Assembly: GCF_900168055.1 (NCBI RefSeq)
Contig: NZ_FUYS01000002.1
Span: 888 to 64,887 of the forward strand
DNA: 64,000 nucleotides
DNA from: Parapedobacter luteus
GTDB lineage: Bacteria > Bacteroidota > Bacteroidia > Sphingobacteriales > Sphingobacteriaceae
Direction: 5' to 3'
This document shows positions 1-64,000 of the stretch, piece by piece. Numbering within the stretch: position 1 is the stretch's first letter; each line of letters starts with the position of its first letter. Below the pieces are notes generated by a model that searched no databases, was not told the origin of the DNA, and saw only the letters and a program-made list of their open reading frames with translations. Position numbers and translations under genes: made by a program.

Positions 1-2106
1 GGCTATACCGTGACGAGCGGCAACGGCACTGTAGCAGGCACGGGCAACAGCGCCACGGTGACCACCGGTGCGGTGATTCCGGTGGGGGGTACCATTACGG
101 TGAGCGTAACGGCCGACGTGGATGCGGATGCACCGGCGACCATCGCCAACGGCATCAGTGTGTGGGGTCCGGATAACGATCCGGATACCGACACACCGGA
201 TGATGAGGATGATACGCCGGAAATTCCTGTGGATCGCGCTTCGAATATTAGCATCACCAAGGTCGCTGATCAGCCGCGCGTAAAAGCGGGTACCACTACT
301 TCCTTTACACTTACGTTGGTTAATGACGGACCATCGGTCATTGAGGTGGGCAAGGCCATCCACTTGGCAGAGCGTCCAGGTGCCGGCGTGACGATTACCG
401 GCTACGCGGTAACCGCTGGTGCAGCTACTATTGCGGGTACAGCCAACGAAGCCGTACTGACTACCACCGTTAAGATTGCCGTGGGCGGTACGATTACGGT
501 AAGCGTTACCGCAGTTGTCGATGCCAATGCTCCGGCTACCATTACCAATGGTATCAGCGTATGGGGTCCCGACAAAGATCCGGAGACCGAAGATCCGGAC
601 GATGAAGACGATACACCTGAAATACCGGTAGACCCCAATGCCACCCTGAGTATTACAAAGGTAGCTGATCAGGCACGGGTGAAAGCCGGCGAAAACACAT
701 CGTTCACGCTTACAATCACGAATGAAGGCCCGTCCGACATCGGCGTTGGCGAAGATATCCGGCTCGTGGAGCGACCCGGTCAAGGCGTGGCGATTACGGG
801 ATATGCAGTCAGCTCGGGTCCGGCAACCGTAAATGGTACAGGGAATAACGCCGTGGTGACCACAAACGCAGTATTGCCAATGGGTGGCACCATCGTGGTC
901 AGCGTAAGTGCGACCGTAATGGGCGATGCTGAGGGCACTATCACAAACGGCATCAGCGTATGGGGCCCGAACAAGGATCCTGAGACCGCCGATCCGGATG
1001 ATGAGGATGATACCCCCGAAATACCGGTAGACCCGAGCTACGCGCTGCGCATCACGAAGATGGCCGATGACCAAACCGTGGTCTCCGGTGGAAGCACCAC
1101 ATTCACGGTTACCGTTACCAATAATGGCCCGTCAACCATTGCAGCGGGTGAGGTCATCAGCTTGGAGGAACGGCCAGGAACCGGAGTTGCCATTACCGGA
1201 TACCAGGTGACGTCGGGCAACGCATCGGCGACTGGTTCAGGAAATCGGGCTGCGCTCACCACGTCGGCCGCTATTCCATCCGGCGGCACTGTCATCGTAT
1301 CCGTCAGTGCGGATGTGACCGCACCTGCCGGGTCGACGATTACCAATGGAATAGCCGTATGGGGCCCGGATAAGAACCCCGATACGGACGACGAAGACGA
1401 TGAAGACGAAACGCCCGAAATTCCGGTGGGACGACCCTACACGCTCAGCATTGAGAAAGTAGCGGACCAGTCCATAGTGACCGCAGGGCAGCCGACAACC
1501 TTCACCGTGACGGTGACTAACAATGGACCGCTGGAAATTGGGTCGGGAAGGGTCATTACCCTCGATGAGCGCCCCGGTGCCGGGGTGACGATAGCTGGAT
1601 ATGAAATTGTCTCCGGCGCGGCAACCATCAATGGTACAGGCAACACCGCTACCATCACGACCACCGGTACGGTAGGCGTGGGATCAACCATCGTGGTACG
1701 TATAAATGCCAATGTAGAGCCAACTGCCACCAATACGATTACCAACGGCATTGCAGTTTGGGGGCCAGATCGCAACCCGGATACGGAAGACCCCGATGAT
1801 GAGGACAACACCAATCCGATTCCGGTTGATGCGACGATAGACATCCCGAATGTGTTTACACCAAACGGAGATGGCTTGAATGATCGCTTTGTGATCAAAA
1901 ACGTGATGCAATACCAAGGCAGGGAACTGATCATAATCAATCGGTGGGGAAATCAAGTTTATAAAAGCATGGATTACAACAACGATTGGGATGGTGGAAC
2001 TTTGGCAGAGGGCACCTATTATTATATCCTACGTGTCCGAAATAATAATGGCGAATGGCAGACCCATAAAGGTCCGATTGCCATCATCAGAGTCACCAAC
2101 CGATAA
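1..2106 (+). CDS. DUF11-repeat surface protein with gliding/T9SS type B C-terminal domain (5' partial)
   Basis: The reading frame is open from the first base, so the start lies before the window; 701 residues are present. The visible part is one incomplete and four complete repeats of about 133 residues, each beginning with a (I/L)SITKVADQ-like strand and ending in an acidic stretch such as DPDDEDDTPEIPVD, which fits DUF11-type beta-sandwich repeats. The last 85 or so residues carry IPNVFTPNGDGLND, RWGNQVY and WDG, the hallmarks of the gliding-motility-associated C-terminal domain (CHU_C) that directs type IX secretion. It is therefore probably a very large exported adhesin or matrix protein. 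A PorP/SprF gene follows 90 bases later, the usual partner of type B sorting-signal proteins. The bound ligand is unknown. Confidence 0.9.
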   Translation, partial: GYTVTSGNGTVAGTGNSATVTTGAVIPVGGTITVSVTADVDADAPATIANGISVWGPDNDPDTDTPDDEDDTPEIPVDRASNISITKVADQPRVKAGTTTSFTLTLVNDGPSVIEVGKAIHLAERPGAGVTITGYAVTAGAATIAGTANEAVLTTTVKIAVGGTITVSVTAVVDANAPATITNGISVWGPDKDPETEDPDDEDDTPEIPVDPNATLSITKVADQARVKAGENTSFTLTITNEGPSDIGVGEDIRLVERPGQGVAITGYAVSSGPATVNGTGNNAVVTTNAVLPMGGTIVVSVSATVMGDAEGTITNGISVWGPNKDPETADPDDEDDTPEIPVDPSYALRITKMADDQTVVSGGSTTFTVTVTNNGPSTIAAGEVISLEERPGTGVAITGYQVTSGNASATGSGNRAALTTSAAIPSGGTVIVSVSADVTAPAGSTITNGIAVWGPDKNPDTDDEDDEDETPEIPVGRPYTLSIEKVADQSIVTAGQPTTFTVTVTNNGPLEIGSGRVITLDERPGAGVTIAGYEIVSGAATINGTGNTATITTTGTVGVGSTIVVRINANVEPTATNTITNGIAVWGPDRNPDTEDPDDEDNTNPIPVDATIDIPNVFTPNGDGLNDRFVIKNVMQYQGRELIIINRWGNQVYKSMDYNNDWDGGTLAEGTYYYILRVRNNNGEWQTHKGPIAIIRVTNR
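247..1836 (+). repeat. Four in-frame repeats of exactly 399 nt (DUF11 units)
   Basis: Equivalent codons of the repeat start fall at 247, 646, 1045 and 1444, so the first three units are exactly 133 codons long; the fourth ends where the C-terminal domain begins. A further incomplete copy occupies 1-246. The units differ at many bases while keeping length, which suggests an old duplication held by protein structure. Confidence 0.85.
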
Positions 2107-2117
2107 AAATTGAACGG

Positions 2118-2146
2118 CCTGCCGGGACCGATCGGATCCCGGCAGG
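2118..2146 (+). terminator. GC-rich hairpin after the adhesin gene
   Basis: A 10-bp perfect stem (CCTGCCGGGA at 2118-2127 with TCCCGGCAGG at 2137-2146) encloses a small palindrome CCGATCGG. It lies 12 bases after the stop codon. No T tract follows, so it may act as an RNA-processing or stability hairpin or a weak terminator that lets porP be read through. Confidence 0.5.
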
Positions 2147-2196
2147 TATCATCGTAACAATGCGCTGAATGATTACCTCAATTATAAGAGAATAAG

Positions 2197-3159
2197 ATGA
2201 AAAAGATATTTTTCCTATTGCTGACAACGTTCTTTGTGCTGCCCACCGTAGCCCAGCAGGTAGCCCAGTACAGTCAATACATGTTTAATGCACTATACAT
2301 CAACCCCGCTTATGCTGGTTACCGCGGCCCTGCCAATCTGCATACCTATTACCGCTCGCAATGGACGGGTATGCCCGATGGTCCTCGGACGTTGGCATTG
2401 GCAGCCGATATGCGGGCGGCGAATGATAACATGGGGCTTGGCTTCAATTTGATGAGCGACCGAGTGGGGCTTGAGAAACGTATCTATGCCTACGCAAATT
2501 ATGCGTATCGGCTGCGGGTGGGATGGGACCCCGAAGATCGGCTGGCTTTCGGACTCGGCTTAGGCGTTATCCATTCTGCCTATGATAACGCCGGGGTGAG
2601 AACCGGCGACCCCGAGCCACTGAATATCGAAAATTCATTTCTCCCGGACGCACGATTTGGTGTCCATTATTCCAATAACCGTTTCTTTGCGGGAGTGGGC
2701 GTTGACAACCTTATTTCGCGGTTGATTTTCAACGAAAACAATGGCTCCACCCGGATCCCTCCGGTTACCCAATACTATATCAACGCTGGGGGCATTGTGC
2801 CGTTCGCTTCGGATATCCTTTTTAAGCCGTCGGTATTGGTCAAAAGCGCGCACAATTCGGCGGGCCGTGGTTGGGTGTCTGACCTGAATGCGGCGGTGAT
2901 CTTTGCTGAGCAGTTTACGTTTGGTGTGTCATACCGGACCGCCTTATCGAGCGGAGGAAATCTTTCCAACGATTTGGCGCGCCCTAACTCCGTTATCGCC
3001 TTAGCCGAATTTGTGGCCGCTGGACAGTTCCGGATAGGTTATTCCTTTGATTATGCATTAAATAAGTTGCATAACCAAGTGGGAAGCACGCATGAAATAT
3101 CATTGGGCTATTCGCTGATTAAGGGTACCCAGCGCGTACGAACCCCCCGTTATTTTTAA
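2197..3159 (+). CDS. PorP/SprF family type IX secretion system membrane protein
   Basis: The 320-residue product begins with a clear signal peptide (MKKIFFLLLTTFFVLPTVAQ) and continues with QVAQYSQYMFNALYINPAYAG, the characteristic start of the PorP/SprF family. The rest alternates short amphipathic strands and ends in an aromatic residue (RYF), as expected for an outer-membrane beta-barrel. Family members are associated with the type IX secretion machinery and are usually encoded next to one large CHU_C-domain cargo, which is the arrangement here; I infer it anchors or exports the upstream adhesin. It is followed 19 bases later by an OmpA/PD40 gene, completing a common Bacteroidota three-gene set. 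The genome probably has several PorP/SprF paralogues. Confidence 0.9.
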   Translation: MKKIFFLLLTTFFVLPTVAQQVAQYSQYMFNALYINPAYAGYRGPANLHTYYRSQWTGMPDGPRTLALAADMRAANDNMGLGFNLMSDRVGLEKRIYAYANYAYRLRVGWDPEDRLAFGLGLGVIHSAYDNAGVRTGDPEPLNIENSFLPDARFGVHYSNNRFFAGVGVDNLISRLIFNENNGSTRIPPVTQYYINAGGIVPFASDILFKPSVLVKSAHNSAGRGWVSDLNAAVIFAEQFTFGVSYRTALSSGGNLSNDLARPNSVIALAEFVAAGQFRIGYSFDYALNKLHNQVGSTHEISLGYSLIKGTQRVRTPRYF

Positions 3160-3178
3160 TCGTTGAGTACTGTAAACC

Positions 3179-5143
3179 ATGCTGACACGCAAAGGATATA
3201 AACAATTACCTATGGATTTTTTAGACAACAAGGTTAACCTATTAATTGTTGGGCTCTGCGTCCTGATTGCAGCTCCCTTACAGGCACAATATTCCCTTTT
3301 GAAATCTGCAGACAGAGAATTTGACTCGTTCAACTTCATCAAAGCGATAGAATTGTATCAACGGGCATACGAAGAAAAAGCAGATATCAGAACGGCGGAA
3401 CGGCTCGCTGAGTCTTATTACCATATCCGGAATTATCGAGAAGCAGAAGCGTGGTATGCCAAATTGGCCAACCAGGACGACGCGGAAGTAGATCATATCC
3501 TGCAATATGGGCATATACTCCGCAACAATTCAAAATTCAGGGAAGCCAAGGCGCAGTATCTTCGAGTTGCATCGAAAGCGACCGGCACCATCAACGAAGA
3601 TGAGTTAAACGTGCTGTACGCATCGTGTGACTCTGCTGTCATCTGGCTGGAAAATCCCGCAAAAGCGGTAGAAATCCGCAATGAACGCGCGCTGAACAGT
3701 AAACAGGCAGAATTTGGCGCGGTGCAAGGACCTGATGGGCTTTATTTTGCGTCCGACCGGTTTACAGGGGCGGATCAGCCGGATGTTATTTATGGCTGGA
3801 CGGGGAACCCTTATTTGTCGATGTACGTGGCCAACGGCAAAACCGTCAATAAAGTGGATGCTACCTGGGGAGATGGCGCTAATCATTTCGGTCCGGCCAC
3901 CTTCTCCACCAAACGGAATGAAGTATATTTTGCCGTTACCCGCAGCCTAAAACGGGAGGAAAGGCGGAAAGCCGGAAAAGACGTGACGGTTAACATCGAA
4001 ATTTTTTCCAATTCGCTGGATGCGCCCAATTGGGGCGAAAATGCGGTTGCTTTTCGGTATAATAACATCACAGCGTGGTCCGTCGGCGATCCCTTTCTGA
4101 CCGCTTCAGGCGATACGCTGTACTTTACATCGGATATGCCCGGCGGGCAAGGAGGCACCGACATCTACTACGTGACCCGCCAGTCGGATGGGAGTTGGGG
4201 GGAAGCCGCCAACATGGGAGCTGCCGTCAACACACCGGGCAATGAACGTTTCCCAAGTGTCGATGGCAGGGGCGATTTTTATTTCTCTTCGGATGGCCAT
4301 CTGGGTATGGGGGGATTGGATGTGTATCGGCTGGACAAGCGCAGGGGCATGCCAAAAGCGGTCAATCTCGGTTTTCCGTTTAATTCCCCATACGACGATT
4401 TTTCTATCCGGTTTGATAAGGAACTGGAAGGATACGTTGCGTCAAATCGAAGCGGCGGGATGGGTGCAGACGATATCTATTGGTTTAATTTAAACAAGGT
4501 CGTGCAGCTCGATCTGGAAGGTGGCGTATATAATGAGAAAACAAAATTGCCAGTCTCAGGTGCTAAGGTGACGCTAATCCCCGCAGGAAATGAAGCAAAT
4601 GCTGTGGTGGTGAATGCCGATGCAGGAGGTCGGTTCAAATTCAATTTGGCGGAAAATACCGACTATACATTGGCTGCCGAACAAACCGGTTTCCGCGAAT
4701 TCAAACCGATGGCGTTTTCAACGGCCGGTATCGATACCTCCACCACCTTGAAGAAGGATATCTTCCTTTCCCCCGTCGAAGTGCAGGAGGTAGTCGTACT
4801 CCGCAATATTTACTTTGACTTCGACAAAGCCGATATCCGGCCGGATGCAGCGTTGGAACTGGATAAAATAGCAGCATTTTTGAACAGCGACCCGGATGCC
4901 AGAATTGAGCTGAGCGCACATGCCGACTCAAGGGGTACACACGAATATAACCTGAAGCTTACACAACGCCGGGCCGATTCCGCCGTGGCTTATTTGGTAA
5001 GTAAAGGGATTGCCGCGGACCGCCTGGTGGCCAAGGGGTATGGCTTTACCAAGTTGGCCAACCATTGCGCCAAGGGGGTTGAGTGTACGGAAGAAGAACA
5101 CCAATGGAATCGGCGGGTGGAGTTTTTTGTGATAGGCCAATAA
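3179..5143 (+). CDS. Outer-membrane TPR/PD40/OmpA-domain protein
   Basis: The product has up to 654 residues. After a signal peptide ending near APLQAQ come TPR-like helices (about residues 40-150), a PD40-type beta-propeller (about 180-430, with LYFTSDMPGGQGGTDIYYV and FYFSSDGHLGMGGLDVY repeats), a carboxypeptidase-regulatory-like fold (about 445-515) and a C-terminal OmpA domain (NIYFDFDKADIRPDA, then HADSRG and NRRVEF) that should bind peptidoglycan. This architecture is shared with T9SS-linked periplasmic proteins such as PorE, and its place after PorP/SprF supports a role in anchoring that export apparatus. An ATG at 3212 would give a shorter signal peptide and is a reasonable alternative start. 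Confidence 0.85.
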   Translation: MLTRKGYKQLPMDFLDNKVNLLIVGLCVLIAAPLQAQYSLLKSADREFDSFNFIKAIELYQRAYEEKADIRTAERLAESYYHIRNYREAEAWYAKLANQDDAEVDHILQYGHILRNNSKFREAKAQYLRVASKATGTINEDELNVLYASCDSAVIWLENPAKAVEIRNERALNSKQAEFGAVQGPDGLYFASDRFTGADQPDVIYGWTGNPYLSMYVANGKTVNKVDATWGDGANHFGPATFSTKRNEVYFAVTRSLKREERRKAGKDVTVNIEIFSNSLDAPNWGENAVAFRYNNITAWSVGDPFLTASGDTLYFTSDMPGGQGGTDIYYVTRQSDGSWGEAANMGAAVNTPGNERFPSVDGRGDFYFSSDGHLGMGGLDVYRLDKRRGMPKAVNLGFPFNSPYDDFSIRFDKELEGYVASNRSGGMGADDIYWFNLNKVVQLDLEGGVYNEKTKLPVSGAKVTLIPAGNEANAVVVNADAGGRFKFNLAENTDYTLAAEQTGFREFKPMAFSTAGIDTSTTLKKDIFLSPVEVQEVVVLRNIYFDFDKADIRPDAALELDKIAAFLNSDPDARIELSAHADSRGTHEYNLKLTQRRADSAVAYLVSKGIAADRLVAKGYGFTKLANHCAKGVECTEEEHQWNRRVEFFVIGQ

Positions 5144-5170
5144 CCTGTCGCAACTCGTTTGTTGACTACA

Positions 5171-5211
5171 GGCCGAAGGGCGTGATGACCTGCTCATCAC
5201 GCCCTTCGGCC
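5171..5211 (+). terminator. Strong hairpin terminator of the T9SS gene set
   Basis: An 18-bp perfect inverted repeat (GGCCGAAGGGCGTGATGA at 5171-5188, its complement at 5194-5211) with a 5-base loop is followed by GTTTATT. It sits 27 bases after the OmpA-domain stop codon. The perfect stem makes termination very likely although the T run is short. Confidence 0.8.
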
Positions 5212-5382
5212 GTTTATTCGTGTAACGCCATCATGCGATTTGGCTAATATACTATCAGAATAGGCCAACAATTTAGTGTAAACTTATCGAATTATTGATT
5301 TATTTTGTAAAGGTGTGTCTGCGTTCATGTGATAAGGAATGAACTGCGAAGCATTTCGAAACATTGATGAATAATTATTCTG

Positions 5383-6228
5383 ATGAAGTTGTATAAAACC
5401 ACGCGGGGCCATGTTCTCCAGGCAGATGGCCGTTATTGCTTAATTCAACAGGATTGGGACGAACTTATCAACCGCGACGGCCTCCATGCGTACCTCAGGG
5501 CACAGCTGGAGTCCGTCGATTCGATCGAAGGCACGGAGGCGTTGGCCTTGATTGATAAGGAACTGCTTCCCCCGATAGGCGGCCAGGAGGTATGGGCGGC
5601 GGGAGTAACGTATAGGCGGAGTATGGAAGCACGCATGGAGGAAGCTAAAGATTCGGGGGGAGCTGATTTGTATGATCGCGTTTACCATGCTGAACGGCCG
5701 GAATTGTTTTTCAAAGCGCTGCCGCATCGGGTGGCCGGGCATGGGCACCGGGTAAGTATCCGTAAGGATTCCGCGTGGGATGTGCCCGAGCCGGAACTCA
5801 CCCTTTTCATCAATTCATCTGGAAGCATTCAAGGCTACACGGTCGGCAACGATATGAGTTCACGCAGTATAGAGGGCGAAAACGCATTATATCTGCCCCA
5901 AGCGAAGGTGTATGATCGCAGTGCTGCACTTGGGCCATGTCTCTATATTCCTGAATCGGGCATCGATCCCGATACGACCATCGAGATGGATATTGTCCGT
6001 AATGGACAGCTAATGTTCCGCGATTCAGTAATAATCAGCCGGATGAAACGGTCGTTGGACGAGCTGGCGGCGTATTTGTATCGCGAATGCTATTTCGATA
6101 AGGGCAGTTTCCTGATGACCGGCACATGCTTGGTGCCCGCCGATGACTTTACCTTACAGGTAGGGGATACCGTGCACATCACGATTGGTGACATCGGCAC
6201 ATTGACCAATACGGTCGCCTATAATTGA
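5383..6228 (+). CDS. Fumarylacetoacetate hydrolase family protein, KdaD-like
   Basis: The 281-residue protein has the FAH fold signature: a metal-binding E-x-E in [10 protein letters not shown], followed by [17 protein letters not shown] and a C-terminal FLMTGTC...[14 protein letters not shown] segment. The stretch [19 protein letters not shown] and the following [16 protein letters not shown] resemble the subgroup that includes 2-dehydro-3-deoxy-D-arabinonate dehydratase of pentose oxidation. I infer a sugar-acid dehydratase or acylpyruvate-type hydrolase in the cytoplasm; the exact substrate cannot be read from sequence. It stands alone between a terminator and a convergent retropepsin gene, so context does not help. 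Confidence 0.75.
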
Positions 6229-6256
6229 TAATAGCGGGACGAGGTATGCAGGTAGA

Positions 6257-6691
6257 TTAGCGCCTTCGTTGCCTGAGCTTCAGCGTATGCTTCCGATAGT
6301 CTATAATCCCGCCATAGGCGCTGAGGATATCGCCGCCAATAACCCCAATGACGGGTTCGATATCCAACTGTTGATAGGCGTAGTTGATGGTGGATAAGTC
6401 CAAGACGGCCACTTCGTAATGTTTCAGGTGGAGGCCGCCGATTTGCAGATCCGGCACATTCAGGATAAAGCTTTGCATCGATGTCGTGCCTAAGCCGGTA
6501 GAAACCATGTCGGTATGCTGGAGTACCATATCCCGGTGAAGGTAATTTTCTACGGTCGCTTTGTCAAACACGGTCTTAGAAGCACCTGTATCCAGCACGG
6601 CCTTAAAAGGCGTATTAAAAACGATGACTTCCAGCAAAAGGTGGAAGCCATCGTCCTGCAGATTAAGTAAAGTCAATGGGACAGCTATCAT
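6257..6691 (-). CDS. Retropepsin-like aspartic protease (clan AA)
   Basis: A small protein of 144 residues with the active-site triad D-T-G at residues 34-36 (AVLDTGASKTVFD) preceded by a hydrophobic strand, and a second hydrophobic-Gly motif near the C-terminus (GVIGGDILSAYGGIIDY). One D-T-G per chain means it would work as a homodimer. No signal peptide is evident. It starts 3 bases after the mdh stop codon, so it is probably co-transcribed with mdh. The substrate is unknown. A second, distinct member of this fold is encoded at 36654-37073. Confidence 0.8.
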   Translation of the reverse strand: MIAVPLTLLNLQDDGFHLLLEVIVFNTPFKAVLDTGASKTVFDKATVENYLHRDMVLQHTDMVSTGLGTTSMQSFILNVPDLQIGGLHLKHYEVAVLDLSTINYAYQQLDIEPVIGVIGGDILSAYGGIIDYRKHTLKLRQRRR

Positions 6692-6694
6692 TGA

Positions 6695-7633
6695 TTAAAG
6701 TGTCCCGATTTCTTTCAGCACGTTATTCATGCTGCGCACAGCATCGGCGCTTTTCGCGAAGGCGCTTTTTTCGTCTTCATCAAGTGGAATGTCAAGAATG
6801 CGCTCCCATCCGCTTTTGCCGAGGATGACAGGCACCCCCAAATTGATGTCGTGTTGTCCGTATTCGCCTTCGAGGTAAACCGAAGCGGTGAAGAGCTTCT
6901 TCTGGTCGCGTACGATACTTTCTACTACGGCCGCGCTCGAAGCGCCCGGTGCGTACCATGCCGAAGTGCCGATGAGCTTGGTCAACGTGGCCCCACCAAC
7001 CATGGTATCAGCCACAACCTGTTGCTGTTCTTCGTCGGAGAGAAATTGGGTCACCGGCAAGCTATTCCATGTTGCATGTTTGATAAGCGGTATCATCGTG
7101 GTATCGCCGTGTCCACCGATCACGATGGCGTTGAGATCAGCAGGCGAAGCGCCGAGCCGCAGACTGAGCTGATACTTAAAGCGCGACGAATCCAATGTGC
7201 CTCCCATGCCGATAATACGGTTTTTGGGAAGGCCAGTAGCTTTAAGTGCGAGATAGGTCATCGTGTCCATCGGATTGGACACCACGACGAGGATAACCTC
7301 GGGAGAATATTTCAACAGGTTTTCTGCCACGGTACGCACGATGTTGGCATTGGTACCAATCAGTTCTTCTCGGGTCATCCCCGGTTTGCGCGGAATGCCC
7401 GATGTGATCACAGCCACGGTTGAACCAGCTGTTTGGCTGTAATCGTTTGTGACACCGGTGATTTTGGAATCGAATCCCAGCAAGGCCGCGGTCTGAGCGA
7501 TATCCTGCGCTTTGCCCTCGGCGAATCCCTCTTTGATGTCAAGTAAGACGACTTCTTCCGCAAGTTGTTTGCGGACGATGTTGTCAGCGGTAGTGGCGCC
7601 TACTGCTCCGGCACCTACGACGGTTATCTTCAT
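6695..7633 (-). CDS. mdh: Malate dehydrogenase
   Basis: The enzyme interconverts malate and oxaloacetate with NAD in the TCA cycle. It has the N-terminal Rossmann motif MKITVVGAGAVGATTAD, the substrate-loop arginines around IPRKPGMTREEL, VVSNPMD, MGGTLDSSRF and the catalytic histidine in IVIGGHGDTTMIP. This is the LDH-like MDH type common in Bacteroidota. The frame stays open 11 codons further to an ATG at 7666, but MKITVVGAG at 7633 gives the normal family length (312 residues) and is preferred. It lies 53 bases after tamL and 3 bases before the retropepsin gene, suggesting one transcript with the tam genes or a promoter in the gap. Confidence 0.95.
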   Translation of the reverse strand: MKITVVGAGAVGATTADNIVRKQLAEEVVLLDIKEGFAEGKAQDIAQTAALLGFDSKITGVTNDYSQTAGSTVAVITSGIPRKPGMTREELIGTNANIVRTVAENLLKYSPEVILVVVSNPMDTMTYLALKATGLPKNRIIGMGGTLDSSRFKYQLSLRLGASPADLNAIVIGGHGDTTMIPLIKHATWNSLPVTQFLSDEEQQQVVADTMVGGATLTKLIGTSAWYAPGASSAAVVESIVRDQKKLFTASVYLEGEYGQHDINLGVPVILGKSGWERILDIPLDEDEKSAFAKSADAVRSMNNVLKEIGTL

Positions 7634-7686
7634 AAGGTTATTTTTTGGGTGTTCACTACTGTTCAACGGTAGCTAAGGTAGTGATT

Positions 7687-9999
7687 TTAGAATGGATATC
7701 CAATCGCCAAATTGAATACCAAATTATTCCGCCGCCAATCGGGGCTGCGGAAATTGATTTCGTCGAATAGCCAACGTTCACCCTTTGGCCGGTACGGGAT
7801 ACGCAGTGGCATGGCTAAATCACCCCGGAGAATCAAGAACGTAAAATCAAACCGCAAGCCCAATCCGGCCCCTACAGCCATCTCGTTGACGAAATTGCTG
7901 CTGAACGCTGCTCCCGGCTTTTCGGGGTCTGAGTTTTGCAGCCAGACATTGCCCGCATCGACGAACGCCGCCCAATGTACGATGCTATTTAGCCGCGCAC
8001 GGTATTCAGTGTTTAATTCGATTTTGATGTCGCCGGTCTGATCAGCAAAAAAGTTGTTTTCGCCATAGAATTCGGGGGTATAAGAGCCCGGGCCCAGTGT
8101 CCGTGCACGGAATGCCCGTATGCCATTTGGACCACCCGAAAAAAATTGTTTCACATATGGAAGTTGCGTGGAATTGCCATAAGAATAACCAAGTCCCGCC
8201 ATTGCCCGGGAGGCTAATGTAGCATTCGTTCCCAATTTCATGTAATGCCTAAAATCAACTTCAGATTTTATGTATTGCGAAAAGTTGGCGTTGAAGATTT
8301 GGTACTGGCGCCCTTCGCGGACATTTGCACCCCGAATGAGCCCGTAAAGGTTGGCCGAGAGATCCAGCCCTCCCTTGAAATAGAAGGTGTGCTTGAGGTC
8401 CGTCCGCGCCGTATTGGTACGGGTATAATTGTAAATGGGACCAAAGGTAAACTGCGGCTCAATGGCATGCCGGAGTGGTGGCACCGTATCCATAAGCGCC
8501 TGGTATGCATCGGTGATGTTCCAGGGTTGCACGTAAGCGATCTCGAGTACTTTTAGGTCATGTTCTTTTTCAGTGTTTTCCCGCCACATGTATCCAAATG
8601 AAAACCGCATGGAATTCAGGCTGTACGCCGTACGCCGGTTGAGAAATTCGTAACCGGCGGTAAACACGGTGCGGGGAACGAACCGCCGTGTGGGTTTCCA
8701 GTCAAATGGCGCAATCATGCGCGGAAAGGAAAGGCTTGCCTCAATACCGTAGCGATAGAAGCTAGAATTGAGATTGACGTTGCCCCCCGTTTGTGTCTCG
8801 AAGCCGCCATACACCGTAAAGGTGAGCAGCTCGGCACTCCTGAACGCATTGCGGTGCTGCCAGTTGACATTGATCTCCGACCCGTTGTATACCGCTGCGG
8901 TTTTGCCGAGCAGCTCGATGCGGAGCCCATGTTTGGGCATTGGCGTGAGGTAATAGTACGCATCCAGCTTGTTCGTTGTCTTACCGGCGGAATCCACATC
9001 CACAAATTCGTTGCGGACAAAGCGGAAACTTCCCATGCCGACCAGCTGCCGGATAGTTCGGTTGTGACGCTCCCGGGTATACAATTCGCCCTGCCTTAAA
9101 ATCATGGCGTTGGTCAACGCAAACCTCCGGAAGGTGTGTTCGGGATCGATGAAGTGGTATCCTTGATAAACATTGCCATCGGTCGGATCAGCACGCTGGT
9201 ATCCGCGCTGGGTAAGTGTATAATTCGGATAAATATAAATGTTGTTGATATAATATGGCCGCTTTGCCCTGGCGGGCGTCTCGTTTTTGACCATGACGTA
9301 AAGATCGACCTGGTGATCGCCCGCAACGCTATCCACCTCAACGATGAGGTGGTCCGGGTTGAAATAATAATAGCCTTTGTTTTTCAGTTCATTGTCTATT
9401 CGCTCTCGTTCGGCAATAATATTATCCAGGTTATAAGGCCTGCCCACCTGAAGGAGGGATCCGGACGCCGCAGACTTGATCGCCTTGCCCAGGTCGCTAC
9501 TATCCACATCGAAGGTGACCGACTTAATTCGGTAAATGATATGCGGCGTAGCGGTGTAGGTGACGGTCGCTTTTCGGTTGTCGATGGTGGTATCCGAAGC
9601 CACCTGTGCATGGAAAAAGCCCAAATTTTCGAGTCGGTTGCGAAGCACGTTTTCATTGTATTCCCGGTTGACATCACTCAGGAGCACGGGCGGCTGGCCT
9701 ACTTTGTTTTTGAGCCAATTCCTGAACCCACGGTCGCTTTTGGGCTCACCGGCAATGTTATACAGGTAGAGCTGCGGACGCATACCCAGGATGGTGGTAT
9801 TGGGCTTAGGGCGCAGCAGCGCCTCAAGACCTTCACTCAAGGGGCCGATATACCGCTCAGGAATGGTGTCCGAATTGATTTCGACTTCCCCTTTGACATA
9901 GAGGTGTTCACCTTCTGGCAGGTATTTGAGGTTGCTGCAGCTTGCTAAGCAAAGCAAAGCGAAGGCGACATAGCACAGCGATACCAACCTATTGCTCAT
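7687..9999 (-). CDS. tamL: TamL: lipidated Omp85/TamA-family outer-membrane protein
   Basis: The 770-residue product starts with a lipoprotein signal (MSNRLVSLCYVAFALLCLAS followed by the lipobox cysteine), then POTRA-like alpha/beta repeats to about residue 330, then a 16-strand-type barrel. A conserved Omp85 motif is visible in FSGGPNGIRAFRARTLGPG, and the last strand ends in phenylalanine. With TamB encoded directly upstream it should form the Tam envelope module; in Bacteroidota this TamA homologue is lipidated and called TamL. The ATG at 9999 is chosen because it follows a GGGGGAG ribosome-binding site and opens the lipoprotein signal; an earlier in-frame ATG would add a basic, non-signal extension lying inside tamB. 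It overlaps the tamB stop by 11 bases, suggesting translational coupling. Confidence 0.88.
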   Translation of the reverse strand: MSNRLVSLCYVAFALLCLASCSNLKYLPEGEHLYVKGEVEINSDTIPERYIGPLSEGLEALLRPKPNTTILGMRPQLYLYNIAGEPKSDRGFRNWLKNKVGQPPVLLSDVNREYNENVLRNRLENLGFFHAQVASDTTIDNRKATVTYTATPHIIYRIKSVTFDVDSSDLGKAIKSAASGSLLQVGRPYNLDNIIAERERIDNELKNKGYYYFNPDHLIVEVDSVAGDHQVDLYVMVKNETPARAKRPYYINNIYIYPNYTLTQRGYQRADPTDGNVYQGYHFIDPEHTFRRFALTNAMILRQGELYTRERHNRTIRQLVGMGSFRFVRNEFVDVDSAGKTTNKLDAYYYLTPMPKHGLRIELLGKTAAVYNGSEINVNWQHRNAFRSAELLTFTVYGGFETQTGGNVNLNSSFYRYGIEASLSFPRMIAPFDWKPTRRFVPRTVFTAGYEFLNRRTAYSLNSMRFSFGYMWRENTEKEHDLKVLEIAYVQPWNITDAYQALMDTVPPLRHAIEPQFTFGPIYNYTRTNTARTDLKHTFYFKGGLDLSANLYGLIRGANVREGRQYQIFNANFSQYIKSEVDFRHYMKLGTNATLASRAMAGLGYSYGNSTQLPYVKQFFSGGPNGIRAFRARTLGPGSYTPEFYGENNFFADQTGDIKIELNTEYRARLNSIVHWAAFVDAGNVWLQNSDPEKPGAAFSSNFVNEMAVGAGLGLRFDFTFLILRGDLAMPLRIPYRPKGERWLFDEINFRSPDWRRNNLVFNLAIGYPF

Positions 10000-12900
10000 C
10001 ACTCCCCCTTTCTTCTTGCTGTAGGTCCTCATCCCGTTCATTGCGCAGGGCAGTGTTTTTCCGGGCTGTATCCGGTACGGACGGCACCTGGTCCCCGCCC
10101 TGTTGGTTTTCCGTCGTTTGCTGATTTTGCTGTTCCTGCTGCCGTTCCATTCGCCGCTGTTGCATCCGTTCCCTAAATTCGGGGTCATTTCGTTCGAGGC
10201 TATCCAAGATGACCTTACGCACGCTGTCGCGGTATGCGGTATCGGTCTCCATCCGTTCGACGTCCCAACGGCGTCGAAACTGGCGGCTTTCCGTGTTGAA
10301 TTCATCCGCCAGACGGCTTCTACGATTGAAGATTTCCCTAAATTCGTTGTAATCCATGTTTACGATGAAGCCGAGGCCCGTTTCTACGAACTGGCCCTGC
10401 AGCGTGATTTGGTATTGATTTTTGCGGTAGGCCCTTGCCATATAACGGCCGTCATCGGTGAGCTGGTAATCAACAGCGATGTCCCCGGCGATGTTGGTGG
10501 TTTGTTCCCCCGGCCGTGCATTGCCTTCTAATTCAAAGTTTGATCCTACGGTTACCTTCATACGGTCATTGAAAAGCATTTTGGATACGCCTATGTTAAG
10601 GTCGGTTCGGTTTTGTCCTGTTCCGGTGCTGTAGTCCTCTTCCGATTGTAAGCTGAAGTCAAATTCGACACCTTGAATGAGATCGCCAGCGAGGCGATTG
10701 AGCTGGCCGCTCAGGAAAGAGCTTACGGTATTGCGTGCTATCGCTTCCGCACCGCCGCCGCCAGAAAGGCTTTCGAACGGATTGGCCGCCATGAAGCGCC
10801 CGAGCACAATCAGTGAGAATACCTGCTTGTTCATTTCAGATTCGTTTTCCTGCAGCTGCGCCAATCCGGTATTGACTTTGCTGGCCACATCTTGCGAAAC
10901 CATGGCATTGTCTTCATCCAGATCGATACCAAACTGCAGCTGGGGTTGGAAGAGCTGTTCGCTGATGTGAAGCGTAACGTTAAACGGTACCCGTTGCTTA
11001 TACAAATTTGGGGATTCTGTGCCGATTTGGTTTTGTACCAATTCCAGTGTCGGTGCTCTTAAGTTATATACGGCGGTAATATCCATGCGGGCATCCATCG
11101 GATCACCTGTCCAGGTGAGTGTACTCCCTTTTCTGAATTGGAATAAACGTTTTACCGGGCCGAATGAAAACGAATAATTGCCCGACTCAACGGTATACGT
11201 ACCGTTTAACGTGATATCCCCACTGGGATCGATACCGGCATTCAATTCGGCCTCTCCCTGGATTGTCAGCGCATCCTGGCTACCGGGATCGATGACAACG
11301 GTAAAGACGGCGTCCTTATCGGTCACAACGTTGACGGATACGTTAAGGCCGCCCAATTCGGTATGCGTAAGGGAGTCGACCTTGGCAAACACGTTGGCGC
11401 GGGCTGTGTCGCTCCGGTTGACAAACCGCACGATCCCTTGGCGATCCACCATGCCCGGATCATCGTTGGGCAAAACGAAGGTGACATTGGTTTTCTCGTT
11501 TACCAGCAAGGTCCCGCTGACATTGGGATTATTCATGTCTCCCTGGATGCGTAGATTGCTCGACATGAAAAGCCGACCGTAGTACATATCGTTGTCTTCC
11601 TGCGTGGAGTTCAATACCTGAAAATCGTCCGCAACGACGGTTAGTGCAAATGCAAAATCCGTGTAGGTGGTCGTATTGACCGTACCATTGATGACGGCGG
11701 CGTTGCCCACGCTATCTTCTAAGCGGAATTTATTGAAACGAAGACCTTTGTTATTGAAATTGATGCTTTGGTCGTCGATATTAAATGTCGCGTTAAGCAT
11801 GGCGACATTGAGTGTAGCCTTATCAAATAAGAGCGCACCATTGATGCGCGGTTGGTCTACCGTACCGGTGATATTGAGCTTGCCGTTGATAGCCCCAGCG
11901 GTGTTCCGGAGGTATCCCAGGCTGAATGCTTCGAGGGTATGCATGGATAACGGGTTGACATCCAATACGAAATCCAATTGTGACGGCTCATTTGGCGGAT
12001 TGATGAAATCACCCGTCAGCTTTACGTCGTTGCCATTGCCGGTGATGCTGATGTCCGCGGCAAATACGTTTTCACGCTCGTTATTGACCTTCAGATTGAT
12101 GTCGCCTACCGTGTCATTTCCAAAGAAAAACCGGTCAATGGTAATGTCCGATACAAATACGGGCGAAGTTTCAAGCCGTGATATGGTCGCCGTTCCATTG
12201 ATTCCGCCGCCCATATTGAACAGCTCGCTCTCAAGCATTTTACTGAATGTCTCTATTCTGAAATCATTGAAAGTCAGATTTATAGGTGCATTTAACGTGG
12301 AGTCCTGCGATTGCACTGCCATTTCCTGGCCGTTGTTGCGCAAGATAAACTGGTGTGCCCGGATCCCGTCATTGCCAAATAAAATAACGTTCTCTGGGTT
12401 TACCTTCCATTGTTCATAGTTGAGCATGAGTCCATCCTCTTGCAGGTTGAACAGGAAATTCCGCGCATCCACCTTGAGCGCCATCCCCAGGTGATAACGT
12501 TCTTTATCGGCATCATCCTTAATCCACAGACCGAAGTCCAGTTGATTTTTGACGACGGTGCCACTGAGCAACGTATTAATAAGCTCGATGTTACCCAGCC
12601 CAATCCGGTTGATGAGGGCATTGTAATATAAGGTGCTGTCGTAGGTGTTGATATCGACGCCGACATGGTCTATCGTGGTACCTGCATAGACAACGCGCGG
12701 CGCGGTGACCTTGGCGAGCAACAGTTTTTCGGCGCTATTGAATGACCCATCCAGCATCACGTCTTCCATCTCCGTGAGGTCCGGCAGCAGCCCTTGGATA
12801 AACCGCGAACGGGTAAATTGGGCACTGAAGTCAAACCGTTGGGGCGTATATTCAAAGGTTGGCGCTATCGAATCAGGCTGGTAGTACACCGCAAGGATAT

Positions 12901-15301
12901 CTTGTACGGATGCTCCCAATTCGCTGAGCTTGAAGTTGCCTACCATGTGTGCATTTAGAAACTCTGACCGCAGTTGCAGCATGTTGGATGTATCTCGTGC
13001 GATGGCGCGTAGCCGCACGGTATCCAAGGTATAGCGCTCGTCATTGTAAGCAATAGAAGAATTGACGATATCCACCGTCCCGTTTAGGTGGTCAATATCT
13101 GCCGTCTCCAGATCAGCTACAAGGCGTCCATGGTAACGGAATTCATCCTGCATCAGGCCCAGGTTTTTCAAGTTGATGCTGTCGACCATGAGGTTGACGT
13201 TTACGCTCGGGTATTGGCCCCGCATATCGGCATGCGCATCCAGATCAAAATCAATATTGGCGTCGTCGCTGGTCATCGTTGCGGTAATGTCGCCATTTTT
13301 GGCTGTTGCATTGATGCCAATGTTGGTATATTGATAACCCATTGCTTCGAGGCTGAGGAGTTCGGCCTGGATGTCGGCGACGGCCGTTGCCGGATCAAGT
13401 CCTGTACCTTTGGCGTGGGCCGCAAACGATACCTTACCCAGCACCGAATCCATTTTCATCAACTGGCCGATATCAATGTCCGAAATCTGCAGTTGCGCAT
13501 CGTATACGGTGTCGCGCGTCCTGCTATTGACGCGGTAGTCTGCATCCACGTTGGCATTGCCCATCGTGGTATTTAGTTGCATGGCGGTTTGAAAGCCATT
13601 TAGTCCACCGTTGAACGTGCCGGCAAGCCGGATATCGGCCGGCAGGTTGATGCTGTCCGGCAGCAGGCTCGGCGCAATCAGCCGGTCGAGGTCGGCCTTG
13701 CCGGTAACAAATTCCTGCAGGTCAAGATCCACATCCAATCGTTCCATATCGGGCAGCCCTTTGATGTGCGCGCGGGCAACGATGCGGGTCTTATCCAAGG
13801 TTTCCAGCCTGAGGGTGGGGATTTGTAGATCATCCAGCCGGCCGTCGATAGTCGTATTGATGTGGAACGTAACCGGCCAGAGTGGCTCCATCACTTCCAT
13901 CGTATCCAAATCAGGCACGAAATACCGGACGTCTTCCATGCCCAGGTGGCTTTCGCTGATATCGGCCACTATGCGCACACTGCCCAGTTGCTCGGTAATG
14001 GTTTCCAGGGCGGGATAACTTATTTTGATGTAATTGCGGAATAGGGTATGGGGCGTTTCCGCATACAGATCGTCCAATTCAGCACCCTGGTTGGTGTAGA
14101 AGAAGCTGGTCTGCAAGCGGTTCAGCACAAAACCACTGTGATCACGGGCTTTTAGTCCGGCCACACGGCCGCTTATGGTATCCGCGGAATAGCGCAGGTC
14201 GGTCAGTTCCCCTTCAAAATCAGTGATACCGATGTTGCCATAGTCAAATCCCTGAGCTATGCGTGGTTGGTTGGCGTCTTCAAACGCAAAATTGGTGCTG
14301 GCTATGCGTATCGACGATGCGTGCACGCGCCAGTTGACGGGCTCAGCCGGTGCCGCCGTGTCCGCAGCGGAGGAAGGCTTCGTGGTCTGTCCGAAAAAAA
14401 TGCGGGAATCCGATCCGTTTAAATCGATCTCGCGGATATCCACAAACTCGCCATTGAGATCCAGTTTATTGAGCCTTGCCAGCAGTTTGTTTATCCGAAA
14501 GCGGGTATCCATTGCACTTGCTTCATCTACATATGCAAAATCGATAGCCGAGAGGTTGAACGTTTCAAATTCCAATTCCGGCAGCAGTGATGTTGCCGCT
14601 GTATCCGCGATGCCGAAGTCAGCCGCATTGGGCGCTTCCTCAGGTTGGGCGACAGCCCATTGCCTCACCGAACCTTGTAGCCCATTGACGTTTATGCGGG
14701 GAATGCCGAAGCGCATATTTCCTTCCAAATCAAACGTTTCAATCCGCGTATCCAGGTGATTGAGGTTGACTTCTGCAGCCATGCCGATTACCTCGTCACG
14801 GTAGAGGAAGCGGATGCGGTTCAGATTTACCCGGTCGATATCGAATTTCATGGGGGCAGAGCTGTCGGGTTGAGCCGGCTCTTTTTGTTCGGTCACAAAA
14901 GCATTAATGATGTAATCAAAGTTAAACGCGCTGTCGGGAAGCGTTCGGTTTATCTTGGCCGTAATTCCCTGTAAATCGATACGGCCGATTTCCACCGTGT
15001 TGTCCAGCAACTTCAACATGCTGATATCCACCCGTAGTTTTTCTCCGGCAAGGAGCGTGTCGCGGGATTGATCCTCAAAATAAACGCCCTCAAGCACCAA
15101 CATCTTGGGCAAATCAAGACTCACACGAGCAATCCGGACCGGCGTTTTAATTTTATTTTCAAGGTAGGCCGTTACCTTCTGCACGACATAATTCTGGACG
15201 GCAGGAATACGTATCAATACAAAAAGGAGTAAAACCAACCCAATGATGCTCCCGATGATCCAGAGGAGCGTCTTAATTGCTATCCGACCGAACTTATTCA
15301 A
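9989..15301 (-). CDS. tamB: Translocation/assembly module protein TamB
   Basis: A 1770-residue protein with one N-terminal membrane anchor (about residues 8-32, TLLWIIGSIIGLVLLLFVLI), an AsmA-like start, very long repetitive beta-structure and a C-terminal TamB (DUF490) domain recognisable around IDPSGDITLNGTYTVESGNY and GDPMDARMDITAVYNL. The last 90 or so residues are a Gln/Arg/Glu-rich tail. TamB-like proteins bridge the inner and outer membrane and act in outer-membrane protein or phospholipid transfer. The start codon is TTG at 15301: an in-frame TAA lies three codons upstream and the membrane anchor begins at once, so no ATG can serve. The tamL gene overlaps its end. Confidence 0.93.
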   Translation of the reverse strand: MNKFGRIAIKTLLWIIGSIIGLVLLLFVLIRIPAVQNYVVQKVTAYLENKIKTPVRIARVSLDLPKMLVLEGVYFEDQSRDTLLAGEKLRVDISMLKLLDNTVEIGRIDLQGITAKINRTLPDSAFNFDYIINAFVTEQKEPAQPDSSAPMKFDIDRVNLNRIRFLYRDEVIGMAAEVNLNHLDTRIETFDLEGNMRFGIPRINVNGLQGSVRQWAVAQPEEAPNAADFGIADTAATSLLPELEFETFNLSAIDFAYVDEASAMDTRFRINKLLARLNKLDLNGEFVDIREIDLNGSDSRIFFGQTTKPSSAADTAAPAEPVNWRVHASSIRIASTNFAFEDANQPRIAQGFDYGNIGITDFEGELTDLRYSADTISGRVAGLKARDHSGFVLNRLQTSFFYTNQGAELDDLYAETPHTLFRNYIKISYPALETITEQLGSVRIVADISESHLGMEDVRYFVPDLDTMEVMEPLWPVTFHINTTIDGRLDDLQIPTLRLETLDKTRIVARAHIKGLPDMERLDVDLDLQEFVTGKADLDRLIAPSLLPDSINLPADIRLAGTFNGGLNGFQTAMQLNTTMGNANVDADYRVNSRTRDTVYDAQLQISDIDIGQLMKMDSVLGKVSFAAHAKGTGLDPATAVADIQAELLSLEAMGYQYTNIGINATAKNGDITATMTSDDANIDFDLDAHADMRGQYPSVNVNLMVDSINLKNLGLMQDEFRYHGRLVADLETADIDHLNGTVDIVNSSIAYNDERYTLDTVRLRAIARDTSNMLQLRSEFLNAHMVGNFKLSELGASVQDILAVYYQPDSIAPTFEYTPQRFDFSAQFTRSRFIQGLLPDLTEMEDVMLDGSFNSAEKLLLAKVTAPRVVYAGTTIDHVGVDINTYDSTLYYNALINRIGLGNIELINTLLSGTVVKNQLDFGLWIKDDADKERYHLGMALKVDARNFLFNLQEDGLMLNYEQWKVNPENVILFGNDGIRAHQFILRNNGQEMAVQSQDSTLNAPINLTFNDFRIETFSKMLESELFNMGGGINGTATISRLETSPVFVSDITIDRFFFGNDTVGDINLKVNNERENVFAADISITGNGNDVKLTGDFINPPNEPSQLDFVLDVNPLSMHTLEAFSLGYLRNTAGAINGKLNITGTVDQPRINGALLFDKATLNVAMLNATFNIDDQSINFNNKGLRFNKFRLEDSVGNAAVINGTVNTTTYTDFAFALTVVADDFQVLNSTQEDNDMYYGRLFMSSNLRIQGDMNNPNVSGTLLVNEKTNVTFVLPNDDPGMVDRQGIVRFVNRSDTARANVFAKVDSLTHTELGGLNVSVNVVTDKDAVFTVVIDPGSQDALTIQGEAELNAGIDPSGDITLNGTYTVESGNYSFSFGPVKRLFQFRKGSTLTWTGDPMDARMDITAVYNLRAPTLELVQNQIGTESPNLYKQRVPFNVTLHISEQLFQPQLQFGIDLDEDNAMVSQDVASKVNTGLAQLQENESEMNKQVFSLIVLGRFMAANPFESLSGGGGAEAIARNTVSSFLSGQLNRLAGDLIQGVEFDFSLQSEEDYSTGTGQNRTDLNIGVSKMLFNDRMKVTVGSNFELEGNARPGEQTTNIAGDIAVDYQLTDDGRYMARAYRKNQYQITLQGQFVETGLGFIVNMDYNEFREIFNRRSRLADEFNTESRQFRRRWDVERMETDTAYRDSVRKVILDSLERNDPEFRERMQQRRMERQQEQQNQQTTENQQGGDQVPSVPDTARKNTALRNERDEDLQQEERGSDEQ

Positions 15302-15501
15302 TGTAAATTAGTAATTTTAGCTTTATATAACCAATATATAACCTTTAGCTTTTCCTAATACGATAAACAGCGCTGCCTTTCAAAAGGTTTAGCGAAGATG
15401 CTTAAATCTTTTCAGATTCAAAAAAAAGCAAAAATCAAACCATAATGTCCGTATGTTTACAATCTTTTGCCGCCGCCGACGTTATCTATAATAATCAGCA
15501 C

Positions 15502-15635
15502 TTGGAGCAAACGGTAAAGCACAGGTTTTCAATAGACAATAGCGGCCAATTTTGTCAAAACCAATAAACGCACCTGAATTTAAAAGTCAATGTCGCTTTT
15601 AAAAAAATATATTTTTTCTACTTTTGGAGCAAACG
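15502..15635. repeat. 12-bp direct repeat upstream of the E1 gene
   Basis: TTGGAGCAAACG occurs at 15502-15513 and again at 15624-15635, 122 bases apart. The second copy overlaps the end of the predicted -7 box and the likely transcription start, so it could be a regulator site. Confidence 0.4.
15619..15626 (+). promoter_or_regulatory. Predicted Bacteroidota -7 box (TACTTTTG) of the E1 gene
   Basis: TACTTTTG matches TAnnTTTG and lies 19 bases before the ATG at 15646. No clear -33 TTTG is seen at the expected distance. Confidence 0.45.
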
Positions 15636-15645
15636 CAATTTAATT

Positions 15646-18066
15646 ATGTCGGATACCCATATTAAACAAAGCGAACACTCAACTCAGGGCAAACTCAGCT
15701 TTGACGATTTCCGGGCAATCGTCATGGCAGATTACCGGCTTGCGGTGATGAGCAGGTTTGTGAGTTTATTAGGCCGTAAGGAAGTGCTTACCGGTAAAGC
15801 CAAATTCGGTGTTTTCGGGGATGGCAAGGAATTAGCGCAAATAGCCATGGCCAAGGTGTTTCAGCTTGGCGACTGGCGATCAGGATATTACCGGGACCAA
15901 ACCTTTATGTTTGCCTCGGGCATTGTATCGGTATACCAATTTTTCTCCCAGTTATACGCCCATCCGGATGTAGAGGCTGATCCGTCCTCCGCCGGTCGGC
16001 AAATGAACAGCCATTTTGCTACGCGGATGCTTACGCCCGAAGGGAAATGGGTGGATCAGACCTTGATGAAAAACTCAGCAGCAGACATATCCACCACGGG
16101 CGGGCAAATGCCGCGCCTGCTCGGGTTCGGGCTGGCGTCAAAGCTGTATCGCGACAATCCCGAATTAGCCGGTATGAGCACGTTTTCCAACAACGGTAAC
16201 GAGGTGGCTTTCGGTACGGTGGGCAACGCTTCGACATCCGAAGGTGTGTTCCTTGAAGCCGTGAATGCAGCGGGCGTGAGGCAGATTCCAACGGTGATTT
16301 CCATATGGGATGACGGCTATGGCATCTCCGTAGCTAACGATATACAGACCACCAAAGCCGATATCTCCGAGGTATTGAAAGGCTTTCAGCGGGATGAAAA
16401 CGGTGCGGGATATGAGATTTTCAAAGTAAAGGGCTGGGACTATCCGGGCCTTTGCGAGACCTACGAACAAGCTGCGGCAATCAGCAGGGAACACCACATC
16501 CCGGTGCTTATCCACGTAACCGAAATGACGCAACCCCAAGGGCATTCGTCATCGGGGTCGCACGAACGCTACAAATCCCAGGAACGTCTGGCCTGGGAAC
16601 AGGAACATGACTGCATCGTCAAAATGCGAGCGTGGATGATAGAATCGGGCATCGCGAACGAAAATGAGCTGGCGGATATCGAACGTTCGGCAAAAGAAAG
16701 CGTGCGTGCCGAGCAGAAACGAGCGTGGGCAGATTATAACGCGACGCTGAAAAAAGAATCAGACGAAGCCATAGCGCTGCTGGCAGCCATTACGGATGAT
16801 ACCGTGCAAATCCTACTCAATGAGTTAAAATCACTTACAGAGGCGTCGCTCCGGGAAGTATATAGTACTGTCCGGCGGGTTATCCGTGTATTGCGGGGCA
16901 AACAAAGCGACGAAAAGACGGCGCTGTTGGCTTGGTACGCGCAGCGGCAGCAGATCAATGCCGACCGGTACAACACGTACCTGTTTTCAGATACCATAGA
17001 GTCACCTAAGCATGTGGCCGTCGTATCGCCGGAGTATGGCGCAGCAAGTCCGGTGGTAGACGGAAGGGAAGTGCTTAATGCCTGCTTCGATGCAAATTTT
17101 GCAAGAGATGCGCGCCTGGTGGCGTTTGGTGAGGATGTCGGCAAAATCGGTGACGTAAACCAGGGATTTGCCGGACTACAAGCCAAGTACGGCGAACGCC
17201 GTATTTTTGATACGGGCATCCGGGAGTCGGCTATTATCGGGCAAGGAATGGGATTGGCTATGCGGGGATTGCGTCCTATCGCCGAAATCCAGTATCTGGA
17301 TTATTTGGTGTATGGCCTCACGGTTTTGACGGACGACGTGGCCTCCCTCAGCTATCGGACGAAAGGCGGGCAGAAGGCGCCCCTTATCATCCGGACACGT
17401 GGCCATCGGCTGGAGGGCATCTGGCATTCCGGATCGCCAATGAGCATGATCTTGGGATCCATGCGTGGTATACACGTGTGTGTGCCGCGCAACATGACCC
17501 AAGCTGCGGGGATGTACAACACCTTGCTCCGCGGCGATGAGCCGGCCTTGGTTATTGAGTGCCTCAATGGATATCGGCTAAAAGAACGCATGCCGGCCAA
17601 TGTTGGCGAATTTACCGTACCCTTGGGGAAAGCGGAGGTGGTGAAGGAAGGCAACGATGTGACCGTGGTATCCTACGGCTCTACGTTGCGTGTGGTGCAG
17701 GAGGCGTCTGCCGAACTGGAAAAACTCGGTATTTCCATCGAAATTATCGACCCGCAGACCCTGCAGCCCTTTGATGAAGAGCACCGCTGTGCACAGTCAC
17801 TGAGCAAAACCAACCGGCTGCTGGTCGTGGACGAAGATGTGCCCGGTGGTGCTTCTGCCTTTATTCTGCAGCAGGTGCTGGAGGTGCAAAACGGCTATTA
17901 TCACCTCGATGGCCAGCCCCGGACGTTGACAGCAAAAGCGCATCGGCCGCCATATGGCTCAGATGGTGATTATTTTTCCAAACCTTCGGCAGACGACGTC
18001 ATTGAAACGGTATATGCCATCATGCATGAAGCCAATCCGGCGAAGTATCCCGCGTTGTTCGATTAG
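15646..18066 (+). CDS. 2-oxoacid dehydrogenase E1 component, fused alpha and beta subunits
   Basis: The 806-residue protein joins an E1 alpha-like thiamine diphosphate (ThDP) domain (about residues 1-370) to an E1 beta-like domain (about 460-800, REVLNACFDANF, AFGEDVGKIGDVNQGF, a C-terminal transketolase-C region with VVDEDVPGGAS). Such fusions in Bacteroidota are assigned to branched-chain or pyruvate-type 2-oxoacid dehydrogenase complexes, which decarboxylate the oxoacid and pass the acyl group to lipoyl E2; no E2 or E3 gene is present here. In the alpha half the usual GDG...NN metal-binding pattern reads GNASTSEG (Asn194) and IWDDGYGIS (Asp222-Asp223), an apparent reciprocal Asp/Asn exchange. 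The gene is monocistronic, ending 23 bases from a convergent ROK kinase gene. Confidence 0.88.
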   Translation: MSDTHIKQSEHSTQGKLSFDDFRAIVMADYRLAVMSRFVSLLGRKEVLTGKAKFGVFGDGKELAQIAMAKVFQLGDWRSGYYRDQTFMFASGIVSVYQFFSQLYAHPDVEADPSSAGRQMNSHFATRMLTPEGKWVDQTLMKNSAADISTTGGQMPRLLGFGLASKLYRDNPELAGMSTFSNNGNEVAFGTVGNASTSEGVFLEAVNAAGVRQIPTVISIWDDGYGISVANDIQTTKADISEVLKGFQRDENGAGYEIFKVKGWDYPGLCETYEQAAAISREHHIPVLIHVTEMTQPQGHSSSGSHERYKSQERLAWEQEHDCIVKMRAWMIESGIANENELADIERSAKESVRAEQKRAWADYNATLKKESDEAIALLAAITDDTVQILLNELKSLTEASLREVYSTVRRVIRVLRGKQSDEKTALLAWYAQRQQINADRYNTYLFSDTIESPKHVAVVSPEYGAASPVVDGREVLNACFDANFARDARLVAFGEDVGKIGDVNQGFAGLQAKYGERRIFDTGIRESAIIGQGMGLAMRGLRPIAEIQYLDYLVYGLTVLTDDVASLSYRTKGGQKAPLIIRTRGHRLEGIWHSGSPMSMILGSMRGIHVCVPRNMTQAAGMYNTLLRGDEPALVIECLNGYRLKERMPANVGEFTVPLGKAEVVKEGNDVTVVSYGSTLRVVQEASAELEKLGISIEIIDPQTLQPFDEEHRCAQSLSKTNRLLVVDEDVPGGASAFILQQVLEVQNGYYHLDGQPRTLTAKAHRPPYGSDGDYFSKPSADDVIETVYAIMHEANPAKYPALFD

Positions 18067-18089
18067 CAGGCGGGATTGCCCGGGGCCCC

Positions 18090-18950
18090 TTAAGCGAATA
18101 TCGCTGCCGCACCGATCAAGGCAGCATGCTCGCCCAATTGGCTGATGTGGATGTCAAATTGGTTAAACGCCTCCGGGTTAAACTGCTGGAAAATAGCCCA
18201 AGCCTTCGAGATATTGCCACCGATGATAAATCGATCCGTTACTTCTTTCTGGCTGAAGTACCGCATGAAGTTCAGCAAGTGATGGCTGTACTCGGCCAGT
18301 ATATCGTCTACGAACGCATGCTGGTCACGCAGCTGAAGCAACTCACGGAGTCCGGTTACCGCTTTGCCGTGTTGTGCTGTGCGGCGAACAAACCACCGTG
18401 TGACCAAATGTTCCTCCATATTGCTGTCGAGGTATGGCGTCTTCCACAGGTCGGCATCCACGGCATTTTTTCCTCGCTCCCAGACGGCGCTTCCCAAGCC
18501 GGTGCCTAAGGTGATACCCAGCATTTTAGCATGGCCATTATGCTTGCCGGCAAAAACTTCACCCTGCAGAAAAGCCGCTGCATCGTTGATAAAGCGGATG
18601 TTTTGGCCCTCAACGCCCGTTCGTTCCGCCAGTTCAGTACGGATATCCATGCCATACAGGTTGTCATATTTGTCTTGATCCCGCATGCGCGAAATGCCAC
18701 CTTCATAATCGAACGGCCCCGGCATCGCGATACCGATGAGGTGTGCGGGCAAATCAGGATGCTTACTGATAACTTCCTGAAAAGGTGCTGCCCATGCTGA
18801 TAAAATCGATTTAGCATCGGCATGAGAATCAACGTGATACCGGCAGATAGAATCATCAATGACCCGCCATTGACGCGTGTCTACCAGTGCCGCGGTGATA
18901 TGGGTGCCCCCGATGTCGGAAGCGATTACGTAAGGATTATTTTGTTGCAT
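18090..18950 (-). CDS. ROK family sugar kinase-like protein
   Basis: The 286-residue product has the ASKHA phosphate-binding loops [13 protein letters not shown] near the N-terminus and [12 protein letters not shown] in the middle, plus the acidic [12 protein letters not shown] region, all typical of ROK proteins. The zinc-binding CxCGxxGC motif of many ROK kinases is missing, and there is no N-terminal helix-turn-helix, so it is a kinase-like rather than a repressor-type member. The likely reaction is ATP-dependent phosphorylation of a hexose. ATG at 18950 begins at the conserved core and overlaps the aroC stop by 14 bases, so it is the last gene of the aromatic operon, an unexpected place for a sugar kinase. 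Confidence 0.8.
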
Positions 18951-20040
18951 GATAGATTTGGTGTCTAAGTAAATGATCAGCAATGACAAGCGCGGCCATG
19001 GCTTCCACAATAATCACGGCGCGGGGCACCACGCAGGGGTCATGCCTGCCCTTTCCGGTGATTTCGGTTGATTCCCCGGTTTGGTTGATGGTCTGTTGGG
19101 GGCGCATGACTGTGGCCACGGGTTTGAACGCTACACGGAATGTGATGTCCATGCCGTTTGAGATGCCTCCCTGGATGCCGCCAGAAAAGTTGGTTGACGT
19201 TTCCAGTTTACCGGCATCATTGTTCGGGTTGACGAAGATGTCGTTATGTTCAGTGCCCTGCATTTCAGACCCGGCAAATCCGGAGCCGTATTCAAACCCA
19301 TGCACTGCATTGATGCTCATCATTGCTTTGGCCAGGTCGGCGTGCAATTTGTCGAATACCGGTTCGCCCAGGCCTACGGGCACTCCCTGGATGATTGCGC
19401 TGATGCGGCCGCCTACCGTGTCTCCCGCTTTGCGTATGCCGTCAATGAAGGCGATCATCTCATTGGCCGTGGCGGGATCGGCACAGCGAACCATGTTGCT
19501 TTCCCGTATGGCAAGCAGCTCATTGACGTCATCCGAATGTAAATTCGGTGCCTCGATTTTGCCTACACCTGACACATGCGCAAAAATGCGGATTCCCTGT
19601 TGAGCTAACACACTTTTCGCTATAGCGCCGGCAGCGACACGGGCGGCCGTTTCGCGGGCAGACGAGCGCCCTCCGCCGCGGTAATCGCGGATGCCATACT
19701 TCATCTGGTAGGTGTAGTCGGCGTGGGAAGGACGGTATTTGTCTTGGATGTGCGAATAATCCTTAGATCGCTGGTCTTCGTTTGGAATGACCATGGCTAA
19801 AGGTGTGCCCGTGGTTTTGCCTTCAAACACCCCGGACAGTATTTTGGCGGTATCGCTCTCCTTACGCTGCGTGGTAATCTTGGACTGCCCCGGCCGCCGT
19901 TTATCCAGCTCGGACTGGACAAACGACTCGTCAACGGTGATATTCGGTGGGCAACCATCGATAATTACGCCAATTGCTTCCCCATGTGACTCGCCGAAGG
20001 TGGTAATACGGAATAGTTCTCCAAAAGAGTTTCCGGCCAT
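18937..20040 (-). CDS. aroC: Chorismate synthase
   Basis: The enzyme removes phosphate from 5-enolpyruvylshikimate 3-phosphate to give chorismate, using reduced FMN. The 367-residue product has the family's conserved segments: [18 protein letters not shown] at the start, the RPGQS and [18 protein letters not shown] regions, [21 protein letters not shown] and the C-terminal [20 protein letters not shown]. Length matches the family. It lies 76 bases after aroA and before the ROK gene in an operon that starts at the pheA attenuator. Confidence 0.97.
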
Positions 20041-20116
20041 GTTATGTTAGATTTCAGTTTATCAGTTATCAGCTTTTTGCTATCAGACTTCGGATTTTAC
20101 GACTTCCAATAGGCGG

Positions 20117-21373
20117 CTAAGATATAACAAATCCCTGTTGTTTCAAATGTTTCCAGAAATCGGGATAGGATTTTTCTACCACCCGCGGCTCATTGATTTG
20201 CATATTGCTGAACACCAAAGCCAAAGGCGCGAAAGCCATAGCCATGCGGTGATCTTCATACGTATCGATGATGAGCTGTTCAGGACTGTGCAGGCCTTCG
20301 GTGTGCAGATGGTATACTGCGCCGTCTTCCACCAGCCTTACGCCGAATTTCGCCAGCTCGTTCTGCAGGGCGGCGATGCGGTCTGTTTCCTTGATTTTCA
20401 GCGTGTGCAATCCGGTGAAAGAAAGGTCGCGTTTCAACGCCGCTGCACAGACAATCACAGTTTGCGCCAAATCGGGGCATTCTTTGAAATCAAACAGTTT
20501 CTTTGCCGAGTGTACGGTGGTTTTTTGGATGCGTAAGCCGCCGTCTTCAAAAGAAGAGGCCACGCCGAAGTGGGTCATGATTTCCACAATGGCGGCATCC
20601 CCTTGTAAGCTGCTGCTTTTCAGGTTGGGCAAAAATAGATTTGCTTCGTTGGCTAGCGCCACCATGGCATACCAGTAGGAGGCGGCGCTCCAGTCCGGTT
20701 CGATGGTCAGTTGGCAGGGCGACGCCGTTTGCGGCATAATCGAAATGGTTTCTGCCTCCCAGCGGTGTTGGATGCCGGCTTCGGCCAGCATGTTTAATGT
20801 CATGGTGAGGTAAGGCCGCGATGTCAGTTCGCCCTCAATTTGCAGGTTTAGTCCCTGCGGGAGGGATGAGGCAACCAACAGTAATGCCGACAGATACTGG
20901 CTGCTGACATGACCTTGTACCCTGACATGGGCGGTTTGCTGCGTAAAACCCCCTTGGATGGCAAGTGGAGGATAACCCGCTGTTTCAGCGTACCGGACAT
21001 CTGCGCCCAAGGTGGTCAGCGCGTCCACCAGTATACCGATGGGCCGCTGCTTCATCCGGTCACTCCCTGTCAGCAGGTAGCGGCCGTCGGTGATGGCCAG
21101 GTAAGCGGTCAGAAACCGCATGGCCGTGCCAGCGGGACCGACATCGATCACCGTCTGCTGCGTACTGTCGCCCCGTTGTCCGGAGGCAGCACGCAGCGCC
21201 TGTTGTAAGGTCACAGTATCGGCGGCAGAAGACAGGTTTTCAATGCGGACCTTACCGCCGCCAAGGGCCTGTATGATCAGCGCCCGGTTACTCTCGCTTT
21301 TCGAACCCGTAAGTCGTACGGTCCCGTTGAGCGATTTCGCTGGATGCGAAAGTTTCAACGCACTGATTTCCAT
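20117..21373 (-). CDS. aroA: 3-phosphoshikimate 1-carboxyvinyltransferase (EPSP synthase)
   Basis: The enzyme transfers the enolpyruvyl group of phosphoenolpyruvate to shikimate 3-phosphate. The 418-residue protein shows LTGSKSESNRALIIQAL at the N-terminus, DVGPAGTAMRFLTAYLA, KETDRIAALQNELAKFG and the C-terminal EDHRMAMAFAPLAL, all EPSP synthase signatures. Its start codon shares a base with the stop codon of the upstream DAHP synthase gene (TAATG), so translation is almost certainly coupled. Confidence 0.96.
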   Translation of the reverse strand: MEISALKLSHPAKSLNGTVRLTGSKSESNRALIIQALGGGKVRIENLSSAADTVTLQQALRAASGQRGDSTQQTVIDVGPAGTAMRFLTAYLAITDGRYLLTGSDRMKQRPIGILVDALTTLGADVRYAETAGYPPLAIQGGFTQQTAHVRVQGHVSSQYLSALLLVASSLPQGLNLQIEGELTSRPYLTMTLNMLAEAGIQHRWEAETISIMPQTASPCQLTIEPDWSAASYWYAMVALANEANLFLPNLKSSSLQGDAAIVEIMTHFGVASSFEDGGLRIQKTTVHSAKKLFDFKECPDLAQTVIVCAAALKRDLSFTGLHTLKIKETDRIAALQNELAKFGVRLVEDGAVYHLHTEGLHSPEQLIIDTYEDHRMAMAFAPLALVFSNMQINEPRVVEKSYPDFWKHLKQQGFVIS

Positions 21374-22479
21374 TATGCCTCTGCTACCGGTTTGGTGTTC
21401 ATGATTTCGTTCTGTTTGCGGATGGATTCGTTATGAATCAGTTCCAGCAACTTCACCGTGAAATCGCGGTCAAGTTTAAGTGCCTGGGCCACGTTGCTCC
21501 GTTTTTGGATGATTTCATCCCAGCGGCTGACCTGGAGGATGGTCACATTGTTGTCGCGTTTATATTCACCGATTTTTTCGACGATCTTCATTCGGTCGCT
21601 CAGGATTTTGATGATTTGGTCATCCAGCTTGTCAATATCTTTGCGCAATTGTGCCAGTTTATCTTCAAAAACCGGGTCATCTGACTTGGCGTGCCGGAAG
21701 GTAAGGTTGGCGAGAATGTCAGAAAGTGCTTGGGGGGTGACTTGCTGTTTGGCGTCCGTCCAAGCCACGGATGGGTCGATATGCGATTCAACAATAAGCC
21801 CCTGCATGTCCATGTCGAATGCTTTTTGTGCAATGTACGGAATCAACTCCCTGTTTCCGCAGATGTGGCTGGGATCGTTGATCACCGGAAGATCAGGCAC
21901 AAGTGTTTTCAATTGGATGGCGATATCCCACATGGGCTCATTACGGAAGGCGGTTTTTTCGTAGGAGGAGAAGCCCCGGTGGATAGCTGCCAGTTTTTTG
22001 ATGCCTGCACGGTTTACGCGTTCCAGCGCGCCCAACCAAAGAGACAGGTCCGGATTGACGGGGTTTTTGACCAGTACGGGCACGTCTACACCTTTCAGCG
22101 CATCAGCGATCTCCTGCACGGTAAACGGGTTGGCGGTAGATCGGGCGCCTATCCAAAGGATATCCACGCCTGCTGCCAGCGCTTCTTCCACGTGCTTTGC
22201 TGTGGCCACTTCCGTCGCGATGGGCAGTCCGGTTTCATCTTTAGCCCGGCGGTACCATTGCAGTCCAATGCTGCCGATGCCTTCAAATTCACCCGGACGT
22301 GTGCGGGGCTTCCAGATGCCTGCCCGTAATACGTTTACTTTGCCGGTGTTGGCCAGCAGGTGTGCTGTGGCGACGAGCTGTTCCTCCGTCTCCGCACTGC
22401 ACGGGCCGGCGATGATCAGTGGCGCGTCGCCGGTGTCAAGCCATGATTTTAAGGGTACGATGTCTAATGTCTGTTTCAT
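21373..22479 (-). CDS. Bifunctional 3-deoxy-7-phosphoheptulonate synthase / chorismate mutase
   Basis: The 368-residue protein carries a type I-beta (KDO8P-like) DAHP synthase domain at about residues 1-265 (PLIIAGPCSAETEEQL, RAGIWKPRTRPGEFEG, INDPSHICGNRELIP) and an AroQ chorismate mutase domain at about 275-355 (DIDKLDDQIIKILSDRMKIV, GEYKRDNN). It condenses erythrose 4-phosphate and phosphoenolpyruvate, and separately turns chorismate into prephenate. The mutase domain in such fusions commonly gives allosteric control. It sits 79 bases after pheA and overlaps aroA by one base, placing the first and later committed steps under the same attenuator. Confidence 0.95.
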   Translation of the reverse strand: MKQTLDIVPLKSWLDTGDAPLIIAGPCSAETEEQLVATAHLLANTGKVNVLRAGIWKPRTRPGEFEGIGSIGLQWYRRAKDETGLPIATEVATAKHVEEALAAGVDILWIGARSTANPFTVQEIADALKGVDVPVLVKNPVNPDLSLWLGALERVNRAGIKKLAAIHRGFSSYEKTAFRNEPMWDIAIQLKTLVPDLPVINDPSHICGNRELIPYIAQKAFDMDMQGLIVESHIDPSVAWTDAKQQVTPQALSDILANLTFRHAKSDDPVFEDKLAQLRKDIDKLDDQIIKILSDRMKIVEKIGEYKRDNNVTILQVSRWDEIIQKRSNVAQALKLDRDFTVKLLELIHNESIRKQNEIMNTKPVAEA

Positions 22480-22558
22480 TGTTTTATTTTTATTGAGTAT
22501 TGCGATTTTGTTTTTTTCGTTTTTCTGTTTTTCGTTTCACCGGCCAAGGATCATCCGA

Positions 22559-23383
22559 TCACACCTTGTCATTCTTCACGTATTCCCCCATGATGTTGAA
22601 ATTGCTGGTGTACTTGAGCACGCGGCGGATGGCTGCATCATAATCTGCTTGATCCTTCCATTCCACATCGACATAGAAATCGTATTCGTTGCGCTTGCCC
22701 AATACAGGCATGGACTGTATCTTGCTGAGGTTGATGTTCTGCTCGGCAAAGCACTGCAACACCGTTGATAGCGAACCTACGCCATTGCCGGTCTGGAAAG
22801 ATATGGAAGCCTTGTTGACTTTGCCTCGTTCTTCAGGCTTGCTGCTCAGGATAAGGAAGCGGGTGTAATTTTTCTTGTTGGTTTCTATGCGGCGTTCCAG
22901 AATTTCCAGGCCATATAATTTTGCCGCCAGTTGGGGAGCGATAGCCGCGGTATCCCGGAGTTGCAATTCGCTCACTTTCTTTGCACTTGCCGCGGTATCT
23001 TCCGCTTCGGTCACCTTAAACTGAGGGTTTTCTTCCAGGTAGTCATTGCACTGTTGCAGCGCGATGGGGTGGGACTCCACATATTTGATGTCCTGGATTG
23101 ATACGTCGGGCAGGGCCATCAGGTGCAGTTTGATGTGCAGGTACGCTTCGCCCACGATCGGAAAACGGTAGTCGCGAAGCAGGTTGTAGTTGGGAAGCAA
23201 GCTGCCGGCGATGGAATTTTCAATGGCCATCACGATGTAATCCACCTTGCCCTGCTTTAGCAGTTCACACATTTTTTTAAACGATTCGCACTCCACGGTT
23301 TCGATTTTATCGCCGAAATATTTATAGGCTGCCTCTTCATGGAATGACCCTTTGATGCCTTGTATCGCTACTTTTATGTTCAT
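22559..23383 (-). CDS. pheA: Prephenate dehydratase
   Basis: The enzyme converts prephenate to phenylpyruvate, the committed step to phenylalanine. The 274-residue protein has a periplasmic-binding-protein-like catalytic region (about residues 1-180: VAIQGIKGSFHEEAA, AIENSIAGSL and the catalytic Thr-Arg-Phe in NKKNYTRFLIL) and a C-terminal ACT domain (about 195-270: GVGSLSTVLQCFAEQNINLS) that binds phenylalanine for feedback inhibition. It is the first structural gene after the Phe-rich leader and terminator at 23406-23539, which predicts transcriptional attenuation in addition to feedback control. Confidence 0.96.
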   Translation of the reverse strand: MNIKVAIQGIKGSFHEEAAYKYFGDKIETVECESFKKMCELLKQGKVDYIVMAIENSIAGSLLPNYNLLRDYRFPIVGEAYLHIKLHLMALPDVSIQDIKYVESHPIALQQCNDYLEENPQFKVTEAEDTAASAKKVSELQLRDTAAIAPQLAAKLYGLEILERRIETNKKNYTRFLILSSKPEERGKVNKASISFQTGNGVGSLSTVLQCFAEQNINLSKIQSMPVLGKRNEYDFYVDVEWKDQADYDAAIRRVLKYTSNFNIMGEYVKNDKV

Positions 23384-23405
23384 AAATTATGTAAATGGAC
23401 AAAAA

Positions 23406-23433
23406 AAAGTCCCGGCTTTTCTGCCGGGACTTT
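23406..23433 (-). terminator. Attenuator terminator of the pheA operon
   Basis: On the minus strand AAAGTCCCGGC (23433-23423), a 6-base loop and GCCGGGACTTT (23416-23406) form an 11-bp perfect stem followed by five more T residues (eight in all): a textbook intrinsic terminator. It lies 22 bases upstream of pheA and downstream of the leader peptide. The 5' arm can instead pair with 23470-23478 (GCCGGGAUU, nine pairs including one G-U), which would prevent termination. Confidence 0.85.
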
Positions 23434-23467
23434 CTACATTTCTATCTTTTAACGTTATCAATGCATA

Positions 23468-23539
23468 TCAATCCCGGCTCTCACTGCTAAAGTAAAAGAA
23501 ACCAAAAAACCAATATGCGTTGTTCCGTGTTAACATCAT
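23468..23539 (-). CDS. Phenylalanine leader peptide of the pheA operon
   Basis: This 23-codon frame starts with two Met codons (23539 and 23536) and contains NNAYWFFGFFYFSS, that is five Phe, two Tyr and one Trp within nine codons, then SESRD and a stop. It lies between a promoter ending at 23555 and a strong intrinsic terminator before pheA. I infer that ribosome stalling at the aromatic codons when Phe-tRNA is scarce leaves the sequence coding ...SRD free to pair with the 5' arm of the terminator, so the operon is read; completing the peptide covers that sequence and termination follows. The frame stays open upstream beyond the promoter, but only the short form lies on the predicted transcript. 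Confidence 0.8.
   Translation of the reverse strand: MMLTRNNAYWFFGFFYFSSESRD
23470..23478 (-). promoter_or_regulatory. Antiterminator arm in the leader-peptide codons
   Basis: The minus-strand RNA reads GCCGGGAUU here, within the last codons of the leader (Ser-Arg-Asp-stop). It is complementary over nine pairs to AAGUCCCGGC in the 5' arm of the terminator at 23423-23433. The two pairings exclude one another, as attenuation needs. Confidence 0.7.
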
Positions 23540-23554
23540 TGTTGTTTGACGAGC

Positions 23555-23584
23555 CAAATGTACATCAATTTTTTTTATTGTCAA
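23555..23584 (-). promoter_or_regulatory. Promoter of the pheA leader
   Basis: On the minus strand TTGACA (23584-23579), 16 bases, then TACATTTG (23562-23555). The second box matches the Bacteroidota -7 consensus TAnnTTTG, and TTG of the first box matches the -33 element. Transcription would begin near 23548, about 9 bases before the leader start codon. Confidence 0.65.
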
Positions 23585-23655
23585 GATAAAAATAAAAAAA
23601 GTAGTGTGTCCGGATGCCGGCTTCGTGTCGTGTCTCTGTTTCCTGCCTGTGTGAG

Positions 23656-23721
23656 CCACCGGTAATCCACGTATTTGCCACGTATATCCCACGTATAATC
23701 CACCTTTTATTCACCTTTACC
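23656..23721. repeat. Short tandem array with exact 11-bp period
   Basis: Six consecutive 11-base units start at 23656, 23667, 23678, 23689, 23700 and 23711. The three central ones share CCACGTAT followed by three variable bases; the outer ones keep CCACC or TCACC. The period is close to one helical turn, so all copies face the same side of the DNA. It lies between two divergent promoters. Confidence 0.7.
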
Positions 23722-23768
23722 TATGGCGCTATCAGATGCTTTATGGCCGGATTACTCCCGGGAAACCC

Positions 23769-23799
23769 TTGGATTGTCCCTGAGTTTTTCTTATCTTTG
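23769..23799 (+). promoter_or_regulatory. Predicted promoter of the 23824 gene
   Basis: TATCTTTG at 23792-23799 matches TAnnTTTG; TTGG at 23769-23772 is at about the -33 distance. The GTG start codon follows 24 bases after the -7 box. Confidence 0.5.
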
Positions 23800-23823
23800 T
23801 ACTGTACCACAACCACATAGGCC

Positions 23824-24597
23824 GTGGCCATTCAGAAAAGCTCAATTACCCTTGAAGGACAAATCGGGGATTTGTCTTTCTACAACAGCAACGGTAAGGC
23901 ACTTGTCCGGCAACGCACTGGGGCCAGTAAGGAACGTATCAAGACCGACCCTTCCTTCGCGAGGACACGCGAAAACAACACCGAATTCGGACGTGCCAGT
24001 ACTGCGGGGAGGCTCATCCGCGTAGCGACGAGGCTGGCGCTGGGTGAGCGTTATACGTTGTTTGAAGATCCAACGGCAGTCAATCGGCTGACGACACGTA
24101 TGACGGGCGTCGTCCGGTCAGACACCATGCACAGCCGGGGCGAACGCACTGTATTGCCCGAAAGTCTACCTTTGCTTCATGGATTCAGTTTCAATGCGGT
24201 TGCCGCATTGAAGGATGTATTGTTTATCCCGCCCCGTTGTGCCTATCAGCGGGAGACCGGCCTGCTGGAGGTCACGCTTCCGGCGCTGTCTCCCGGTAAC
24301 GCGATGGCGGCGCCTAAGGGCGCGGAGCGCTGCAGTTTTCATGTAGGAGCCATCTTGTTCAATGCCGGCGTGGAGCCGTTGCCCGTTGTCGCGCAGCATC
24401 AAGAACTGCTGCCAATGGATTGGCAGACCATTCCTGCGCAGACCTTCCGGCTGGAGTTGCCCGAGGCGTCGACTGACCCGGTAATCATCTGCTTTGGAAT
24501 TTCTTTTTACAGGAATTTAGGCGGTTATCCCGTGCCGATATCGGATCAAGGGCGAAATGTCTTCGAAGTGATTGGTGTAGATGTAGCGGCCGGATGA
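23824..24597 (+). CDS. Conserved Bacteroidota hypothetical protein
   Basis: A 257-residue product without signal peptide or membrane segment. Its start (AIQKSSITLEGQIGDLSFYN, then VRQRTGASKERIKTDPSFAR and TRENNTEFGRAS) has the look of a family I have seen only as uncharacterised proteins in Sphingobacteriales; no enzymatic motif is evident. The start must be GTG at 23824, because an in-frame TAG lies two codons upstream and the conserved-looking N-terminus begins immediately. It ends one base before the next gene, so the two are made together and probably work together with the exported partner. Confidence 0.75.
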   Translation: MAIQKSSITLEGQIGDLSFYNSNGKALVRQRTGASKERIKTDPSFARTRENNTEFGRASTAGRLIRVATRLALGERYTLFEDPTAVNRLTTRMTGVVRSDTMHSRGERTVLPESLPLLHGFSFNAVAALKDVLFIPPRCAYQRETGLLEVTLPALSPGNAMAAPKGAERCSFHVGAILFNAGVEPLPVVAQHQELLPMDWQTIPAQTFRLELPEASTDPVIICFGISFYRNLGGYPVPISDQGRNVFEVIGVDVAAG

Positions 24598-24598
24598 C

Positions 24599-27343
24599 AT
24601 GGATTTTGGCGCAGGCGATACCGTGTGGTACAGCAAAAAAAGCTTAGCTTCCCTTGCCGGTATCGCTTTTTTGCTGTGTACAGTCTCCGTTTATGCGCAA
24701 TCCGATCGCTTCGTTGCACATGCGGCCTTTGCCGAAAAGATTTACCTCCAATTGGACGCCGATGTGTATACGACTGATCAGCCGATCTGGTTTAAGGCCG
24801 TGGTTGTGGAGTCCGCAAGCCACCGCCCCAGTACCATGAGCGGCGTGCTCCACGTAGAGCTGATCGGACCGGATGAACGCGTTGCCGATCGCAAGCGCAT
24901 CAAGTTGACCGATGGCGTTGGATCAGGAGGCTTTGAGCTGAAAGAAGGCTATGTACAAGGTCCATATTTGCTACGGGCTTATACGGAATGGAATAAGAAT
25001 TTCGGTGCAGACTTTATTTTCCGGACCTATATCGATGTGTTTCCCGCTTCAACAGCAATAGCCCGTAATCCCATGACGGCACTGCACTTGAACGAGCGCG
25101 AACCCGGAATGTATTGGCTGCAAGCCCAGCTGAATCCCGAACTGATTGATCCGGAACACCGGAAGCAGCTTACGGTCTATTTAACGGTAGACGGAGAAAA
25201 AGACACACTTTCCCTAAAGGCGGCGCGCAGCGGGTATTATCCGCTTGATCACCCGCTACCCAACGGTGCGCGGATGGCTACCGTAAATATGGAGACGCAA
25301 CATGGCATCCGCTATACCAGGACCATCGCTTTGCAGGAGGGGCCTCCGGACGTTCAGTTTTTTGCCGAAAGTGGGCAACTGGTACACGGGTTGACCAGCA
25401 AGGTAGGTGTCAAAGTGCTCAATGGCTCAGGCAAAGGCATCGCCGTTTCGGGTGTCATTCGAGATAGCCGCGGAAATACCGTTGCGCCATTCAGGTGCAA
25501 CCATTTGGGAATGGGAAGCTTCACGATGACCGCCGACAGTGGCTTGTCCTACTACGCGGTATTGGACTCCTTATCCACAGGGGACTCGGGTCGCTATCCG
25601 CTCCCCCAGGTTGTCAGCGAGGGGCGTGTCCTCGGTGTCTCAAAAAGAGCGGACAATATTGAACTGGCTCTCTCCTCCAATTGCTGGGAGACCGACAGCC
25701 TATTTGTCCAGGTGAGTTGCCGGGGCGTGCTGTATTACCACATAATAGCATCGTTGAAAAACGGCCATATCACCACGTCGCTGCCAGCAGCCGCACTTCC
25801 GGAGGGTATCATTTCCTTCACATTGATGGACAGGCGGATGCAGCCAATGGCCGAAAGGCTTTTCTTTAACCAACGGCCGGGTGCGCGACTTCGTATCGAT
25901 GTCTCGATGGACAACCCCGAACCCCGGAAACGGGATAGCGTGGATCTCTCCATACAGGTGTTCGGCAGCGATGGTGAACCCGCCGACGCCAAGGTCTCGG
26001 TATCGGTGGTGAATGCCGATCATATCGGCAAAGCGCAGACAGCACGGGATAACCTGCTTACACGGTTGTTGCTGTCTTCGGAGCTTCGTGGCGATATCGA
26101 AGACCCCGGCTACTATTTTCAGGATGAGCACAACGCACCGTTTGACGATTTGGATGCGTTGATGCTTACGCAAGGGTGGCGGCGGTACGTTTATGATAAG
26201 CCGCAGGACACCTTCCTTTTACCAAACGAGCCTTCGCCCTACGTCAGTGGCAAAGTCGCCGGTGTCTTATCCAAGAAAGCGCAGGCAGGTATAGGCCTTA
26301 CGCTGATGACCTTCGGCAAGACCTCGTCCGTGGCGGCACAACATACGGATAGCCTTGGGCGCTTTTATTTTGAATTAGGGGATGAATTTGTCGATTCCTT
26401 GGATGTACTGATCCAAAGCGCCAATAAATCCGGAAAAAACCGGGATTATGCCCTGTCATTGGATGAGCGAAAACCTCCGGAGATTGCCTATGATCAGCGC
26501 CGCTCCATCGAACGGGTGGACAGTGTCGTGTCGTATCTCGTGCAGAAACGGCGGGAGCGTGCACAGCGTGAGTATTCATACCGGCTTTCAGCCGGCGAAA
26601 TCTTGCTGGACGAAGTGTTGGTAGAACGCCGGGCACTCAGTCCGCAGCAGCAAAACGTGCTTGATCGGTATGGGGAATCCGACGTCATCATTTCCGGGAA
26701 AGCCATTCAGGATAAGGAGGAGAAGTGGTCCTACGGGTTGTACAGCGTGTTGCTGTTTAATTTTCCGGACGATTTGCGCATCGAACGGGTTGGAGGTAAC
26801 GGCGGTTATCTCCGGGCGAAGATTATTGGAGGAGAGACCACGCTTGTCGTCGTAGACGGTATCCCCGTACCGGGCCACAGCTACGAATTTATTCCCAACA
26901 TCCCGCCCAGTGAAGTCAAAACCGTGGAACTCATCCGTTTTGCCAAGAATTTCAGTTCGTTGTACCGGGAAACCTATCCGGAGGCGTCGCCGCTCGAAAT
27001 ACCGGCAGTGGGCAGTGTCATCGCCATTTATACGCATGCAGGGAACGGCTTGTTTGCTGTCCGTAAACCTACGGGGCTTTTGCAGGCTAAGGTGCCCGTG
27101 TATTCACCTATTATGGAGTTTTACGCGCCGCGTTACGAGGCGCCCACTGAAAACGACGCGGAGCGGCCGGACCTGCGCACGCTGATTCATTGGGTGCCCG
27201 AGTTGGCTACCGATGAAGGTGGGGCGGCCGGGACATCATACTATCATTCGGATGCAGCCGGCGAAACGGTTGTCATCATAGAGGCCATATCGTCGGAAGG
27301 CGAAATCGGTTACCAGGAGCTGGTGTACAAAGTAGCCAATTGA
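24599..27343 (+). CDS. Exported MG2/plug-like domain protein
   Basis: The 914-residue protein begins with an N-terminal hydrophobic export signal (about residues 15-34, ending VSVYAQ), followed by a macroglobulin MG2-like beta-sandwich (KIYLQLDADVYTTDQPIWFK, GPYLLRAYTEWNKNFGADF) as in large alpha-2-macroglobulin-like Bacteroidota proteins. Near residues 735-830 a TonB-receptor plug-like segment (TLVVVDGIPVPGHSYEF, PPSEVKTVELIRF, GSVIAIYTHAG) appears, but no beta-barrel follows. I infer a cell-envelope protein with a role in surface structure or receptor assembly; the function is not known. It starts one base after the upstream hypothetical gene. Confidence 0.75.
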   Translation: MDFGAGDTVWYSKKSLASLAGIAFLLCTVSVYAQSDRFVAHAAFAEKIYLQLDADVYTTDQPIWFKAVVVESASHRPSTMSGVLHVELIGPDERVADRKRIKLTDGVGSGGFELKEGYVQGPYLLRAYTEWNKNFGADFIFRTYIDVFPASTAIARNPMTALHLNEREPGMYWLQAQLNPELIDPEHRKQLTVYLTVDGEKDTLSLKAARSGYYPLDHPLPNGARMATVNMETQHGIRYTRTIALQEGPPDVQFFAESGQLVHGLTSKVGVKVLNGSGKGIAVSGVIRDSRGNTVAPFRCNHLGMGSFTMTADSGLSYYAVLDSLSTGDSGRYPLPQVVSEGRVLGVSKRADNIELALSSNCWETDSLFVQVSCRGVLYYHIIASLKNGHITTSLPAAALPEGIISFTLMDRRMQPMAERLFFNQRPGARLRIDVSMDNPEPRKRDSVDLSIQVFGSDGEPADAKVSVSVVNADHIGKAQTARDNLLTRLLLSSELRGDIEDPGYYFQDEHNAPFDDLDALMLTQGWRRYVYDKPQDTFLLPNEPSPYVSGKVAGVLSKKAQAGIGLTLMTFGKTSSVAAQHTDSLGRFYFELGDEFVDSLDVLIQSANKSGKNRDYALSLDERKPPEIAYDQRRSIERVDSVVSYLVQKRRERAQREYSYRLSAGEILLDEVLVERRALSPQQQNVLDRYGESDVIISGKAIQDKEEKWSYGLYSVLLFNFPDDLRIERVGGNGGYLRAKIIGGETTLVVVDGIPVPGHSYEFIPNIPPSEVKTVELIRFAKNFSSLYRETYPEASPLEIPAVGSVIAIYTHAGNGLFAVRKPTGLLQAKVPVYSPIMEFYAPRYEAPTENDAERPDLRTLIHWVPELATDEGGAAGTSYYHSDAAGETVVIIEAISSEGEIGYQELVYKVAN

Positions 27344-27498
27344 GTCATTGTGGCTAGTCCTCGGTGTTCTCGTCCGTTGCTCCGTTATGAGAATATAGGC
27401 TTAATCCTTTATTTTATTACAAGAAATGAGGATATTTACCTTTATTTTATTACAAATAATTCTGATATTTGCCTTTATTTTGTTACAAACAGTTAAAA
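27344..27498. other. AT-rich gap with 33-bp phased repeats before the DUF4143 ATPase
   Basis: The first 60 bases show nothing recognisable. From 27407 the sequence is built of 33-base repeats that run up to the start codon of the next gene. Base composition is clearly lower in GC than in the upstream gene. Confidence 0.6.
27407..27488 (+). repeat. Three repeats at exact 33-bp spacing
   Basis: CTTTATTTTATTACAA occurs at 27407-27422 and 27440-27455, and with one change (CTTTATTTTGTTACAA) at 27473-27488. The first two units also share a GATATTT(A/G)C end. The 33-base period equals about three helical turns, and the third copy ends 10 bases before the ATG of the ATPase gene. Confidence 0.75.
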
Positions 27499-28851
27499 AT
27501 GGCTTTTAGAAGAAGCATATCGAACCAATTGTTACGATGGAAATCCAGCGATAACAGGAAACCGCTCATCGTACGTGGTGCGAGGCAGGTGGGTAAAACA
27601 ACACTGATTAGAGATTTCGCCAAGACCTATTCGCATGTGATTCATCTCAATTTGGAGAAGCCGGGGGATCGTCGTTTTTTTGAGGATATTGAAGATGTGT
27701 ATACCATCGTGGAGTCGCTGTTATTGACACACGGTATCCCATCGTCTGGGATGGATAACACATTGCTATTTATTGATGAAATACAGGAGAGCCCTAAAGC
27801 AATTCAATTACTGCGGTATTTTTATGAAGAATTGCCCCAGCTCCATGTCATCAGTGCGGGTTCACTGTTGGAATTTGCCTTGCACAGCGTGCAAAGTTTT
27901 CCCGTAGGAAGGGTTGAGTTTTTGTATTTGCATCCATTAAATTTTCAGGAGTATCTGGAGGCAATAGGTAAACCCGGCCTCCTTGAAGTGCTCCGGGAGG
28001 TGCCCGTACGGCCAGCTGCTCATGGACCACTGCTGGAAGCTTTCCACCGATATGCTATCATAGGCGGAATGCCCGAAGTGGTCAAGGTAGATAACGCCAA
28101 TCACCAACTTTCGGACTTGGTAGCAGTATATGAGAGTATCTGGGGAACGTATAAGAATGATGTCGAGAAGTATACCTCCAACGATTCCAAACGTAAAATC
28201 ATTAAGCATTTGATGGATACGGCACCATTATACCTCGATGAACGAGTAAAGTTCCAGGGGTTCGGTAATTCCAATTACCGATCAAGGGAAGTCGGGGAAG
28301 CTTTTCGTACCTTAGATGCGGCCCGAATTATCCGCCTACTCTATCCTACAACCGATCTTGCACCGCCGCTAAAAGCCGACTTAAAGAAATCTCCACGGCT
28401 ACAATTGCTTGATACGGGAATCATCAATTATACGCTCGGTATACAGGCTGAAATGCTGGCGATGACAGAGCTTAGTACGGCGTATCGTGGTGCCATAATT
28501 CCGCATTTGATTACCCAAGAGCTGACTTCGTTGCAGCAGCAAACAGACGGTAAACCATTTTTTTGGGTTCGGGAAAAGGCACAGTCAAGTGCCGAAGTAG
28601 ATTTGGTTTATGTTTACCAAAAATGGGCGATACCCATCGAAATTAAATCGGGGGCTACAGGTCGTTTGAGGTCATTGCATCAATTTGTTGATGTGGCTGA
28701 CCACCCCTTTGCTATCCGTATTTATGGAGGAGTGTTCCAGTTAGAGCACACGGTTACTCCCAATAAGAAACCGTATATATTGCTAAACCTGCCATATTAT
28801 ACGGTTACCATGCTGCCACAATATGTCTCATGGCTGGTGAATCAAGTATGA
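27499..28851 (+). CDS. AAA-type ATPase with DUF4143 domain
   Basis: The 450-residue protein has an N-terminal P-loop ATPase (Walker A GARQVGKTTLIRDF at about residues 26-39, Walker B TLLFIDEIQE at about 91-100) and a C-terminal DUF4143 region with a PD-(D/E)XK-like pattern (SAEVDLVYVYQ...IPIEIKS). Such proteins are abundant and variable in Bacteroidota and archaea; their biological role is not settled. ATG at 27499 is preferred over a TTG ten codons earlier, which lies in the repeat. GC content is lower than in neighbours and it stands alone among unrelated genes, which suggests horizontal acquisition. Confidence 0.88.
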   Translation: MAFRRSISNQLLRWKSSDNRKPLIVRGARQVGKTTLIRDFAKTYSHVIHLNLEKPGDRRFFEDIEDVYTIVESLLLTHGIPSSGMDNTLLFIDEIQESPKAIQLLRYFYEELPQLHVISAGSLLEFALHSVQSFPVGRVEFLYLHPLNFQEYLEAIGKPGLLEVLREVPVRPAAHGPLLEAFHRYAIIGGMPEVVKVDNANHQLSDLVAVYESIWGTYKNDVEKYTSNDSKRKIIKHLMDTAPLYLDERVKFQGFGNSNYRSREVGEAFRTLDAARIIRLLYPTTDLAPPLKADLKKSPRLQLLDTGIINYTLGIQAEMLAMTELSTAYRGAIIPHLITQELTSLQQQTDGKPFFWVREKAQSSAEVDLVYVYQKWAIPIEIKSGATGRLRSLHQFVDVADHPFAIRIYGGVFQLEHTVTPNKKPYILLNLPYYTVTMLPQYVSWLVNQV

Positions 28852-28869
28852 GGATCCGTTCAGCGAGGA

Positions 28870-29868
28870 TCATTTCAGGTACCATTCTTCCCACGTTTTC
28901 ATCCAGCCTACCCGGGCTTGGATGAATCTCGGGTGGAAGAAAAAGTTGGACCAGTCTTCGAAGTTCTCGTAATGGAAGCGGAAATAGAACAGCCAGAAAA
29001 GGTATCCCCAATGGGGGATGGAAGCCAATTCAGCTTCACTTAATGGCCGGATCGCGCGATAACCCTGTATAAATACGGCAAACTGGCGGTCTGCTTCCGG
29101 CTGCGTCATTTTGTGGTGAAGCACATCCAGGAAGAAATGGACATAGAATGAAGCAAGGTCATTAATCAGGTATCCGGATCCGGCAAAATCGAAGTCAAAG
29201 AACGTGACGCTGCCGGCCGAGTCAAAGTGGAAGTTCTTGGGCAGGAAATCGTAGTGGCAATACCCGTGGCTGAACGAAGGCAGGTCAAACGCTAACAATT
29301 GCTGCTTCACGCGGGTTGCCGTATCGTGCAAGTATTCGTATTCGGCTTCCAGCCCGTTAGCGAATGCGGGTTTTATGACGCGCAATGGCGCATCCACCAG
29401 TGCTTCCATGTCCAGCGGTTGGCGGTGGTGCGTCAATTGCAATCCGGCGGTGATGTGATGGATGCGGGCCATACCCCGCCCGACTTCCAGCAACTGTTGG
29501 TCGCTCATCGCGGTGTATACTTCGCCCTCGGCATAGGTAAACAATACGCCATATCGGATACCTTCCGCTGCGTCAAAGGGTTGTAAATAACGGCCTTCCT
29601 TATCCGCCAACGGGCGGCTTACGGAAGCCCCGCCCGCATGCAGGATGTTGAGCAATTCGACTTCGCCGTTTATCTCCTCCATTTTGCGGTGCGCATCGCG
29701 GTAAATCTTGAAGATATACCGCGTGCCGGAGCTTTCGAGCAGGTAGGTATCGCTGACGTTGTGGATCAGCAGGCGGCACGATGTGTCGCTTAGCGCGTAG
29801 CATTGCCGTAAATAGTTGTTGAGCGCCGTTGCGGAAAGCAGCGAATAGCGGGTGGGGAAGATGGCCAT
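28870..29868 (-). CDS. Aminoglycoside phosphotransferase/homoserine kinase-fold phosphotransferase
   Basis: The 332-residue protein has the protein-kinase-like APH fold: TRYIFKIYRDAHRK with the ATP-binding lysine, the catalytic loop HGYCHYDFLPKNFHF (H-x-D-x4-N) and the metal-binding FFDFDFAG. The substrate is likely a small amine, amino alcohol or antibiotic-like molecule. ATG at 29868 is chosen because a -7 box (TATATTTG) lies directly upstream at 29873-29880, which excludes the longer frame from 29967. It ends 18 bases from the convergent ATPase gene. Confidence 0.82.
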   Translation of the reverse strand: MAIFPTRYSLLSATALNNYLRQCYALSDTSCRLLIHNVSDTYLLESSGTRYIFKIYRDAHRKMEEINGEVELLNILHAGGASVSRPLADKEGRYLQPFDAAEGIRYGVLFTYAEGEVYTAMSDQQLLEVGRGMARIHHITAGLQLTHHRQPLDMEALVDAPLRVIKPAFANGLEAEYEYLHDTATRVKQQLLAFDLPSFSHGYCHYDFLPKNFHFDSAGSVTFFDFDFAGSGYLINDLASFYVHFFLDVLHHKMTQPEADRQFAVFIQGYRAIRPLSEAELASIPHWGYLFWLFYFRFHYENFEDWSNFFFHPRFIQARVGWMKTWEEWYLK

Positions 29869-29872
29869 GGCA

Positions 29873-29880
29873 CAAATATA
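29873..29880 (-). promoter_or_regulatory. -7 box (TATATTTG) abutting a start codon
   Basis: On the minus strand TATATTTG is followed after four bases by the ATG at 29868, so transcription would start at or next to the start codon. Confidence 0.5.
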
Positions 29881-29905
29881 GTGTAATATAAATGCATCTG
29901 GCCGC

Positions 29906-30439
29906 TTAATCCCCCCAATCCTCTCTCCGGATTTCGTAGGTGAAATTCGGTTTCGGGCCATCTCCATGGTAATCTGCCGATACTTCCGCTATTTTTCGCG
30001 CTCCCAGCTTCTTGACGGCCTTTTGGGAGCGGATATTGGCTGCTCCGACATGCAGCAATACCGTATCTACATATCGGAAGGCGTAGTCAAGCATGAGCTT
30101 TTTCACCACAGCATTCAGTCCCGTGCCCCAGTAGCGCGCGGCATAGAAGGTGTAGCCGATGAAGATGCTCCGGTTTTGCGCATCGTAATCGTAAAAACGG
30201 GTACTTCCGGCAACTGCGCCAGTTTTCCTGTCGATGACTTTGAAGGCCCCTTTGCTGTTGATGGCTCCATTAAAAAATATGCGGAAGACACTTGCTTTCC
30301 ATCGGTCAGGCTGCGGGTGCTGCGCCCATACGACGGGGTCGGATGCGAGTGCATACAGCACCTCAAAATCCGTCTCCAGCAACGGCAGCAGGATGGCCCG
30401 GTCATTTTGCAGTAGGGGAGGTATCGGGAAAGTGTTCAT
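29906..30439 (-). CDS. GNAT family N-acetyltransferase (RimJ/RimL type)
   Basis: The 177-residue protein fits the Acetyltransf_3 group: LLPLLETDFEVLYALASDP at the N-terminus, AVAGSTRFYDYDAQNRSIFI, then GYTFYAARYWGTGLNAVVKK, which holds the acetyl-CoA-binding loop, and NIRSQKAVKKLGARKIAEV. It would acetylate an amino group of a small molecule or protein N-terminus using acetyl-CoA; the acceptor is unknown. It lies 5 bases after another GNAT gene, forming a small minus-strand run with PaiB upstream. Confidence 0.88.
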   Translation of the reverse strand: MNTFPIPPLLQNDRAILLPLLETDFEVLYALASDPVVWAQHPQPDRWKASVFRIFFNGAINSKGAFKVIDRKTGAVAGSTRFYDYDAQNRSIFIGYTFYAARYWGTGLNAVVKKLMLDYAFRYVDTVLLHVGAANIRSQKAVKKLGARKIAEVSADYHGDGPKPNFTYEIRREDWGD

Positions 30440-30444
30440 CGGTA

Positions 30445-30903
30445 TTAAACAGCGGGAATCCTGTAGGTGAGAAAATCAACGTCCGGAGTCTGCCTTTCGA
30501 ATCCGATATGCTCGTAGAGCCGTTGGGCGGTGACGTTGTCAGTCGCTGTTGAAAGCTCAACAAACGCAGCGCCGTGCGTCTTCGCGAAAGCGATGGCTGC
30601 TGTGATCAACCCGGTCCCGATGCCCTGGTTACGGTAAGGTGTATCCACATACAGGTCATTAAGGATCCAGTTCCGCACGGCCCTGGCGGAGGAATATTTG
30701 GGGTAGAGCTGCGTAAAACCGGCGCACGTTTCTCCGCCATCGAGCAGAGCGGCAAAGATGACGGACTCGTTGTTGTCCAATCGGGCTTGTATGAACCGCC
30801 TGGCCAAGTCGATATCGGATGGCTGTTTGTAGAAAACCCGGTATTGGTCAAACAGGGCGAAGACAAGGTCGCCCTGCGTGTTGTTGATGCGGATAATCTC
30901 CAT
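30445..30903 (-). CDS. GNAT family N-acetyltransferase
   Basis: A 152-residue protein with a standard GNAT core: FAALLDGGETCAGFTQLYP, then the acetyl-CoA motif DLYVDTPYRNQGIGTGLITA (R-N-Q-G-I-G) and ELSTATDNVTAQRLYEHIGF. It is distinct from the RimJ-type neighbour. The acceptor is unknown. It follows the PaiB gene by 31 bases and precedes the second acetyltransferase by 5, so the three may form one transcript. Confidence 0.9.
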   Translation of the reverse strand: MEIIRINNTQGDLVFALFDQYRVFYKQPSDIDLARRFIQARLDNNESVIFAALLDGGETCAGFTQLYPKYSSARAVRNWILNDLYVDTPYRNQGIGTGLITAAIAFAKTHGAAFVELSTATDNVTAQRLYEHIGFERQTPDVDFLTYRIPAV

Positions 30904-30934
30904 GATCTGGTGGGATTAAATGATTGTTAGGGTC

Positions 30935-31546
30935 TTATGTTATCGTTTTTCTGATATAATCCGCGAGTGCTTGTTCAACGCTGCCAGCCGTCGTTTCCAA
31001 TTGTTTGACAATGCGCATGCGCTCGGCGGGCGTCTTGTTTTGGCTGAGCTTCTGCTGCCCCTGGAGTTCGGCCACATCCATGGTAAACGCCACGATACCG
31101 CTCATCATGCCGGTCTTAAACCGGAGCGGGAGTGAGGTCCATTGGTTGAGGTATTCCGGCTCGTAGAAGCCTATCATTTTTTCGAGCAGCGCCAGCTTCG
31201 CGTTGTGGTCTTCCACCACCCGGCAGGTGCCGTAGGCGTGGACGGCAATGTAGTCCCAGGTCGGCACACTTTCCAGCTTATCATAGTGGCGCGGCGAAAT
31301 ATAGGCGTGGGGTTCGCTGAAAATGACCAACGAAGTACATCCCGTAATCAACCGTGACTGATTGTTGGCAGCCGCAAAATGTGAGCTCAGGGTAATCCCT
31401 GCCTGGTGTTCCTCCACGGCGAAAGGCAGGTGTGTGGCCAGCGGCACCCCATCATGAGCAGTAACCACCGTGGCAAACGGATAGCGCCGCATGAACGCCG
31501 CGATTTCCGTTTTGTCGCTGAATTGAAAGCTTTTGGGTATATACAT
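30935..31546 (-). CDS. FMN-binding PaiB-family protein
   Basis: The 203-residue product begins MYIPKSFQFSDKTEIAAFMR and continues with PFATVVTAHDGVPLATHLPF, SSHFAAANNQSRL and VPTWDYIAVHAYGTCRVVED, the pattern of PaiB-type FMN-binding split-barrel proteins, with the usual C-terminal GMMSGIVAFTM region. Bacillus PaiB is described as a transcriptional regulator of sporulation and protease genes, but many members are probably flavin or heme-linked oxidoreductases. It is transcribed divergently from a MocR-type regulator whose promoter overlaps, so I infer it is controlled by that regulator. ATG at 31546 is used; a start seven codons earlier lies between promoter and family core. Confidence 0.88.
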   Translation of the reverse strand: MYIPKSFQFSDKTEIAAFMRRYPFATVVTAHDGVPLATHLPFAVEEHQAGITLSSHFAAANNQSRLITGCTSLVIFSEPHAYISPRHYDKLESVPTWDYIAVHAYGTCRVVEDHNAKLALLEKMIGFYEPEYLNQWTSLPLRFKTGMMSGIVAFTMDVAELQGQQKLSQNKTPAERMRIVKQLETTAGSVEQALADYIRKTIT

Positions 31547-31564
31547 GACTTTTGTATTGCAGCA

Positions 31565-31572
31565 CAAAAATA
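31565..31572 (-). promoter_or_regulatory. -7 box (TATTTTTG) of the PaiB gene
   Basis: Minus-strand TATTTTTG matches TAnnTTTG and lies 18 bases before the PaiB ATG. It is only 15 bases from the oppositely directed -7 box at 31587-31594. Confidence 0.45.
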
Positions 31573-31586
31573 TGGGTAGATTGGAT

Positions 31587-31594
31587 TACCTTTG
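31587..31594 (+). promoter_or_regulatory. -7 box (TACCTTTG) of the MocR gene
   Basis: TACCTTTG matches TAnnTTTG and lies 18 bases before the ATG at 31613. Its closeness to the PaiB promoter means one bound regulator could block or switch both. Confidence 0.45.
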
Positions 31595-31612
31595 TCATCC
31601 AATATCAATAAA

Positions 31613-33103
31613 ATGGATAGTCCAATTTTGTATTCGTTGTTTTCCGGGATTGCGCTGCGGCCGCAGCTGGGCAAAGCCGTGTACCTGCAGCTGGCCGAGG
31701 CCATCATGGTGCTCATCAGACAGGGCAGGATACCGCCTGGCGGGCGGCTGCCGAGTTCGAGGGAATTGGCGGATATCTTTCGGCTGAACCGTCTGACCAT
31801 CACCAGGGCGTTTCAGGAATTGGAGATGCAGGGTTGGCTGGAAAGCCACGTCGGCAGGGGTACGTTCGTCGCATCCCGTCTGCCTGAATCACAGCCCATG
31901 CGATTGGACAAGGGCGGGCAGGAACGAGACCGGAAGCGTGAGGCGGGCTTTGAAATCAGGGGTGCGGATTATCTGCGGCATGGCGTCGATCCCGTGACTG
32001 CACGGCTGCATCTGGACGACGGTTTCCCCGATCCGTCGTTGGCCCCGCTGAAGGAGCTTTACCGGGCTTATCGGGCGCAATTGGAGCGGGGCGATTTATA
32101 TGGGCGGTTCGGTAGCTATGGCCAGGCCAAGGGATCCGGACGGTTCCTGGATGCGCTGGCACGCTACCTCAACCTCACGCGCGGGCTCGACATCACCGAG
32201 CGGAATATACTGTCCGTGCGGGGTACCGTCATGGGCATCAACCTGGTCTGCAACGGGCTTATCCAGCATGGCGATGTCGTCGTAGCAGGCGTGCCCGGCT
32301 GGCGGCGGGCGGAGGCGAACTTCCAGCACGCGGGAGCGCGGTTATTGGGTATTCCGGTAGACCAAGCGGGGATACAGGTGGATGCGCTGGAGCAGCTGTG
32401 CCGGACCACGAGGGTGCGCATGGTGTACGTGACTCCGCACCACCATTATCCGACGACGGTTTCCCTGCCGATGGATCGCCGGCTGGAACTGCTCCGTTTG
32501 GCGGACAAATACGGATTCATCATTTTCGAGGACGATTACGATTATGACTTCCATTACAAGCACAAGCCGTTGCTTCCTTTGGCCAGTGCAGATGACAGCG
32601 GGCTGGTCATTTATTGCGGGTCGTTCAGCAAGACGTTTTCGCCCGCTTTCCGTTTGGGATACCTGGTTGCGCCGGAAAACGTTGTTGCTCACCTCGCGTC
32701 GGTGAGGACTTTGCTCGACAGGCAGGGCGATCATATCCTGGAGCGGGCGATGGCCGAGTTGTTGGACGACGGGACTATCCAGCGCAGCCTGCGAAAAGCC
32801 ATGGCCGTATACCGGGAGCGCAGGGATCATTTCTGCGACTTGCTGGCAGCTGAACTGTCCGGTATGATGGCGTTCGATACCCCGGAGGGTGGCCTGTCGG
32901 TATGGACGCGGATCGACCGGCGTATCGACCTTGCGCGGCTTGCCGCAGACGCCCGTAAAAAGGGATTATACGTTTCGGACGGGGTGGCGCACCGCTATCC
33001 GGCCTACGATGCGCACGCCATCCGGCTGGGGTTTGCGTCATCCACGGAGGATGCGTTGGAAGAATGTGTAGGGGTATTGAAGGACGTCGTGGATCGCTTT
33101 TGA
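31613..33103 (+). CDS. MocR-type GntR/aminotransferase-fold transcriptional regulator
   Basis: The 496-residue protein joins a GntR winged helix (about residues 15-85, KAVYLQLAEAIMVLIRQGRI, LPSSRELADIFRLNRLTITR) to a type I aminotransferase domain. The aminotransferase half shows NILSVRGTVMGINLV, VTPHHHYPTT, EDDYDYDFHY and the PLP-binding lysine in YCGSFSKTFSPAFRLGYL. MocR proteins such as PdxR and GabR use bound PLP to sense a metabolite and usually control the divergent neighbour, here PaiB. ATG at 31613 is chosen over a TTG seven codons upstream because it follows the -7 box at the normal distance. Confidence 0.92.
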   Translation: MDSPILYSLFSGIALRPQLGKAVYLQLAEAIMVLIRQGRIPPGGRLPSSRELADIFRLNRLTITRAFQELEMQGWLESHVGRGTFVASRLPESQPMRLDKGGQERDRKREAGFEIRGADYLRHGVDPVTARLHLDDGFPDPSLAPLKELYRAYRAQLERGDLYGRFGSYGQAKGSGRFLDALARYLNLTRGLDITERNILSVRGTVMGINLVCNGLIQHGDVVVAGVPGWRRAEANFQHAGARLLGIPVDQAGIQVDALEQLCRTTRVRMVYVTPHHHYPTTVSLPMDRRLELLRLADKYGFIIFEDDYDYDFHYKHKPLLPLASADDSGLVIYCGSFSKTFSPAFRLGYLVAPENVVAHLASVRTLLDRQGDHILERAMAELLDDGTIQRSLRKAMAVYRERRDHFCDLLAAELSGMMAFDTPEGGLSVWTRIDRRIDLARLAADARKKGLYVSDGVAHRYPAYDAHAIRLGFASSTEDALEECVGVLKDVVDRF

Positions 33104-33153
33104 CCCAAAGATAAGCTACATTTATCAGGCTGTGTTTCACCAACCGGCACTAG

Positions 33154-33306
33154 GGAAATGGTTTTGTTTTTAAGCGCTCCAAAGGATCCCACCATGTTTA
33201 TTATAATCCGATCAACAATAAGACCGCTATTGTGCCATACCACGGCGGTAAGGATTTGAAGAAAGGTACTTTTTTGGCAATTTTAAGGCAAGCTGGTATC
33301 AGATAA
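33154..33306 (+). pseudogene. hicA: hicA toxin remnant (C-terminal part)
   Basis: Fifty codons between an in-frame TAG (33151-33153) and a TAA (33304-33306) read GNGFVFKRSKGSHHVYYNP and continue to IVPYHGGKDLKKGTFLAILRQAGIR. This is the C-terminal two thirds or more of a HicA-type mRNA interferase, including the catalytic histidine in GSHH and the conserved KDLKKGT...ILRQAGI end. The N-terminal helix and any start codon are missing and no hicB follows, so it is a decayed toxin gene. It is too short to show as a normal gene call. It lies at the edge of a small accessory island. Confidence 0.8.
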
Positions 33307-33339
33307 ATGCTGGAATGTGAATTTGTCCAACGTTGATTC

Positions 33340-33735
33340 TTATTTCCCGTTTTCCAACTCATTGATCCGCTTCTGCAACGCGGTGATCGTTACGGCTTGC
33401 GACTGAATGGTCGTTTCCTGCGACGAAATCACTTTTTTCAGCGTTTGAATCAGTTCATTGGTCAAGTCCGTTGGATGCTCCGCGGCATATTTTTCTTCCA
33501 ATTCCCTGAGCACATCCGCCTTCCGCATTTCGCCTTCGCCGGTGAGCAGCCATTCGGGTGAGTAGAGGGGATAATTTTCAGCTAACTTCACCAGCCACTT
33601 GCTTTGGATATCGGTTCCATTGGCCAAAGCCCGTGAAAAAACACCTTTGCTGGCGCCTATGGACGCTTCCAGCGCGGTTACGCTGATGCCTTCCTGATTG
33701 GCTATTTCTTTAATTCTCTTCAAAACAGAACCCAT
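33340..33735 (-). CDS. Phage-type helix-turn-helix repressor with coiled-coil tail
   Basis: The 131-residue protein begins with an HTH (MGSVLKRIKEIANQEGISVT, ALEASIGASKGVFSRAL), followed by the motif YSPEWLLTGEGEMRK that recurs in Bacteroidota prophage-like repressors. A C-terminal part of about 45 residues (ELIQTLKKVISSQETTIQSQ...ALQKRINELENGK) is predicted coiled coil, likely for oligomerisation. It is divergent from the 33848 gene, with an inverted repeat TTCTTCA/TGAAGAA between them, so it probably represses that gene set and itself. Confidence 0.82.
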   Translation of the reverse strand: MGSVLKRIKEIANQEGISVTALEASIGASKGVFSRALANGTDIQSKWLVKLAENYPLYSPEWLLTGEGEMRKADVLRELEEKYAAEHPTDLTNELIQTLKKVISSQETTIQSQAVTITALQKRINELENGK

Positions 33736-33746
33736 TGGTAAAAATA

Positions 33747-33773
33747 TTCTTCATAAAATTTTGTATTGAAGAA
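33747..33773. promoter_or_regulatory. Candidate operator between repressor and island genes
   Basis: TTCTTCA (33747-33753) and TGAAGAA (33767-33773) form a 7-bp inverted repeat with a 13-base spacer, overlapping the -33 region of the rightward promoter. A further TTCTTCA lies at 33824-33830. The divergent HTH protein is the obvious candidate to bind here. Confidence 0.5.
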
Positions 33774-33791
33774 AAATAGTTCTTAAATTTG
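33761..33791 (+). promoter_or_regulatory. Promoter of the island genes
   Basis: TTG at 33761-33763 and TAAATTTG at 33784-33791 are 20 bases apart, a good fit to the Bacteroidota -33/-7 arrangement. The start codon at 33848 follows after 56 bases. Confidence 0.6.
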
Positions 33792-33847
33792 ATGTGTCAG
33801 GAATAATTATTTTCAAACCATTTTTCTTCAATCCTAATGAAACAATT

Positions 33848-34684
33848 ATGGCGAAAATTAAACAAAAGAAGCTGAAAGCCGAAAATTTCCGGTATGTAAC
33901 CAAGCGGGTTATTAAAAACCCGATGATTTACTTGAACAATTTTTTTGGTTATGAATACCAAATTGACGACTGGATGCGAACTGTTAGCCTCACCGTCCAT
34001 GCTGGGGCTTACCCGGAAATGGCATGCCCGGACGCGGTGGAAAACGGATACCATTGCAAGCAGTTGGTTGAGCAGGTGGAGGTTGCCTATGTGATCTTCA
34101 GGCAATGCGGGCTGAAAAAGCAAAAAGAACCGTTGAATTTTTTCAAGTCGTCGGATGATTACTATGCGTATGTGTATCGTGGAGAATATTCCTTTGACGG
34201 TCAGATTAATCCCGCGGATACGCTGAGCAAATTTTTTTCATTTCAGTCGATGAAAAAGTGGTACAATACGCTGGATGATTTAATGCTGTCGTTTACCCAA
34301 AGACAGGTTCCCAATTACGAACAGTTCGGTGATAAAATCACCGCCATCCACGAACTCCTGCTCCGGCTCGCCCAGGCGCTGTATGTAATATACCGGGAGG
34401 GTGGCTTACCGTTACAGATGCCATCGTATGTCATTGCCAAACCGACTAATAGGTTCGAGGGAAAGATGCCGCTATCCAGATTAGGTGAATTGATGCACAG
34501 CATTATTGATAAACGCCAAGCGGAGGCTGCTGTCGAATTGGAGCCGATTTTTGAGAAGGCTGAGTTATGGGATAAGCATAGGAACGGAGTGGATGGGGCA
34601 GCGGTGGTGGATGGTGATCGTGACCAAGGAAACAGCCATGGAGACCAAGAAGCGAACCCCACCACTGATGCAGCGAAGGGGTAG
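33848..34684 (+). CDS. Unrecognised 278-residue protein, repressor-controlled
   Basis: I do not recognise a characterised family. The product starts with a basic stretch (MAKIKQKKLKAENFRYVTKR), is otherwise mostly helical, shows no signal peptide or membrane segment, and ends in a low-complexity acidic, Asp/Gly/Asn-rich tail of about 45 residues. Notable segments are IYLNNFFGYEYQIDDWMR and KFFSFQSMKKWYNTLDDLML. ATG at 33848 is chosen over a GTG 18 codons upstream, which lies just after the -7 box. It has its own regulated promoter and is followed by a HEPN-domain gene in the same direction. An RNA- or host-targeting effector is possible but only by association. Confidence 0.65.
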   Translation: MAKIKQKKLKAENFRYVTKRVIKNPMIYLNNFFGYEYQIDDWMRTVSLTVHAGAYPEMACPDAVENGYHCKQLVEQVEVAYVIFRQCGLKKQKEPLNFFKSSDDYYAYVYRGEYSFDGQINPADTLSKFFSFQSMKKWYNTLDDLMLSFTQRQVPNYEQFGDKITAIHELLLRLAQALYVIYREGGLPLQMPSYVIAKPTNRFEGKMPLSRLGELMHSIIDKRQAEAAVELEPIFEKAELWDKHRNGVDGAAVVDGDRDQGNSHGDQEANPTTDAAKG

Positions 34685-34863
34685 ATTATAGTTAGTTTCA
34701 AACCACTGAACATATGAGCGATGCTATGCAGGAACCCATAACTCAACGTGTATCTGTTTGGGTATGGAAAGAAGTTACCCCAGCTCATTGAGCGAGGAAG
34801 AGCTGCGAAATCAGGAAAAGGGACTCCAGCACAGCTGAAAGCTTAACTCAATCCAAGAAGGCG
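34685..34863 (+). other. Gap between the unknown gene and the HEPN gene
   Basis: This 179-base stretch holds two tiny overlapping open frames (25 codons from 34714 and 24 codons from 34764) that resemble nothing. An AAGAAGG ribosome-binding site precedes the HEPN start codon. No terminator is seen, so the two flanking genes may be co-transcribed. Confidence 0.5.
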
Positions 34864-36630
34864 ATGAATTCAAAAAATATAACCCAAACCCCAGATCTGA
34901 CACTGCAACTCATTATCCAGCGCATCACCGAAAATCTGGCAGTGGAGGAGATATACTTATATCCGTTTCGGATGCAGGGCAAATTGTTCAATCAGCTATA
35001 CGTGCTGTTGCGGCACGAAAGCGGGCAAGAAATTATTTCTGCGCGAGCACTGTGTAACGTGGCCGTTTCTGAAAAAGCAGGTTACCATGCCGAGGTGTTA
35101 TTCCCGGAAGATGTGAACCGCCAAATAAACCAGGGAAACATACGTGTCACACTGATTTATCACCCAAATAACAGGGTTTACGAAAATCCCAATCCGGGTA
35201 GCCGGGTGGTCTTTCAGGAGGTCAATTACCAGAAAAGGTACAAAAAGGCGGCGCGTTATTTTGAAAAAGAAATTGCAAAATTGTACGCGTTTGAGAAGGG
35301 CTATCGGTTTTATATGGATAGCGAAAACTATTCCCAGGCAAGTTTCATGTTGCATCAAGTTATTGAGCTCGGCTTCCGTCTCGCTGAACATTTAATCATG
35401 GGTAAAGCCAAATTGACGCATTCCATCCGTAAGCATCAAGAATACATCCGAGCCGTTTCGCCGGAAATGGGTTCGCTATTTGCAGAAGAAGAGTGGGATA
35501 TTCTCCGGAAACTCGACGAATCCTATAGCTCGGCACGGTACGACCATGATTTCTCCGTGTCCAAAGAAGATTTGGACGTAGCGGCTGATAAGTCCAAAGC
35601 GCTGCTCGCCTACCTAACAGCGTTTAACCGCGACCTGCTTGACGAACTCCAACGCCGACAGGCCGAAGAAAGCCGGGTTATGGAACAATCGGAAAATTCG
35701 GAGCAAACCACCACTAATCACGAAGAAACCGTGGATGCAATGGATGTAGTCGATGCTGTTAATGAGTCAACGGAGGGCGACGGACCGGCGGGCAGCGGAA
35801 TATTCAGCGCCGAAGACCACCGCCACCATATCCTCGCGGCCATCAGCCGCTATTTTGCACCCACCCATGTGTTTTGCTTTGCGCATCAATCGCGGGAAGA
35901 ACGGTCGGTGAACCTCGTCACACTGGAAAAAAGGGAAACAAAGCGCCATCGGTATTACCTGGCTATCCTGACCGAGGAAACACTTGAACATCCATTGCGG
36001 CAACAGCATCAGATAAACGAGGTGCTGGGGGACGAGTTGGAGATCGTCGCATTGTATTTTAAGTTGGGCACGTTCAATAAAAAGTTGGAAGAGGGGGATA
36101 CGTTTTTTCATTTTTTAGTGGATACAGCAGAAAGGTGGTGCAGTAAAAACGGGCTATTGACACAAAGCGGCACGCCTGAGGCAGTTGATTTAGCGGAACG
36201 GGATTGGCAGTGGAAGCGTTACCTTTGGAGCGCGGAGGGGATGATCGAAATGGCGGAGGAACATATCGGAACCAGACATGATGAAAGCTGCGCGGTTGTC
36301 ATGGCGCAAGCGATGGAACAGCTCTGCCTGGGGATGCTGCATGCGATTTGGGGGTATAGGCCGGATAACATTCTTAACCTGATGTACTTGATACAGCTGA
36401 CGGAATCCATTACCCCGCTTGCCAGCGAACACTTTTGTCTGGATATTCCCGAAGAACGGAAAATGGTGGTGCAGCTTTCACAGGCGCTGAATCAGCTCCG
36501 CTATAATCCGGGCTATCGAGCGGACGGTTATGCCTTGCATATTGTTCACGATCGCCTAAAAACGTTTTCAAAATCGGTGGAGGAATTAGTCAACTACCAT
36601 TTTGAGGAGCAGGAAGCGGTTGTTCAATAA
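34864..36630 (+). CDS. Duplicated nucleotidyltransferase-like/HEPN domain protein
   Basis: The 588-residue protein is an internal duplication. Residues 1-285 and about 310-585 each hold an alpha/beta region resembling a degenerate nucleotidyltransferase (EEIYLYPFRMQG...; THVFCFAHQSRE...) followed by a helical HEPN-like domain (KKAARYFEKEIAKLYAFEKG...ASFMLHQVIELGFRLAEHLI; WKRYLWSAEGMIEMAEEHI...CAVVMAQAMEQLCLGMLHAI). The first copy has RKHQEYI and SSARYDHDFS; the second has NQLRYNPGYR, where the HEPN RNase motif is lost. The nucleotidyltransferase GS...DxD residues are not seen in either. HEPN proteins often act as RNases in toxin, defence or stress systems. A Glu/Asp-rich linker joins the halves. 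Confidence 0.7.
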   Translation: MNSKNITQTPDLTLQLIIQRITENLAVEEIYLYPFRMQGKLFNQLYVLLRHESGQEIISARALCNVAVSEKAGYHAEVLFPEDVNRQINQGNIRVTLIYHPNNRVYENPNPGSRVVFQEVNYQKRYKKAARYFEKEIAKLYAFEKGYRFYMDSENYSQASFMLHQVIELGFRLAEHLIMGKAKLTHSIRKHQEYIRAVSPEMGSLFAEEEWDILRKLDESYSSARYDHDFSVSKEDLDVAADKSKALLAYLTAFNRDLLDELQRRQAEESRVMEQSENSEQTTTNHEETVDAMDVVDAVNESTEGDGPAGSGIFSAEDHRHHILAAISRYFAPTHVFCFAHQSREERSVNLVTLEKRETKRHRYYLAILTEETLEHPLRQQHQINEVLGDELEIVALYFKLGTFNKKLEEGDTFFHFLVDTAERWCSKNGLLTQSGTPEAVDLAERDWQWKRYLWSAEGMIEMAEEHIGTRHDESCAVVMAQAMEQLCLGMLHAIWGYRPDNILNLMYLIQLTESITPLASEHFCLDIPEERKMVVQLSQALNQLRYNPGYRADGYALHIVHDRLKTFSKSVEELVNYHFEEQEAVVQ

Positions 36631-36637
36631 AAATTAG

Positions 36638-36645
36638 TATTTTTG
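36638..36645 (+). promoter_or_regulatory. -7 box (TATTTTTG) before the island retropepsin
   Basis: TATTTTTG matches TAnnTTTG and ends 8 bases before the ATG at 36654, so the protease gene may have its own promoter with a very short leader. Confidence 0.4.
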
Positions 36646-36653
36646 AAATACTT

Positions 36654-37073
36654 ATGGGATTGATTTACGCAGATATCGAGTTAATTAATGGGGAGGACTT
36701 GGTTCTTTCCCGCAGAAATATTATTGGCGAGGAAGAAATTAAACGTATGCCGATCAGGATGCTTGTTGATACGGGTTCAGCGTATATGTGTATCAACGAG
36801 AATATACAGGAGCAACTTCAATTGCCTGTTATCGAAAAGCGGAAAGGCCAGCTGGCAAATGGTAGCATTGTGGAGTACGAAGTGGTAGGCCCTATAGAGG
36901 TACGTTTCGAAAATCGCCGCTGTAATGTGGACGCGATGGTTTTACCGGGAGAAGCTGAACCGCTTTTGGGAGCTATTCCGATGGAAGACATGGATGTCAT
37001 TATTCACCCTTTGCGGCAGGAAATGATCGTCAATCCTGATCACCCATACTTTGCGCAAATGAAGCTGAAGTAA
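36654..37073 (+). CDS. Retropepsin-like aspartic protease, clan AA
   Basis: A 139-residue protein with D-T-G in RMLVDTGSAYMCINENI and a second region LLGAIPMEDMDVIIHP resembling the family pattern LLG(A/S)xPLExxxLxVxP seen in small bacterial clan AA proteases. It should act as a dimer in the cytoplasm. It lies 23 bases after the HEPN gene. Small clan AA proteases of this type are often in accessory regions; whether it processes the HEPN protein is open. It is only distantly like the protease at 6257-6691. Confidence 0.82.
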   Translation: MGLIYADIELINGEDLVLSRRNIIGEEEIKRMPIRMLVDTGSAYMCINENIQEQLQLPVIEKRKGQLANGSIVEYEVVGPIEVRFENRRCNVDAMVLPGEAEPLLGAIPMEDMDVIIHPLRQEMIVNPDHPYFAQMKLK

Positions 37074-37155
37074 GCGAATTGCGCACGTGAAAGACTTGGA
37101 CTTTGTTGAAATCCATGGAAAATTTCTTCAACAGTGAGATTTATCCTCGGCACAC

Positions 37156-38454
37156 ATGAAAGATAACACCAAACACGTCATTGTCATCGGAGGAGGATTT
37201 GCGGGAATCAATTTAATTAAGCACCTGGGAAAGGATAAGCGGTTTATCATCACCCTGGTTGACCGGAATAACTACCATTTTTTCCCGCCGCTGATTTACC
37301 AGGTTGCTGCGGCATTTATCGAGCCGTCAAACATTTCTTATCCGTTTCGCCGGTTATTTCAGGAAAAGCCACATATCCGTTTCCACATGGGCGAGCTGAA
37401 ACGCATCGATCCTCGGGCAAGGGAGGTCGAAACGACGACTGGTACGCTGTCATATGACTACTTGGTGCTTGCCATGGGTACGGGAACAAATTACTTCGGT
37501 TTTGAAAACATCGCCAAATTTGCCGTGCCCATGAAGACGCTTGACGATGCAATGAATCTTCGGAATCACATTTTACTCCGGATGGAATGTGCCGTGCGGG
37601 CCACTGACCCTGCCGAGCGGGATAAGGCGTTGAATATTGTTATTGCCGGCGGTGGCCCCACTGGCGTTGAATTGGCGGGTATCCTCGCCGAGATGGGGCG
37701 GGAGATCGTGGCGAAGGAATATCCCGAATTGACCGATTTCCATGCGCATCTGTACCTTGTTAATTCTGCGCCGGTACTGCTGCCGCCGATGAGTACTAAG
37801 GCGCAGCGGGAGGCGTATACGGTTTTAAAAAAGCTCGGAGCTAAGATTGTTCTGAATACGAAGGTGGTTGATTACGCTTCCGGCAATGTCATGCTGAGCT
37901 CGGGAGAAGCCATACCGACGGATACCCTGATCTGGACGTCCGGCGTTGTTGCCGTCCGCGTAGAGGGGCTTCCCGGCGATGCCGTTGCCCGCGGCGGGCG
38001 TATAAGCGTGGACGCATTCAATCGGGTAGCACATACGGAGTCAGTTTTCGCCTTGGGCGATCAATGCGTAATGACGGACGATGAAAATTATCCTGAAGGC
38101 CACCCCCAAGTGGCGCAGGTGGCCATCCAGCAGGGGAAACTGCTCGCGAAGAACTTATCACGCATGGCCGATGGCAAGCCGATGCAGCCTTTTATGTACC
38201 GCGACAAAGGGACGATGGCGATCATCTCCAAGTACCGGGCGGTGGCTGACCTACCCAAAGGTTTTCTCAGGGGGTGGATCGCCTGGGTGAGCTGGCTGTT
38301 CGTACATATCATTCCCCTCATCAGCTTCCGCAATAAAGTGGTGCTGGCTACCAACTGGGCATGGTCATTCGTCACCAATGACCCGACATTGCGGCTTATC
38401 CTCCGCCCAAGTAAGGAGCAGAAACAGCCCTCAACGGAGGATAGCAAACAATAA
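37156..38454 (+). CDS. ndh: Type II NADH dehydrogenase (NAD(P)/FAD-dependent oxidoreductase)
   Basis: The 432-residue enzyme passes electrons from NADH to the quinone pool without pumping protons. It has an FAD-binding Rossmann motif VIGGGFAGINLIKHLG near the start, a second dinucleotide motif VIAGGGPTGVELAGILAEMG for NADH, FALGDQCVM for FAD, and a C-terminal membrane-associating segment (WIAWVSWLFVHIIPLISF). Length fits bacterial Ndh-2. An imperfect hairpin (TGTTGAA at 37104-37110, TTCAACA at 37127-37133) lies just upstream and could be a regulator site. It overlaps the convergent DUF423 gene by 24 bases. Confidence 0.9.
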   Translation: MKDNTKHVIVIGGGFAGINLIKHLGKDKRFIITLVDRNNYHFFPPLIYQVAAAFIEPSNISYPFRRLFQEKPHIRFHMGELKRIDPRAREVETTTGTLSYDYLVLAMGTGTNYFGFENIAKFAVPMKTLDDAMNLRNHILLRMECAVRATDPAERDKALNIVIAGGGPTGVELAGILAEMGREIVAKEYPELTDFHAHLYLVNSAPVLLPPMSTKAQREAYTVLKKLGAKIVLNTKVVDYASGNVMLSSGEAIPTDTLIWTSGVVAVRVEGLPGDAVARGGRISVDAFNRVAHTESVFALGDQCVMTDDENYPEGHPQVAQVAIQQGKLLAKNLSRMADGKPMQPFMYRDKGTMAIISKYRAVADLPKGFLRGWIAWVSWLFVHIIPLISFRNKVVLATNWAWSFVTNDPTLRLILRPSKEQKQPSTEDSKQ

Positions 38455-38802
38455 CGACAGCCAGCCCGCCACGAGCAACAGCCCGCCAACGGGCGTAACG
38501 GGGCCCAGAAACCGCCATTTTGTACCGAAAGCAGCACTTAAACACAGGCCGTATATGCTAAATGAAAACAGCACCGTGCCACTGATAAACAGCCATGTGT
38601 AAGCACCCGGCTCGATTACCCCGGCGGTCTGCGCGAAACCGGCAGCCAGCAATGCCAGTGCATGGTAAAATTGATACCGAACGCCGGTTTCGAAACTGTC
38701 GTGTTGGTCTTCCGTAAACTTCTTCTTGAGTGCATGGGCGCCGAAGGCACCGAGTATGACGGCGGTTAGCCCGAACATAGCACCGGATAATTGAGCAAGC
38801 AT
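38431..38802 (-). CDS. DUF423 family small membrane protein
   Basis: The 123-residue product has four hydrophobic segments and the family motif GAFGAHALKKKFTEDQHDSFETG followed by YQFYHALALL; the C-terminal GPVTPVGGLLLVAGWL is also typical. DUF423 members (YwdK/YgdD-like) are inner-membrane proteins without an established function. The stop codon lies inside the end of the convergent ndh gene. Confidence 0.9.
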   Translation of the reverse strand: MLAQLSGAMFGLTAVILGAFGAHALKKKFTEDQHDSFETGVRYQFYHALALLAAGFAQTAGVIEPGAYTWLFISGTVLFSFSIYGLCLSAAFGTKWRFLGPVTPVGGLLLVAGWLSLLFAILR

Positions 38803-38825
38803 GATTTAAACGATGGGTATATGGA

Positions 38826-38833
38826 CAAAGGTA
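38826..38833 (-). promoter_or_regulatory. -7 box (TACCTTTG) of the DUF423 gene
   Basis: Minus-strand TACCTTTG matches TAnnTTTG, 23 bases before the start codon at 38802. Confidence 0.45.
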
Positions 38834-38864
38834 TGGTTTTTTTGTGGACAGATAAAAGCTGACA

Positions 38865-39647
38865 TTATCGTTTTGCCAACTGATCAGCAGTATAGGCATA
38901 CACATATTCGTAAATGCGCATCAATTCTTTTTTTCCAAACATGCCGAATTGCAGCATGTCGGGCGGTTCGATGAACAGGTCGCATTTCTTGGCATTGTGC
39001 AACACCGATTGGCTGATGGCCAGGTGGGTGATGCGGTCCAACGTCTTGATGGGCGTCAGTTGCTCGGGTGAAACGGTATCGGGCGCGTTGACATGCACGC
39101 CAACGAGGAGGTCACATTGGCCGAGCAGCGGCTGTACGGGCAGGTTGTCAAGTATGCCGCCATCGTAGTACACCCCCTTGTTGCGCCGCACTGCCGGAAA
39201 CATCAGCGGAATACTGGATGACGCGAGCAACGCTTCGCCCAGCGGCCCGGTATAAAAATACTCGGTTTTGCCCGATAGGAGGTTTGTGGCGGCTACATAC
39301 AAGGGAAGCTTTAACGACTCGAACGTGTTAGCGGGAACGTACTGCTGGAATAACCGGGCGAGGAAGCGGGTATCGATAAAGCCCGAAGCCCGGAGCCGGA
39401 AGCTCGTTGCGGGAAACAGATCGTTTTCCTGCACGATATGCAACATCTTGTCTACCGAATGGCCGGCAGCATAGAACGCGCCGATAATTGCGCCCGCACT
39501 GCAACCGGAAACGATAGAAGGCTTCAATCCGTGTTCTTCCAGGGCCTTGATGGCGCCGAGGTGCCCAATGCCACGTAATCCGCCACCGGAAAGGACCAGA
39601 CCCACTTTGTGAGTGCGCCGCTTTAATTTTTTCCAAATGAATGCCAT
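38865..39647 (-). CDS. Patatin-like phospholipase
   Basis: The 260-residue protein has the patatin elements in order: oxyanion-hole GGGLRGIGHLGAI, the nucleophile elbow G-C-S-A-G (about residue 49) and the catalytic aspartate in YYDGGILDNLPV. It would act as a serine acyl hydrolase on phospholipids or related esters. There is no signal peptide, so it is probably cytoplasmic or membrane-peripheral, in the RssA/YchK-like group. It is transcribed away from a region with a long palindrome. Confidence 0.92.
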   Translation of the reverse strand: MAFIWKKLKRRTHKVGLVLSGGGLRGIGHLGAIKALEEHGLKPSIVSGCSAGAIIGAFYAAGHSVDKMLHIVQENDLFPATSFRLRASGFIDTRFLARLFQQYVPANTFESLKLPLYVAATNLLSGKTEYFYTGPLGEALLASSSIPLMFPAVRRNKGVYYDGGILDNLPVQPLLGQCDLLVGVHVNAPDTVSPEQLTPIKTLDRITHLAISQSVLHNAKKCDLFIEPPDMLQFGMFGKKELMRIYEYVYAYTADQLAKR

Positions 39648-39720
39648 GGGGTAAGGTTACGGTTTTTTCGTCGGATTCTTGCTATTTCATGTATATCTGG
39701 GTGTACGCCAAATTTCCGTT

Positions 39721-39798
39721 TGTTTACAGCCATGAGATTTTAGCTGGAACGCTCACTACGCTCACGCTCCTAGGCCAAAAATCTCATGGCTGTAAACA
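39721..39798. repeat. 78-bp element with 21-bp perfect inverted ends
   Basis: TGTTTACAGCCATGAGATTT plus one T (39721-39741) and its exact complement (39778-39798) flank a 36-base interior that contains CGCTCAC twice. It sits between two divergent genes, so it is not a normal terminator position. No flanking target duplication is clear. It could be a small palindromic mobile element, a protein-binding site or a folded 5' leader. Confidence 0.7.
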
Positions 39799-39862
39799 TC
39801 GCGAATTGTGCAAAAATCTGAATTTTGTCGGGCGCTCACGCGCATTTACCACACGAAAACCT

Positions 39863-39870
39863 TAAATTTG
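39863..39870 (+). promoter_or_regulatory. -7 box (TAAATTTG) abutting the start of the lipoprotein gene
   Basis: TAAATTTG ends 5 bases before the ATG at 39876; transcription would begin at or next to the start codon. Confidence 0.5.
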
Positions 39871-39875
39871 ACGGT

Positions 39876-40850
39876 ATGAAGAATCTTCGCATCACCTTGC
39901 TGGTATTAACGGTTAGTATATTGGGGTATTCCTGCCAGCGTCCGGAGCAATCGGGAGGAGTGCCCGTGGTTGGTTTCGTGGAGGCCTTTGAAGATGCGAC
40001 AATTGCGCAGGCGCGTGACGGCTTTGAAGCGGCACTACGTGACAGTGGCTACAGTGAATCCGATGGTACCATACGATTTATCCGTCGTAACGCACAAGGC
40101 GATGCGGCCACCCTGAATCAAATTATAAGCTATTTCAACAGCCAGCAGGTTGATCTCATTGGCACCAGCACCACCTTGGCTACAATTGCTGCCGTGCAGC
40201 GAAGCAAGGACATCCCGATTTTCCAGACGGTGACTGCAATGCCCGAGATTCTGGGGCTGCTGGAATCCGATGGGCAGCCACCCGCCCTGCTGTTTGGTAC
40301 GGGTGAAAACCTGAATTATATCGATACGTCTTTCGCCATCATTACCCAGATGGTAAAGCCGAAGGGTGAACAACTGCGCGTCGGCATGATTTATAATCAA
40401 TCCGAGCCGCAATCTGTGGAGGCTTATAAACGTATTGAATCGCTTGCAGAAAGTATGGATGTGCATGTGGAAGCGCTGCCGCTTAACAGCTCCGCCGAAG
40501 CACAGTTGGTTGTCCGTACGTTGCTGACAAACCAGATTGACGCGTTCTTCGCTAATCCGGACAATACGGTGTTTGCAGCGTTTGAAACCATCTTAAAAAA
40601 CTGCCATGACAAAGGTGTACCTGTGTTCACGAGTGAATCCGGACTGGTATCAAGGGGGGCGGTAGCTGCTTTTGGTGCTGATATTTACCGCTGGGGGTAC
40701 CAAAGTGGCGCACAAGCAGCTGTTTACTTAAAGAACCGGTTGACAGACAGCCTCCAGGTAGAAATGCTTCAGGTGAGGAAACGGGTATATAACCCCGATG
40801 CCGCCGAACGGTTTGGCTTTTCCTTTCCCGAGACGTTCGAAGCGTTATAG
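39876..40850 (+). CDS. ABC transporter substrate-binding lipoprotein (TrpX/ABC_sub_bind type), orphan
   Basis: The 324-residue protein starts with a lipoprotein signal (MKNLRITLLVLTVSILGYS, cysteine next). The mature part matches the ABC_sub_bind family: VVGFVEAFEDATIAQARDGF, NQIISYFNSQQVDLIGTSTT, VGMIYNQSEPQSVEAYKRIE and FTSESGLVSRGAVAAFGADI. Relatives bind tryptophan or tyrosine. No permease or ATPase gene is adjacent, so the partner must be encoded elsewhere or the protein is a sensor. The ATG at 39876 is chosen from the lipobox and the -7 box; an earlier start would add a non-signal extension. Confidence 0.85.
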   Translation: MKNLRITLLVLTVSILGYSCQRPEQSGGVPVVGFVEAFEDATIAQARDGFEAALRDSGYSESDGTIRFIRRNAQGDAATLNQIISYFNSQQVDLIGTSTTLATIAAVQRSKDIPIFQTVTAMPEILGLLESDGQPPALLFGTGENLNYIDTSFAIITQMVKPKGEQLRVGMIYNQSEPQSVEAYKRIESLAESMDVHVEALPLNSSAEAQLVVRTLLTNQIDAFFANPDNTVFAAFETILKNCHDKGVPVFTSESGLVSRGAVAAFGADIYRWGYQSGAQAAVYLKNRLTDSLQVEMLQVRKRVYNPDAAERFGFSFPETFEAL

Positions 40851-40856
40851 CTTATA

Positions 40857-41891
40857 CTACTTTGCGAGGGCCTTTTTGATCTGCGGCGCTATTTTGGTAC
40901 CGAAGATCTCAATGGACTTCATGATATCCCGATGCGCGGGGGCACCCACGTCCATATGCGCCGCAAAACGCGTAAGCCCAAATAATTCTTGGTAGTGCAG
41001 AATTTTGTCGGCCATGGCATCGGCCTCGCCCACGAACAAGGCCCCGTGCTTGGACATGCCGAAGTCAAACTGCGTGCGCTGGTACGGCGGCCAGCCGCGA
41101 GATCTTCCCACCCTGTCCATTTGCGCAGCATACTTGGGGAAATAAGTATTGCTCAACTCAGAAGCATGGTCACCGAAAAGGGCGTGCGAATGGATGCCCA
41201 CCTGAAACCTCGCCGGATCATGCCCATGTTCAAGGTATGTAGTTTTATACAACTCAAAAAGAGGCTGGAACTGTGCGGGCGTACCGCCGATAATGGCAAT
41301 CATTAAGGGCAGGCCGAGCTTTCCTGCCCGGACGACCGACTGGGGGGTGCCGCCAACGGCTATCCATATGGGGAGTTCGTCATTCACCGCCCGGGGCAGG
41401 ACTGCCTGATCGTCAAGCGGCGCCCTGAATTTACCTCGCCAGGTGACCCGCTCGTTTTTATTGATGGTGAGCAGTAGATCCAGCTTTTCGGCAAACAGTG
41501 CGTCATAATCCTGAAGGTTGTAGCCGAATAGGGGAAAGGACTCGATGAAGCTACCCCTGCCGGCCATCAATTCGGCCCGGCCTCCAGACAGCAGGTCGAT
41601 CATCGCGAAGTTTTGATAGAGCTTTACGGGGTCGGATGAGCTGATCACGGACACTGCGCTCCCCAGCTTGATACGCTTAGTCACCGTTGCCGCGGCAGCC
41701 AGCACGATTTCGGGGCTTGGTACCGCGTAGTCCGGACGGTGGTGTTCGCCGATGCCAAAGTAATCCAATCCTACTTCGTCCATTAATCTAATCTCTTCGA
41801 TAATTTCCGCAAGCCGTTGCTGCGTAGGCTGGAACTTGCCCGTTGCAAGGTCCGCACCCAAATCGCCAAACATGCTGATGCCTAATTCCAT
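40857..41891 (-). CDS. LLM-class flavin-dependent oxidoreductase
   Basis: A 344-residue bacterial-luciferase-like TIM-barrel protein: MELGISMFGDLGADL, GIGEHHRPDYAVPSPEIVLA, AMIDLLSGGRAELMAGRGSF and a C-terminal AHMDVGAPAHRDIMKSIEIF. Members use FMNH2 from a separate reductase to oxidise small molecules; the substrate is unknown. The ATG at 41891 is supported by a -7 box (TACCTTTG) at 41912-41919 that overlaps an earlier in-frame start. The gene stops 6 bases from the convergent substrate-binding lipoprotein gene. Confidence 0.9.
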   Translation of the reverse strand: MELGISMFGDLGADLATGKFQPTQQRLAEIIEEIRLMDEVGLDYFGIGEHHRPDYAVPSPEIVLAAAATVTKRIKLGSAVSVISSSDPVKLYQNFAMIDLLSGGRAELMAGRGSFIESFPLFGYNLQDYDALFAEKLDLLLTINKNERVTWRGKFRAPLDDQAVLPRAVNDELPIWIAVGGTPQSVVRAGKLGLPLMIAIIGGTPAQFQPLFELYKTTYLEHGHDPARFQVGIHSHALFGDHASELSNTYFPKYAAQMDRVGRSRGWPPYQRTQFDFGMSKHGALFVGEADAMADKILHYQELFGLTRFAAHMDVGAPAHRDIMKSIEIFGTKIAPQIKKALAK

Positions 41892-41911
41892 GGTTTTTGT
41901 TTGTTTAAACA

Positions 41912-41919
41912 CAAAGGTA
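41912..41919 (-). promoter_or_regulatory. -7 box (TACCTTTG) of the LLM oxidoreductase gene
   Basis: Minus-strand TACCTTTG matches TAnnTTTG and lies 20 bases before the ATG at 41891. It overlaps the first base of an earlier in-frame ATG at 41912, which is therefore unlikely to be translated. Confidence 0.5.
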
Positions 41920-42081
41920 ATGATGTTGTTTCAGTATAGCCTTAATGTAGGTTAATAAAGGTGGAAGCATGATTTTTTTCGGTTGATTTTCAGTGAATTG
42001 TTGATTTTTTTTGTTGTGGGATACCACTTTACGTACGCTGGTGTACTCCTACTAACAAAGCACCAAGTATAAACCGTCGAC

Positions 42082-43221
42082 ATGCAACAGGACGAACTGC
42101 GAGATTTATTACGTCGCTATGCCAATGGAAACTGCACCCCACAGGAGAAGCGGTTTTTGGAAGACCTTATACTCCGTCATCCGATTGCGGGCGATTGGGA
42201 TTGGAACAGTGAAGAAGAGCGGGTGTTGATGGGAATACGGATTAAGCAGGCAGTTGATGGACGGCGTTCTACACAAAAGCATGCACGCATGAAAATCCGC
42301 TGGTATAGCTGGATAGCGGCGGCATCGTTGGTGATATTGGGAGCAGGGGTTATATGGCGCCTTGTTTATCCTGATACTGACGATAGCCGCCAACCATTGG
42401 TCATTAATGAATCGGTGCTGGGATCGACAAGTGATATCGTGCTAACACTGGCCGATGGCAGGACGGTGAAGCTTGATGAACAGTCACCGGAGACAATTGC
42501 GTCAATTGAAGGAACAACGATACGTCGGAATGCTGATGGACTAGTATACGAGGTTGACGACAGGTATATGCAGCCCGGGTCCGTTGGTGAAAACAATATC
42601 CGTACACCGAATGGAAAACGGATTAACCTAAAATTGCCGGATGGAACGGCCGTATGGATGAATACCGCGTCGTCGTTGACCTATCCGGTTGCATTTGTCG
42701 GGAAGGAGCGCCATGTTGAGCTAACCGGGGAGGCCTATTTTGAAGTGGCGAAAGATAATTCCAAGCCGTTTAAAGTCATGGCAAATGGGACTGAGATTTT
42801 GGTGACGGGAACACATTTCAACATTTCGGCATACCCGACGGATGGCACGGTAACGACCACACTTTTTGAAGGTGGACTAAATGTACGGAAAGGCCGGCGC
42901 GAGGTGGTGCTTACGCCGGGGTATCAGGCGATAACGTCCGTGCAAAGCGAAAAAATAGAACAATTGCAGGGCAAGCTGGAACAAGTAATGGCTTGGAAAA
43001 ATGGCTATTTCGTATTTGACGATATGGACGTCGTTTCGGTGATGCGCAGCGTTGCCAGGTGGTATGACATCCGTATTACCGTCGAAGGGAAGATGCCGGC
43101 TAAGCGTTTTGGTGGTACATTTCCCATATCTGCAGATTTAGACGAGTTGCTGACCGATTTGGAGTTGGTTGGAAAAATGAAACTTGAACGCAATGGAAAG
43201 GAGGTTCATATTATGTGGTGA
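42082..43221 (+). CDS. FecR-family anti-sigma regulator, without a neighbouring sigma factor
   Basis: The 379-residue inner-membrane protein has a cytoplasmic N-terminal part (QDELRDLLRRYANGNCTPQE), one membrane segment (about residues 74-94, WIAAASLVILGAGVIW), a periplasmic FecR domain (RTPNGKRINLKLPDGTAVWM, ELTGEAYFEVAKD, LVTGTHFNISAYP) and a C-terminal DUF4974 (GYFVFDDMDVVSVMRSVARW). FecR proteins hold an ECF sigma factor and release it when the partner TonB receptor is occupied. The SusC protein encoded next has the matching STN domain, but no sigma gene lies upstream, where it is usual. Confidence 0.92.
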   Translation: MQQDELRDLLRRYANGNCTPQEKRFLEDLILRHPIAGDWDWNSEEERVLMGIRIKQAVDGRRSTQKHARMKIRWYSWIAAASLVILGAGVIWRLVYPDTDDSRQPLVINESVLGSTSDIVLTLADGRTVKLDEQSPETIASIEGTTIRRNADGLVYEVDDRYMQPGSVGENNIRTPNGKRINLKLPDGTAVWMNTASSLTYPVAFVGKERHVELTGEAYFEVAKDNSKPFKVMANGTEILVTGTHFNISAYPTDGTVTTTLFEGGLNVRKGRREVVLTPGYQAITSVQSEKIEQLQGKLEQVMAWKNGYFVFDDMDVVSVMRSVARWYDIRITVEGKMPAKRFGGTFPISADLDELLTDLELVGKMKLERNGKEVHIMW

Positions 43222-43241
43222 CAAGGACTACCTGATTGAAC

Positions 43242-43316
43242 AGCCTGAAAAGAAACCAGAAGTGCCGCTAACACTCCTGGCTCACTGGCACGAGTGCCCA
43301 TCAGGCTTTTTTAATT
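43242..43316 (+). terminator. Structured terminator between fecR and susC
   Basis: AGCCTGA (43242-43248) pairs with TCAGGCT (43301-43307), which runs into six T residues and AATTTAAT. Inside are further GC-rich pairings (GTGCC 43262-43266 or 43294-43298 with GGCAC 43287-43291). It could end the fecR transcript or act as a conditional switch before susC. Confidence 0.6.
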
Positions 43317-43352
43317 TAATGCTTAGATAACCAACATTAACAATACCTGATT

Positions 43353-46300
43353 ATGCAAATGTATAAAATTTGTTTTGCATCTACATGCACATTGAACAAT
43401 AGCGCGCTGTTTAAGCTTTTGGTTATGTTTAAGATCACGTTGGCTATTTTGTTAGCTGCCATCACGCAAGCTGGAGCCGCGGTTTACGCCCAAAAGGCTA
43501 GCATAACAGCGAAAAACGTCCCCCTGCGGGAAGTATTTACCGAGTTGCGCAAACAGACCGGTTATCATTTCCTTTACCTAACCGATGATCTGAAGGATGC
43601 GAAGCCGGTAAGTCTGAGTTTCTATGAAGCTTCGTTGGAGGAGATCCTTCAACACTGTTTTGCCAATCAGCCGCTTACTTACAATATCCGGAGAAATCGA
43701 GTATTGGTATCGCGCAAAGAAGCGCCACCTGGTACGCTTCATGATTTGCTTATGCAGCATACCGTTACGGGTAAGGTGACCGACGAGCGTGGACAGGCGC
43801 TTGAAGGCGTAACGGTTGTCATTAAAAATACCCAGCAGGCCACGACGACGGATGCCGAAGGAAATTATAGGATAAACGTGCCGGCAGAAGGCGTGACGCT
43901 GGTATTTTCCATCATCGGCTTTTCTACCGAGGAGCGGGCCGTATCTGCCGGAGCGACGCTAAATGTCCAACTCAGGGAGCTGGTATCGGACTTGGAGGAA
44001 GTCGTGGTTGTGGGATACGGAACGCAGAAAAAAGTGAATCTCACAGGGTCCGTTGCCACGGTATCCGGATCCGAGCTGGCCAAGCGCCCTGTCGGGCAGA
44101 CGACGGCAGCGCTGCAAGGCGCTGTGCCGGGTTTGACGATCGTGCAGAGCTCAGGCCAACCGGGAAGGGATGGAGGCATCGTGCGCCTCAGGGGGATTGG
44201 CACCTTGAGCGATTCCAACCCTTTGGTGATGCTGGATGGTGTGGAATCCAGCTTGGCCAACGTAGACCCCAACGAAATCGAAAGCATCACGGTACTCAAA
44301 GATGCCGCCTCTGCATCGATATACGGTTCGCGTGCTGCTAACGGCGTGATCCTGATCACGACGAAGCGAGGAAGCCGAGAAGGGCTGACCGTCAATTACA
44401 ACTCGTACGTTGGATGGCAGCGGCCTACGGATATGCCTAAAATAGTGAATGCAATTGACCATATGGAGCTGATCAATGAAGCGTATACCAATACAGGGCG
44501 AAGCCCCTTGTTTACAGAGCAATTCATTGAAGAATACAAGACGCAAGGCGCCTCCAACCGCGATCGTTATCCAGACACCGATTGGCAGGATGTGACGATG
44601 ACGGAAAACGGCTTCATGCAAAGTCATTATTTAGCTATGAGCGGCGGGACTGACCGCATGCGTATCCTTGGCTCTTTCGGTTATCTTGATCAGGGTGGAG
44701 TTGTTCCGAATGTCGGATTCGACCGGTATAACCTTCGGTTGAACACCGATGTAAAGCTGAACGAAAAGCTGAATGCATCGGCTGATATTTTCCTGCGCCG
44801 TACGGATTTGAAGGAGCCATCCACTGGAACGGGATATATTTTTCATTGGATGCGCCGTATTCCTGCCAATCAGGCCGCTATTCTATCCAATGGACTATGG
44901 GGGGAGGGATGGAACGGTGACAATCCCATTGCAAAAGCGGTAGACGGCGGGCTTCGCAATGAAGAAACATTAAGTGGGTTCGTCAACCTCAATCTCCGCT
45001 ATAAGCCGGCGGAGTGGCTGACGACAGAAGTAATGTATGCTCCCAAATACAACGAACCGCATAGTAGGGTATTCGCCAATACCGTACAGACTTACCGTTG
45101 GGACCTTACTCCCAGCTTTGCCACCCCGGCGCGGAATAACCTCAATCAACAGTTTACCCGCGAGTGGTACAACAACCTCCGGCTGACGGCTACGTTTGAT
45201 AAGTTATTCGCCGAAGCACACCAGGTAACGTTCCTCGCAGGTTTCCAGCAAGAAGACCAGCGTAACGATTGGCTGTCGGCTTACCGCGAAGTGTTCCTGT
45301 TTCCGGAATACCAACAAATAGATGCCGGAAATCGGGAAAATGAACGGACCGGGGGCTCAGCAAACCATTGGGCGCTTCGCTCGTTTTTCGGACGCCTGAA
45401 CTATAATTACAAAGAACGGTACCTCTTTGAGGCCAACGCGCGCTATGACGGGTCCTCGCGGTTCGCCTCGAACAATAAATATGCCTTGTTTCCTTCGGTA
45501 TCCGCCGGCTGGCGAATCGGGCAGGAGCCGTTCATGGCTTCGCTCATGCACATCGTGACCGATGCGAAGATTAGGGCGTCCTGGGGTACGCTGGGCAACC
45601 AGAATATCGGGGGACTTTATCCTTTTGCGGCGTTCATCAATGTAGGTGGGCCTAACTATGCGTTCGGCGATCAGATCAGTATGGGCGCAGCACTCAACGA
45701 TATGGCCAATCCGGATATCAAGTGGGAAACGACCGAAATGACCAATATCGGGCTGGATTTGAACCTGTGGTCCAAATTTAACCTGACCTATGACTGGTAC
45801 TACCGGAAGACCACCGGTATACTGCTCCAATTGGATATCCCCAATATGCTGGGGCTAACAGCCCCCTATCAAAACGCCGGGGTTGTGGAGAATAAGGGAT
45901 GGGATTTGGCCTTGAGTTACCGGGATCAATGGGGCCAATTGAATTACGGTATCACGGTGAATCTATCGGATGTCAAGAACAAAGTGATTGACATGCGGGG
46001 CATCCAGCGTACGGCGCGGCAAGTAAGCCGTGAGGGATATCCCATTAATTCGTTCTTTGGCTATATAGCCGATGGCTTTTTTATGGATGAAGCGGACATA
46101 GCGAACCATCCAGCACAGTTTGGGAACGTGGCTCCCGGCGATATCAAATACGTAGATGTCAATGGCGATGGCGTCATCAACACGCTTGACCAACAGGTCA
46201 TCGGAAGTCCGATACCCCGCTATACCTACAGCGCGAATATTGATCTCGGCTACAAGGGGTTTGACCTGTCGCTCTTCCTCCAGGGTGTGGGCAAGGTTGA

Positions 46301-46700
46301 TGGGTTTATGTTCGGTCAGGGTATTATGCCGTTTTTTGAAGGCGGAACCGTGCAGGAACAGCATAAGGATCGGTGGACGCCGGACAATGTCAATGCTGCT
46401 TTCCCCCGGTTGGCATTCAACGAGAGCAACAACGAACAGAATTCCACATTCTGGCTGCGAAGTGCTGCATATCTTCGACTGAAAAACATACAGCTCGGCT
46501 ACACTTTGCCCACGGCATTGCTGAAGGGCAAATTGCAGCGCTTACGGATCTATGCAAACGCCCAGAATCTGTTCACCCTGACGGACTTTTGGCAAGGATA
46601 CGACCCCGAAGCCCCAGGATTCGGAAACGATTCGGCCAGCAATGGCGGATGGTATCCTCAAATGAAGGTGTTTAATGTTGGTCTTGATGTAAGGTTCTAA
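43353..46700 (+). CDS. SusC/RagA-family TonB-linked outer-membrane receptor with STN domain
   Basis: The 1115-residue protein imports a bulky substrate across the outer membrane with its SusD partner. After an export signal (to about residue 46, AAVYAQ) come an STN signalling domain (about 48-120, NVPLREVFTELRKQTGYHFL), a carboxypeptidase-like domain (about 132-205), the plug (VVVVGYGTQKKVNLTGSVAT, LVMLDGVESSLANVDPNEIE, VLKDAASASIYGSRAANGVI) and a 22-strand barrel ending in a C-terminal phenylalanine (GLDVRF). The STN domain implies control through FecR, encoded just upstream. The susD gene follows after 13 bases. Confidence 0.96.
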   Translation: MQMYKICFASTCTLNNSALFKLLVMFKITLAILLAAITQAGAAVYAQKASITAKNVPLREVFTELRKQTGYHFLYLTDDLKDAKPVSLSFYEASLEEILQHCFANQPLTYNIRRNRVLVSRKEAPPGTLHDLLMQHTVTGKVTDERGQALEGVTVVIKNTQQATTTDAEGNYRINVPAEGVTLVFSIIGFSTEERAVSAGATLNVQLRELVSDLEEVVVVGYGTQKKVNLTGSVATVSGSELAKRPVGQTTAALQGAVPGLTIVQSSGQPGRDGGIVRLRGIGTLSDSNPLVMLDGVESSLANVDPNEIESITVLKDAASASIYGSRAANGVILITTKRGSREGLTVNYNSYVGWQRPTDMPKIVNAIDHMELINEAYTNTGRSPLFTEQFIEEYKTQGASNRDRYPDTDWQDVTMTENGFMQSHYLAMSGGTDRMRILGSFGYLDQGGVVPNVGFDRYNLRLNTDVKLNEKLNASADIFLRRTDLKEPSTGTGYIFHWMRRIPANQAAILSNGLWGEGWNGDNPIAKAVDGGLRNEETLSGFVNLNLRYKPAEWLTTEVMYAPKYNEPHSRVFANTVQTYRWDLTPSFATPARNNLNQQFTREWYNNLRLTATFDKLFAEAHQVTFLAGFQQEDQRNDWLSAYREVFLFPEYQQIDAGNRENERTGGSANHWALRSFFGRLNYNYKERYLFEANARYDGSSRFASNNKYALFPSVSAGWRIGQEPFMASLMHIVTDAKIRASWGTLGNQNIGGLYPFAAFINVGGPNYAFGDQISMGAALNDMANPDIKWETTEMTNIGLDLNLWSKFNLTYDWYYRKTTGILLQLDIPNMLGLTAPYQNAGVVENKGWDLALSYRDQWGQLNYGITVNLSDVKNKVIDMRGIQRTARQVSREGYPINSFFGYIADGFFMDEADIANHPAQFGNVAPGDIKYVDVNGDGVINTLDQQVIGSPIPRYTYSANIDLGYKGFDLSLFLQGVGKVDGFMFGQGIMPFFEGGTVQEQHKDRWTPDNVNAAFPRLAFNESNNEQNSTFWLRSAAYLRLKNIQLGYTLPTALLKGKLQRLRIYANAQNLFTLTDFWQGYDPEAPGFGNDSASNGGWYPQMKVFNVGLDVRF

Positions 46701-46713
46701 AAAAAAGAAAGCG

Positions 46714-48381
46714 ATGAAAACCAAATTCAATGTCATTATACTGGCCTTCGGCCTCACTCTTGTGTCTTGCAGCGATTATTTAGATCGTTATCCACTGGAT
46801 AGTCCTTCAGACGAGACGTTTTTGCGCACGGAAGCGGAGTTTGAAGCGGCGGTCACTGGTTGCTACAACACGCTATGGTTTAAACCCATCGATAACGGCT
46901 CGTTTCTGCTTACCCTTGAATGCGCTTCGGATATCGGCTGGGATCGTAATGTGAGCGATCTGCAGATACTGGGACAGGGCGCTGCCACACCGGATAACAC
47001 GTACACCGGAAACTTTTGGAATACGTTGTACCGCGGGATCGGCCGGGTAAATTACATTTTGTCCAAAGCTGAACCGCTGGCGGAAATCGTTCCCACGGAA
47101 AAATATAACCGCCTGCTCGCCGAAATACGGTTTTTGAGGGCTTACTATTATTTTTACCTAAATGAATTGTATGGTGGAGTGCCGTTGCTGACCACGCCTG
47201 TCCCGTTGTCGGAGGCTGTGCTGCCCCGCTCCAGTAAAGCGGAACTGACCGATTTTATCTTGGCTGAATTGGATGCCGCGGTGCCCAACTTGCCCATCCA
47301 AACCGATGCGGCAAATCGTGGTCGGGTGACGCGGGGTGCGGCCTTGGCGCTGAAATCGCGCGTAGCCTTGTATGCCGGCCGTTGGCCGGAAGCTATCAGC
47401 GCGGCGCAAGCGGTCATGGACTTAGGCCAATACCACCTGCATGAGAATTTCGGTGAGCTGTTTTCGTATGCAGGGCAGACGTCATCCGAAATTATCATGT
47501 CTATCCAGTTCCTGAAAGGCGTGATGGTACATAGTACTCCCCGGCATTTTTTCTCGCGGATTGCTTTAGGGCATTCCAATAAGATACCGGTGCAAACACT
47601 GGTTGATTCGTACGAGTGCACCGACGGATTGTCAATCGACCGATCGCCACTGTTTGATCCCGCGCATCCTTTTGCTAACCGGGATCCCCGGCTGGGATAC
47701 ACTGTGGTGTTGCCGCAGTCTGTGTTTGTTGGCTACGTTTTTGAAACGCATCCTGACAGCTTGCAGACTTGGAACTATAACTTTGACCCACCGCGGAGGG
47801 TGCAGAATGAGGAAGCTACGCACGCTTATGCAACGTTTTCAGGGTACTTATGGCGGAAATATGCCGACCCGGCAGATTACGGTGATATCGACAATAGTGA
47901 CCTGAATCTGATCATGTTCCGCTATGCTGAGGTGCTACTGAACTATGCCGAAGCAAAAATTGAACAAGGTTCCATCGACCAGTCGGTATACGATGCTATC
48001 AACGCCGTGCGGCAACGCCCGTCCGTGAACATGCCCCCGATCACCCCCGGAAAGACGCAAGCTGAATTGCGATCCATCATCCGGAAGGAACGGAAGTACG
48101 AACTGGCTGGCGAAGGTATCCGACTGTTTGATATCCGCCGATGGAATATAGCCCATGAGGTGATGCCAGGTGATTTATTGGGTCGCATCCGGAATAGTTT
48201 CTTATCCGATGCTCCTCGTATAGACGAAAACGGCACGCCGCATTATGACAACGTAGCGAATGCCGCACAGATGCGGGTGATTGAGCGGCGTCAATTCCGG
48301 CAGGACAGGGACTATGTATGGCCCATCCGTAGGCTTGAATTGGAGACAAACCCGGCAATAGAGCAAAACCCGAATTATTAA
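46714..48381 (+). CDS. SusD/RagB-family substrate-binding lipoprotein
   Basis: The 555-residue surface lipoprotein (lipobox in ILAFGLTLVSCSDYLDRYP) has the RagB/SusD pattern: SDETFLRTEAEFEAAVTGCY near the N-terminus, FLRAYYYFYLNELYGGVPLL, a central region with TPR-like helices, and the C-terminal IRKERKYELAGEGIRLFDIRRW, ending NPAIEQNPNY. It forms the lid of the SusC channel and binds the substrate. The locus content suggests a galactose- or galactonate-containing compound, but no glycoside hydrolase is present to name the polymer. Confidence 0.96.
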   Translation: MKTKFNVIILAFGLTLVSCSDYLDRYPLDSPSDETFLRTEAEFEAAVTGCYNTLWFKPIDNGSFLLTLECASDIGWDRNVSDLQILGQGAATPDNTYTGNFWNTLYRGIGRVNYILSKAEPLAEIVPTEKYNRLLAEIRFLRAYYYFYLNELYGGVPLLTTPVPLSEAVLPRSSKAELTDFILAELDAAVPNLPIQTDAANRGRVTRGAALALKSRVALYAGRWPEAISAAQAVMDLGQYHLHENFGELFSYAGQTSSEIIMSIQFLKGVMVHSTPRHFFSRIALGHSNKIPVQTLVDSYECTDGLSIDRSPLFDPAHPFANRDPRLGYTVVLPQSVFVGYVFETHPDSLQTWNYNFDPPRRVQNEEATHAYATFSGYLWRKYADPADYGDIDNSDLNLIMFRYAEVLLNYAEAKIEQGSIDQSVYDAINAVRQRPSVNMPPITPGKTQAELRSIIRKERKYELAGEGIRLFDIRRWNIAHEVMPGDLLGRIRNSFLSDAPRIDENGTPHYDNVANAAQMRVIERRQFRQDRDYVWPIRRLELETNPAIEQNPNY

Positions 48382-48401
48382 CATAAAAAAAGGATTAGAC
48401 T

Positions 48402-50414
48402 ATGCGATTCATGAACAGGTTTTTTGTTGTATTGTATGCCTTCGTAAGTGTTGTCGTTTTGCCGTCCGCAGCCACGCCGCGCGCAGACAGCTACGACCTA
48501 TGCATCTATGGCGGCACTTCGGCGGGCGTAATAGCGGCTTATACGGCAGCGAAAGCCGGAAAGTCCGTCGTCCTTATCGAGCCCAGCCAGATGCTCGGCG
48601 GCATGAGCGCGGGCGGGCTCGGGCAAACGGACATTGGCAACAAATACGTGGTCACCGGCTTGGCACTGGATTTTTACCGCAAGCTGGGGAAACACTACGG
48701 CACTTTCGAGCAGTGGATATTCGAGCCTCACGTAGCCGAACGGTTATTCAATCAATATATGGAGCAGTGCGATGCCGAAGTGCTTTTGGGCCAGGCACTG
48801 TTGGATGTCAGGAAGTCCGCCACTACCATCGAAGAGATTGTCTTACAAGCAGTCGATCGGCTGGGCACGCCTTCGCTATCGGTGAAAGCCAAGATGTATA
48901 TGGATTGTACCTATGAAGGGGATCTGATGGCCAAAGCCGGGGTCTCTTATCACGTAGGGCGGGAAGACAACCGGGTATATGGCGAGACCTTGAATGGTGT
49001 ACAACTGATGACCGGGCATCAGTTTCCGGATGGTGTCGATCCTTACGTGGTGCGGGGCGATCCAAGCAGCGGGCTGCTCTGGGGGATACGCGACGGCGAA
49101 CTGTTGCCGAACGGTACCGGAGACAATAAGGTGCAGGCGTATAACTACCGCATTGCGCTGTCCAATGTGCCTGAAAACCGGATTCCCATCACCAAGCCGG
49201 ACAACTATGACCCTGCTCGCTATGAGCTGCTGAAACGGCAAAAGGAAATCCAGCCCTGGAAAGGCTTGAATGATGTTTTTATCTGGAGCTTGATGCCGAA
49301 CGGCAAAACGGATATCAACAACCGGAATGGTTTTTCCACGGATATGATTGGCATGAACTGGGACTACCCCGAAGCGGATTACCAACGTCGGCAGGAGATC
49401 ATCAAGGCGCATGAAGATTATACGAAGGGATTGCTGTATTTTGTGGGTAATGATCCATCGGTACCTGAGTTTATACGCAAGGAGATGCAGCAATGGGGAT
49501 ATCCAAAGGATGAATACGTAAATAACGGCCATTGGAGCCCACAGTTGTACATCCGTGAGGCGCGGCGGATGATAGGAGAGCTCGTGATGACCCAGCATCA
49601 TTGCCAGGGCCGCGAAGTGATCACGGATGATGTAGGGTATGCCGCCTATACGATGGATTCGCATAATTGCGACCGGTTGGTGGTCAACGGGATGGCCAAA
49701 AACGAAGGGAACGTGGAAGTCGGCGGCTTCCCGCCCTTCCCGATTTCTTACCGCGCCATCGTGCCCAAACGCGAGCAGGTAACGAACCTGTTGGTTCCGG
49801 TATGCCTATCGGCAAGCCACATCGCCTTTGGATCGATACGGATGGAGCCTGTCTTTATGGTGCTGGGCCAATCTGCGGCCGTAGCGGCATGCATCGCCAT
49901 CGACCAGCGCATCGATGTGCAGCAGGTAGGGGTCGAACAACTCAAGTCGATATTGGCGGACAATCCCAAAGCTGATTTCAGAAAGGCGGATTATCTGGTA
50001 AATTGTACCGATTCTAATGCGGTGGCCTTTACCGGTAAGTGGGACACGGGTAAATCCAAAGGATACGGACGTACTTATTACCAGGCAGAAAGTGCCGACG
50101 GGCTAAGCACGGCTACCTTCACGGCGCCGGCCATCACCAGCGGCAGCTACGACGTATATACTTATTTCCCCAAGACAGCTGAAAGCTCGGGAAAATTGAC
50201 TTATGTCGTATTTGATGGGGAAAATCAGGATGAGCGGGTGTTGGATTTGTCGGGGGTTGAAATCAAAGGACAAACCTCCAGCACGTGGGTATCCTTGGGT
50301 AGCTACACGGTGACCAATGAAACCAAGCCGCCATTTGTAACCATCAGCACTAAAGGAGCCGATGGAATAGTCGCCGCGAATGCGGTACTTTTTGTACCTT
50401 CGGACGATCAATAG
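48402..50414 (+). CDS. Exported FAD-dependent oxidoreductase with golvesin-like C-terminal domain
   Basis: The 670-residue protein has a Sec signal (about residues 1-28), then a dinucleotide-binding motif YDLCIYGGTSAGVIAAYTAA with LIEPSQMLGGMSAGGLGQTD, typical of the PF12831 FAD oxidoreductase family. Further family segments are MYMDCTYEGDLMAKAGVSYH and a C-terminal SHIAFGSIRMEPVFMVLGQS. The last 135 or so residues form a beta domain like the golvesin/xanthan-lyase accessory domain (GKSKGYGRTYYQAES, GSYDVYTYFPKTA), which probably binds carbohydrate or surface. A paralogue follows after 25 bases. I infer oxidation of a sugar or polyol in the cell envelope; the substrate is unproven. Confidence 0.88.
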   Translation: MRFMNRFFVVLYAFVSVVVLPSAATPRADSYDLCIYGGTSAGVIAAYTAAKAGKSVVLIEPSQMLGGMSAGGLGQTDIGNKYVVTGLALDFYRKLGKHYGTFEQWIFEPHVAERLFNQYMEQCDAEVLLGQALLDVRKSATTIEEIVLQAVDRLGTPSLSVKAKMYMDCTYEGDLMAKAGVSYHVGREDNRVYGETLNGVQLMTGHQFPDGVDPYVVRGDPSSGLLWGIRDGELLPNGTGDNKVQAYNYRIALSNVPENRIPITKPDNYDPARYELLKRQKEIQPWKGLNDVFIWSLMPNGKTDINNRNGFSTDMIGMNWDYPEADYQRRQEIIKAHEDYTKGLLYFVGNDPSVPEFIRKEMQQWGYPKDEYVNNGHWSPQLYIREARRMIGELVMTQHHCQGREVITDDVGYAAYTMDSHNCDRLVVNGMAKNEGNVEVGGFPPFPISYRAIVPKREQVTNLLVPVCLSASHIAFGSIRMEPVFMVLGQSAAVAACIAIDQRIDVQQVGVEQLKSILADNPKADFRKADYLVNCTDSNAVAFTGKWDTGKSKGYGRTYYQAESADGLSTATFTAPAITSGSYDVYTYFPKTAESSGKLTYVVFDGENQDERVLDLSGVEIKGQTSSTWVSLGSYTVTNETKPPFVTISTKGADGIVAANAVLFVPSDDQ

Positions 50415-50439
50415 TTTTTGTTAACCAGTTTAGCTTATT

Positions 50440-52101
50440 ATGATACGAACCATTTTGTCGTTACTTCTGCTATGCTGCCACTTGGCGTGCAGTACAACGG
50501 ATCCAAATACTTATGAGGCCGATCTTATTGTCTACGGGGGTACTTCAGCGGCGGTGATTGCCGCCGTACAGGCCAAGAAATCCGGCAAGTCGGTCATTGT
50601 TGTTTCGCCGGACACCCACCTGGGCGGCCTTTCCTCCGGTGGGCTGGGATTTACCGATACGGGAGATAAGTCCGTCATCGGTGGTCTTGCCCGCGATTTT
50701 TACCACCGTGTATATCTCCACTATGCCGATAGCGGCGCGTGGCGGTGGGAACGGCGCGAGGACTATGGCAACAAAGGGCAGGGGACTCCCGCCATCGACG
50801 GCGATGCGCGTACGATGTGGATATTTGAGCCGCATGTGGCCGAGGGAATTTTTGAGGGCTATGTGAAGGAATACGGCCTTGACGTGCACCGCGACGAATG
50901 GCTGGACAGGGAATCCGGTGTGGAAAAGGTAGATGGGCAGCTCGTGTCGCTGACCACGTTGAGTGGGAAAACTTACCGGGGAAAAATGTTTATCGACGCC
51001 ACGTATGAGGGCGATTTGATGGCGGCCGCGGGTGTAAGCTACCATGTGGGCCGTGAGGCGAACAGCGTGTATAACGAACAATGGAATGGCGTGCAGGTGG
51101 GAGTATTGCACCACCGGCACTGGTTTATGACAGACATCAGCCCGTATAACATTCCGGGCGATTCTTCCAGTGGACTGCTTTACGGTGTTTCGGCTGATCA
51201 TCCTGGTGAATATGGGGAGGGCGACAACCGATTACAGGCTTACTGTTTCCGTATGTGCTTGAGCAACCACCCGGACAACCGGGTGGCATTCCCTAAGCCG
51301 GACAACTACAACCCTGAAAACTACGAGCTGCTGGCCCGGGTCTTTGCGGCTGGCTGGCGGGAAACATTTGACAAATTTGATATTATCCCCAACCGCAAGA
51401 CCGATACGAACAACCACGGCCCGTTCAGCACGGATTTCATTGGCATGAACTATGACTACCCCGAGGCAAGCTACGAACGACGCCGTGAAATCATCAAAGC
51501 ACACGAGGACTACCAGAAAGGCCTGATGTATTTCCTGGCCAATGACCCGAAGGTCCCGGAAGAAGTGCGGACGGAAATGGCGCAATGGGGGCTGGCCAAG
51601 GACGAATTTACCGACAACGGTAATTGGCCGCATCAGCTGTACATCAGGGAGGCACGCCGTATGGTAGGGCAGTATGTGATGACCGAGCATGACACATTCA
51701 GCGATCGCGAAATCAATGATCCGGTAGGAATGGGATCGTATACGCTGGATTCGCACAACGTGCAGCGCTATGTAAAGCCGGACGGTTTTGTGCAGAATGA
51801 AGGGGATATCGGTGTTTCACCGAAAAAAGGCCCTTACCAGATATCCTATGGTTCGTTGGTGCCTAAAAAGGACGAATGTACAAACCTGTTGGTGCCGGTA
51901 TGCATGTCGAGTTCGCATATCGCTTTCGGTAGCATCCGAATGGAACCGGTGTTCATGATCCTGGGGCAAAGTGCGGCGCTGGCGGCTGCTTTGGCCATCG
52001 ATGGCAACACGGCAGTACAGGATGTACCTTATGCCGACCTGCAAGCTCGGTTGTTGGAAGAAAAGCAGGTGCTGGCAAGAGGTGAATTTAAAACAAGATG
52101 A
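50440..52101 (+). CDS. Exported FAD-dependent oxidoreductase, lipoprotein paralogue
   Basis: The 553-residue protein is a paralogue of the upstream enzyme, with LIVYGGTSAAVIAAVQAKK, HLGGLSSGGLGFTDTGDKS, IDATYEGDLMAAAGVSYHVG and SSHIAFGSIRMEPVFMILGQ. It lacks the C-terminal golvesin-like domain and instead has a lipoprotein signal (MIRTILSLLLLCCHLACS), so it should be membrane-anchored. Having two differently located copies side by side suggests related but separate substrates or a relay. It overlaps the CstA-type permease gene by four bases (ATGA), so the two are translationally coupled. Confidence 0.88.
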   Translation: MIRTILSLLLLCCHLACSTTDPNTYEADLIVYGGTSAAVIAAVQAKKSGKSVIVVSPDTHLGGLSSGGLGFTDTGDKSVIGGLARDFYHRVYLHYADSGAWRWERREDYGNKGQGTPAIDGDARTMWIFEPHVAEGIFEGYVKEYGLDVHRDEWLDRESGVEKVDGQLVSLTTLSGKTYRGKMFIDATYEGDLMAAAGVSYHVGREANSVYNEQWNGVQVGVLHHRHWFMTDISPYNIPGDSSSGLLYGVSADHPGEYGEGDNRLQAYCFRMCLSNHPDNRVAFPKPDNYNPENYELLARVFAAGWRETFDKFDIIPNRKTDTNNHGPFSTDFIGMNYDYPEASYERRREIIKAHEDYQKGLMYFLANDPKVPEEVRTEMAQWGLAKDEFTDNGNWPHQLYIREARRMVGQYVMTEHDTFSDREINDPVGMGSYTLDSHNVQRYVKPDGFVQNEGDIGVSPKKGPYQISYGSLVPKKDECTNLLVPVCMSSSHIAFGSIRMEPVFMILGQSAALAAALAIDGNTAVQDVPYADLQARLLEEKQVLARGEFKTR

Positions 52102-53552
52102 TCACTTTTTTTATATGCGTGGGTGTGCTAATCGTGGGGTATTACAGCTACGGGCTTATCTGCGAACGGATTTTCGGCATCGATCGCAACCGGCCTACAC
52201 CGGCAATGGAAATGGCTGATGGCGTGGATTATGTGCCCTTGCCGCGATGGAAGTCGTTTTTGATCCAATTTCTCAACATCGCAGGACTGGGCCCCATCTT
52301 CGGAGCGGTGGCCGGGGCTATGTGGGGGCCGGTGGCCTTCCTGTGGATCGTGCTCGGCACGCTGATTGCCGGAGGGGTACATGATTATTTTTCGGGCATG
52401 CTTTCCCTGCGCAATCAGGGAAAGAGCTTCACCGAAATCACGGGTAAATACCTCGGAAGGCCGCTGATGCAGGTTATGCGTGTACTCACGCTGGTATTGC
52501 TGATCATGGTAGGAACCGTATTTTTCGTCGGGCCCGCCCAGATTCTGGCTGGACTGTCCGGTACAGGCTGGATGTCTGTAACCGTTTGGTCGATTATTAT
52601 CTTATGCTATTATCTGCTGTCTACGATATTACCAATCGATAAGGTAATCGGAAGATTTTATCCCATATTCGGCGCCGTGTTTTTAACGATGACAGTGGCG
52701 CTGTGGGTGGCTATGGTTTACGGTGGGTTACCGGTGCCGGAGTTGTCCATAAGTACGCTAGGTATCAACCAACACATCCACCCCGAAAAGTTTCCGGCTT
52801 TTCCGATGCTGTTCATCACCATTGCTTGTGGTGCCGTTTCCGGTTTCCATGCCACGCAATCGCCACTGATTGCCCGCTGCCTGCAGCATGAAGGGCAAGG
52901 TAGGAGTGTGTTCTATGGCACGATGGTGACCGAAGGTGTGGTGGCCATGATATGGGCTGCCGTCAGCATGAGCTTTTTCGGCGGCATCAGGGAACTAAAT
53001 GTATTCATGGATGAACGATCGGGCAATGCGGCCATGGCGGTCAATGAAATCTGTACGGGTCTGTTGGGGCGGCTGGGTGGTATATTGGCTGTCATCGGTG
53101 TTGTGGTGGCCCCCGTTACTTCGGGCGACACCGCATTTCGCAGCGCACGCTTGCTGCTGGCGGATATTTTTAACCTTGGCCAACGGGCATTGAAAAACAG
53201 GCTGCTACTGGCAGTACCGATGTTTTGTTTAGCCTATGGGATTAGTTTGATGGATTTTGGTGTCATCTGGCGATATTTTGCCTGGACCAATCAAACATTG
53301 GCCACAGTGGTGTTGTGGACGGTCACTGCATACTTAATCAACGCCGGCAAAAACTACTGGATTGCATTGATACCGGCGCTGTTTATGACCAACGTGGTCG
53401 TCTCCTACATCTTGATCGCACCGGAGGGGCTGTCGTTGCCGCATGGATTTTCGTATTCATGCGGCATTGCGGTGGGCGTGGGATTGCTCTTATACACGTT
53501 CTGGTATATTTACCGAAAGGGTAAATATGTGGTTTCTGTGGATAACAGATAA
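52098..53552 (+). CDS. CstA-family permease
   Basis: The 484-residue protein has many hydrophobic segments and the CstA core: FLNIAGLGPIFGAVAGAMWG, ISLRNQGKS-like loop (SLRNQGKSFTEITGKYLG), GAVSGFHATQSPLIARCLQH and APVTSGDTAFRSARLLLADI. It is shorter than E. coli CstA (about 700 residues), like the compact Bacteroidota forms. CstA proteins carry peptides or pyruvate across the inner membrane. Placed inside a SusCD locus and coupled to an FAD oxidoreductase, it could import the oxidised product, for example a sugar acid; that is inference. Confidence 0.9.
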   Translation: MITFFICVGVLIVGYYSYGLICERIFGIDRNRPTPAMEMADGVDYVPLPRWKSFLIQFLNIAGLGPIFGAVAGAMWGPVAFLWIVLGTLIAGGVHDYFSGMLSLRNQGKSFTEITGKYLGRPLMQVMRVLTLVLLIMVGTVFFVGPAQILAGLSGTGWMSVTVWSIIILCYYLLSTILPIDKVIGRFYPIFGAVFLTMTVALWVAMVYGGLPVPELSISTLGINQHIHPEKFPAFPMLFITIACGAVSGFHATQSPLIARCLQHEGQGRSVFYGTMVTEGVVAMIWAAVSMSFFGGIRELNVFMDERSGNAAMAVNEICTGLLGRLGGILAVIGVVVAPVTSGDTAFRSARLLLADIFNLGQRALKNRLLLAVPMFCLAYGISLMDFGVIWRYFAWTNQTLATVVLWTVTAYLINAGKNYWIALIPALFMTNVVVSYILIAPEGLSLPHGFSYSCGIAVGVGLLLYTFWYIYRKGKYVVSVDNR

Positions 53553-53571
53553 TTTTTCCCAAATTTGGTGC

Positions 53572-55845
53572 GTGAAAATAAAAAACGTGACCTTTTTTTG
53601 CCCTTTAACGGCATTGGTGCTGCTTGTTTATGGGGTGTGTGTGCAATGCCGCAGTACATCACACGACGGCGTGCTGTCTCCCGAAGCGTCGTTGAGGGCT
53701 ATGGAACTGGAGGAAGGCTTTGAAGTGGCCCTGGTTGCTGCTGAGCCTTTGGTTGTGGCCCCGGTGGCCATGACATTCGATGACCGGGGCCGTATATGGG
53801 TGGCCGAGATGGATGGATACATGCCTGATACGGCGGGCACGGGTGAAGATGCTCCTGTAGGCCGCATCGTCATACTGGAAGATACTGATGACGATGGCCG
53901 GATGGACAAGCGGACGGTTTTCCTTGACTCGCTGGTGATGCCCCGCGCGCTTTGTCTGGTAAACGGCGGACTGCTGATGGCCGAACCACCTAACTTGTGG
54001 TTTTATGAAATCCACGACGGACATCCGGTCGGCAGGTCGCTGGTAGACAGTGCTTACGCGGAAGGCGGCAATGTGGAGCACCAGCCAAATGGGCTCTTGA
54101 GGGGCTTGGATAATTGGATCTATAGCGCCAAATACGACTGGCGGTATCGAAGGCTGCCCGACGGGACCTGGGAAAAAGCAAAAACACATTTCAGGGGCCA
54201 ATGGGGCATCAGCCAGGACAACTGGGGCAGGCTGTATTACAACGACAATTCGAGTAACCTGTACGGTGATTACTTCCCGCCCGGGTTCGGTGCCGGCAAT
54301 CTTGGCCAACGCCGGGTGGCCGGATATGGCCAAACCATTGTGGCTGACACGCGCGTGTATCCCATCCGTCCGACAACGGGGGTAAACCGGGGATATATGG
54401 AAGGGGTTTTGGATACCACCGGACGGTTGGTGAATTTCACGGCGGCTTGTGGGCCGCTGATCTACCGTGGCGGCTTAATACCCGGGGAGAACGCTTTCGT
54501 AGCGGAGCCGTCTGCTAACCTGATCAAACGGAATGTGCTTACGGAGGAGGGCTTTCGCATGACGGGGAAGCAGGCTTATGAAGGGAAAGAATTCTTGGCT
54601 AGCCATGACGAACGGTTCCGGCCGGTAAACCTGTTTGATGGGCCGGACGGGGCGCTTTATATCCTGGATATGTACCGGGGTATTATCCAGCATAGCACGT
54701 ACCTTACACCTTACCTGAAAGATGAGATTACCAAACGGGGATTGGCCCGTCCGCTCGGCATGGGAAGGATTTACCGTGTGTTTCCCAAGGACAGCAAGCG
54801 GCACAGGGTTGCCATGCCCCGACGCACCGATTCGCTGGTTGCGCTGCTGGGGCATGGCAACGGGTGGGTCCGTGATCAGGCACAGCGTATATTGGTAGAT
54901 AGACAGGCGGTAGATGCGACAGCTGGCTTGCGTGCCCTGCTGCATGGTACTGCTCGGCCGCTGCAATGTACCCACGCGCTATGGACGCTGGAAGGACTGG
55001 GGCAGTTGACGGCAAGCGATATCCAGACCGTATTGGCTCATCCACAATGGCAGGTACGTGCGCAGGCGTTGGCTGCACTTCCGTCGCTGGCTGGTATGGC
55101 TGCCAAGGATGATTTAGTCGCTATAGCCGAAAAGGCCGTTGCGAACGGCGATACACTGCTCGTGCCCTATGCGGCTCTGGCTGTAGCGTCGTTGGGCACC
55201 GTGAGGGAGCCGGCCATCATGCGTATCATGGAGCGGTGGGCCACGCAGTACGCGGATAATCGTTATGTCGCTGATGCCATCATCAGTGCAGCGACGGGGC
55301 ATGAAGCACAATTCATGCGGGCGGTGGCCAAGCGCGTGCCGGATACGTCAATGGTAGTACATAAGCGCCTCCTATCCGTGGTCGATGCGGCCAACGAGCG
55401 GGCAGACCGCGACAATCAGGAACAGTTGGCCAAGCACTATGCCAATGGCATTACGCTGTTCAGGAATGCTTGCCAACCTTGTCACGGAGAAGACGGCCGT
55501 GGTGTGTCGTCTATTGCCCCGCCCTTGGCGGGGTCAGAATGGGTGCAAGGAGATAAAGAACGACTGATAGCCTTGGTGCTCTATGGCCTTACCGGGCCGG
55601 TCGATGTGGGTGGCCATACTTATAGGGCTCCGGAAGTCAGTGGCGAGATGCCGGGCATCGCCCATAATCCGGCTATTGATGACGCAGACCTGGCCCAATT
55701 ACTGAGTTATATCCGGAATGCCTGGGGGAATAACACCGGCGATGAGGTAGTGCCGGAAGACTTGGGAACCGTTCGGTCAAAGTTTGGCGGCCGGACTCAA
55801 CCCTTCACACAGGATGAACTGTACGAATTATTTGGAAAGCATTAA
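53572..55845 (+). CDS. Exported beta-propeller/HEAT/cytochrome c protein (PVC-type heme-binding CxxCH family)
   Basis: With a GTG start at 53572 the product is 757 residues with a lipoprotein-like signal (KNVTFFCPLTALVLLVYG, then a Cys-rich end), placed 19 bases after the permease stop. Domains: a sorbosone-dehydrogenase-like propeller (GFEVALVAAEPLVVAPVAMT, FDDRGRIWVAEMDGY, GLDNWIYSAKYD), HEAT-like repeats (about residues 430-620) and a C-terminal c-type heme domain (C634-Q-P-C-H638, with GEMPGIAHNPAIDDADLAQL supplying the methionine ligand). It is a likely electron acceptor for the two FAD oxidoreductases. An ATG at 53527 is an alternative start inside the permease gene. Confidence 0.85.
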   Translation: MKIKNVTFFCPLTALVLLVYGVCVQCRSTSHDGVLSPEASLRAMELEEGFEVALVAAEPLVVAPVAMTFDDRGRIWVAEMDGYMPDTAGTGEDAPVGRIVILEDTDDDGRMDKRTVFLDSLVMPRALCLVNGGLLMAEPPNLWFYEIHDGHPVGRSLVDSAYAEGGNVEHQPNGLLRGLDNWIYSAKYDWRYRRLPDGTWEKAKTHFRGQWGISQDNWGRLYYNDNSSNLYGDYFPPGFGAGNLGQRRVAGYGQTIVADTRVYPIRPTTGVNRGYMEGVLDTTGRLVNFTAACGPLIYRGGLIPGENAFVAEPSANLIKRNVLTEEGFRMTGKQAYEGKEFLASHDERFRPVNLFDGPDGALYILDMYRGIIQHSTYLTPYLKDEITKRGLARPLGMGRIYRVFPKDSKRHRVAMPRRTDSLVALLGHGNGWVRDQAQRILVDRQAVDATAGLRALLHGTARPLQCTHALWTLEGLGQLTASDIQTVLAHPQWQVRAQALAALPSLAGMAAKDDLVAIAEKAVANGDTLLVPYAALAVASLGTVREPAIMRIMERWATQYADNRYVADAIISAATGHEAQFMRAVAKRVPDTSMVVHKRLLSVVDAANERADRDNQEQLAKHYANGITLFRNACQPCHGEDGRGVSSIAPPLAGSEWVQGDKERLIALVLYGLTGPVDVGGHTYRAPEVSGEMPGIAHNPAIDDADLAQLLSYIRNAWGNNTGDEVVPEDLGTVRSKFGGRTQPFTQDELYELFGKH

Positions 55846-55866
55846 CGTATTTGGCTGGAAGTTCAC

Positions 55867-55874
55867 TACCTTTG
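55867..55874 (+). promoter_or_regulatory. -7 box (TACCTTTG) before the galactonate genes
   Basis: TACCTTTG matches TAnnTTTG and lies 34 bases before the aldolase ATG, suggesting that the catabolic genes have a promoter of their own inside the locus. No matching -33 box is seen. Confidence 0.45.
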
Positions 55875-55908
55875 TGTGGTAGTCTCTGCCCTATAAACCC
55901 TAAGTTGT

Positions 55909-56532
55909 ATGTCTACATTATCAGAAATCAAGGAAAATGGCATCATCGCAATTATCCGTGGCCTTCGGCCCGAGTATGTGCTGGACGTTGCCGAAGCGTT
56001 ATATGCCGGTGGCATCCGCATAATAGAAGTAACCATGAATTCCGAAGAGCCGCTGGCGGCCATACGGCAGCTGGCCAACACCATCGGTGACCGGATGGTT
56101 ATCGGAGCCGGCACGGTACTTGACACACCGACGGTGGAAGCTACAGTAGCGGCGGGAGCACGGTTTATCCTTTCGCCCGTGGTGGATGCCGATGTTATTC
56201 AGGCAACTAAACGTCTTGGTGCAGTGAGTATACCGGGCGCATTCACGCCTACGGAAATTTATGCCGCATATAAGCGCGGCGCCGACATCGTGAAGGTATT
56301 CCCCGCGATGTCTCCTGCCTACATACGAAGTATCGGCGGGCCGCTTCCGCATATACCGCTGCTGCCTTCGGGAGGTATCACACCGCAAAATATCAGGGAT
56401 TTCAAAGACGCCGGAGCTGTGGCTTTTGGTGTAGGCAACACGCTGATTAACACCGGGCAGCCGGTAACAACCGCATATTTTGAACAACTGACCGACAAGG
56501 CTCGTCAATTTGTGTCGGCTCTCGCTGGTTGA
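55909..56532 (+). CDS. dgoA: 2-dehydro-3-deoxy-6-phosphogalactonate aldolase (KDPG/KHG aldolase family)
   Basis: The 207-residue class I aldolase has the family signatures: GIIAIIRGLRPEYVLDVAEA, the catalytic glutamate in IIEVTMNSEEPL, GAGTVLDTPTVEA, the Schiff-base lysine in GADIVKVFPAM and LPSGGITPQNIRDF. It would cleave the phosphorylated keto-deoxy sugar acid to pyruvate and glyceraldehyde 3-phosphate. The family also includes KDPG aldolase (Eda); adjacency to galactonate dehydratase and the keto-deoxygalactonate kinase supports the galactonate assignment. Confidence 0.88.
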   Translation: MSTLSEIKENGIIAIIRGLRPEYVLDVAEALYAGGIRIIEVTMNSEEPLAAIRQLANTIGDRMVIGAGTVLDTPTVEATVAAGARFILSPVVDADVIQATKRLGAVSIPGAFTPTEIYAAYKRGADIVKVFPAMSPAYIRSIGGPLPHIPLLPSGGITPQNIRDFKDAGAVAFGVGNTLINTGQPVTTAYFEQLTDKARQFVSALAG

Positions 56533-56587
56533 CAGCCAACTAAAGCGGATACCACGGCTTCGTTGCTGATAAGAAAAAAACAGATAC

Positions 56588-57736
56588 ATGAAGATCAAAT
56601 CCTACGAATTATTCCAGGTGCCGCCGAGGTGGCTGTTCTTGAAAATCGAAACGGATGAAGGCATCACGGGCTGGGGTGAGCCGGTAATTGAAGGGAAGGC
56701 AGCCACCGTAAAGGTAGCGGTTGACGAACTGATGACCTACTTGATTGGTAAAAGTCCCCTGCCGATAGAAGATCACTGGAATGTGATGTACCGCGCCGGT
56801 TTTTACCGGGGAGGTCCGGTTTTGATGAGCGCAATAGCCGGCATTGACCAGGCGCTGTGGGACATCAAAGGCAAATATTACAATGCGCCCATACATGAGT
56901 TGCTTGGCGGCAGGGCGAGGGACAAAATGAAAGTGTATTCATGGATTGGCGGCGACCGGCCGGCTGACGTGGGCCTGGCTGCGAAAAAAATGGCAGACAA
57001 CGGATTTTTAGCCGTCAAGATGAATGCCACCGAAGAACTGCAATACATTGATAGCTACGATAAGATCGATGAGGCTGTGGCACGCATAGCAGCCGTAAGG
57101 GAGGCCACGGGGCCCGCCTTCGGCATTGGCATCGATTTCCACGGCCGTGTACATAAGCCCATGGCAAAAATACTGGCCAAGGCATTGGAGCCGTACCGGC
57201 CTATGTTCATCGAGGAGCCGGTGCTTCCGGAAAACAACGAAGACCTGCGGGAGATAGCCAACCACGTAGCCATACCCATCGCTACCGGGGAGCGTATGTT
57301 TTCTAAGTGGCAGTTTAAGACGTTACTGCACGCCGGTTATGCCGACATCATCCAGCCGGACGTGTCTCATGCCGGCGGAATCACGGAATGCAAGAAGATC
57401 ATTTCGATGGCGGAGGCCTATGATGTTGCGGCGGCTCCGCACTGCCCCTTAGGGCCTATTGCACTGGCCGCATGCCTGCAAGTAGACGCCACCTGCCACA
57501 ACGCTATTATCCAGGAGCAAAGCCTAGGCATACACTACAACCAGGGCAGCGACTTGCTGGATTATCTGGTGGACAGCGCCGTGTTTCAATACGAAGATGG
57601 TTATGTGAATATCCCGGATGGCCCCGGATTGGGTATCGTCATAAACGAAGCGCATGTGCGGAAGATGGCCGCCATTGGGCATCAGTGGCAAAATCCCGTC
57701 TGGCGGCATACCGATGGCAGTGTAGCGGAATGGTAA
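56588..57736 (+). CDS. dgoD: D-galactonate dehydratase
   Basis: The enzyme turns D-galactonate into 2-dehydro-3-deoxy-D-galactonate. The 382-residue product has the same length as E. coli DgoD and belongs to the enolase superfamily: MKIKSYELFQVPPRWLFLKI, GGRARDKMKVYSWIGGDRP, metal ligands in IGIDFHGRVH, PMFIEEPVLP and IATGERMFSKWQF, and the catalytic histidine in AAAPHCPLGPIALAA. It is followed by the kinase gene after 3 bases, so both are co-translated. Confidence 0.94.
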   Translation: MKIKSYELFQVPPRWLFLKIETDEGITGWGEPVIEGKAATVKVAVDELMTYLIGKSPLPIEDHWNVMYRAGFYRGGPVLMSAIAGIDQALWDIKGKYYNAPIHELLGGRARDKMKVYSWIGGDRPADVGLAAKKMADNGFLAVKMNATEELQYIDSYDKIDEAVARIAAVREATGPAFGIGIDFHGRVHKPMAKILAKALEPYRPMFIEEPVLPENNEDLREIANHVAIPIATGERMFSKWQFKTLLHAGYADIIQPDVSHAGGITECKKIISMAEAYDVAAAPHCPLGPIALAACLQVDATCHNAIIQEQSLGIHYNQGSDLLDYLVDSAVFQYEDGYVNIPDGPGLGIVINEAHVRKMAAIGHQWQNPVWRHTDGSVAEW

Positions 57737-57739
57737 CTC

Positions 57740-58708
57740 ATGGAAAAGTTTTTAAGCTGCGATTGGGGAACAAGCAGATTCAGGCTTCGGCTGGTTCAGG
57801 TCGCTGACCTGCGCGTGCTGGCTACAATAACGCATGGACGCGGGATCGTAGATACCTTTAACTCGTGGAAGGCACAAAAGGGACAACGCTCGTCGCGCAA
57901 GGCATTTTATGTGAATGTATTGAAGGAAGCGGTCACTGAACTGAGCCAAAAGTCGGGCATTACGCTGGATGGCATTCCCATTGTGCTTTCGGGGATGGCT
58001 TCCGCGACGGTGGGGCTGGCCGAGCTTCCTTACAAAATGCTTCCGTTTCGGCTGGATGGTACTGATCTGCTCGTCGAAACCATGGATGCCCAAGGGTTGG
58101 AGCACCGCCTTATTCTTATATCCGGGGTGAAAACGGACCGAGATGTCATGCGGGGCGAAGAGACCAAAGTGCTGGGATGTGCATCGGTCTTGGATGGCCG
58201 GGAAGAAAAACAGCTTTTGATTCTCCCGGGTACGCATCCGAAACATATTTGGGTAATGGGTGGCCAAGCGATGGCTTTTGAAACCTATATGACCGGGGAG
58301 TTTTTCGAGTTGCTTACCCGGCATAGTATATTGTCGGCTTCGGTAACCGCAGGGGCAGACGTCAGTGATTCGATGAGCCGCGACTATTTCCGCGAAGGCG
58401 TGCGCACAAGTCAATCTTTTGATTTGCTTCATGCCGCCTTCATGACCCGGACCAACGAGGTGCTTCGCCATGTCCCCAAGGCAGCGAATTTTTATTACCT
58501 AAGTGGTGTGCTGATTGGTGCCGAGCTGAGGGGGATATCCGCAGATGTGCCGATTTGCTTAGTTGGCGGACCGAAGCACAACCCACTGTATGAATGGGCA
58601 TTAAGTGAGCTCGGTGTGCCGGTCGCGAAAACAATGGATGCAGACGAAGCGCTCATTAAAGGCCAGCAGTTGATTTTTTCTGCGCAGAATTTTATCAATC
58701 AATTATAA
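57740..58708 (+). CDS. dgoK: 2-dehydro-3-deoxygalactonokinase
   Basis: The 322-residue kinase phosphorylates 2-dehydro-3-deoxy-D-galactonate at C6. It shows the ASKHA-like start FLSCDWGTSRFRLRLVQV, the DgoK pattern GIPIVLSGMASATVGLAELP, SGVKTDRDVMRGEETKVLG, LLILPGTHPKHIWV and the C-terminal YYLSGVLIGAELRGI. It is slightly longer than the E. coli enzyme. With the aldolase and DgoD it completes the De Ley-Doudoroff galactonate pathway within 2.8 kb. Confidence 0.92.
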   Translation: MEKFLSCDWGTSRFRLRLVQVADLRVLATITHGRGIVDTFNSWKAQKGQRSSRKAFYVNVLKEAVTELSQKSGITLDGIPIVLSGMASATVGLAELPYKMLPFRLDGTDLLVETMDAQGLEHRLILISGVKTDRDVMRGEETKVLGCASVLDGREEKQLLILPGTHPKHIWVMGGQAMAFETYMTGEFFELLTRHSILSASVTAGADVSDSMSRDYFREGVRTSQSFDLLHAAFMTRTNEVLRHVPKAANFYYLSGVLIGAELRGISADVPICLVGGPKHNPLYEWALSELGVPVAKTMDADEALIKGQQLIFSAQNFINQL

Positions 58709-58800
58709 ATATGGGCTCGACATGGCAGGAATACGGCAATGCTCCGTTATTTCGACCATCAAAGGTACCATCAGACAATACAAAACAAAAAAACAAACAG

Positions 58801-60204
58801 ATGAAAACGGATAACCAGCATTCCAGACGTAATTTCCTGAAAAAAATGGCCAGCACTGCGGTTGCGGCTAGCGTAGCGCCTACCATTTTGTTGCCTCGGA
58901 ACGGCAATGTGCTGAGCAGGGAGATTGCGTACCGCAAAACGTTCGGCGCTAATGATCACATTCAAATTGGACTCATTGGTGGAGGTATACAAGGCACCTC
59001 AAATATGGAGTCGGCATTAAAGGTGCCCGGAGTAAAACTCATGGCTGTAGCGGATCTATATGACGGGCGGTTAGTGCGGGCAAAGGAATTGTATGGCCAT
59101 GATATGGTAACGACAAAAGACTATCGGGAAATACTGAACAGGCCAGACATTGATGCGGTCGTTGTAGCGGTTCCCGACCATCTCCACGCACAAATCGGCA
59201 TCGAAGCCTTGAAGGCCGGTAAGGCATTATATTGCGAAAAGCCCATGACCAAACTGATTGAAGAAGGGCATGACCTGATCAAAGCGGCCCATGAAACCAA
59301 GCAATTGGTTCAGGTGGGTAGCCAGCGCGTGAGCTCCATCATCTATGCCAAGGCGCGTGAGCTGTTTCGGGCAGGCGCAATCGGCGAACTGAACCTGGTG
59401 GAAGCATATTATGACCGCCACTCTGCCCAGGGGGCATGGCAGTATTCCCTGCCGTTGGATGCGTCGCCGGAGACGGTTGACTGGGATCGGTTTTTGAGTG
59501 ACAAGGCACCGAAAATACCATTTGATCCGCTTCATTTTTTCCGTTGGCGCAATTACCAACGCTATGGTACCGGCGTGGCCGGGGATTTGTTTGTCCATTT
59601 GTTTTCGGGAATACATTTTGTGCTGGATTCCAAGGGACCAAACCGGATCATGACCAGCGGCGGGCTCCGTTACTGGAAAGATGGCCGTGACGTGCCTGAT
59701 CTGATGGTTGGGATTTACGATTACCCGAAAACCGAATCGCACCCTGAATTTACGTTGACCCTACGGGTTAATTTCGCCGATGGTTCAGGGGGAGGGCAAC
59801 AGTTTAGGTTCATTGGCAGCGAAGGACAGATGATCATCTCCGGCAGGGGGGTGAGTATCAAGAAGAAACGGCTGGCGGAGGCCCCCGGATATACGATTAA
59901 TACGTTCCCTGAGGCAATGCAAGAGGCATTTCTCAAAACATACCATGAGAAATATCCTGCCAAATTCGAAGTGATTGGACCTCAGGAGGAAGAATATACT
60001 GCACCGAGGGAATATAGCGATAGCTATGACCACTTCGCTAATTTCTTCAACGCTATCCGCAATAAAACCGGCGTCGTGGAAGATGCCGTCTTCGGTTTGC
60101 GCGCAGCCGGCCCGGCCCTATTGTCCAATACCAGTCACTTCGAACGGAAAATCGTGCACTGGAACCCCGAAACGATGGTTGTCGAACGCAGCGCTACAAC
60201 GTAG
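58801..60204 (+). CDS. Tat-exported Gfo/Idh/MocA-family oxidoreductase
   Basis: The 467-residue product begins with a twin-arginine signal (HSRRNFLKKMASTAVAASVA). The NAD-binding motif IGLIGGGIQGTSNMESALK, ADLYDGRLVRAKELYG, VAVPDHLHAQIGIEALKAGK and the EKP signature in LYCEKPMTKLIEEGHDL mark the Gfo/Idh/MocA family. Exported members bind nicotinamide cofactor tightly and act on sugars, sometimes as hydrolases through a redox cycle. ATG at 58801 is chosen from the signal peptide; an earlier in-frame ATG at 58711 would bury it. It is the last gene of the galactonate locus, 92 bases after dgoK. Confidence 0.9.
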   Translation: MKTDNQHSRRNFLKKMASTAVAASVAPTILLPRNGNVLSREIAYRKTFGANDHIQIGLIGGGIQGTSNMESALKVPGVKLMAVADLYDGRLVRAKELYGHDMVTTKDYREILNRPDIDAVVVAVPDHLHAQIGIEALKAGKALYCEKPMTKLIEEGHDLIKAAHETKQLVQVGSQRVSSIIYAKARELFRAGAIGELNLVEAYYDRHSAQGAWQYSLPLDASPETVDWDRFLSDKAPKIPFDPLHFFRWRNYQRYGTGVAGDLFVHLFSGIHFVLDSKGPNRIMTSGGLRYWKDGRDVPDLMVGIYDYPKTESHPEFTLTLRVNFADGSGGGQQFRFIGSEGQMIISGRGVSIKKKRLAEAPGYTINTFPEAMQEAFLKTYHEKYPAKFEVIGPQEEEYTAPREYSDSYDHFANFFNAIRNKTGVVEDAVFGLRAAGPALLSNTSHFERKIVHWNPETMVVERSATT

Positions 60205-60226
60205 CATACGGCCTGCCGTGTGTCCA

Positions 60227-61348
60227 TTATACGATAACTTGGCGGTCGCGGGCCTTTATCGGCCACACACCGCTTTGTTGCCCCTCGGCAATGGCAATGG
60301 CCCGTTCGTACAGGGCCACCGTGGGGCAGATGTGGTAGGGCAATCCGTAAAACACGTCGCCAATTTTCCAACCGTGGCCTTCGTGAGCTTCCACAACGAG
60401 GTGCTCTTCGCTTTGCGAGATGGGCTTCAGCCCCGGGGCGTTGAGCAAGTGTATCCGGCGATCGATTGGATTTTCCGCGGCAATAGCTTTATGGCCCAAA
60501 TCGAGGCACAGTGTCGTAGGCGTAGGCAACGAGATGACTCGGGTCAATACCAATGCCGCATGCACGAAATGTTGTTCAGGCAGGCCATCGCCGTAGCCTT
60601 TATCCCAGAAAATAAACGTGCCCGGGCTACACACTACCCGCGTATCGGCAGCGTGGATGGGAAACGTGGGTGAGCCGCCGGCGACAACCACCGGCGTGGG
60701 ATAACCTTGGCGCTCCAACTCGGAAACCATGGCCCAGACAGGGGCAATGCCGAGCAGACAGCGTTGCCTACGTTGGCTGACATCCGGATCGCGGAGGTGG
60801 CCGTCATAGGCATGTAAGCCCAGTACCTCGATGTTGTCTAACAATTGGATGCCTTGGTAAAGCTGTACGGCCTTATCGCCGGCCGGGATACCCGTTCGGC
60901 CCATGCCTACGTTGATATCGATGTACACTTGGATTTTCAGGTCGTTGTCGGAGGCGATGGTTGACAAGCGTTCTGCATTGGCCGTATGGTCAACCAAGCA
61001 AGAAAATGCGGTGTTGGGATACTTCTTTATGAGTTCCAGATACCGGTGTGCTTTAGGGCCAACCGGCTGGTAAGCCAGCAGGACATCAGGTGCGTTGGAC
61101 ATGGCCAATAGCTCGGCCTCGGCGATGGTGGCACACTTAAATTGGCGGATACCCGCATCCATCAGCATGGCAGCGGCTTCTTGGGTTTTGTGGGTTTTTA
61201 CGTGCGGCCGTAATCGGCTGGTATCCCCATTGACCATTTTTTTTAGTGTATGGATATTTTCACTTACACGCTTGGGATAAACCACAAGCGCCGGGGAGTC
61301 GATATGATCGATATCCTCGATGGTATACCAGGATTGAGTGTCGTTCAT
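60227..61348 (-). CDS. D-threonine aldolase-family PLP enzyme (DSD1/DTA type)
   Basis: The 373-residue protein has an alanine-racemase-like PLP barrel with the PLP lysine in RLRPHVKTHKTQEAA, QVYIDINVGMGRTGI, VLGLHAYDGHLRDPDVSQR, VVAGGSPTFPIHA, and the C-terminal metal-binding-type region (CLDLGHKAIAAENP, EEHLVVEAHEGHGW). Family members cleave D-threonine and other D-3-hydroxyamino acids or dehydrate D-serine. It lies 12 bases after a membrane-dipeptidase gene, and the three-gene set points to D-amino acid or hydroxyamino acid breakdown. Confidence 0.88.
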   Translation of the reverse strand: MNDTQSWYTIEDIDHIDSPALVVYPKRVSENIHTLKKMVNGDTSRLRPHVKTHKTQEAAAMLMDAGIRQFKCATIAEAELLAMSNAPDVLLAYQPVGPKAHRYLELIKKYPNTAFSCLVDHTANAERLSTIASDNDLKIQVYIDINVGMGRTGIPAGDKAVQLYQGIQLLDNIEVLGLHAYDGHLRDPDVSQRRQRCLLGIAPVWAMVSELERQGYPTPVVVAGGSPTFPIHAADTRVVCSPGTFIFWDKGYGDGLPEQHFVHAALVLTRVISLPTPTTLCLDLGHKAIAAENPIDRRIHLLNAPGLKPISQSEEHLVVEAHEGHGWKIGDVFYGLPYHICPTVALYERAIAIAEGQQSGVWPIKARDRQVIV

Positions 61349-61360
61349 TATTGATGTTTT

Positions 61361-62440
61361 TTAGTTGTTTTTCCATGCCCGCCGGATAAACCGAAGCCAG
61401 TTGCCATGGAAGATGTTGGTCCTATCGGACGCGGTGTATCCTCTTTTCTCCAATATGCCTTCCAGTTTCCGGAGATCGGCAATGGTACTTAAATCATAAG
61501 GGCATTGTTCGGAGCCAAACATACCGTCCAGATCGCTGCCGATGGCCGCATGGTTGCTGTTGCCGGCCAGCTGGCAGATATGGTCAATGTGGTCGGCCAG
61601 GCGGTCAAGATTTACGCCACATAACGATGGCGTTGACTTGCCCCGGGTCCAGTTCGGTGCTAACATCCAGGCATCCAGGGCGCTCCCGATGATTGCGCCG
61701 CGTTCAATCAATGCGTCCAGTTGGTCGTCATCCAATTGCCGTTGGTGGTTGACAAGCGCTCGGCAGTTGTGATGGCTGGCCCACACGGGACCTTTGTATA
61801 TCGCCATCGCCTGCCAGAAGCCTGCGTCGGTCAGGTGGGTGATATCCAAAACCATGTGCAGGTGATCCATCTCCTTGAGGAGCTCAACACCCAGCGGGGT
61901 CAACGGCCCTTCCATGCCCGTGCCGGGAGCATAGCGTCCGGGGCCGTAATGCGCGGGTCCGATGGCCCGAAGCCCGTAGGCATATGCGCGTTCAAGGTAA
62001 GAAAGGTCAATCAGGGAGTCGGCGCCCTCCAGGCTGAGCATGAAGCCGACCGGCTTGGTATCGTTGGCTACCCCCTCATCCTCCCATAGGACAATGTGGC
62101 GCTCCAACGTAGTTAAATCTGTGATTTGCTGCATTTCGCCGGTATCGATCATGGCCCGGTACCAGGCCAGCTGACCCTGTGTCTGCGCCCAGGCTTGTTC
62201 CGGTGAATACCAGCCTGGCAATATGCGGTGATTTTCTGTAACCCGGGCGATTTGCGTGGCCACAACCAAGCCGATTCGCCCCTTCCTCAGTTCAGGTAGC
62301 GATACCACGTTGTTCCCGCGATCAGGTTTGTCTTGCATGCCCGACTCGCGGGCGCGAATGCTATCAATATCGGCCGTTAGGTCACGGTTCCACTCCATGG
62401 CGTTCATCGCCAGATCGAGGTGTGCGTCGATGATAAGCAT
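61361..62440 (-). CDS. Membrane dipeptidase (peptidase M19)
   Basis: The 359-residue zinc enzyme has the M19 pattern: DAHLDLAMNAMEWNRDL (H-x-D ligands), VGFMLSLEGADSLIDLSY with the bridging glutamate, MVLDITHLTDAGFW, VWASHHNCRALVNHQRQLDD and IGSDLDGMFGSEQCP. Renal-dipeptidase relatives accept dipeptides with a D-residue at the second position, which fits the neighbouring D-threonine aldolase-like gene. No signal peptide is present, so it acts in the cytoplasm. It starts 13 bases after the RidA stop. Confidence 0.92.
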   Translation of the reverse strand: MLIIDAHLDLAMNAMEWNRDLTADIDSIRARESGMQDKPDRGNNVVSLPELRKGRIGLVVATQIARVTENHRILPGWYSPEQAWAQTQGQLAWYRAMIDTGEMQQITDLTTLERHIVLWEDEGVANDTKPVGFMLSLEGADSLIDLSYLERAYAYGLRAIGPAHYGPGRYAPGTGMEGPLTPLGVELLKEMDHLHMVLDITHLTDAGFWQAMAIYKGPVWASHHNCRALVNHQRQLDDDQLDALIERGAIIGSALDAWMLAPNWTRGKSTPSLCGVNLDRLADHIDHICQLAGNSNHAAIGSDLDGMFGSEQCPYDLSTIADLRKLEGILEKRGYTASDRTNIFHGNWLRFIRRAWKNN

Positions 62441-62453
62441 GGCGATTGCGCGG

Positions 62454-62837
62454 CTATTTCTTGGCGATGCAGTCGATTTCTACTTTGATTCCGTTGTCCA
62501 ATACGGATTGAACAGTGGTTCGCGCAGGCCTGATGCCGGTGAAGTATTCGGCATATACCTTGTTGAACCGTTGGAAATCGGCAATGTCGCTCAAATGGAC
62601 CGTGCATTTCACGACATCTTCCATGGTCATTCCCGCCTGTTCCAGGATAGCCTTGATGTTTTGCAGGGTGAGGTGCGTCTCTTCTTCAATGGTGCCTAAA
62701 ACAAACGTTGACTTCTTGAAATCAATAGCGGCTTGGCCGCTTACAAATAACAGGCCATCGATAAGCACGCCATCGGAATAGGCGCCAGTAGTAAAGCCTT
62801 GTGCTCGGTGGGGGTGGACGATTTTTGTTTTTTCCAT
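62454..62837 (-). CDS. RidA family enamine/imine deaminase
   Basis: The 127-residue protein has the YjgF/YER057c/UK114 pattern: GAYSDGVLIDGLLFVSGQAA, TLQNIKAILEQAGMTMEDVV, KCTVHLSDIADFQRFNKVYAE and the substrate-binding arginine in GIRPARTTVQS. RidA hydrolyses reactive enamines made by PLP-dependent serine/threonine dehydratases. As the first gene of a run with a PLP enzyme it fits a clean-up role for 2-aminoacrylate-like products. Confidence 0.93.
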   Translation of the reverse strand: MEKTKIVHPHRAQGFTTGAYSDGVLIDGLLFVSGQAAIDFKKSTFVLGTIEEETHLTLQNIKAILEQAGMTMEDVVKCTVHLSDIADFQRFNKVYAEYFTGIRPARTTVQSVLDNGIKVEIDCIAKK

Positions 62838-62893
62838 GTCAGTCTGTCGTTGTCGTTTTATTTAATGCGTGCTTTGTTAACTATTTACCCTGC

Positions 62894-63013
62894 GAAAGGT
62901 AGCAAAAACGAATCGATTTTTGAAAGCGGCGTAGGCAAAAGGTGATGTTTCCTGGTTTCAAGTGCCGGTAAAATCTAGTACACCGATTGAAAAGCGCAAA
63001 AAATCGATTTTTT
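62894..63013. promoter_or_regulatory. Control region of the ridA operon with two CG-centred palindromes
   Basis: AATCGATT at 62911-62918 and AAAAAATCGATTTTTT at 62998-63013 are palindromes centred on CG, as LacI-family operators are; both are embedded in the shared word AATCGATTTTT. The centres are 91 bases apart. A near -7 box (TACCTTTC, minus strand) lies at 62894-62901, so the first palindrome falls in the spacer upstream of it. The LacI-family gene ends at 63087, next to this region. Confidence 0.5.
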
Positions 63014-63086
63014 TTGGCATAACACATATGATGCATGGGAGTTTTACGTTAAAGAATAGTTTGACAGCACGCTTTCTTTACCTTTG

Positions 63087-64000
63087 CTATTGCATAGTGA
63101 ACACCTGCAATTCGCAGGGCACTTTAATGAGTTGGGGGGCGTATCCTGTTTTTGGGTGGCGGATTAAGTCCAACAACAATAAACCTGATTTTTGCCCGAT
63201 TTCATAGGGTTGTTCTTTGAGGGAAGCAAGTGGAGGCCGCTCCAGGTACTGGATCATTGGATTTGCGCCATAGCCTATGAGCTCGATGGCATCCGCTTTT
63301 TGTGGAAATTCCCTGCGCAGGCAGTTCAGCGCATCGAGCATCACCTGGTCTTTAAATGCCAGGATGGCGGTCGGTGGATTATCGAGCTGCATCAGACGCC
63401 GGATGGCCTGGAAATTGTGCTCGTGGGTAAAGTCACTTTCCTGGACCAATGACTTGTCAAACGGAATATGGTGCTGTATGAGGCCGTCGCGGTATCCCAG
63501 GAAACGGTCGCGACTGGTGGTCCAGAATGACGAGGCGTTGATGAACCCGATTCGCTGATGGCCCCGGGAAACCAAATAGGCGATGGCATCGATGGCTCCT
63601 TTGTATACATCACTGCATACGCAATGGTATTCTTCATTGATGGGCTTGCGGATGAAATAAACAATAGGTATGCCTGAATAGACAAACTCATTGATGTGTG
63701 TGGTGTCTGCCGTTTCGCGGGATATGGCAATGACTAATCCGTCTACGCGGTTTGCTTGCATGGTGTTCAAGAGTTCTTTCTCGCGCTGGAGGCTTTCATG
63801 GCTTTGGCTGATGAGCACGTTGTAGCCGTTGTCATAGGCAAACTTTTCGAAACCTTCCACGGCGGCAACATAAAAATGGTCCAGCATGTTGGGGATGACA
63901 ATGCCAAGCGTAAATGACTTTTGTTGCTTGAACCGGATCGCAGTTTGATTGGGAACAAAATGAAGTTGTTCGGCAAGTTTTTTGACGCGTTCTTTCGTGA
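63087..64000 (-). CDS. LacI-family transcriptional regulator (5' end outside the window)
   Basis: The frame is open to the window edge, so the start lies beyond it. Visible first is the end of the DNA-binding region (TKERVKKLAEQLHFVPNQTA), the hinge, then the periplasmic-binding-protein-like effector domain (FTLGIVIPNMLDHFYVAAVE, GYNVLISQSHESLQREKELL, VDGLVIAISRE, HQRIGFINASSFWTTSRDRF, AILAFKDQVMLDALNCLRRE). This is the normal LacI architecture. Downstream in the same direction is the ridA operon with two CG-centred palindromes, the most likely target, though the galactonate locus is also near. Confidence 0.92.
   Translation of the reverse strand, partial: TKERVKKLAEQLHFVPNQTAIRFKQQKSFTLGIVIPNMLDHFYVAAVEGFEKFAYDNGYNVLISQSHESLQREKELLNTMQANRVDGLVIAISRETADTTHINEFVYSGIPIVYFIRKPINEEYHCVCSDVYKGAIDAIAYLVSRGHQRIGFINASSFWTTSRDRFLGYRDGLIQHHIPFDKSLVQESDFTHEHNFQAIRRLMQLDNPPTAILAFKDQVMLDALNCLRREFPQKADAIELIGYGANPMIQYLERPPLASLKEQPYEIGQKSGLLLLDLIRHPKTGYAPQLIKVPCELQVFTMQ

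Follow-up and report, generated by a model that had tools for sequence, protein, structure and literature searches.

A probable ribosome-mediated attenuator with a Phe- and Tyr-rich leader before pheA of Parapedobacter, and its recurrence among families of Bacteroidia

The Escherichia coli pheA gene is preceded by pheL, a short Phe-rich leader ORF, together with alternative 1:2, 2:3 and 3:4 pairings and an intrinsic terminator. Within the Bacteroidota, the parts of a study of Flavobacterium psychrophilum that deal with amino acid operons report strong clues for leader-peptide attenuation, and describe a structured 5′ element upstream of pheA that is also present in other Flavobacteriaceae genera (PMC9723704). 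This element concerns the same gene and phylum as the Parapedobacter attenuator described here and may correspond to it; the section on the F. psychrophilum pheA element is silent on leader sequence, arms and wider distribution (PMC9723704). The motifs listed in PMC2864571 include Bacteroid-trp (RF01692), a candidate cis-regulatory RNA of Bacteroidetes tied by its name to trp genes, and short ORFs that resemble leader peptides have been noted in Bacteroides (PMC7366714). A first-pass annotation of our locus had called ribosome-mediated attenuation best described in Proteobacteria, which has to be qualified, as Bacteroidota cases are not unreported (PMC9723704). A published description of the pheA switch was not found in the literature searched, which covers few subscription papers. 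Lopatovskaya 2010 may already list Bacteroidetes attenuators. The regulation is of the textbook type and not a new kind; its comparative detail and its breadth before pheA were not seen in print within the literature searched.

The Parapedobacter element resembles E. coli pheL in having a short Phe-rich leader, three alternative pairings, an intrinsic terminator and pheA downstream. It differs in mixing Phe with Tyr codons, in having no Shine–Dalgarno sequence and in a 5′ end that is probably very short. The locus is not a member of the Rfam Phe_leader family (RF01859; it scores 24.0 bits, the gathering score being 55), and Bacteroid-trp gave no gathering-score match in the window, in the trp leader of the same genome or in the other 19 loci.

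The window, that is, the whole 64-kb stretch of DNA that was analysed, belongs to the genome of a soil-type bacterium, a Parapedobacter (Sphingobacteriaceae), whose pheA comes closest, among named relatives, to that of Parapedobacter koreensis (95% identity). All parts of the attenuator lie on the minus strand ahead of pheA (Table 1). The promoter, 23-codon leader, antiterminator arm and 11-bp terminator recognized in the first-pass annotation are present base for base, as are the five Phe, two Tyr and one Trp within nine codons. The leader starts with an ATG at 23539 and a second ATG follows at 23536. The terminator (AAAGUCCCGGC / GCCGGGACUUU, 23433-23406) comprises 11 bp with a predicted energy of −19.8 kcal/mol and contains the inverted repeat AAAGTCCCGGC-6-GCCGGGACTTT; a pattern scan that listed 13 terminator sites omitted it, and the folding tools do give it. 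The 158-nt leader RNA as a whole folds at −49.2 kcal/mol (z −5.1 relative to dinucleotide shuffles, none of 200 being equally stable). Both strands of the window were searched for an aromatic-rich ORF (five or more F/Y/W within eight codons) accompanied by a terminator and by an arm 2:arm 3 duplex no weaker than −7.5 kcal/mol, and this was the single place detected. Across 939 kb of 80 named loci the detector returned 44 places before pheA and 8 elsewhere. Upstream of the attenuator, a divergent ORF of 257 amino acids (23824-24597, plus strand) is without Pfam match at E 0.001.

Table 1. Features of the probable pheA attenuator and of the genes behind it (window coordinates)
Feature	Coordinates	Strand	Sequence or composition	Remarks
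Promoter, Bacteroidota type	23555..23584	-	TTGACA 23584-23579, 16-base spacer, TACATTTG 23562-23555	Consensus match
Leader ORF	23468..23539	-	MMLTRNNAYWFFGFFYFSSESRD; 23 codons + TGA (stop 23470-23468)	Aromatic-rich leader in relatives
Regulatory codons 9-17	23489..23515	-	Y W F F G F F Y F	5 Phe, 2 Tyr, 1 Trp
Arm 1	23513..23518	-	GCATAT	Partner 23468-23463; 6-pair helix, pairing in 90% of cells over 47 sequences
Arm 1′	23463..23468	-	ATATGC	Downstream partner of arm 1; pairing in relatives
Inner helix, 5′ side	23491..23498	-	CTTTTACT	Within aromatic codons; partner 23485-23478
Inner helix, 3′ side	23478..23485	-	AGTGAGAG	Partner of 23498-23491
Arm 2 (antiterminator arm)	23470..23478	-	GCCGGGATT (also GCCGGGAUU)	Pairs with arm 3; a ribosome at the leader stop would cover it
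Arm 3 / terminator 5′ side	23423..23433	-	AAAGTCCCGGC	Arm 3 proper, AGTCCCGGC, 23431-23423
Arm 4 and T run / terminator 3′ side	23401..23416	-	GCCGGGAC; eight T, 23408-23401	Intrinsic terminator
pheA, prephenate dehydratase	22559..23383	-		Pfam PF00800 E 1.7e-59; ACT match under cut-off
DAHP synthase / chorismate mutase fusion	21373..22479	-		Pfam PF00793 + PF01817
aroA, EPSP synthase	20117..21373	-		Pfam PF00275 E 2.5e-80
aroC, chorismate synthase	18937..20040	-		Pfam PF01264 E 1.9e-145
ROK-family gene	18090..19010	-		Pfam PF00480 E 3.1e-13; ORF overlapping aroC; putative operon member

With 10 of 12 consensus bases, the predicted promoter reaches the top value in a 7.5-kb scan, equalled by two other sites (14 sites in all against 6.8 expected). 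Of the 57 family-type sequences, 44 have an exact TAnnTTTG ahead of the leader, and 42 of the 44 carry TTG within a 12-base stretch upstream of it, a loose test. The distance from its last base to the leader start is 8–27 nt in 33 of the 44 (15 in the window), and eleven values of 2 are due to an in-frame upstream ATG in Sphingobacterium. Because of these distances, the 5′ untranslated end of the leader RNA, with its presumed transcription start, is probably about ten bases long. Bacteroidota ribosomes rarely use Shine–Dalgarno starts. A Shine–Dalgarno-like 4-mer was found in only one of the 57 stretches upstream of the leader start, which are 51% A, and the start codon is ATG in 56 leaders and GTG in one. 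The short 5′ leader that had been proposed from the single sequence agrees with these data, which add that the leader start has no Shine–Dalgarno motif. Among nine Parapedobacter leaders, pairwise differences at codon positions 3, 1 and 2 number 134, 60 and 38, and the 112 synonymous against 78 other codon differences, with related pairs counted, amount to a modest excess.

An aromatic-rich leader ORF is present in 30/30 fetched pheA loci of the family (33 family genomes have pheA; the loci of G010, G034 and G015 were left out). Together with 40 named loci, assigned to the family by name or by a pheA identity of at least 58% and including two MAGs labelled Bacteroidetes bacterium, these made 70 loci, of which 57 were distinct after 13 with identical last 150 bases had been dropped. 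A script recovered the terminator in 55 of the 57; for the remaining two, L027 and L028, the pattern was set by eye. Dropping a further 10 near-identical Sphingobacterium and Olivibacter rows left an alignment of 47 sequences.

Our alignment shows that two regions of the leader RNA pair with each other in a way that had been missed in the first-pass annotation: its antiterminator and terminator pairings stood, and a third, the 1:2 hairpin, has to be added. This hairpin (GCATAT/ATATGC and CTTTTACT/AGTGAGAG) encloses the aromatic codons. Its cells are 94.9% paired and 27 of them are doubly changed, each value being reached by 0/500 shuffles; the four doubly changed pairs were reached by 87/500 and the pair-type count by 105/500. 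Both sides of the first pair of the arm 1 helix are changed in 14/47 sequences, and one C-G pair of the inner helix becomes U-A on both sides in 10/47. The terminator (3:4) is paired in 96.5% of cells with six pairs changed on both sides (0/500 shuffles). The antiterminator (2:3) is paired in 95.0% (1/500 shuffles as high; slid versions at most 62%), with one doubly changed pair (reached by 282/500 shuffles) and two such cells (71/500), little covariation within the family because the antiterminator is close to invariant. Arm 3 is common to 2:3 and 3:4, so that these pairings exclude each other, as had been proposed, and the exclusive pairings are conserved in the family.

The position of the arms relative to the codons is likewise kept. 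In all 57 leaders the last aromatic codon (counted from its first base and taken as the A-site) is followed by the start of arm 2 at a distance of 10–15 nt, which is roughly how far a ribosome extends ahead of its A-site. Relative to the stop codon, arm 2 ends between −10 and +13, and the terminator begins 21–46 nt beyond the leader stop. In five sequences (L023, L024, L025, L058 and L108) the leader stop comes before arm 2. The RNA nevertheless retains CGGGA there, and therefore arm 2 is conserved as RNA and not as peptide. The Anseongella-type sequences L030 and L069 lack GCATAT and have a different 11-pair helix in place of stem 1; they retain a 9-pair arm 2:arm 3 match with one changed base pair.

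Outside the family, PF00800 matches were found in 68 of the 78 matching genomes (295 class genomes searched), which gave 67 loci once the partial match in G161 was set aside; the upstream stretches of two of them (L171 and L193) end at contig ends. A first detector found the element at 31/67 loci (reverse strand 0/67, shuffles 0/201), and at 34/67 with a looser terminator. Because several of its misses looked like real leaders, with five aromatic codons in eight (L156, L175, L177) or with a weak terminator (L153, L157), the rule was widened after the fact, with fresh controls. The final detector places a leader, a terminator and an arm 2:arm 3 pairing before 40/67 non-family pheA genes, with 0/67 on the reverse strand and 0/335 in dinucleotide shuffles; it drops L163 (pairing −4.6) and misses L155, which looks genuine by eye. 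Positives are spread over 16 of 28 non-family families and include f33 (5/5), f36 (4/4) and f54 (7/8). By this detector the element is absent from 27/67 non-family pheA genes, family f12 giving 0/8; an upstream gene lies within 90 nt of 7/27 negatives versus 1/40 positives.

Since the arms vary widely among families, a real test of the antiterminator was possible. We exchanged arms among 35 leaders from 16 families (34 non-family leaders and the window). Own arm 2:arm 3 pairs reach −12.7 kcal/mol versus −9.2 (s.d. 0.38) for permuted ones (0/20,000 permutations), and five draws of one leader per family each gave 0/20,000. For arm 1:arm 2 in 34 leaders, own pairs average −18.1 versus −13.7 (s.d. 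0.55) after exchange (0/20,000); the comparison pair arm 1:arm 3 gives −4.6 for own and −4.2 for crossed arms. These energies indicate that the antiterminator co-varies between families. The comparison of relatives proposed in the first-pass annotation has therefore been borne out for the leaders, in the family and beyond it, and for the stems, 1:2 and 3:4 showing compensatory changes within the family and 2:3 co-varying between the 16 families. A covariance model, R1, gave E values no higher than 2.9e-16 for all 10 family genomes scored, of which at least six had contributed rows to the model. Twenty weak R1 matches at non-family loci (L121–L140) comprise nine pheA leaders, each beside a PF00800 match, one Trp leader, one His leader and nine loci with none; the R1 tally of 239/295 genomes is not an attenuator count, because weak scores mostly fall on ordinary terminators.

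Codon content bears on what the leader would sense. The 57 family leaders have on average 4.1 F, 3.9 Y and 0.4 W codons, and 34 non-family leaders 4.65 F, 3.62 Y and 0.24 W, with F and Y both present in 34/34. The earlier proposal of a Phe attenuator, perhaps also responding to Tyr or Trp, gains comparative support and is shifted by it: Tyr is about as frequent as Phe in the family and somewhat rarer than Phe outside it, which makes this a Phe and Tyr leader, and Trp is rare. We prefer the reading that the leader senses Phe and Tyr together, because the putative operon makes their shared precursors; the predicted response follows from the codons.

We modeled the switch by removing RNA up to an assumed ribosome leading edge 15 nt past the first base of the A-site codon. 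In this fold model, the probability of arm 2:3 pairing in the nascent RNA is 0.99 with the A-site at codons 10-16, 0.77 at codon 17, 0.43 at codon 18 and 0.00 from codon 19 onward. Without a ribosome, the predicted probability of the 1:2 hairpin stays at 0.99-1.00 until arm 3 has largely emerged. Once arm 3 is complete, 2:3 outweighs the 1:2 hairpin until arm 4 has almost fully emerged. Full-length RNA at equilibrium favours the terminator in all cases modeled, including a ribosome stalled at codons 10-16 (p34 0.76-0.94). Because the equilibrium RNA prefers the terminator in every modeled case, antitermination must, according to the model, be kinetic.

Taken with the comparative data, the model argues that this element is very probably a classic ribosome-mediated transcription attenuator sensing the charging of Phe-tRNA and Tyr-tRNA. 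Because all close relatives examined and many distant ones have the element, a shortage of these amino acids is most likely sensed by a moving ribosome. The transcript would begin a few bases below TACATTTG, and a ribosome would load on the A-rich 5′ end of about 10 nt without a Shine–Dalgarno sequence and translate the leader while RNA polymerase proceeds. When Phe and Tyr are ample, the ribosome would mask arm 2 at the stop codon, the 3:4 hairpin would form and transcription would stop before pheA. When charged Phe- or Tyr-tRNA is scarce, it would stall in codons 9-17 and open the 1:2 hairpin, and the freed arm 2 could pair with arm 3 while arm 4 has still to be transcribed, allowing read-through into pheA, DAHP synthase/chorismate mutase, aroA and aroC. 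With no ribosome, the 1:2 hairpin would form first and termination would be the default.

Part of the leader peptide is itself conserved, and an arrest peptide would explain this differently: the aromatic-rich nascent chain would stall the ribosome on a free metabolite and not on uncharged tRNA, much as the TnaC nascent peptide stalls the ribosome in response to Trp. The core (A/T)Y...GY/F-FYF is fairly conserved in the family, but what leaders outside it retain is chiefly the density of F and Y codons, spacing and the remaining residues varying between families, and F and Y are mixed in every one of the 34 leaders counted. Arm 2 RNA accounts for the C-terminal SKSRD, because the five sequences with an early stop lose SKSRD in the peptide and keep CGGGA in the RNA. 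We consider an arrest peptide very unlikely.

Nor do the data fit well with the plain terminator of an upstream transcript next to a chance aromatic ORF, for which the odds are next to negligible. Although chance Phe codons do arise in T-rich DNA and the covariance model weakly matches ordinary terminators, the detector stayed silent in its reverse-strand and shuffled controls, matched once in the window and favoured places before pheA, the pairings show compensatory change, and the leader is conserved along with the switch arms. Direct binding of a metabolite or a tRNA (riboswitch, T-box), or of a protein to an attenuator, would equally place a structured 5′ element ahead of an amino acid operon, and the part of PMC9723704 on the flavobacterial pheA element terms its type probably original cis-regulatory elements. 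We regard such binding as extremely unlikely, since the conserved parts are codons and switch arms and no Rfam family, T-box included, scored at gathering level, either in the window or in the 20 further loci scanned.

Leaders rich in other amino acids were observed at several loci. Elsewhere in the Parapedobacter genome, a Trp leader, MNKFRIALWWRLDGNNVGQAGTVTCG, precedes trpE (L254, G000:C11) with an arm 2 (AACGTCGGG), an arm 3 (CCCGACGTT) and a terminator by eye, and is likely a second attenuator of this genome. WWW leaders occur at 5/7 other Parapedobacter trpE loci (L255, L256, L257, L259 and L261), and the screen found none at L258 and L260. Two family relatives carry a Thr/Ile leader with a terminator (MIFNTSIITTIIITTGINQRG in L208, shorter in L209) before a gene that starts with an amino acid kinase domain (PF00696) of the aspartokinase type, which is probably an aspartokinase/homoserine dehydrogenase; these leaders, both outside the window, are similar in logic to the E. 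coli thr leader. Two further leaders, each with a terminator by eye, belong to other families of the class: the Trp leader MRIILNNNWWWLNS before an anthranilate synthase gene (L130, G117) and the His leader MNTLAINMHHHHYFCA before hisG (L137, G092).

A His-rich leader also lies about 465 nt before the HisG match of the Parapedobacter genome (L218, G000:C6). At this locus and at L215, L220-L226 and L230-L232, a conserved element of about 18 bases, TGTATGTTTCTACGTGAARC, comes after the leader, and no intrinsic terminator was seen by eye between leader and hisG in these family loci. The His alignment holds 12 of 22 hisG loci chosen by an exact 16-base word, and part of the element's invariance therefore reflects selection of the loci. 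With two mismatches allowed, the element occurs in 18/41 genomes, once in 17 of them, and 17 of the 18 are within the family. Rho-dependent and translational control are candidate mechanisms for this leader.

We put forward tentatively, as a view more likely to be wrong than right, that leader-peptide attenuation is general and old in the Bacteroidia, with Shine–Dalgarno-free 5′ ends of about ten bases and a His leader that exits otherwise. If so, Phe and Tyr codons before pheA, Trp codons before trpE and Thr/Ile codons before the aspartokinase gene would be one strategy, the His leader without an intrinsic terminator would act through its conserved element of about 18 bases, and the leading ribosome and the polymerase would be tightly timed in Bacteroidota. 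The pheA element provides a fully specified and testable attenuator in this phylum, of a design that recurs before pheA across many families. Annotators could use it to spot a small gene as well as a regulator, both of which the Rfam models applied here overlook, and attenuators of this kind may serve as a source of amino-acid-responsive parts for Bacteroidota. As the switch would need the first ribosome to be close behind the polymerase, it would offer a direct test of the timing of transcription and translation in Bacteroidota.
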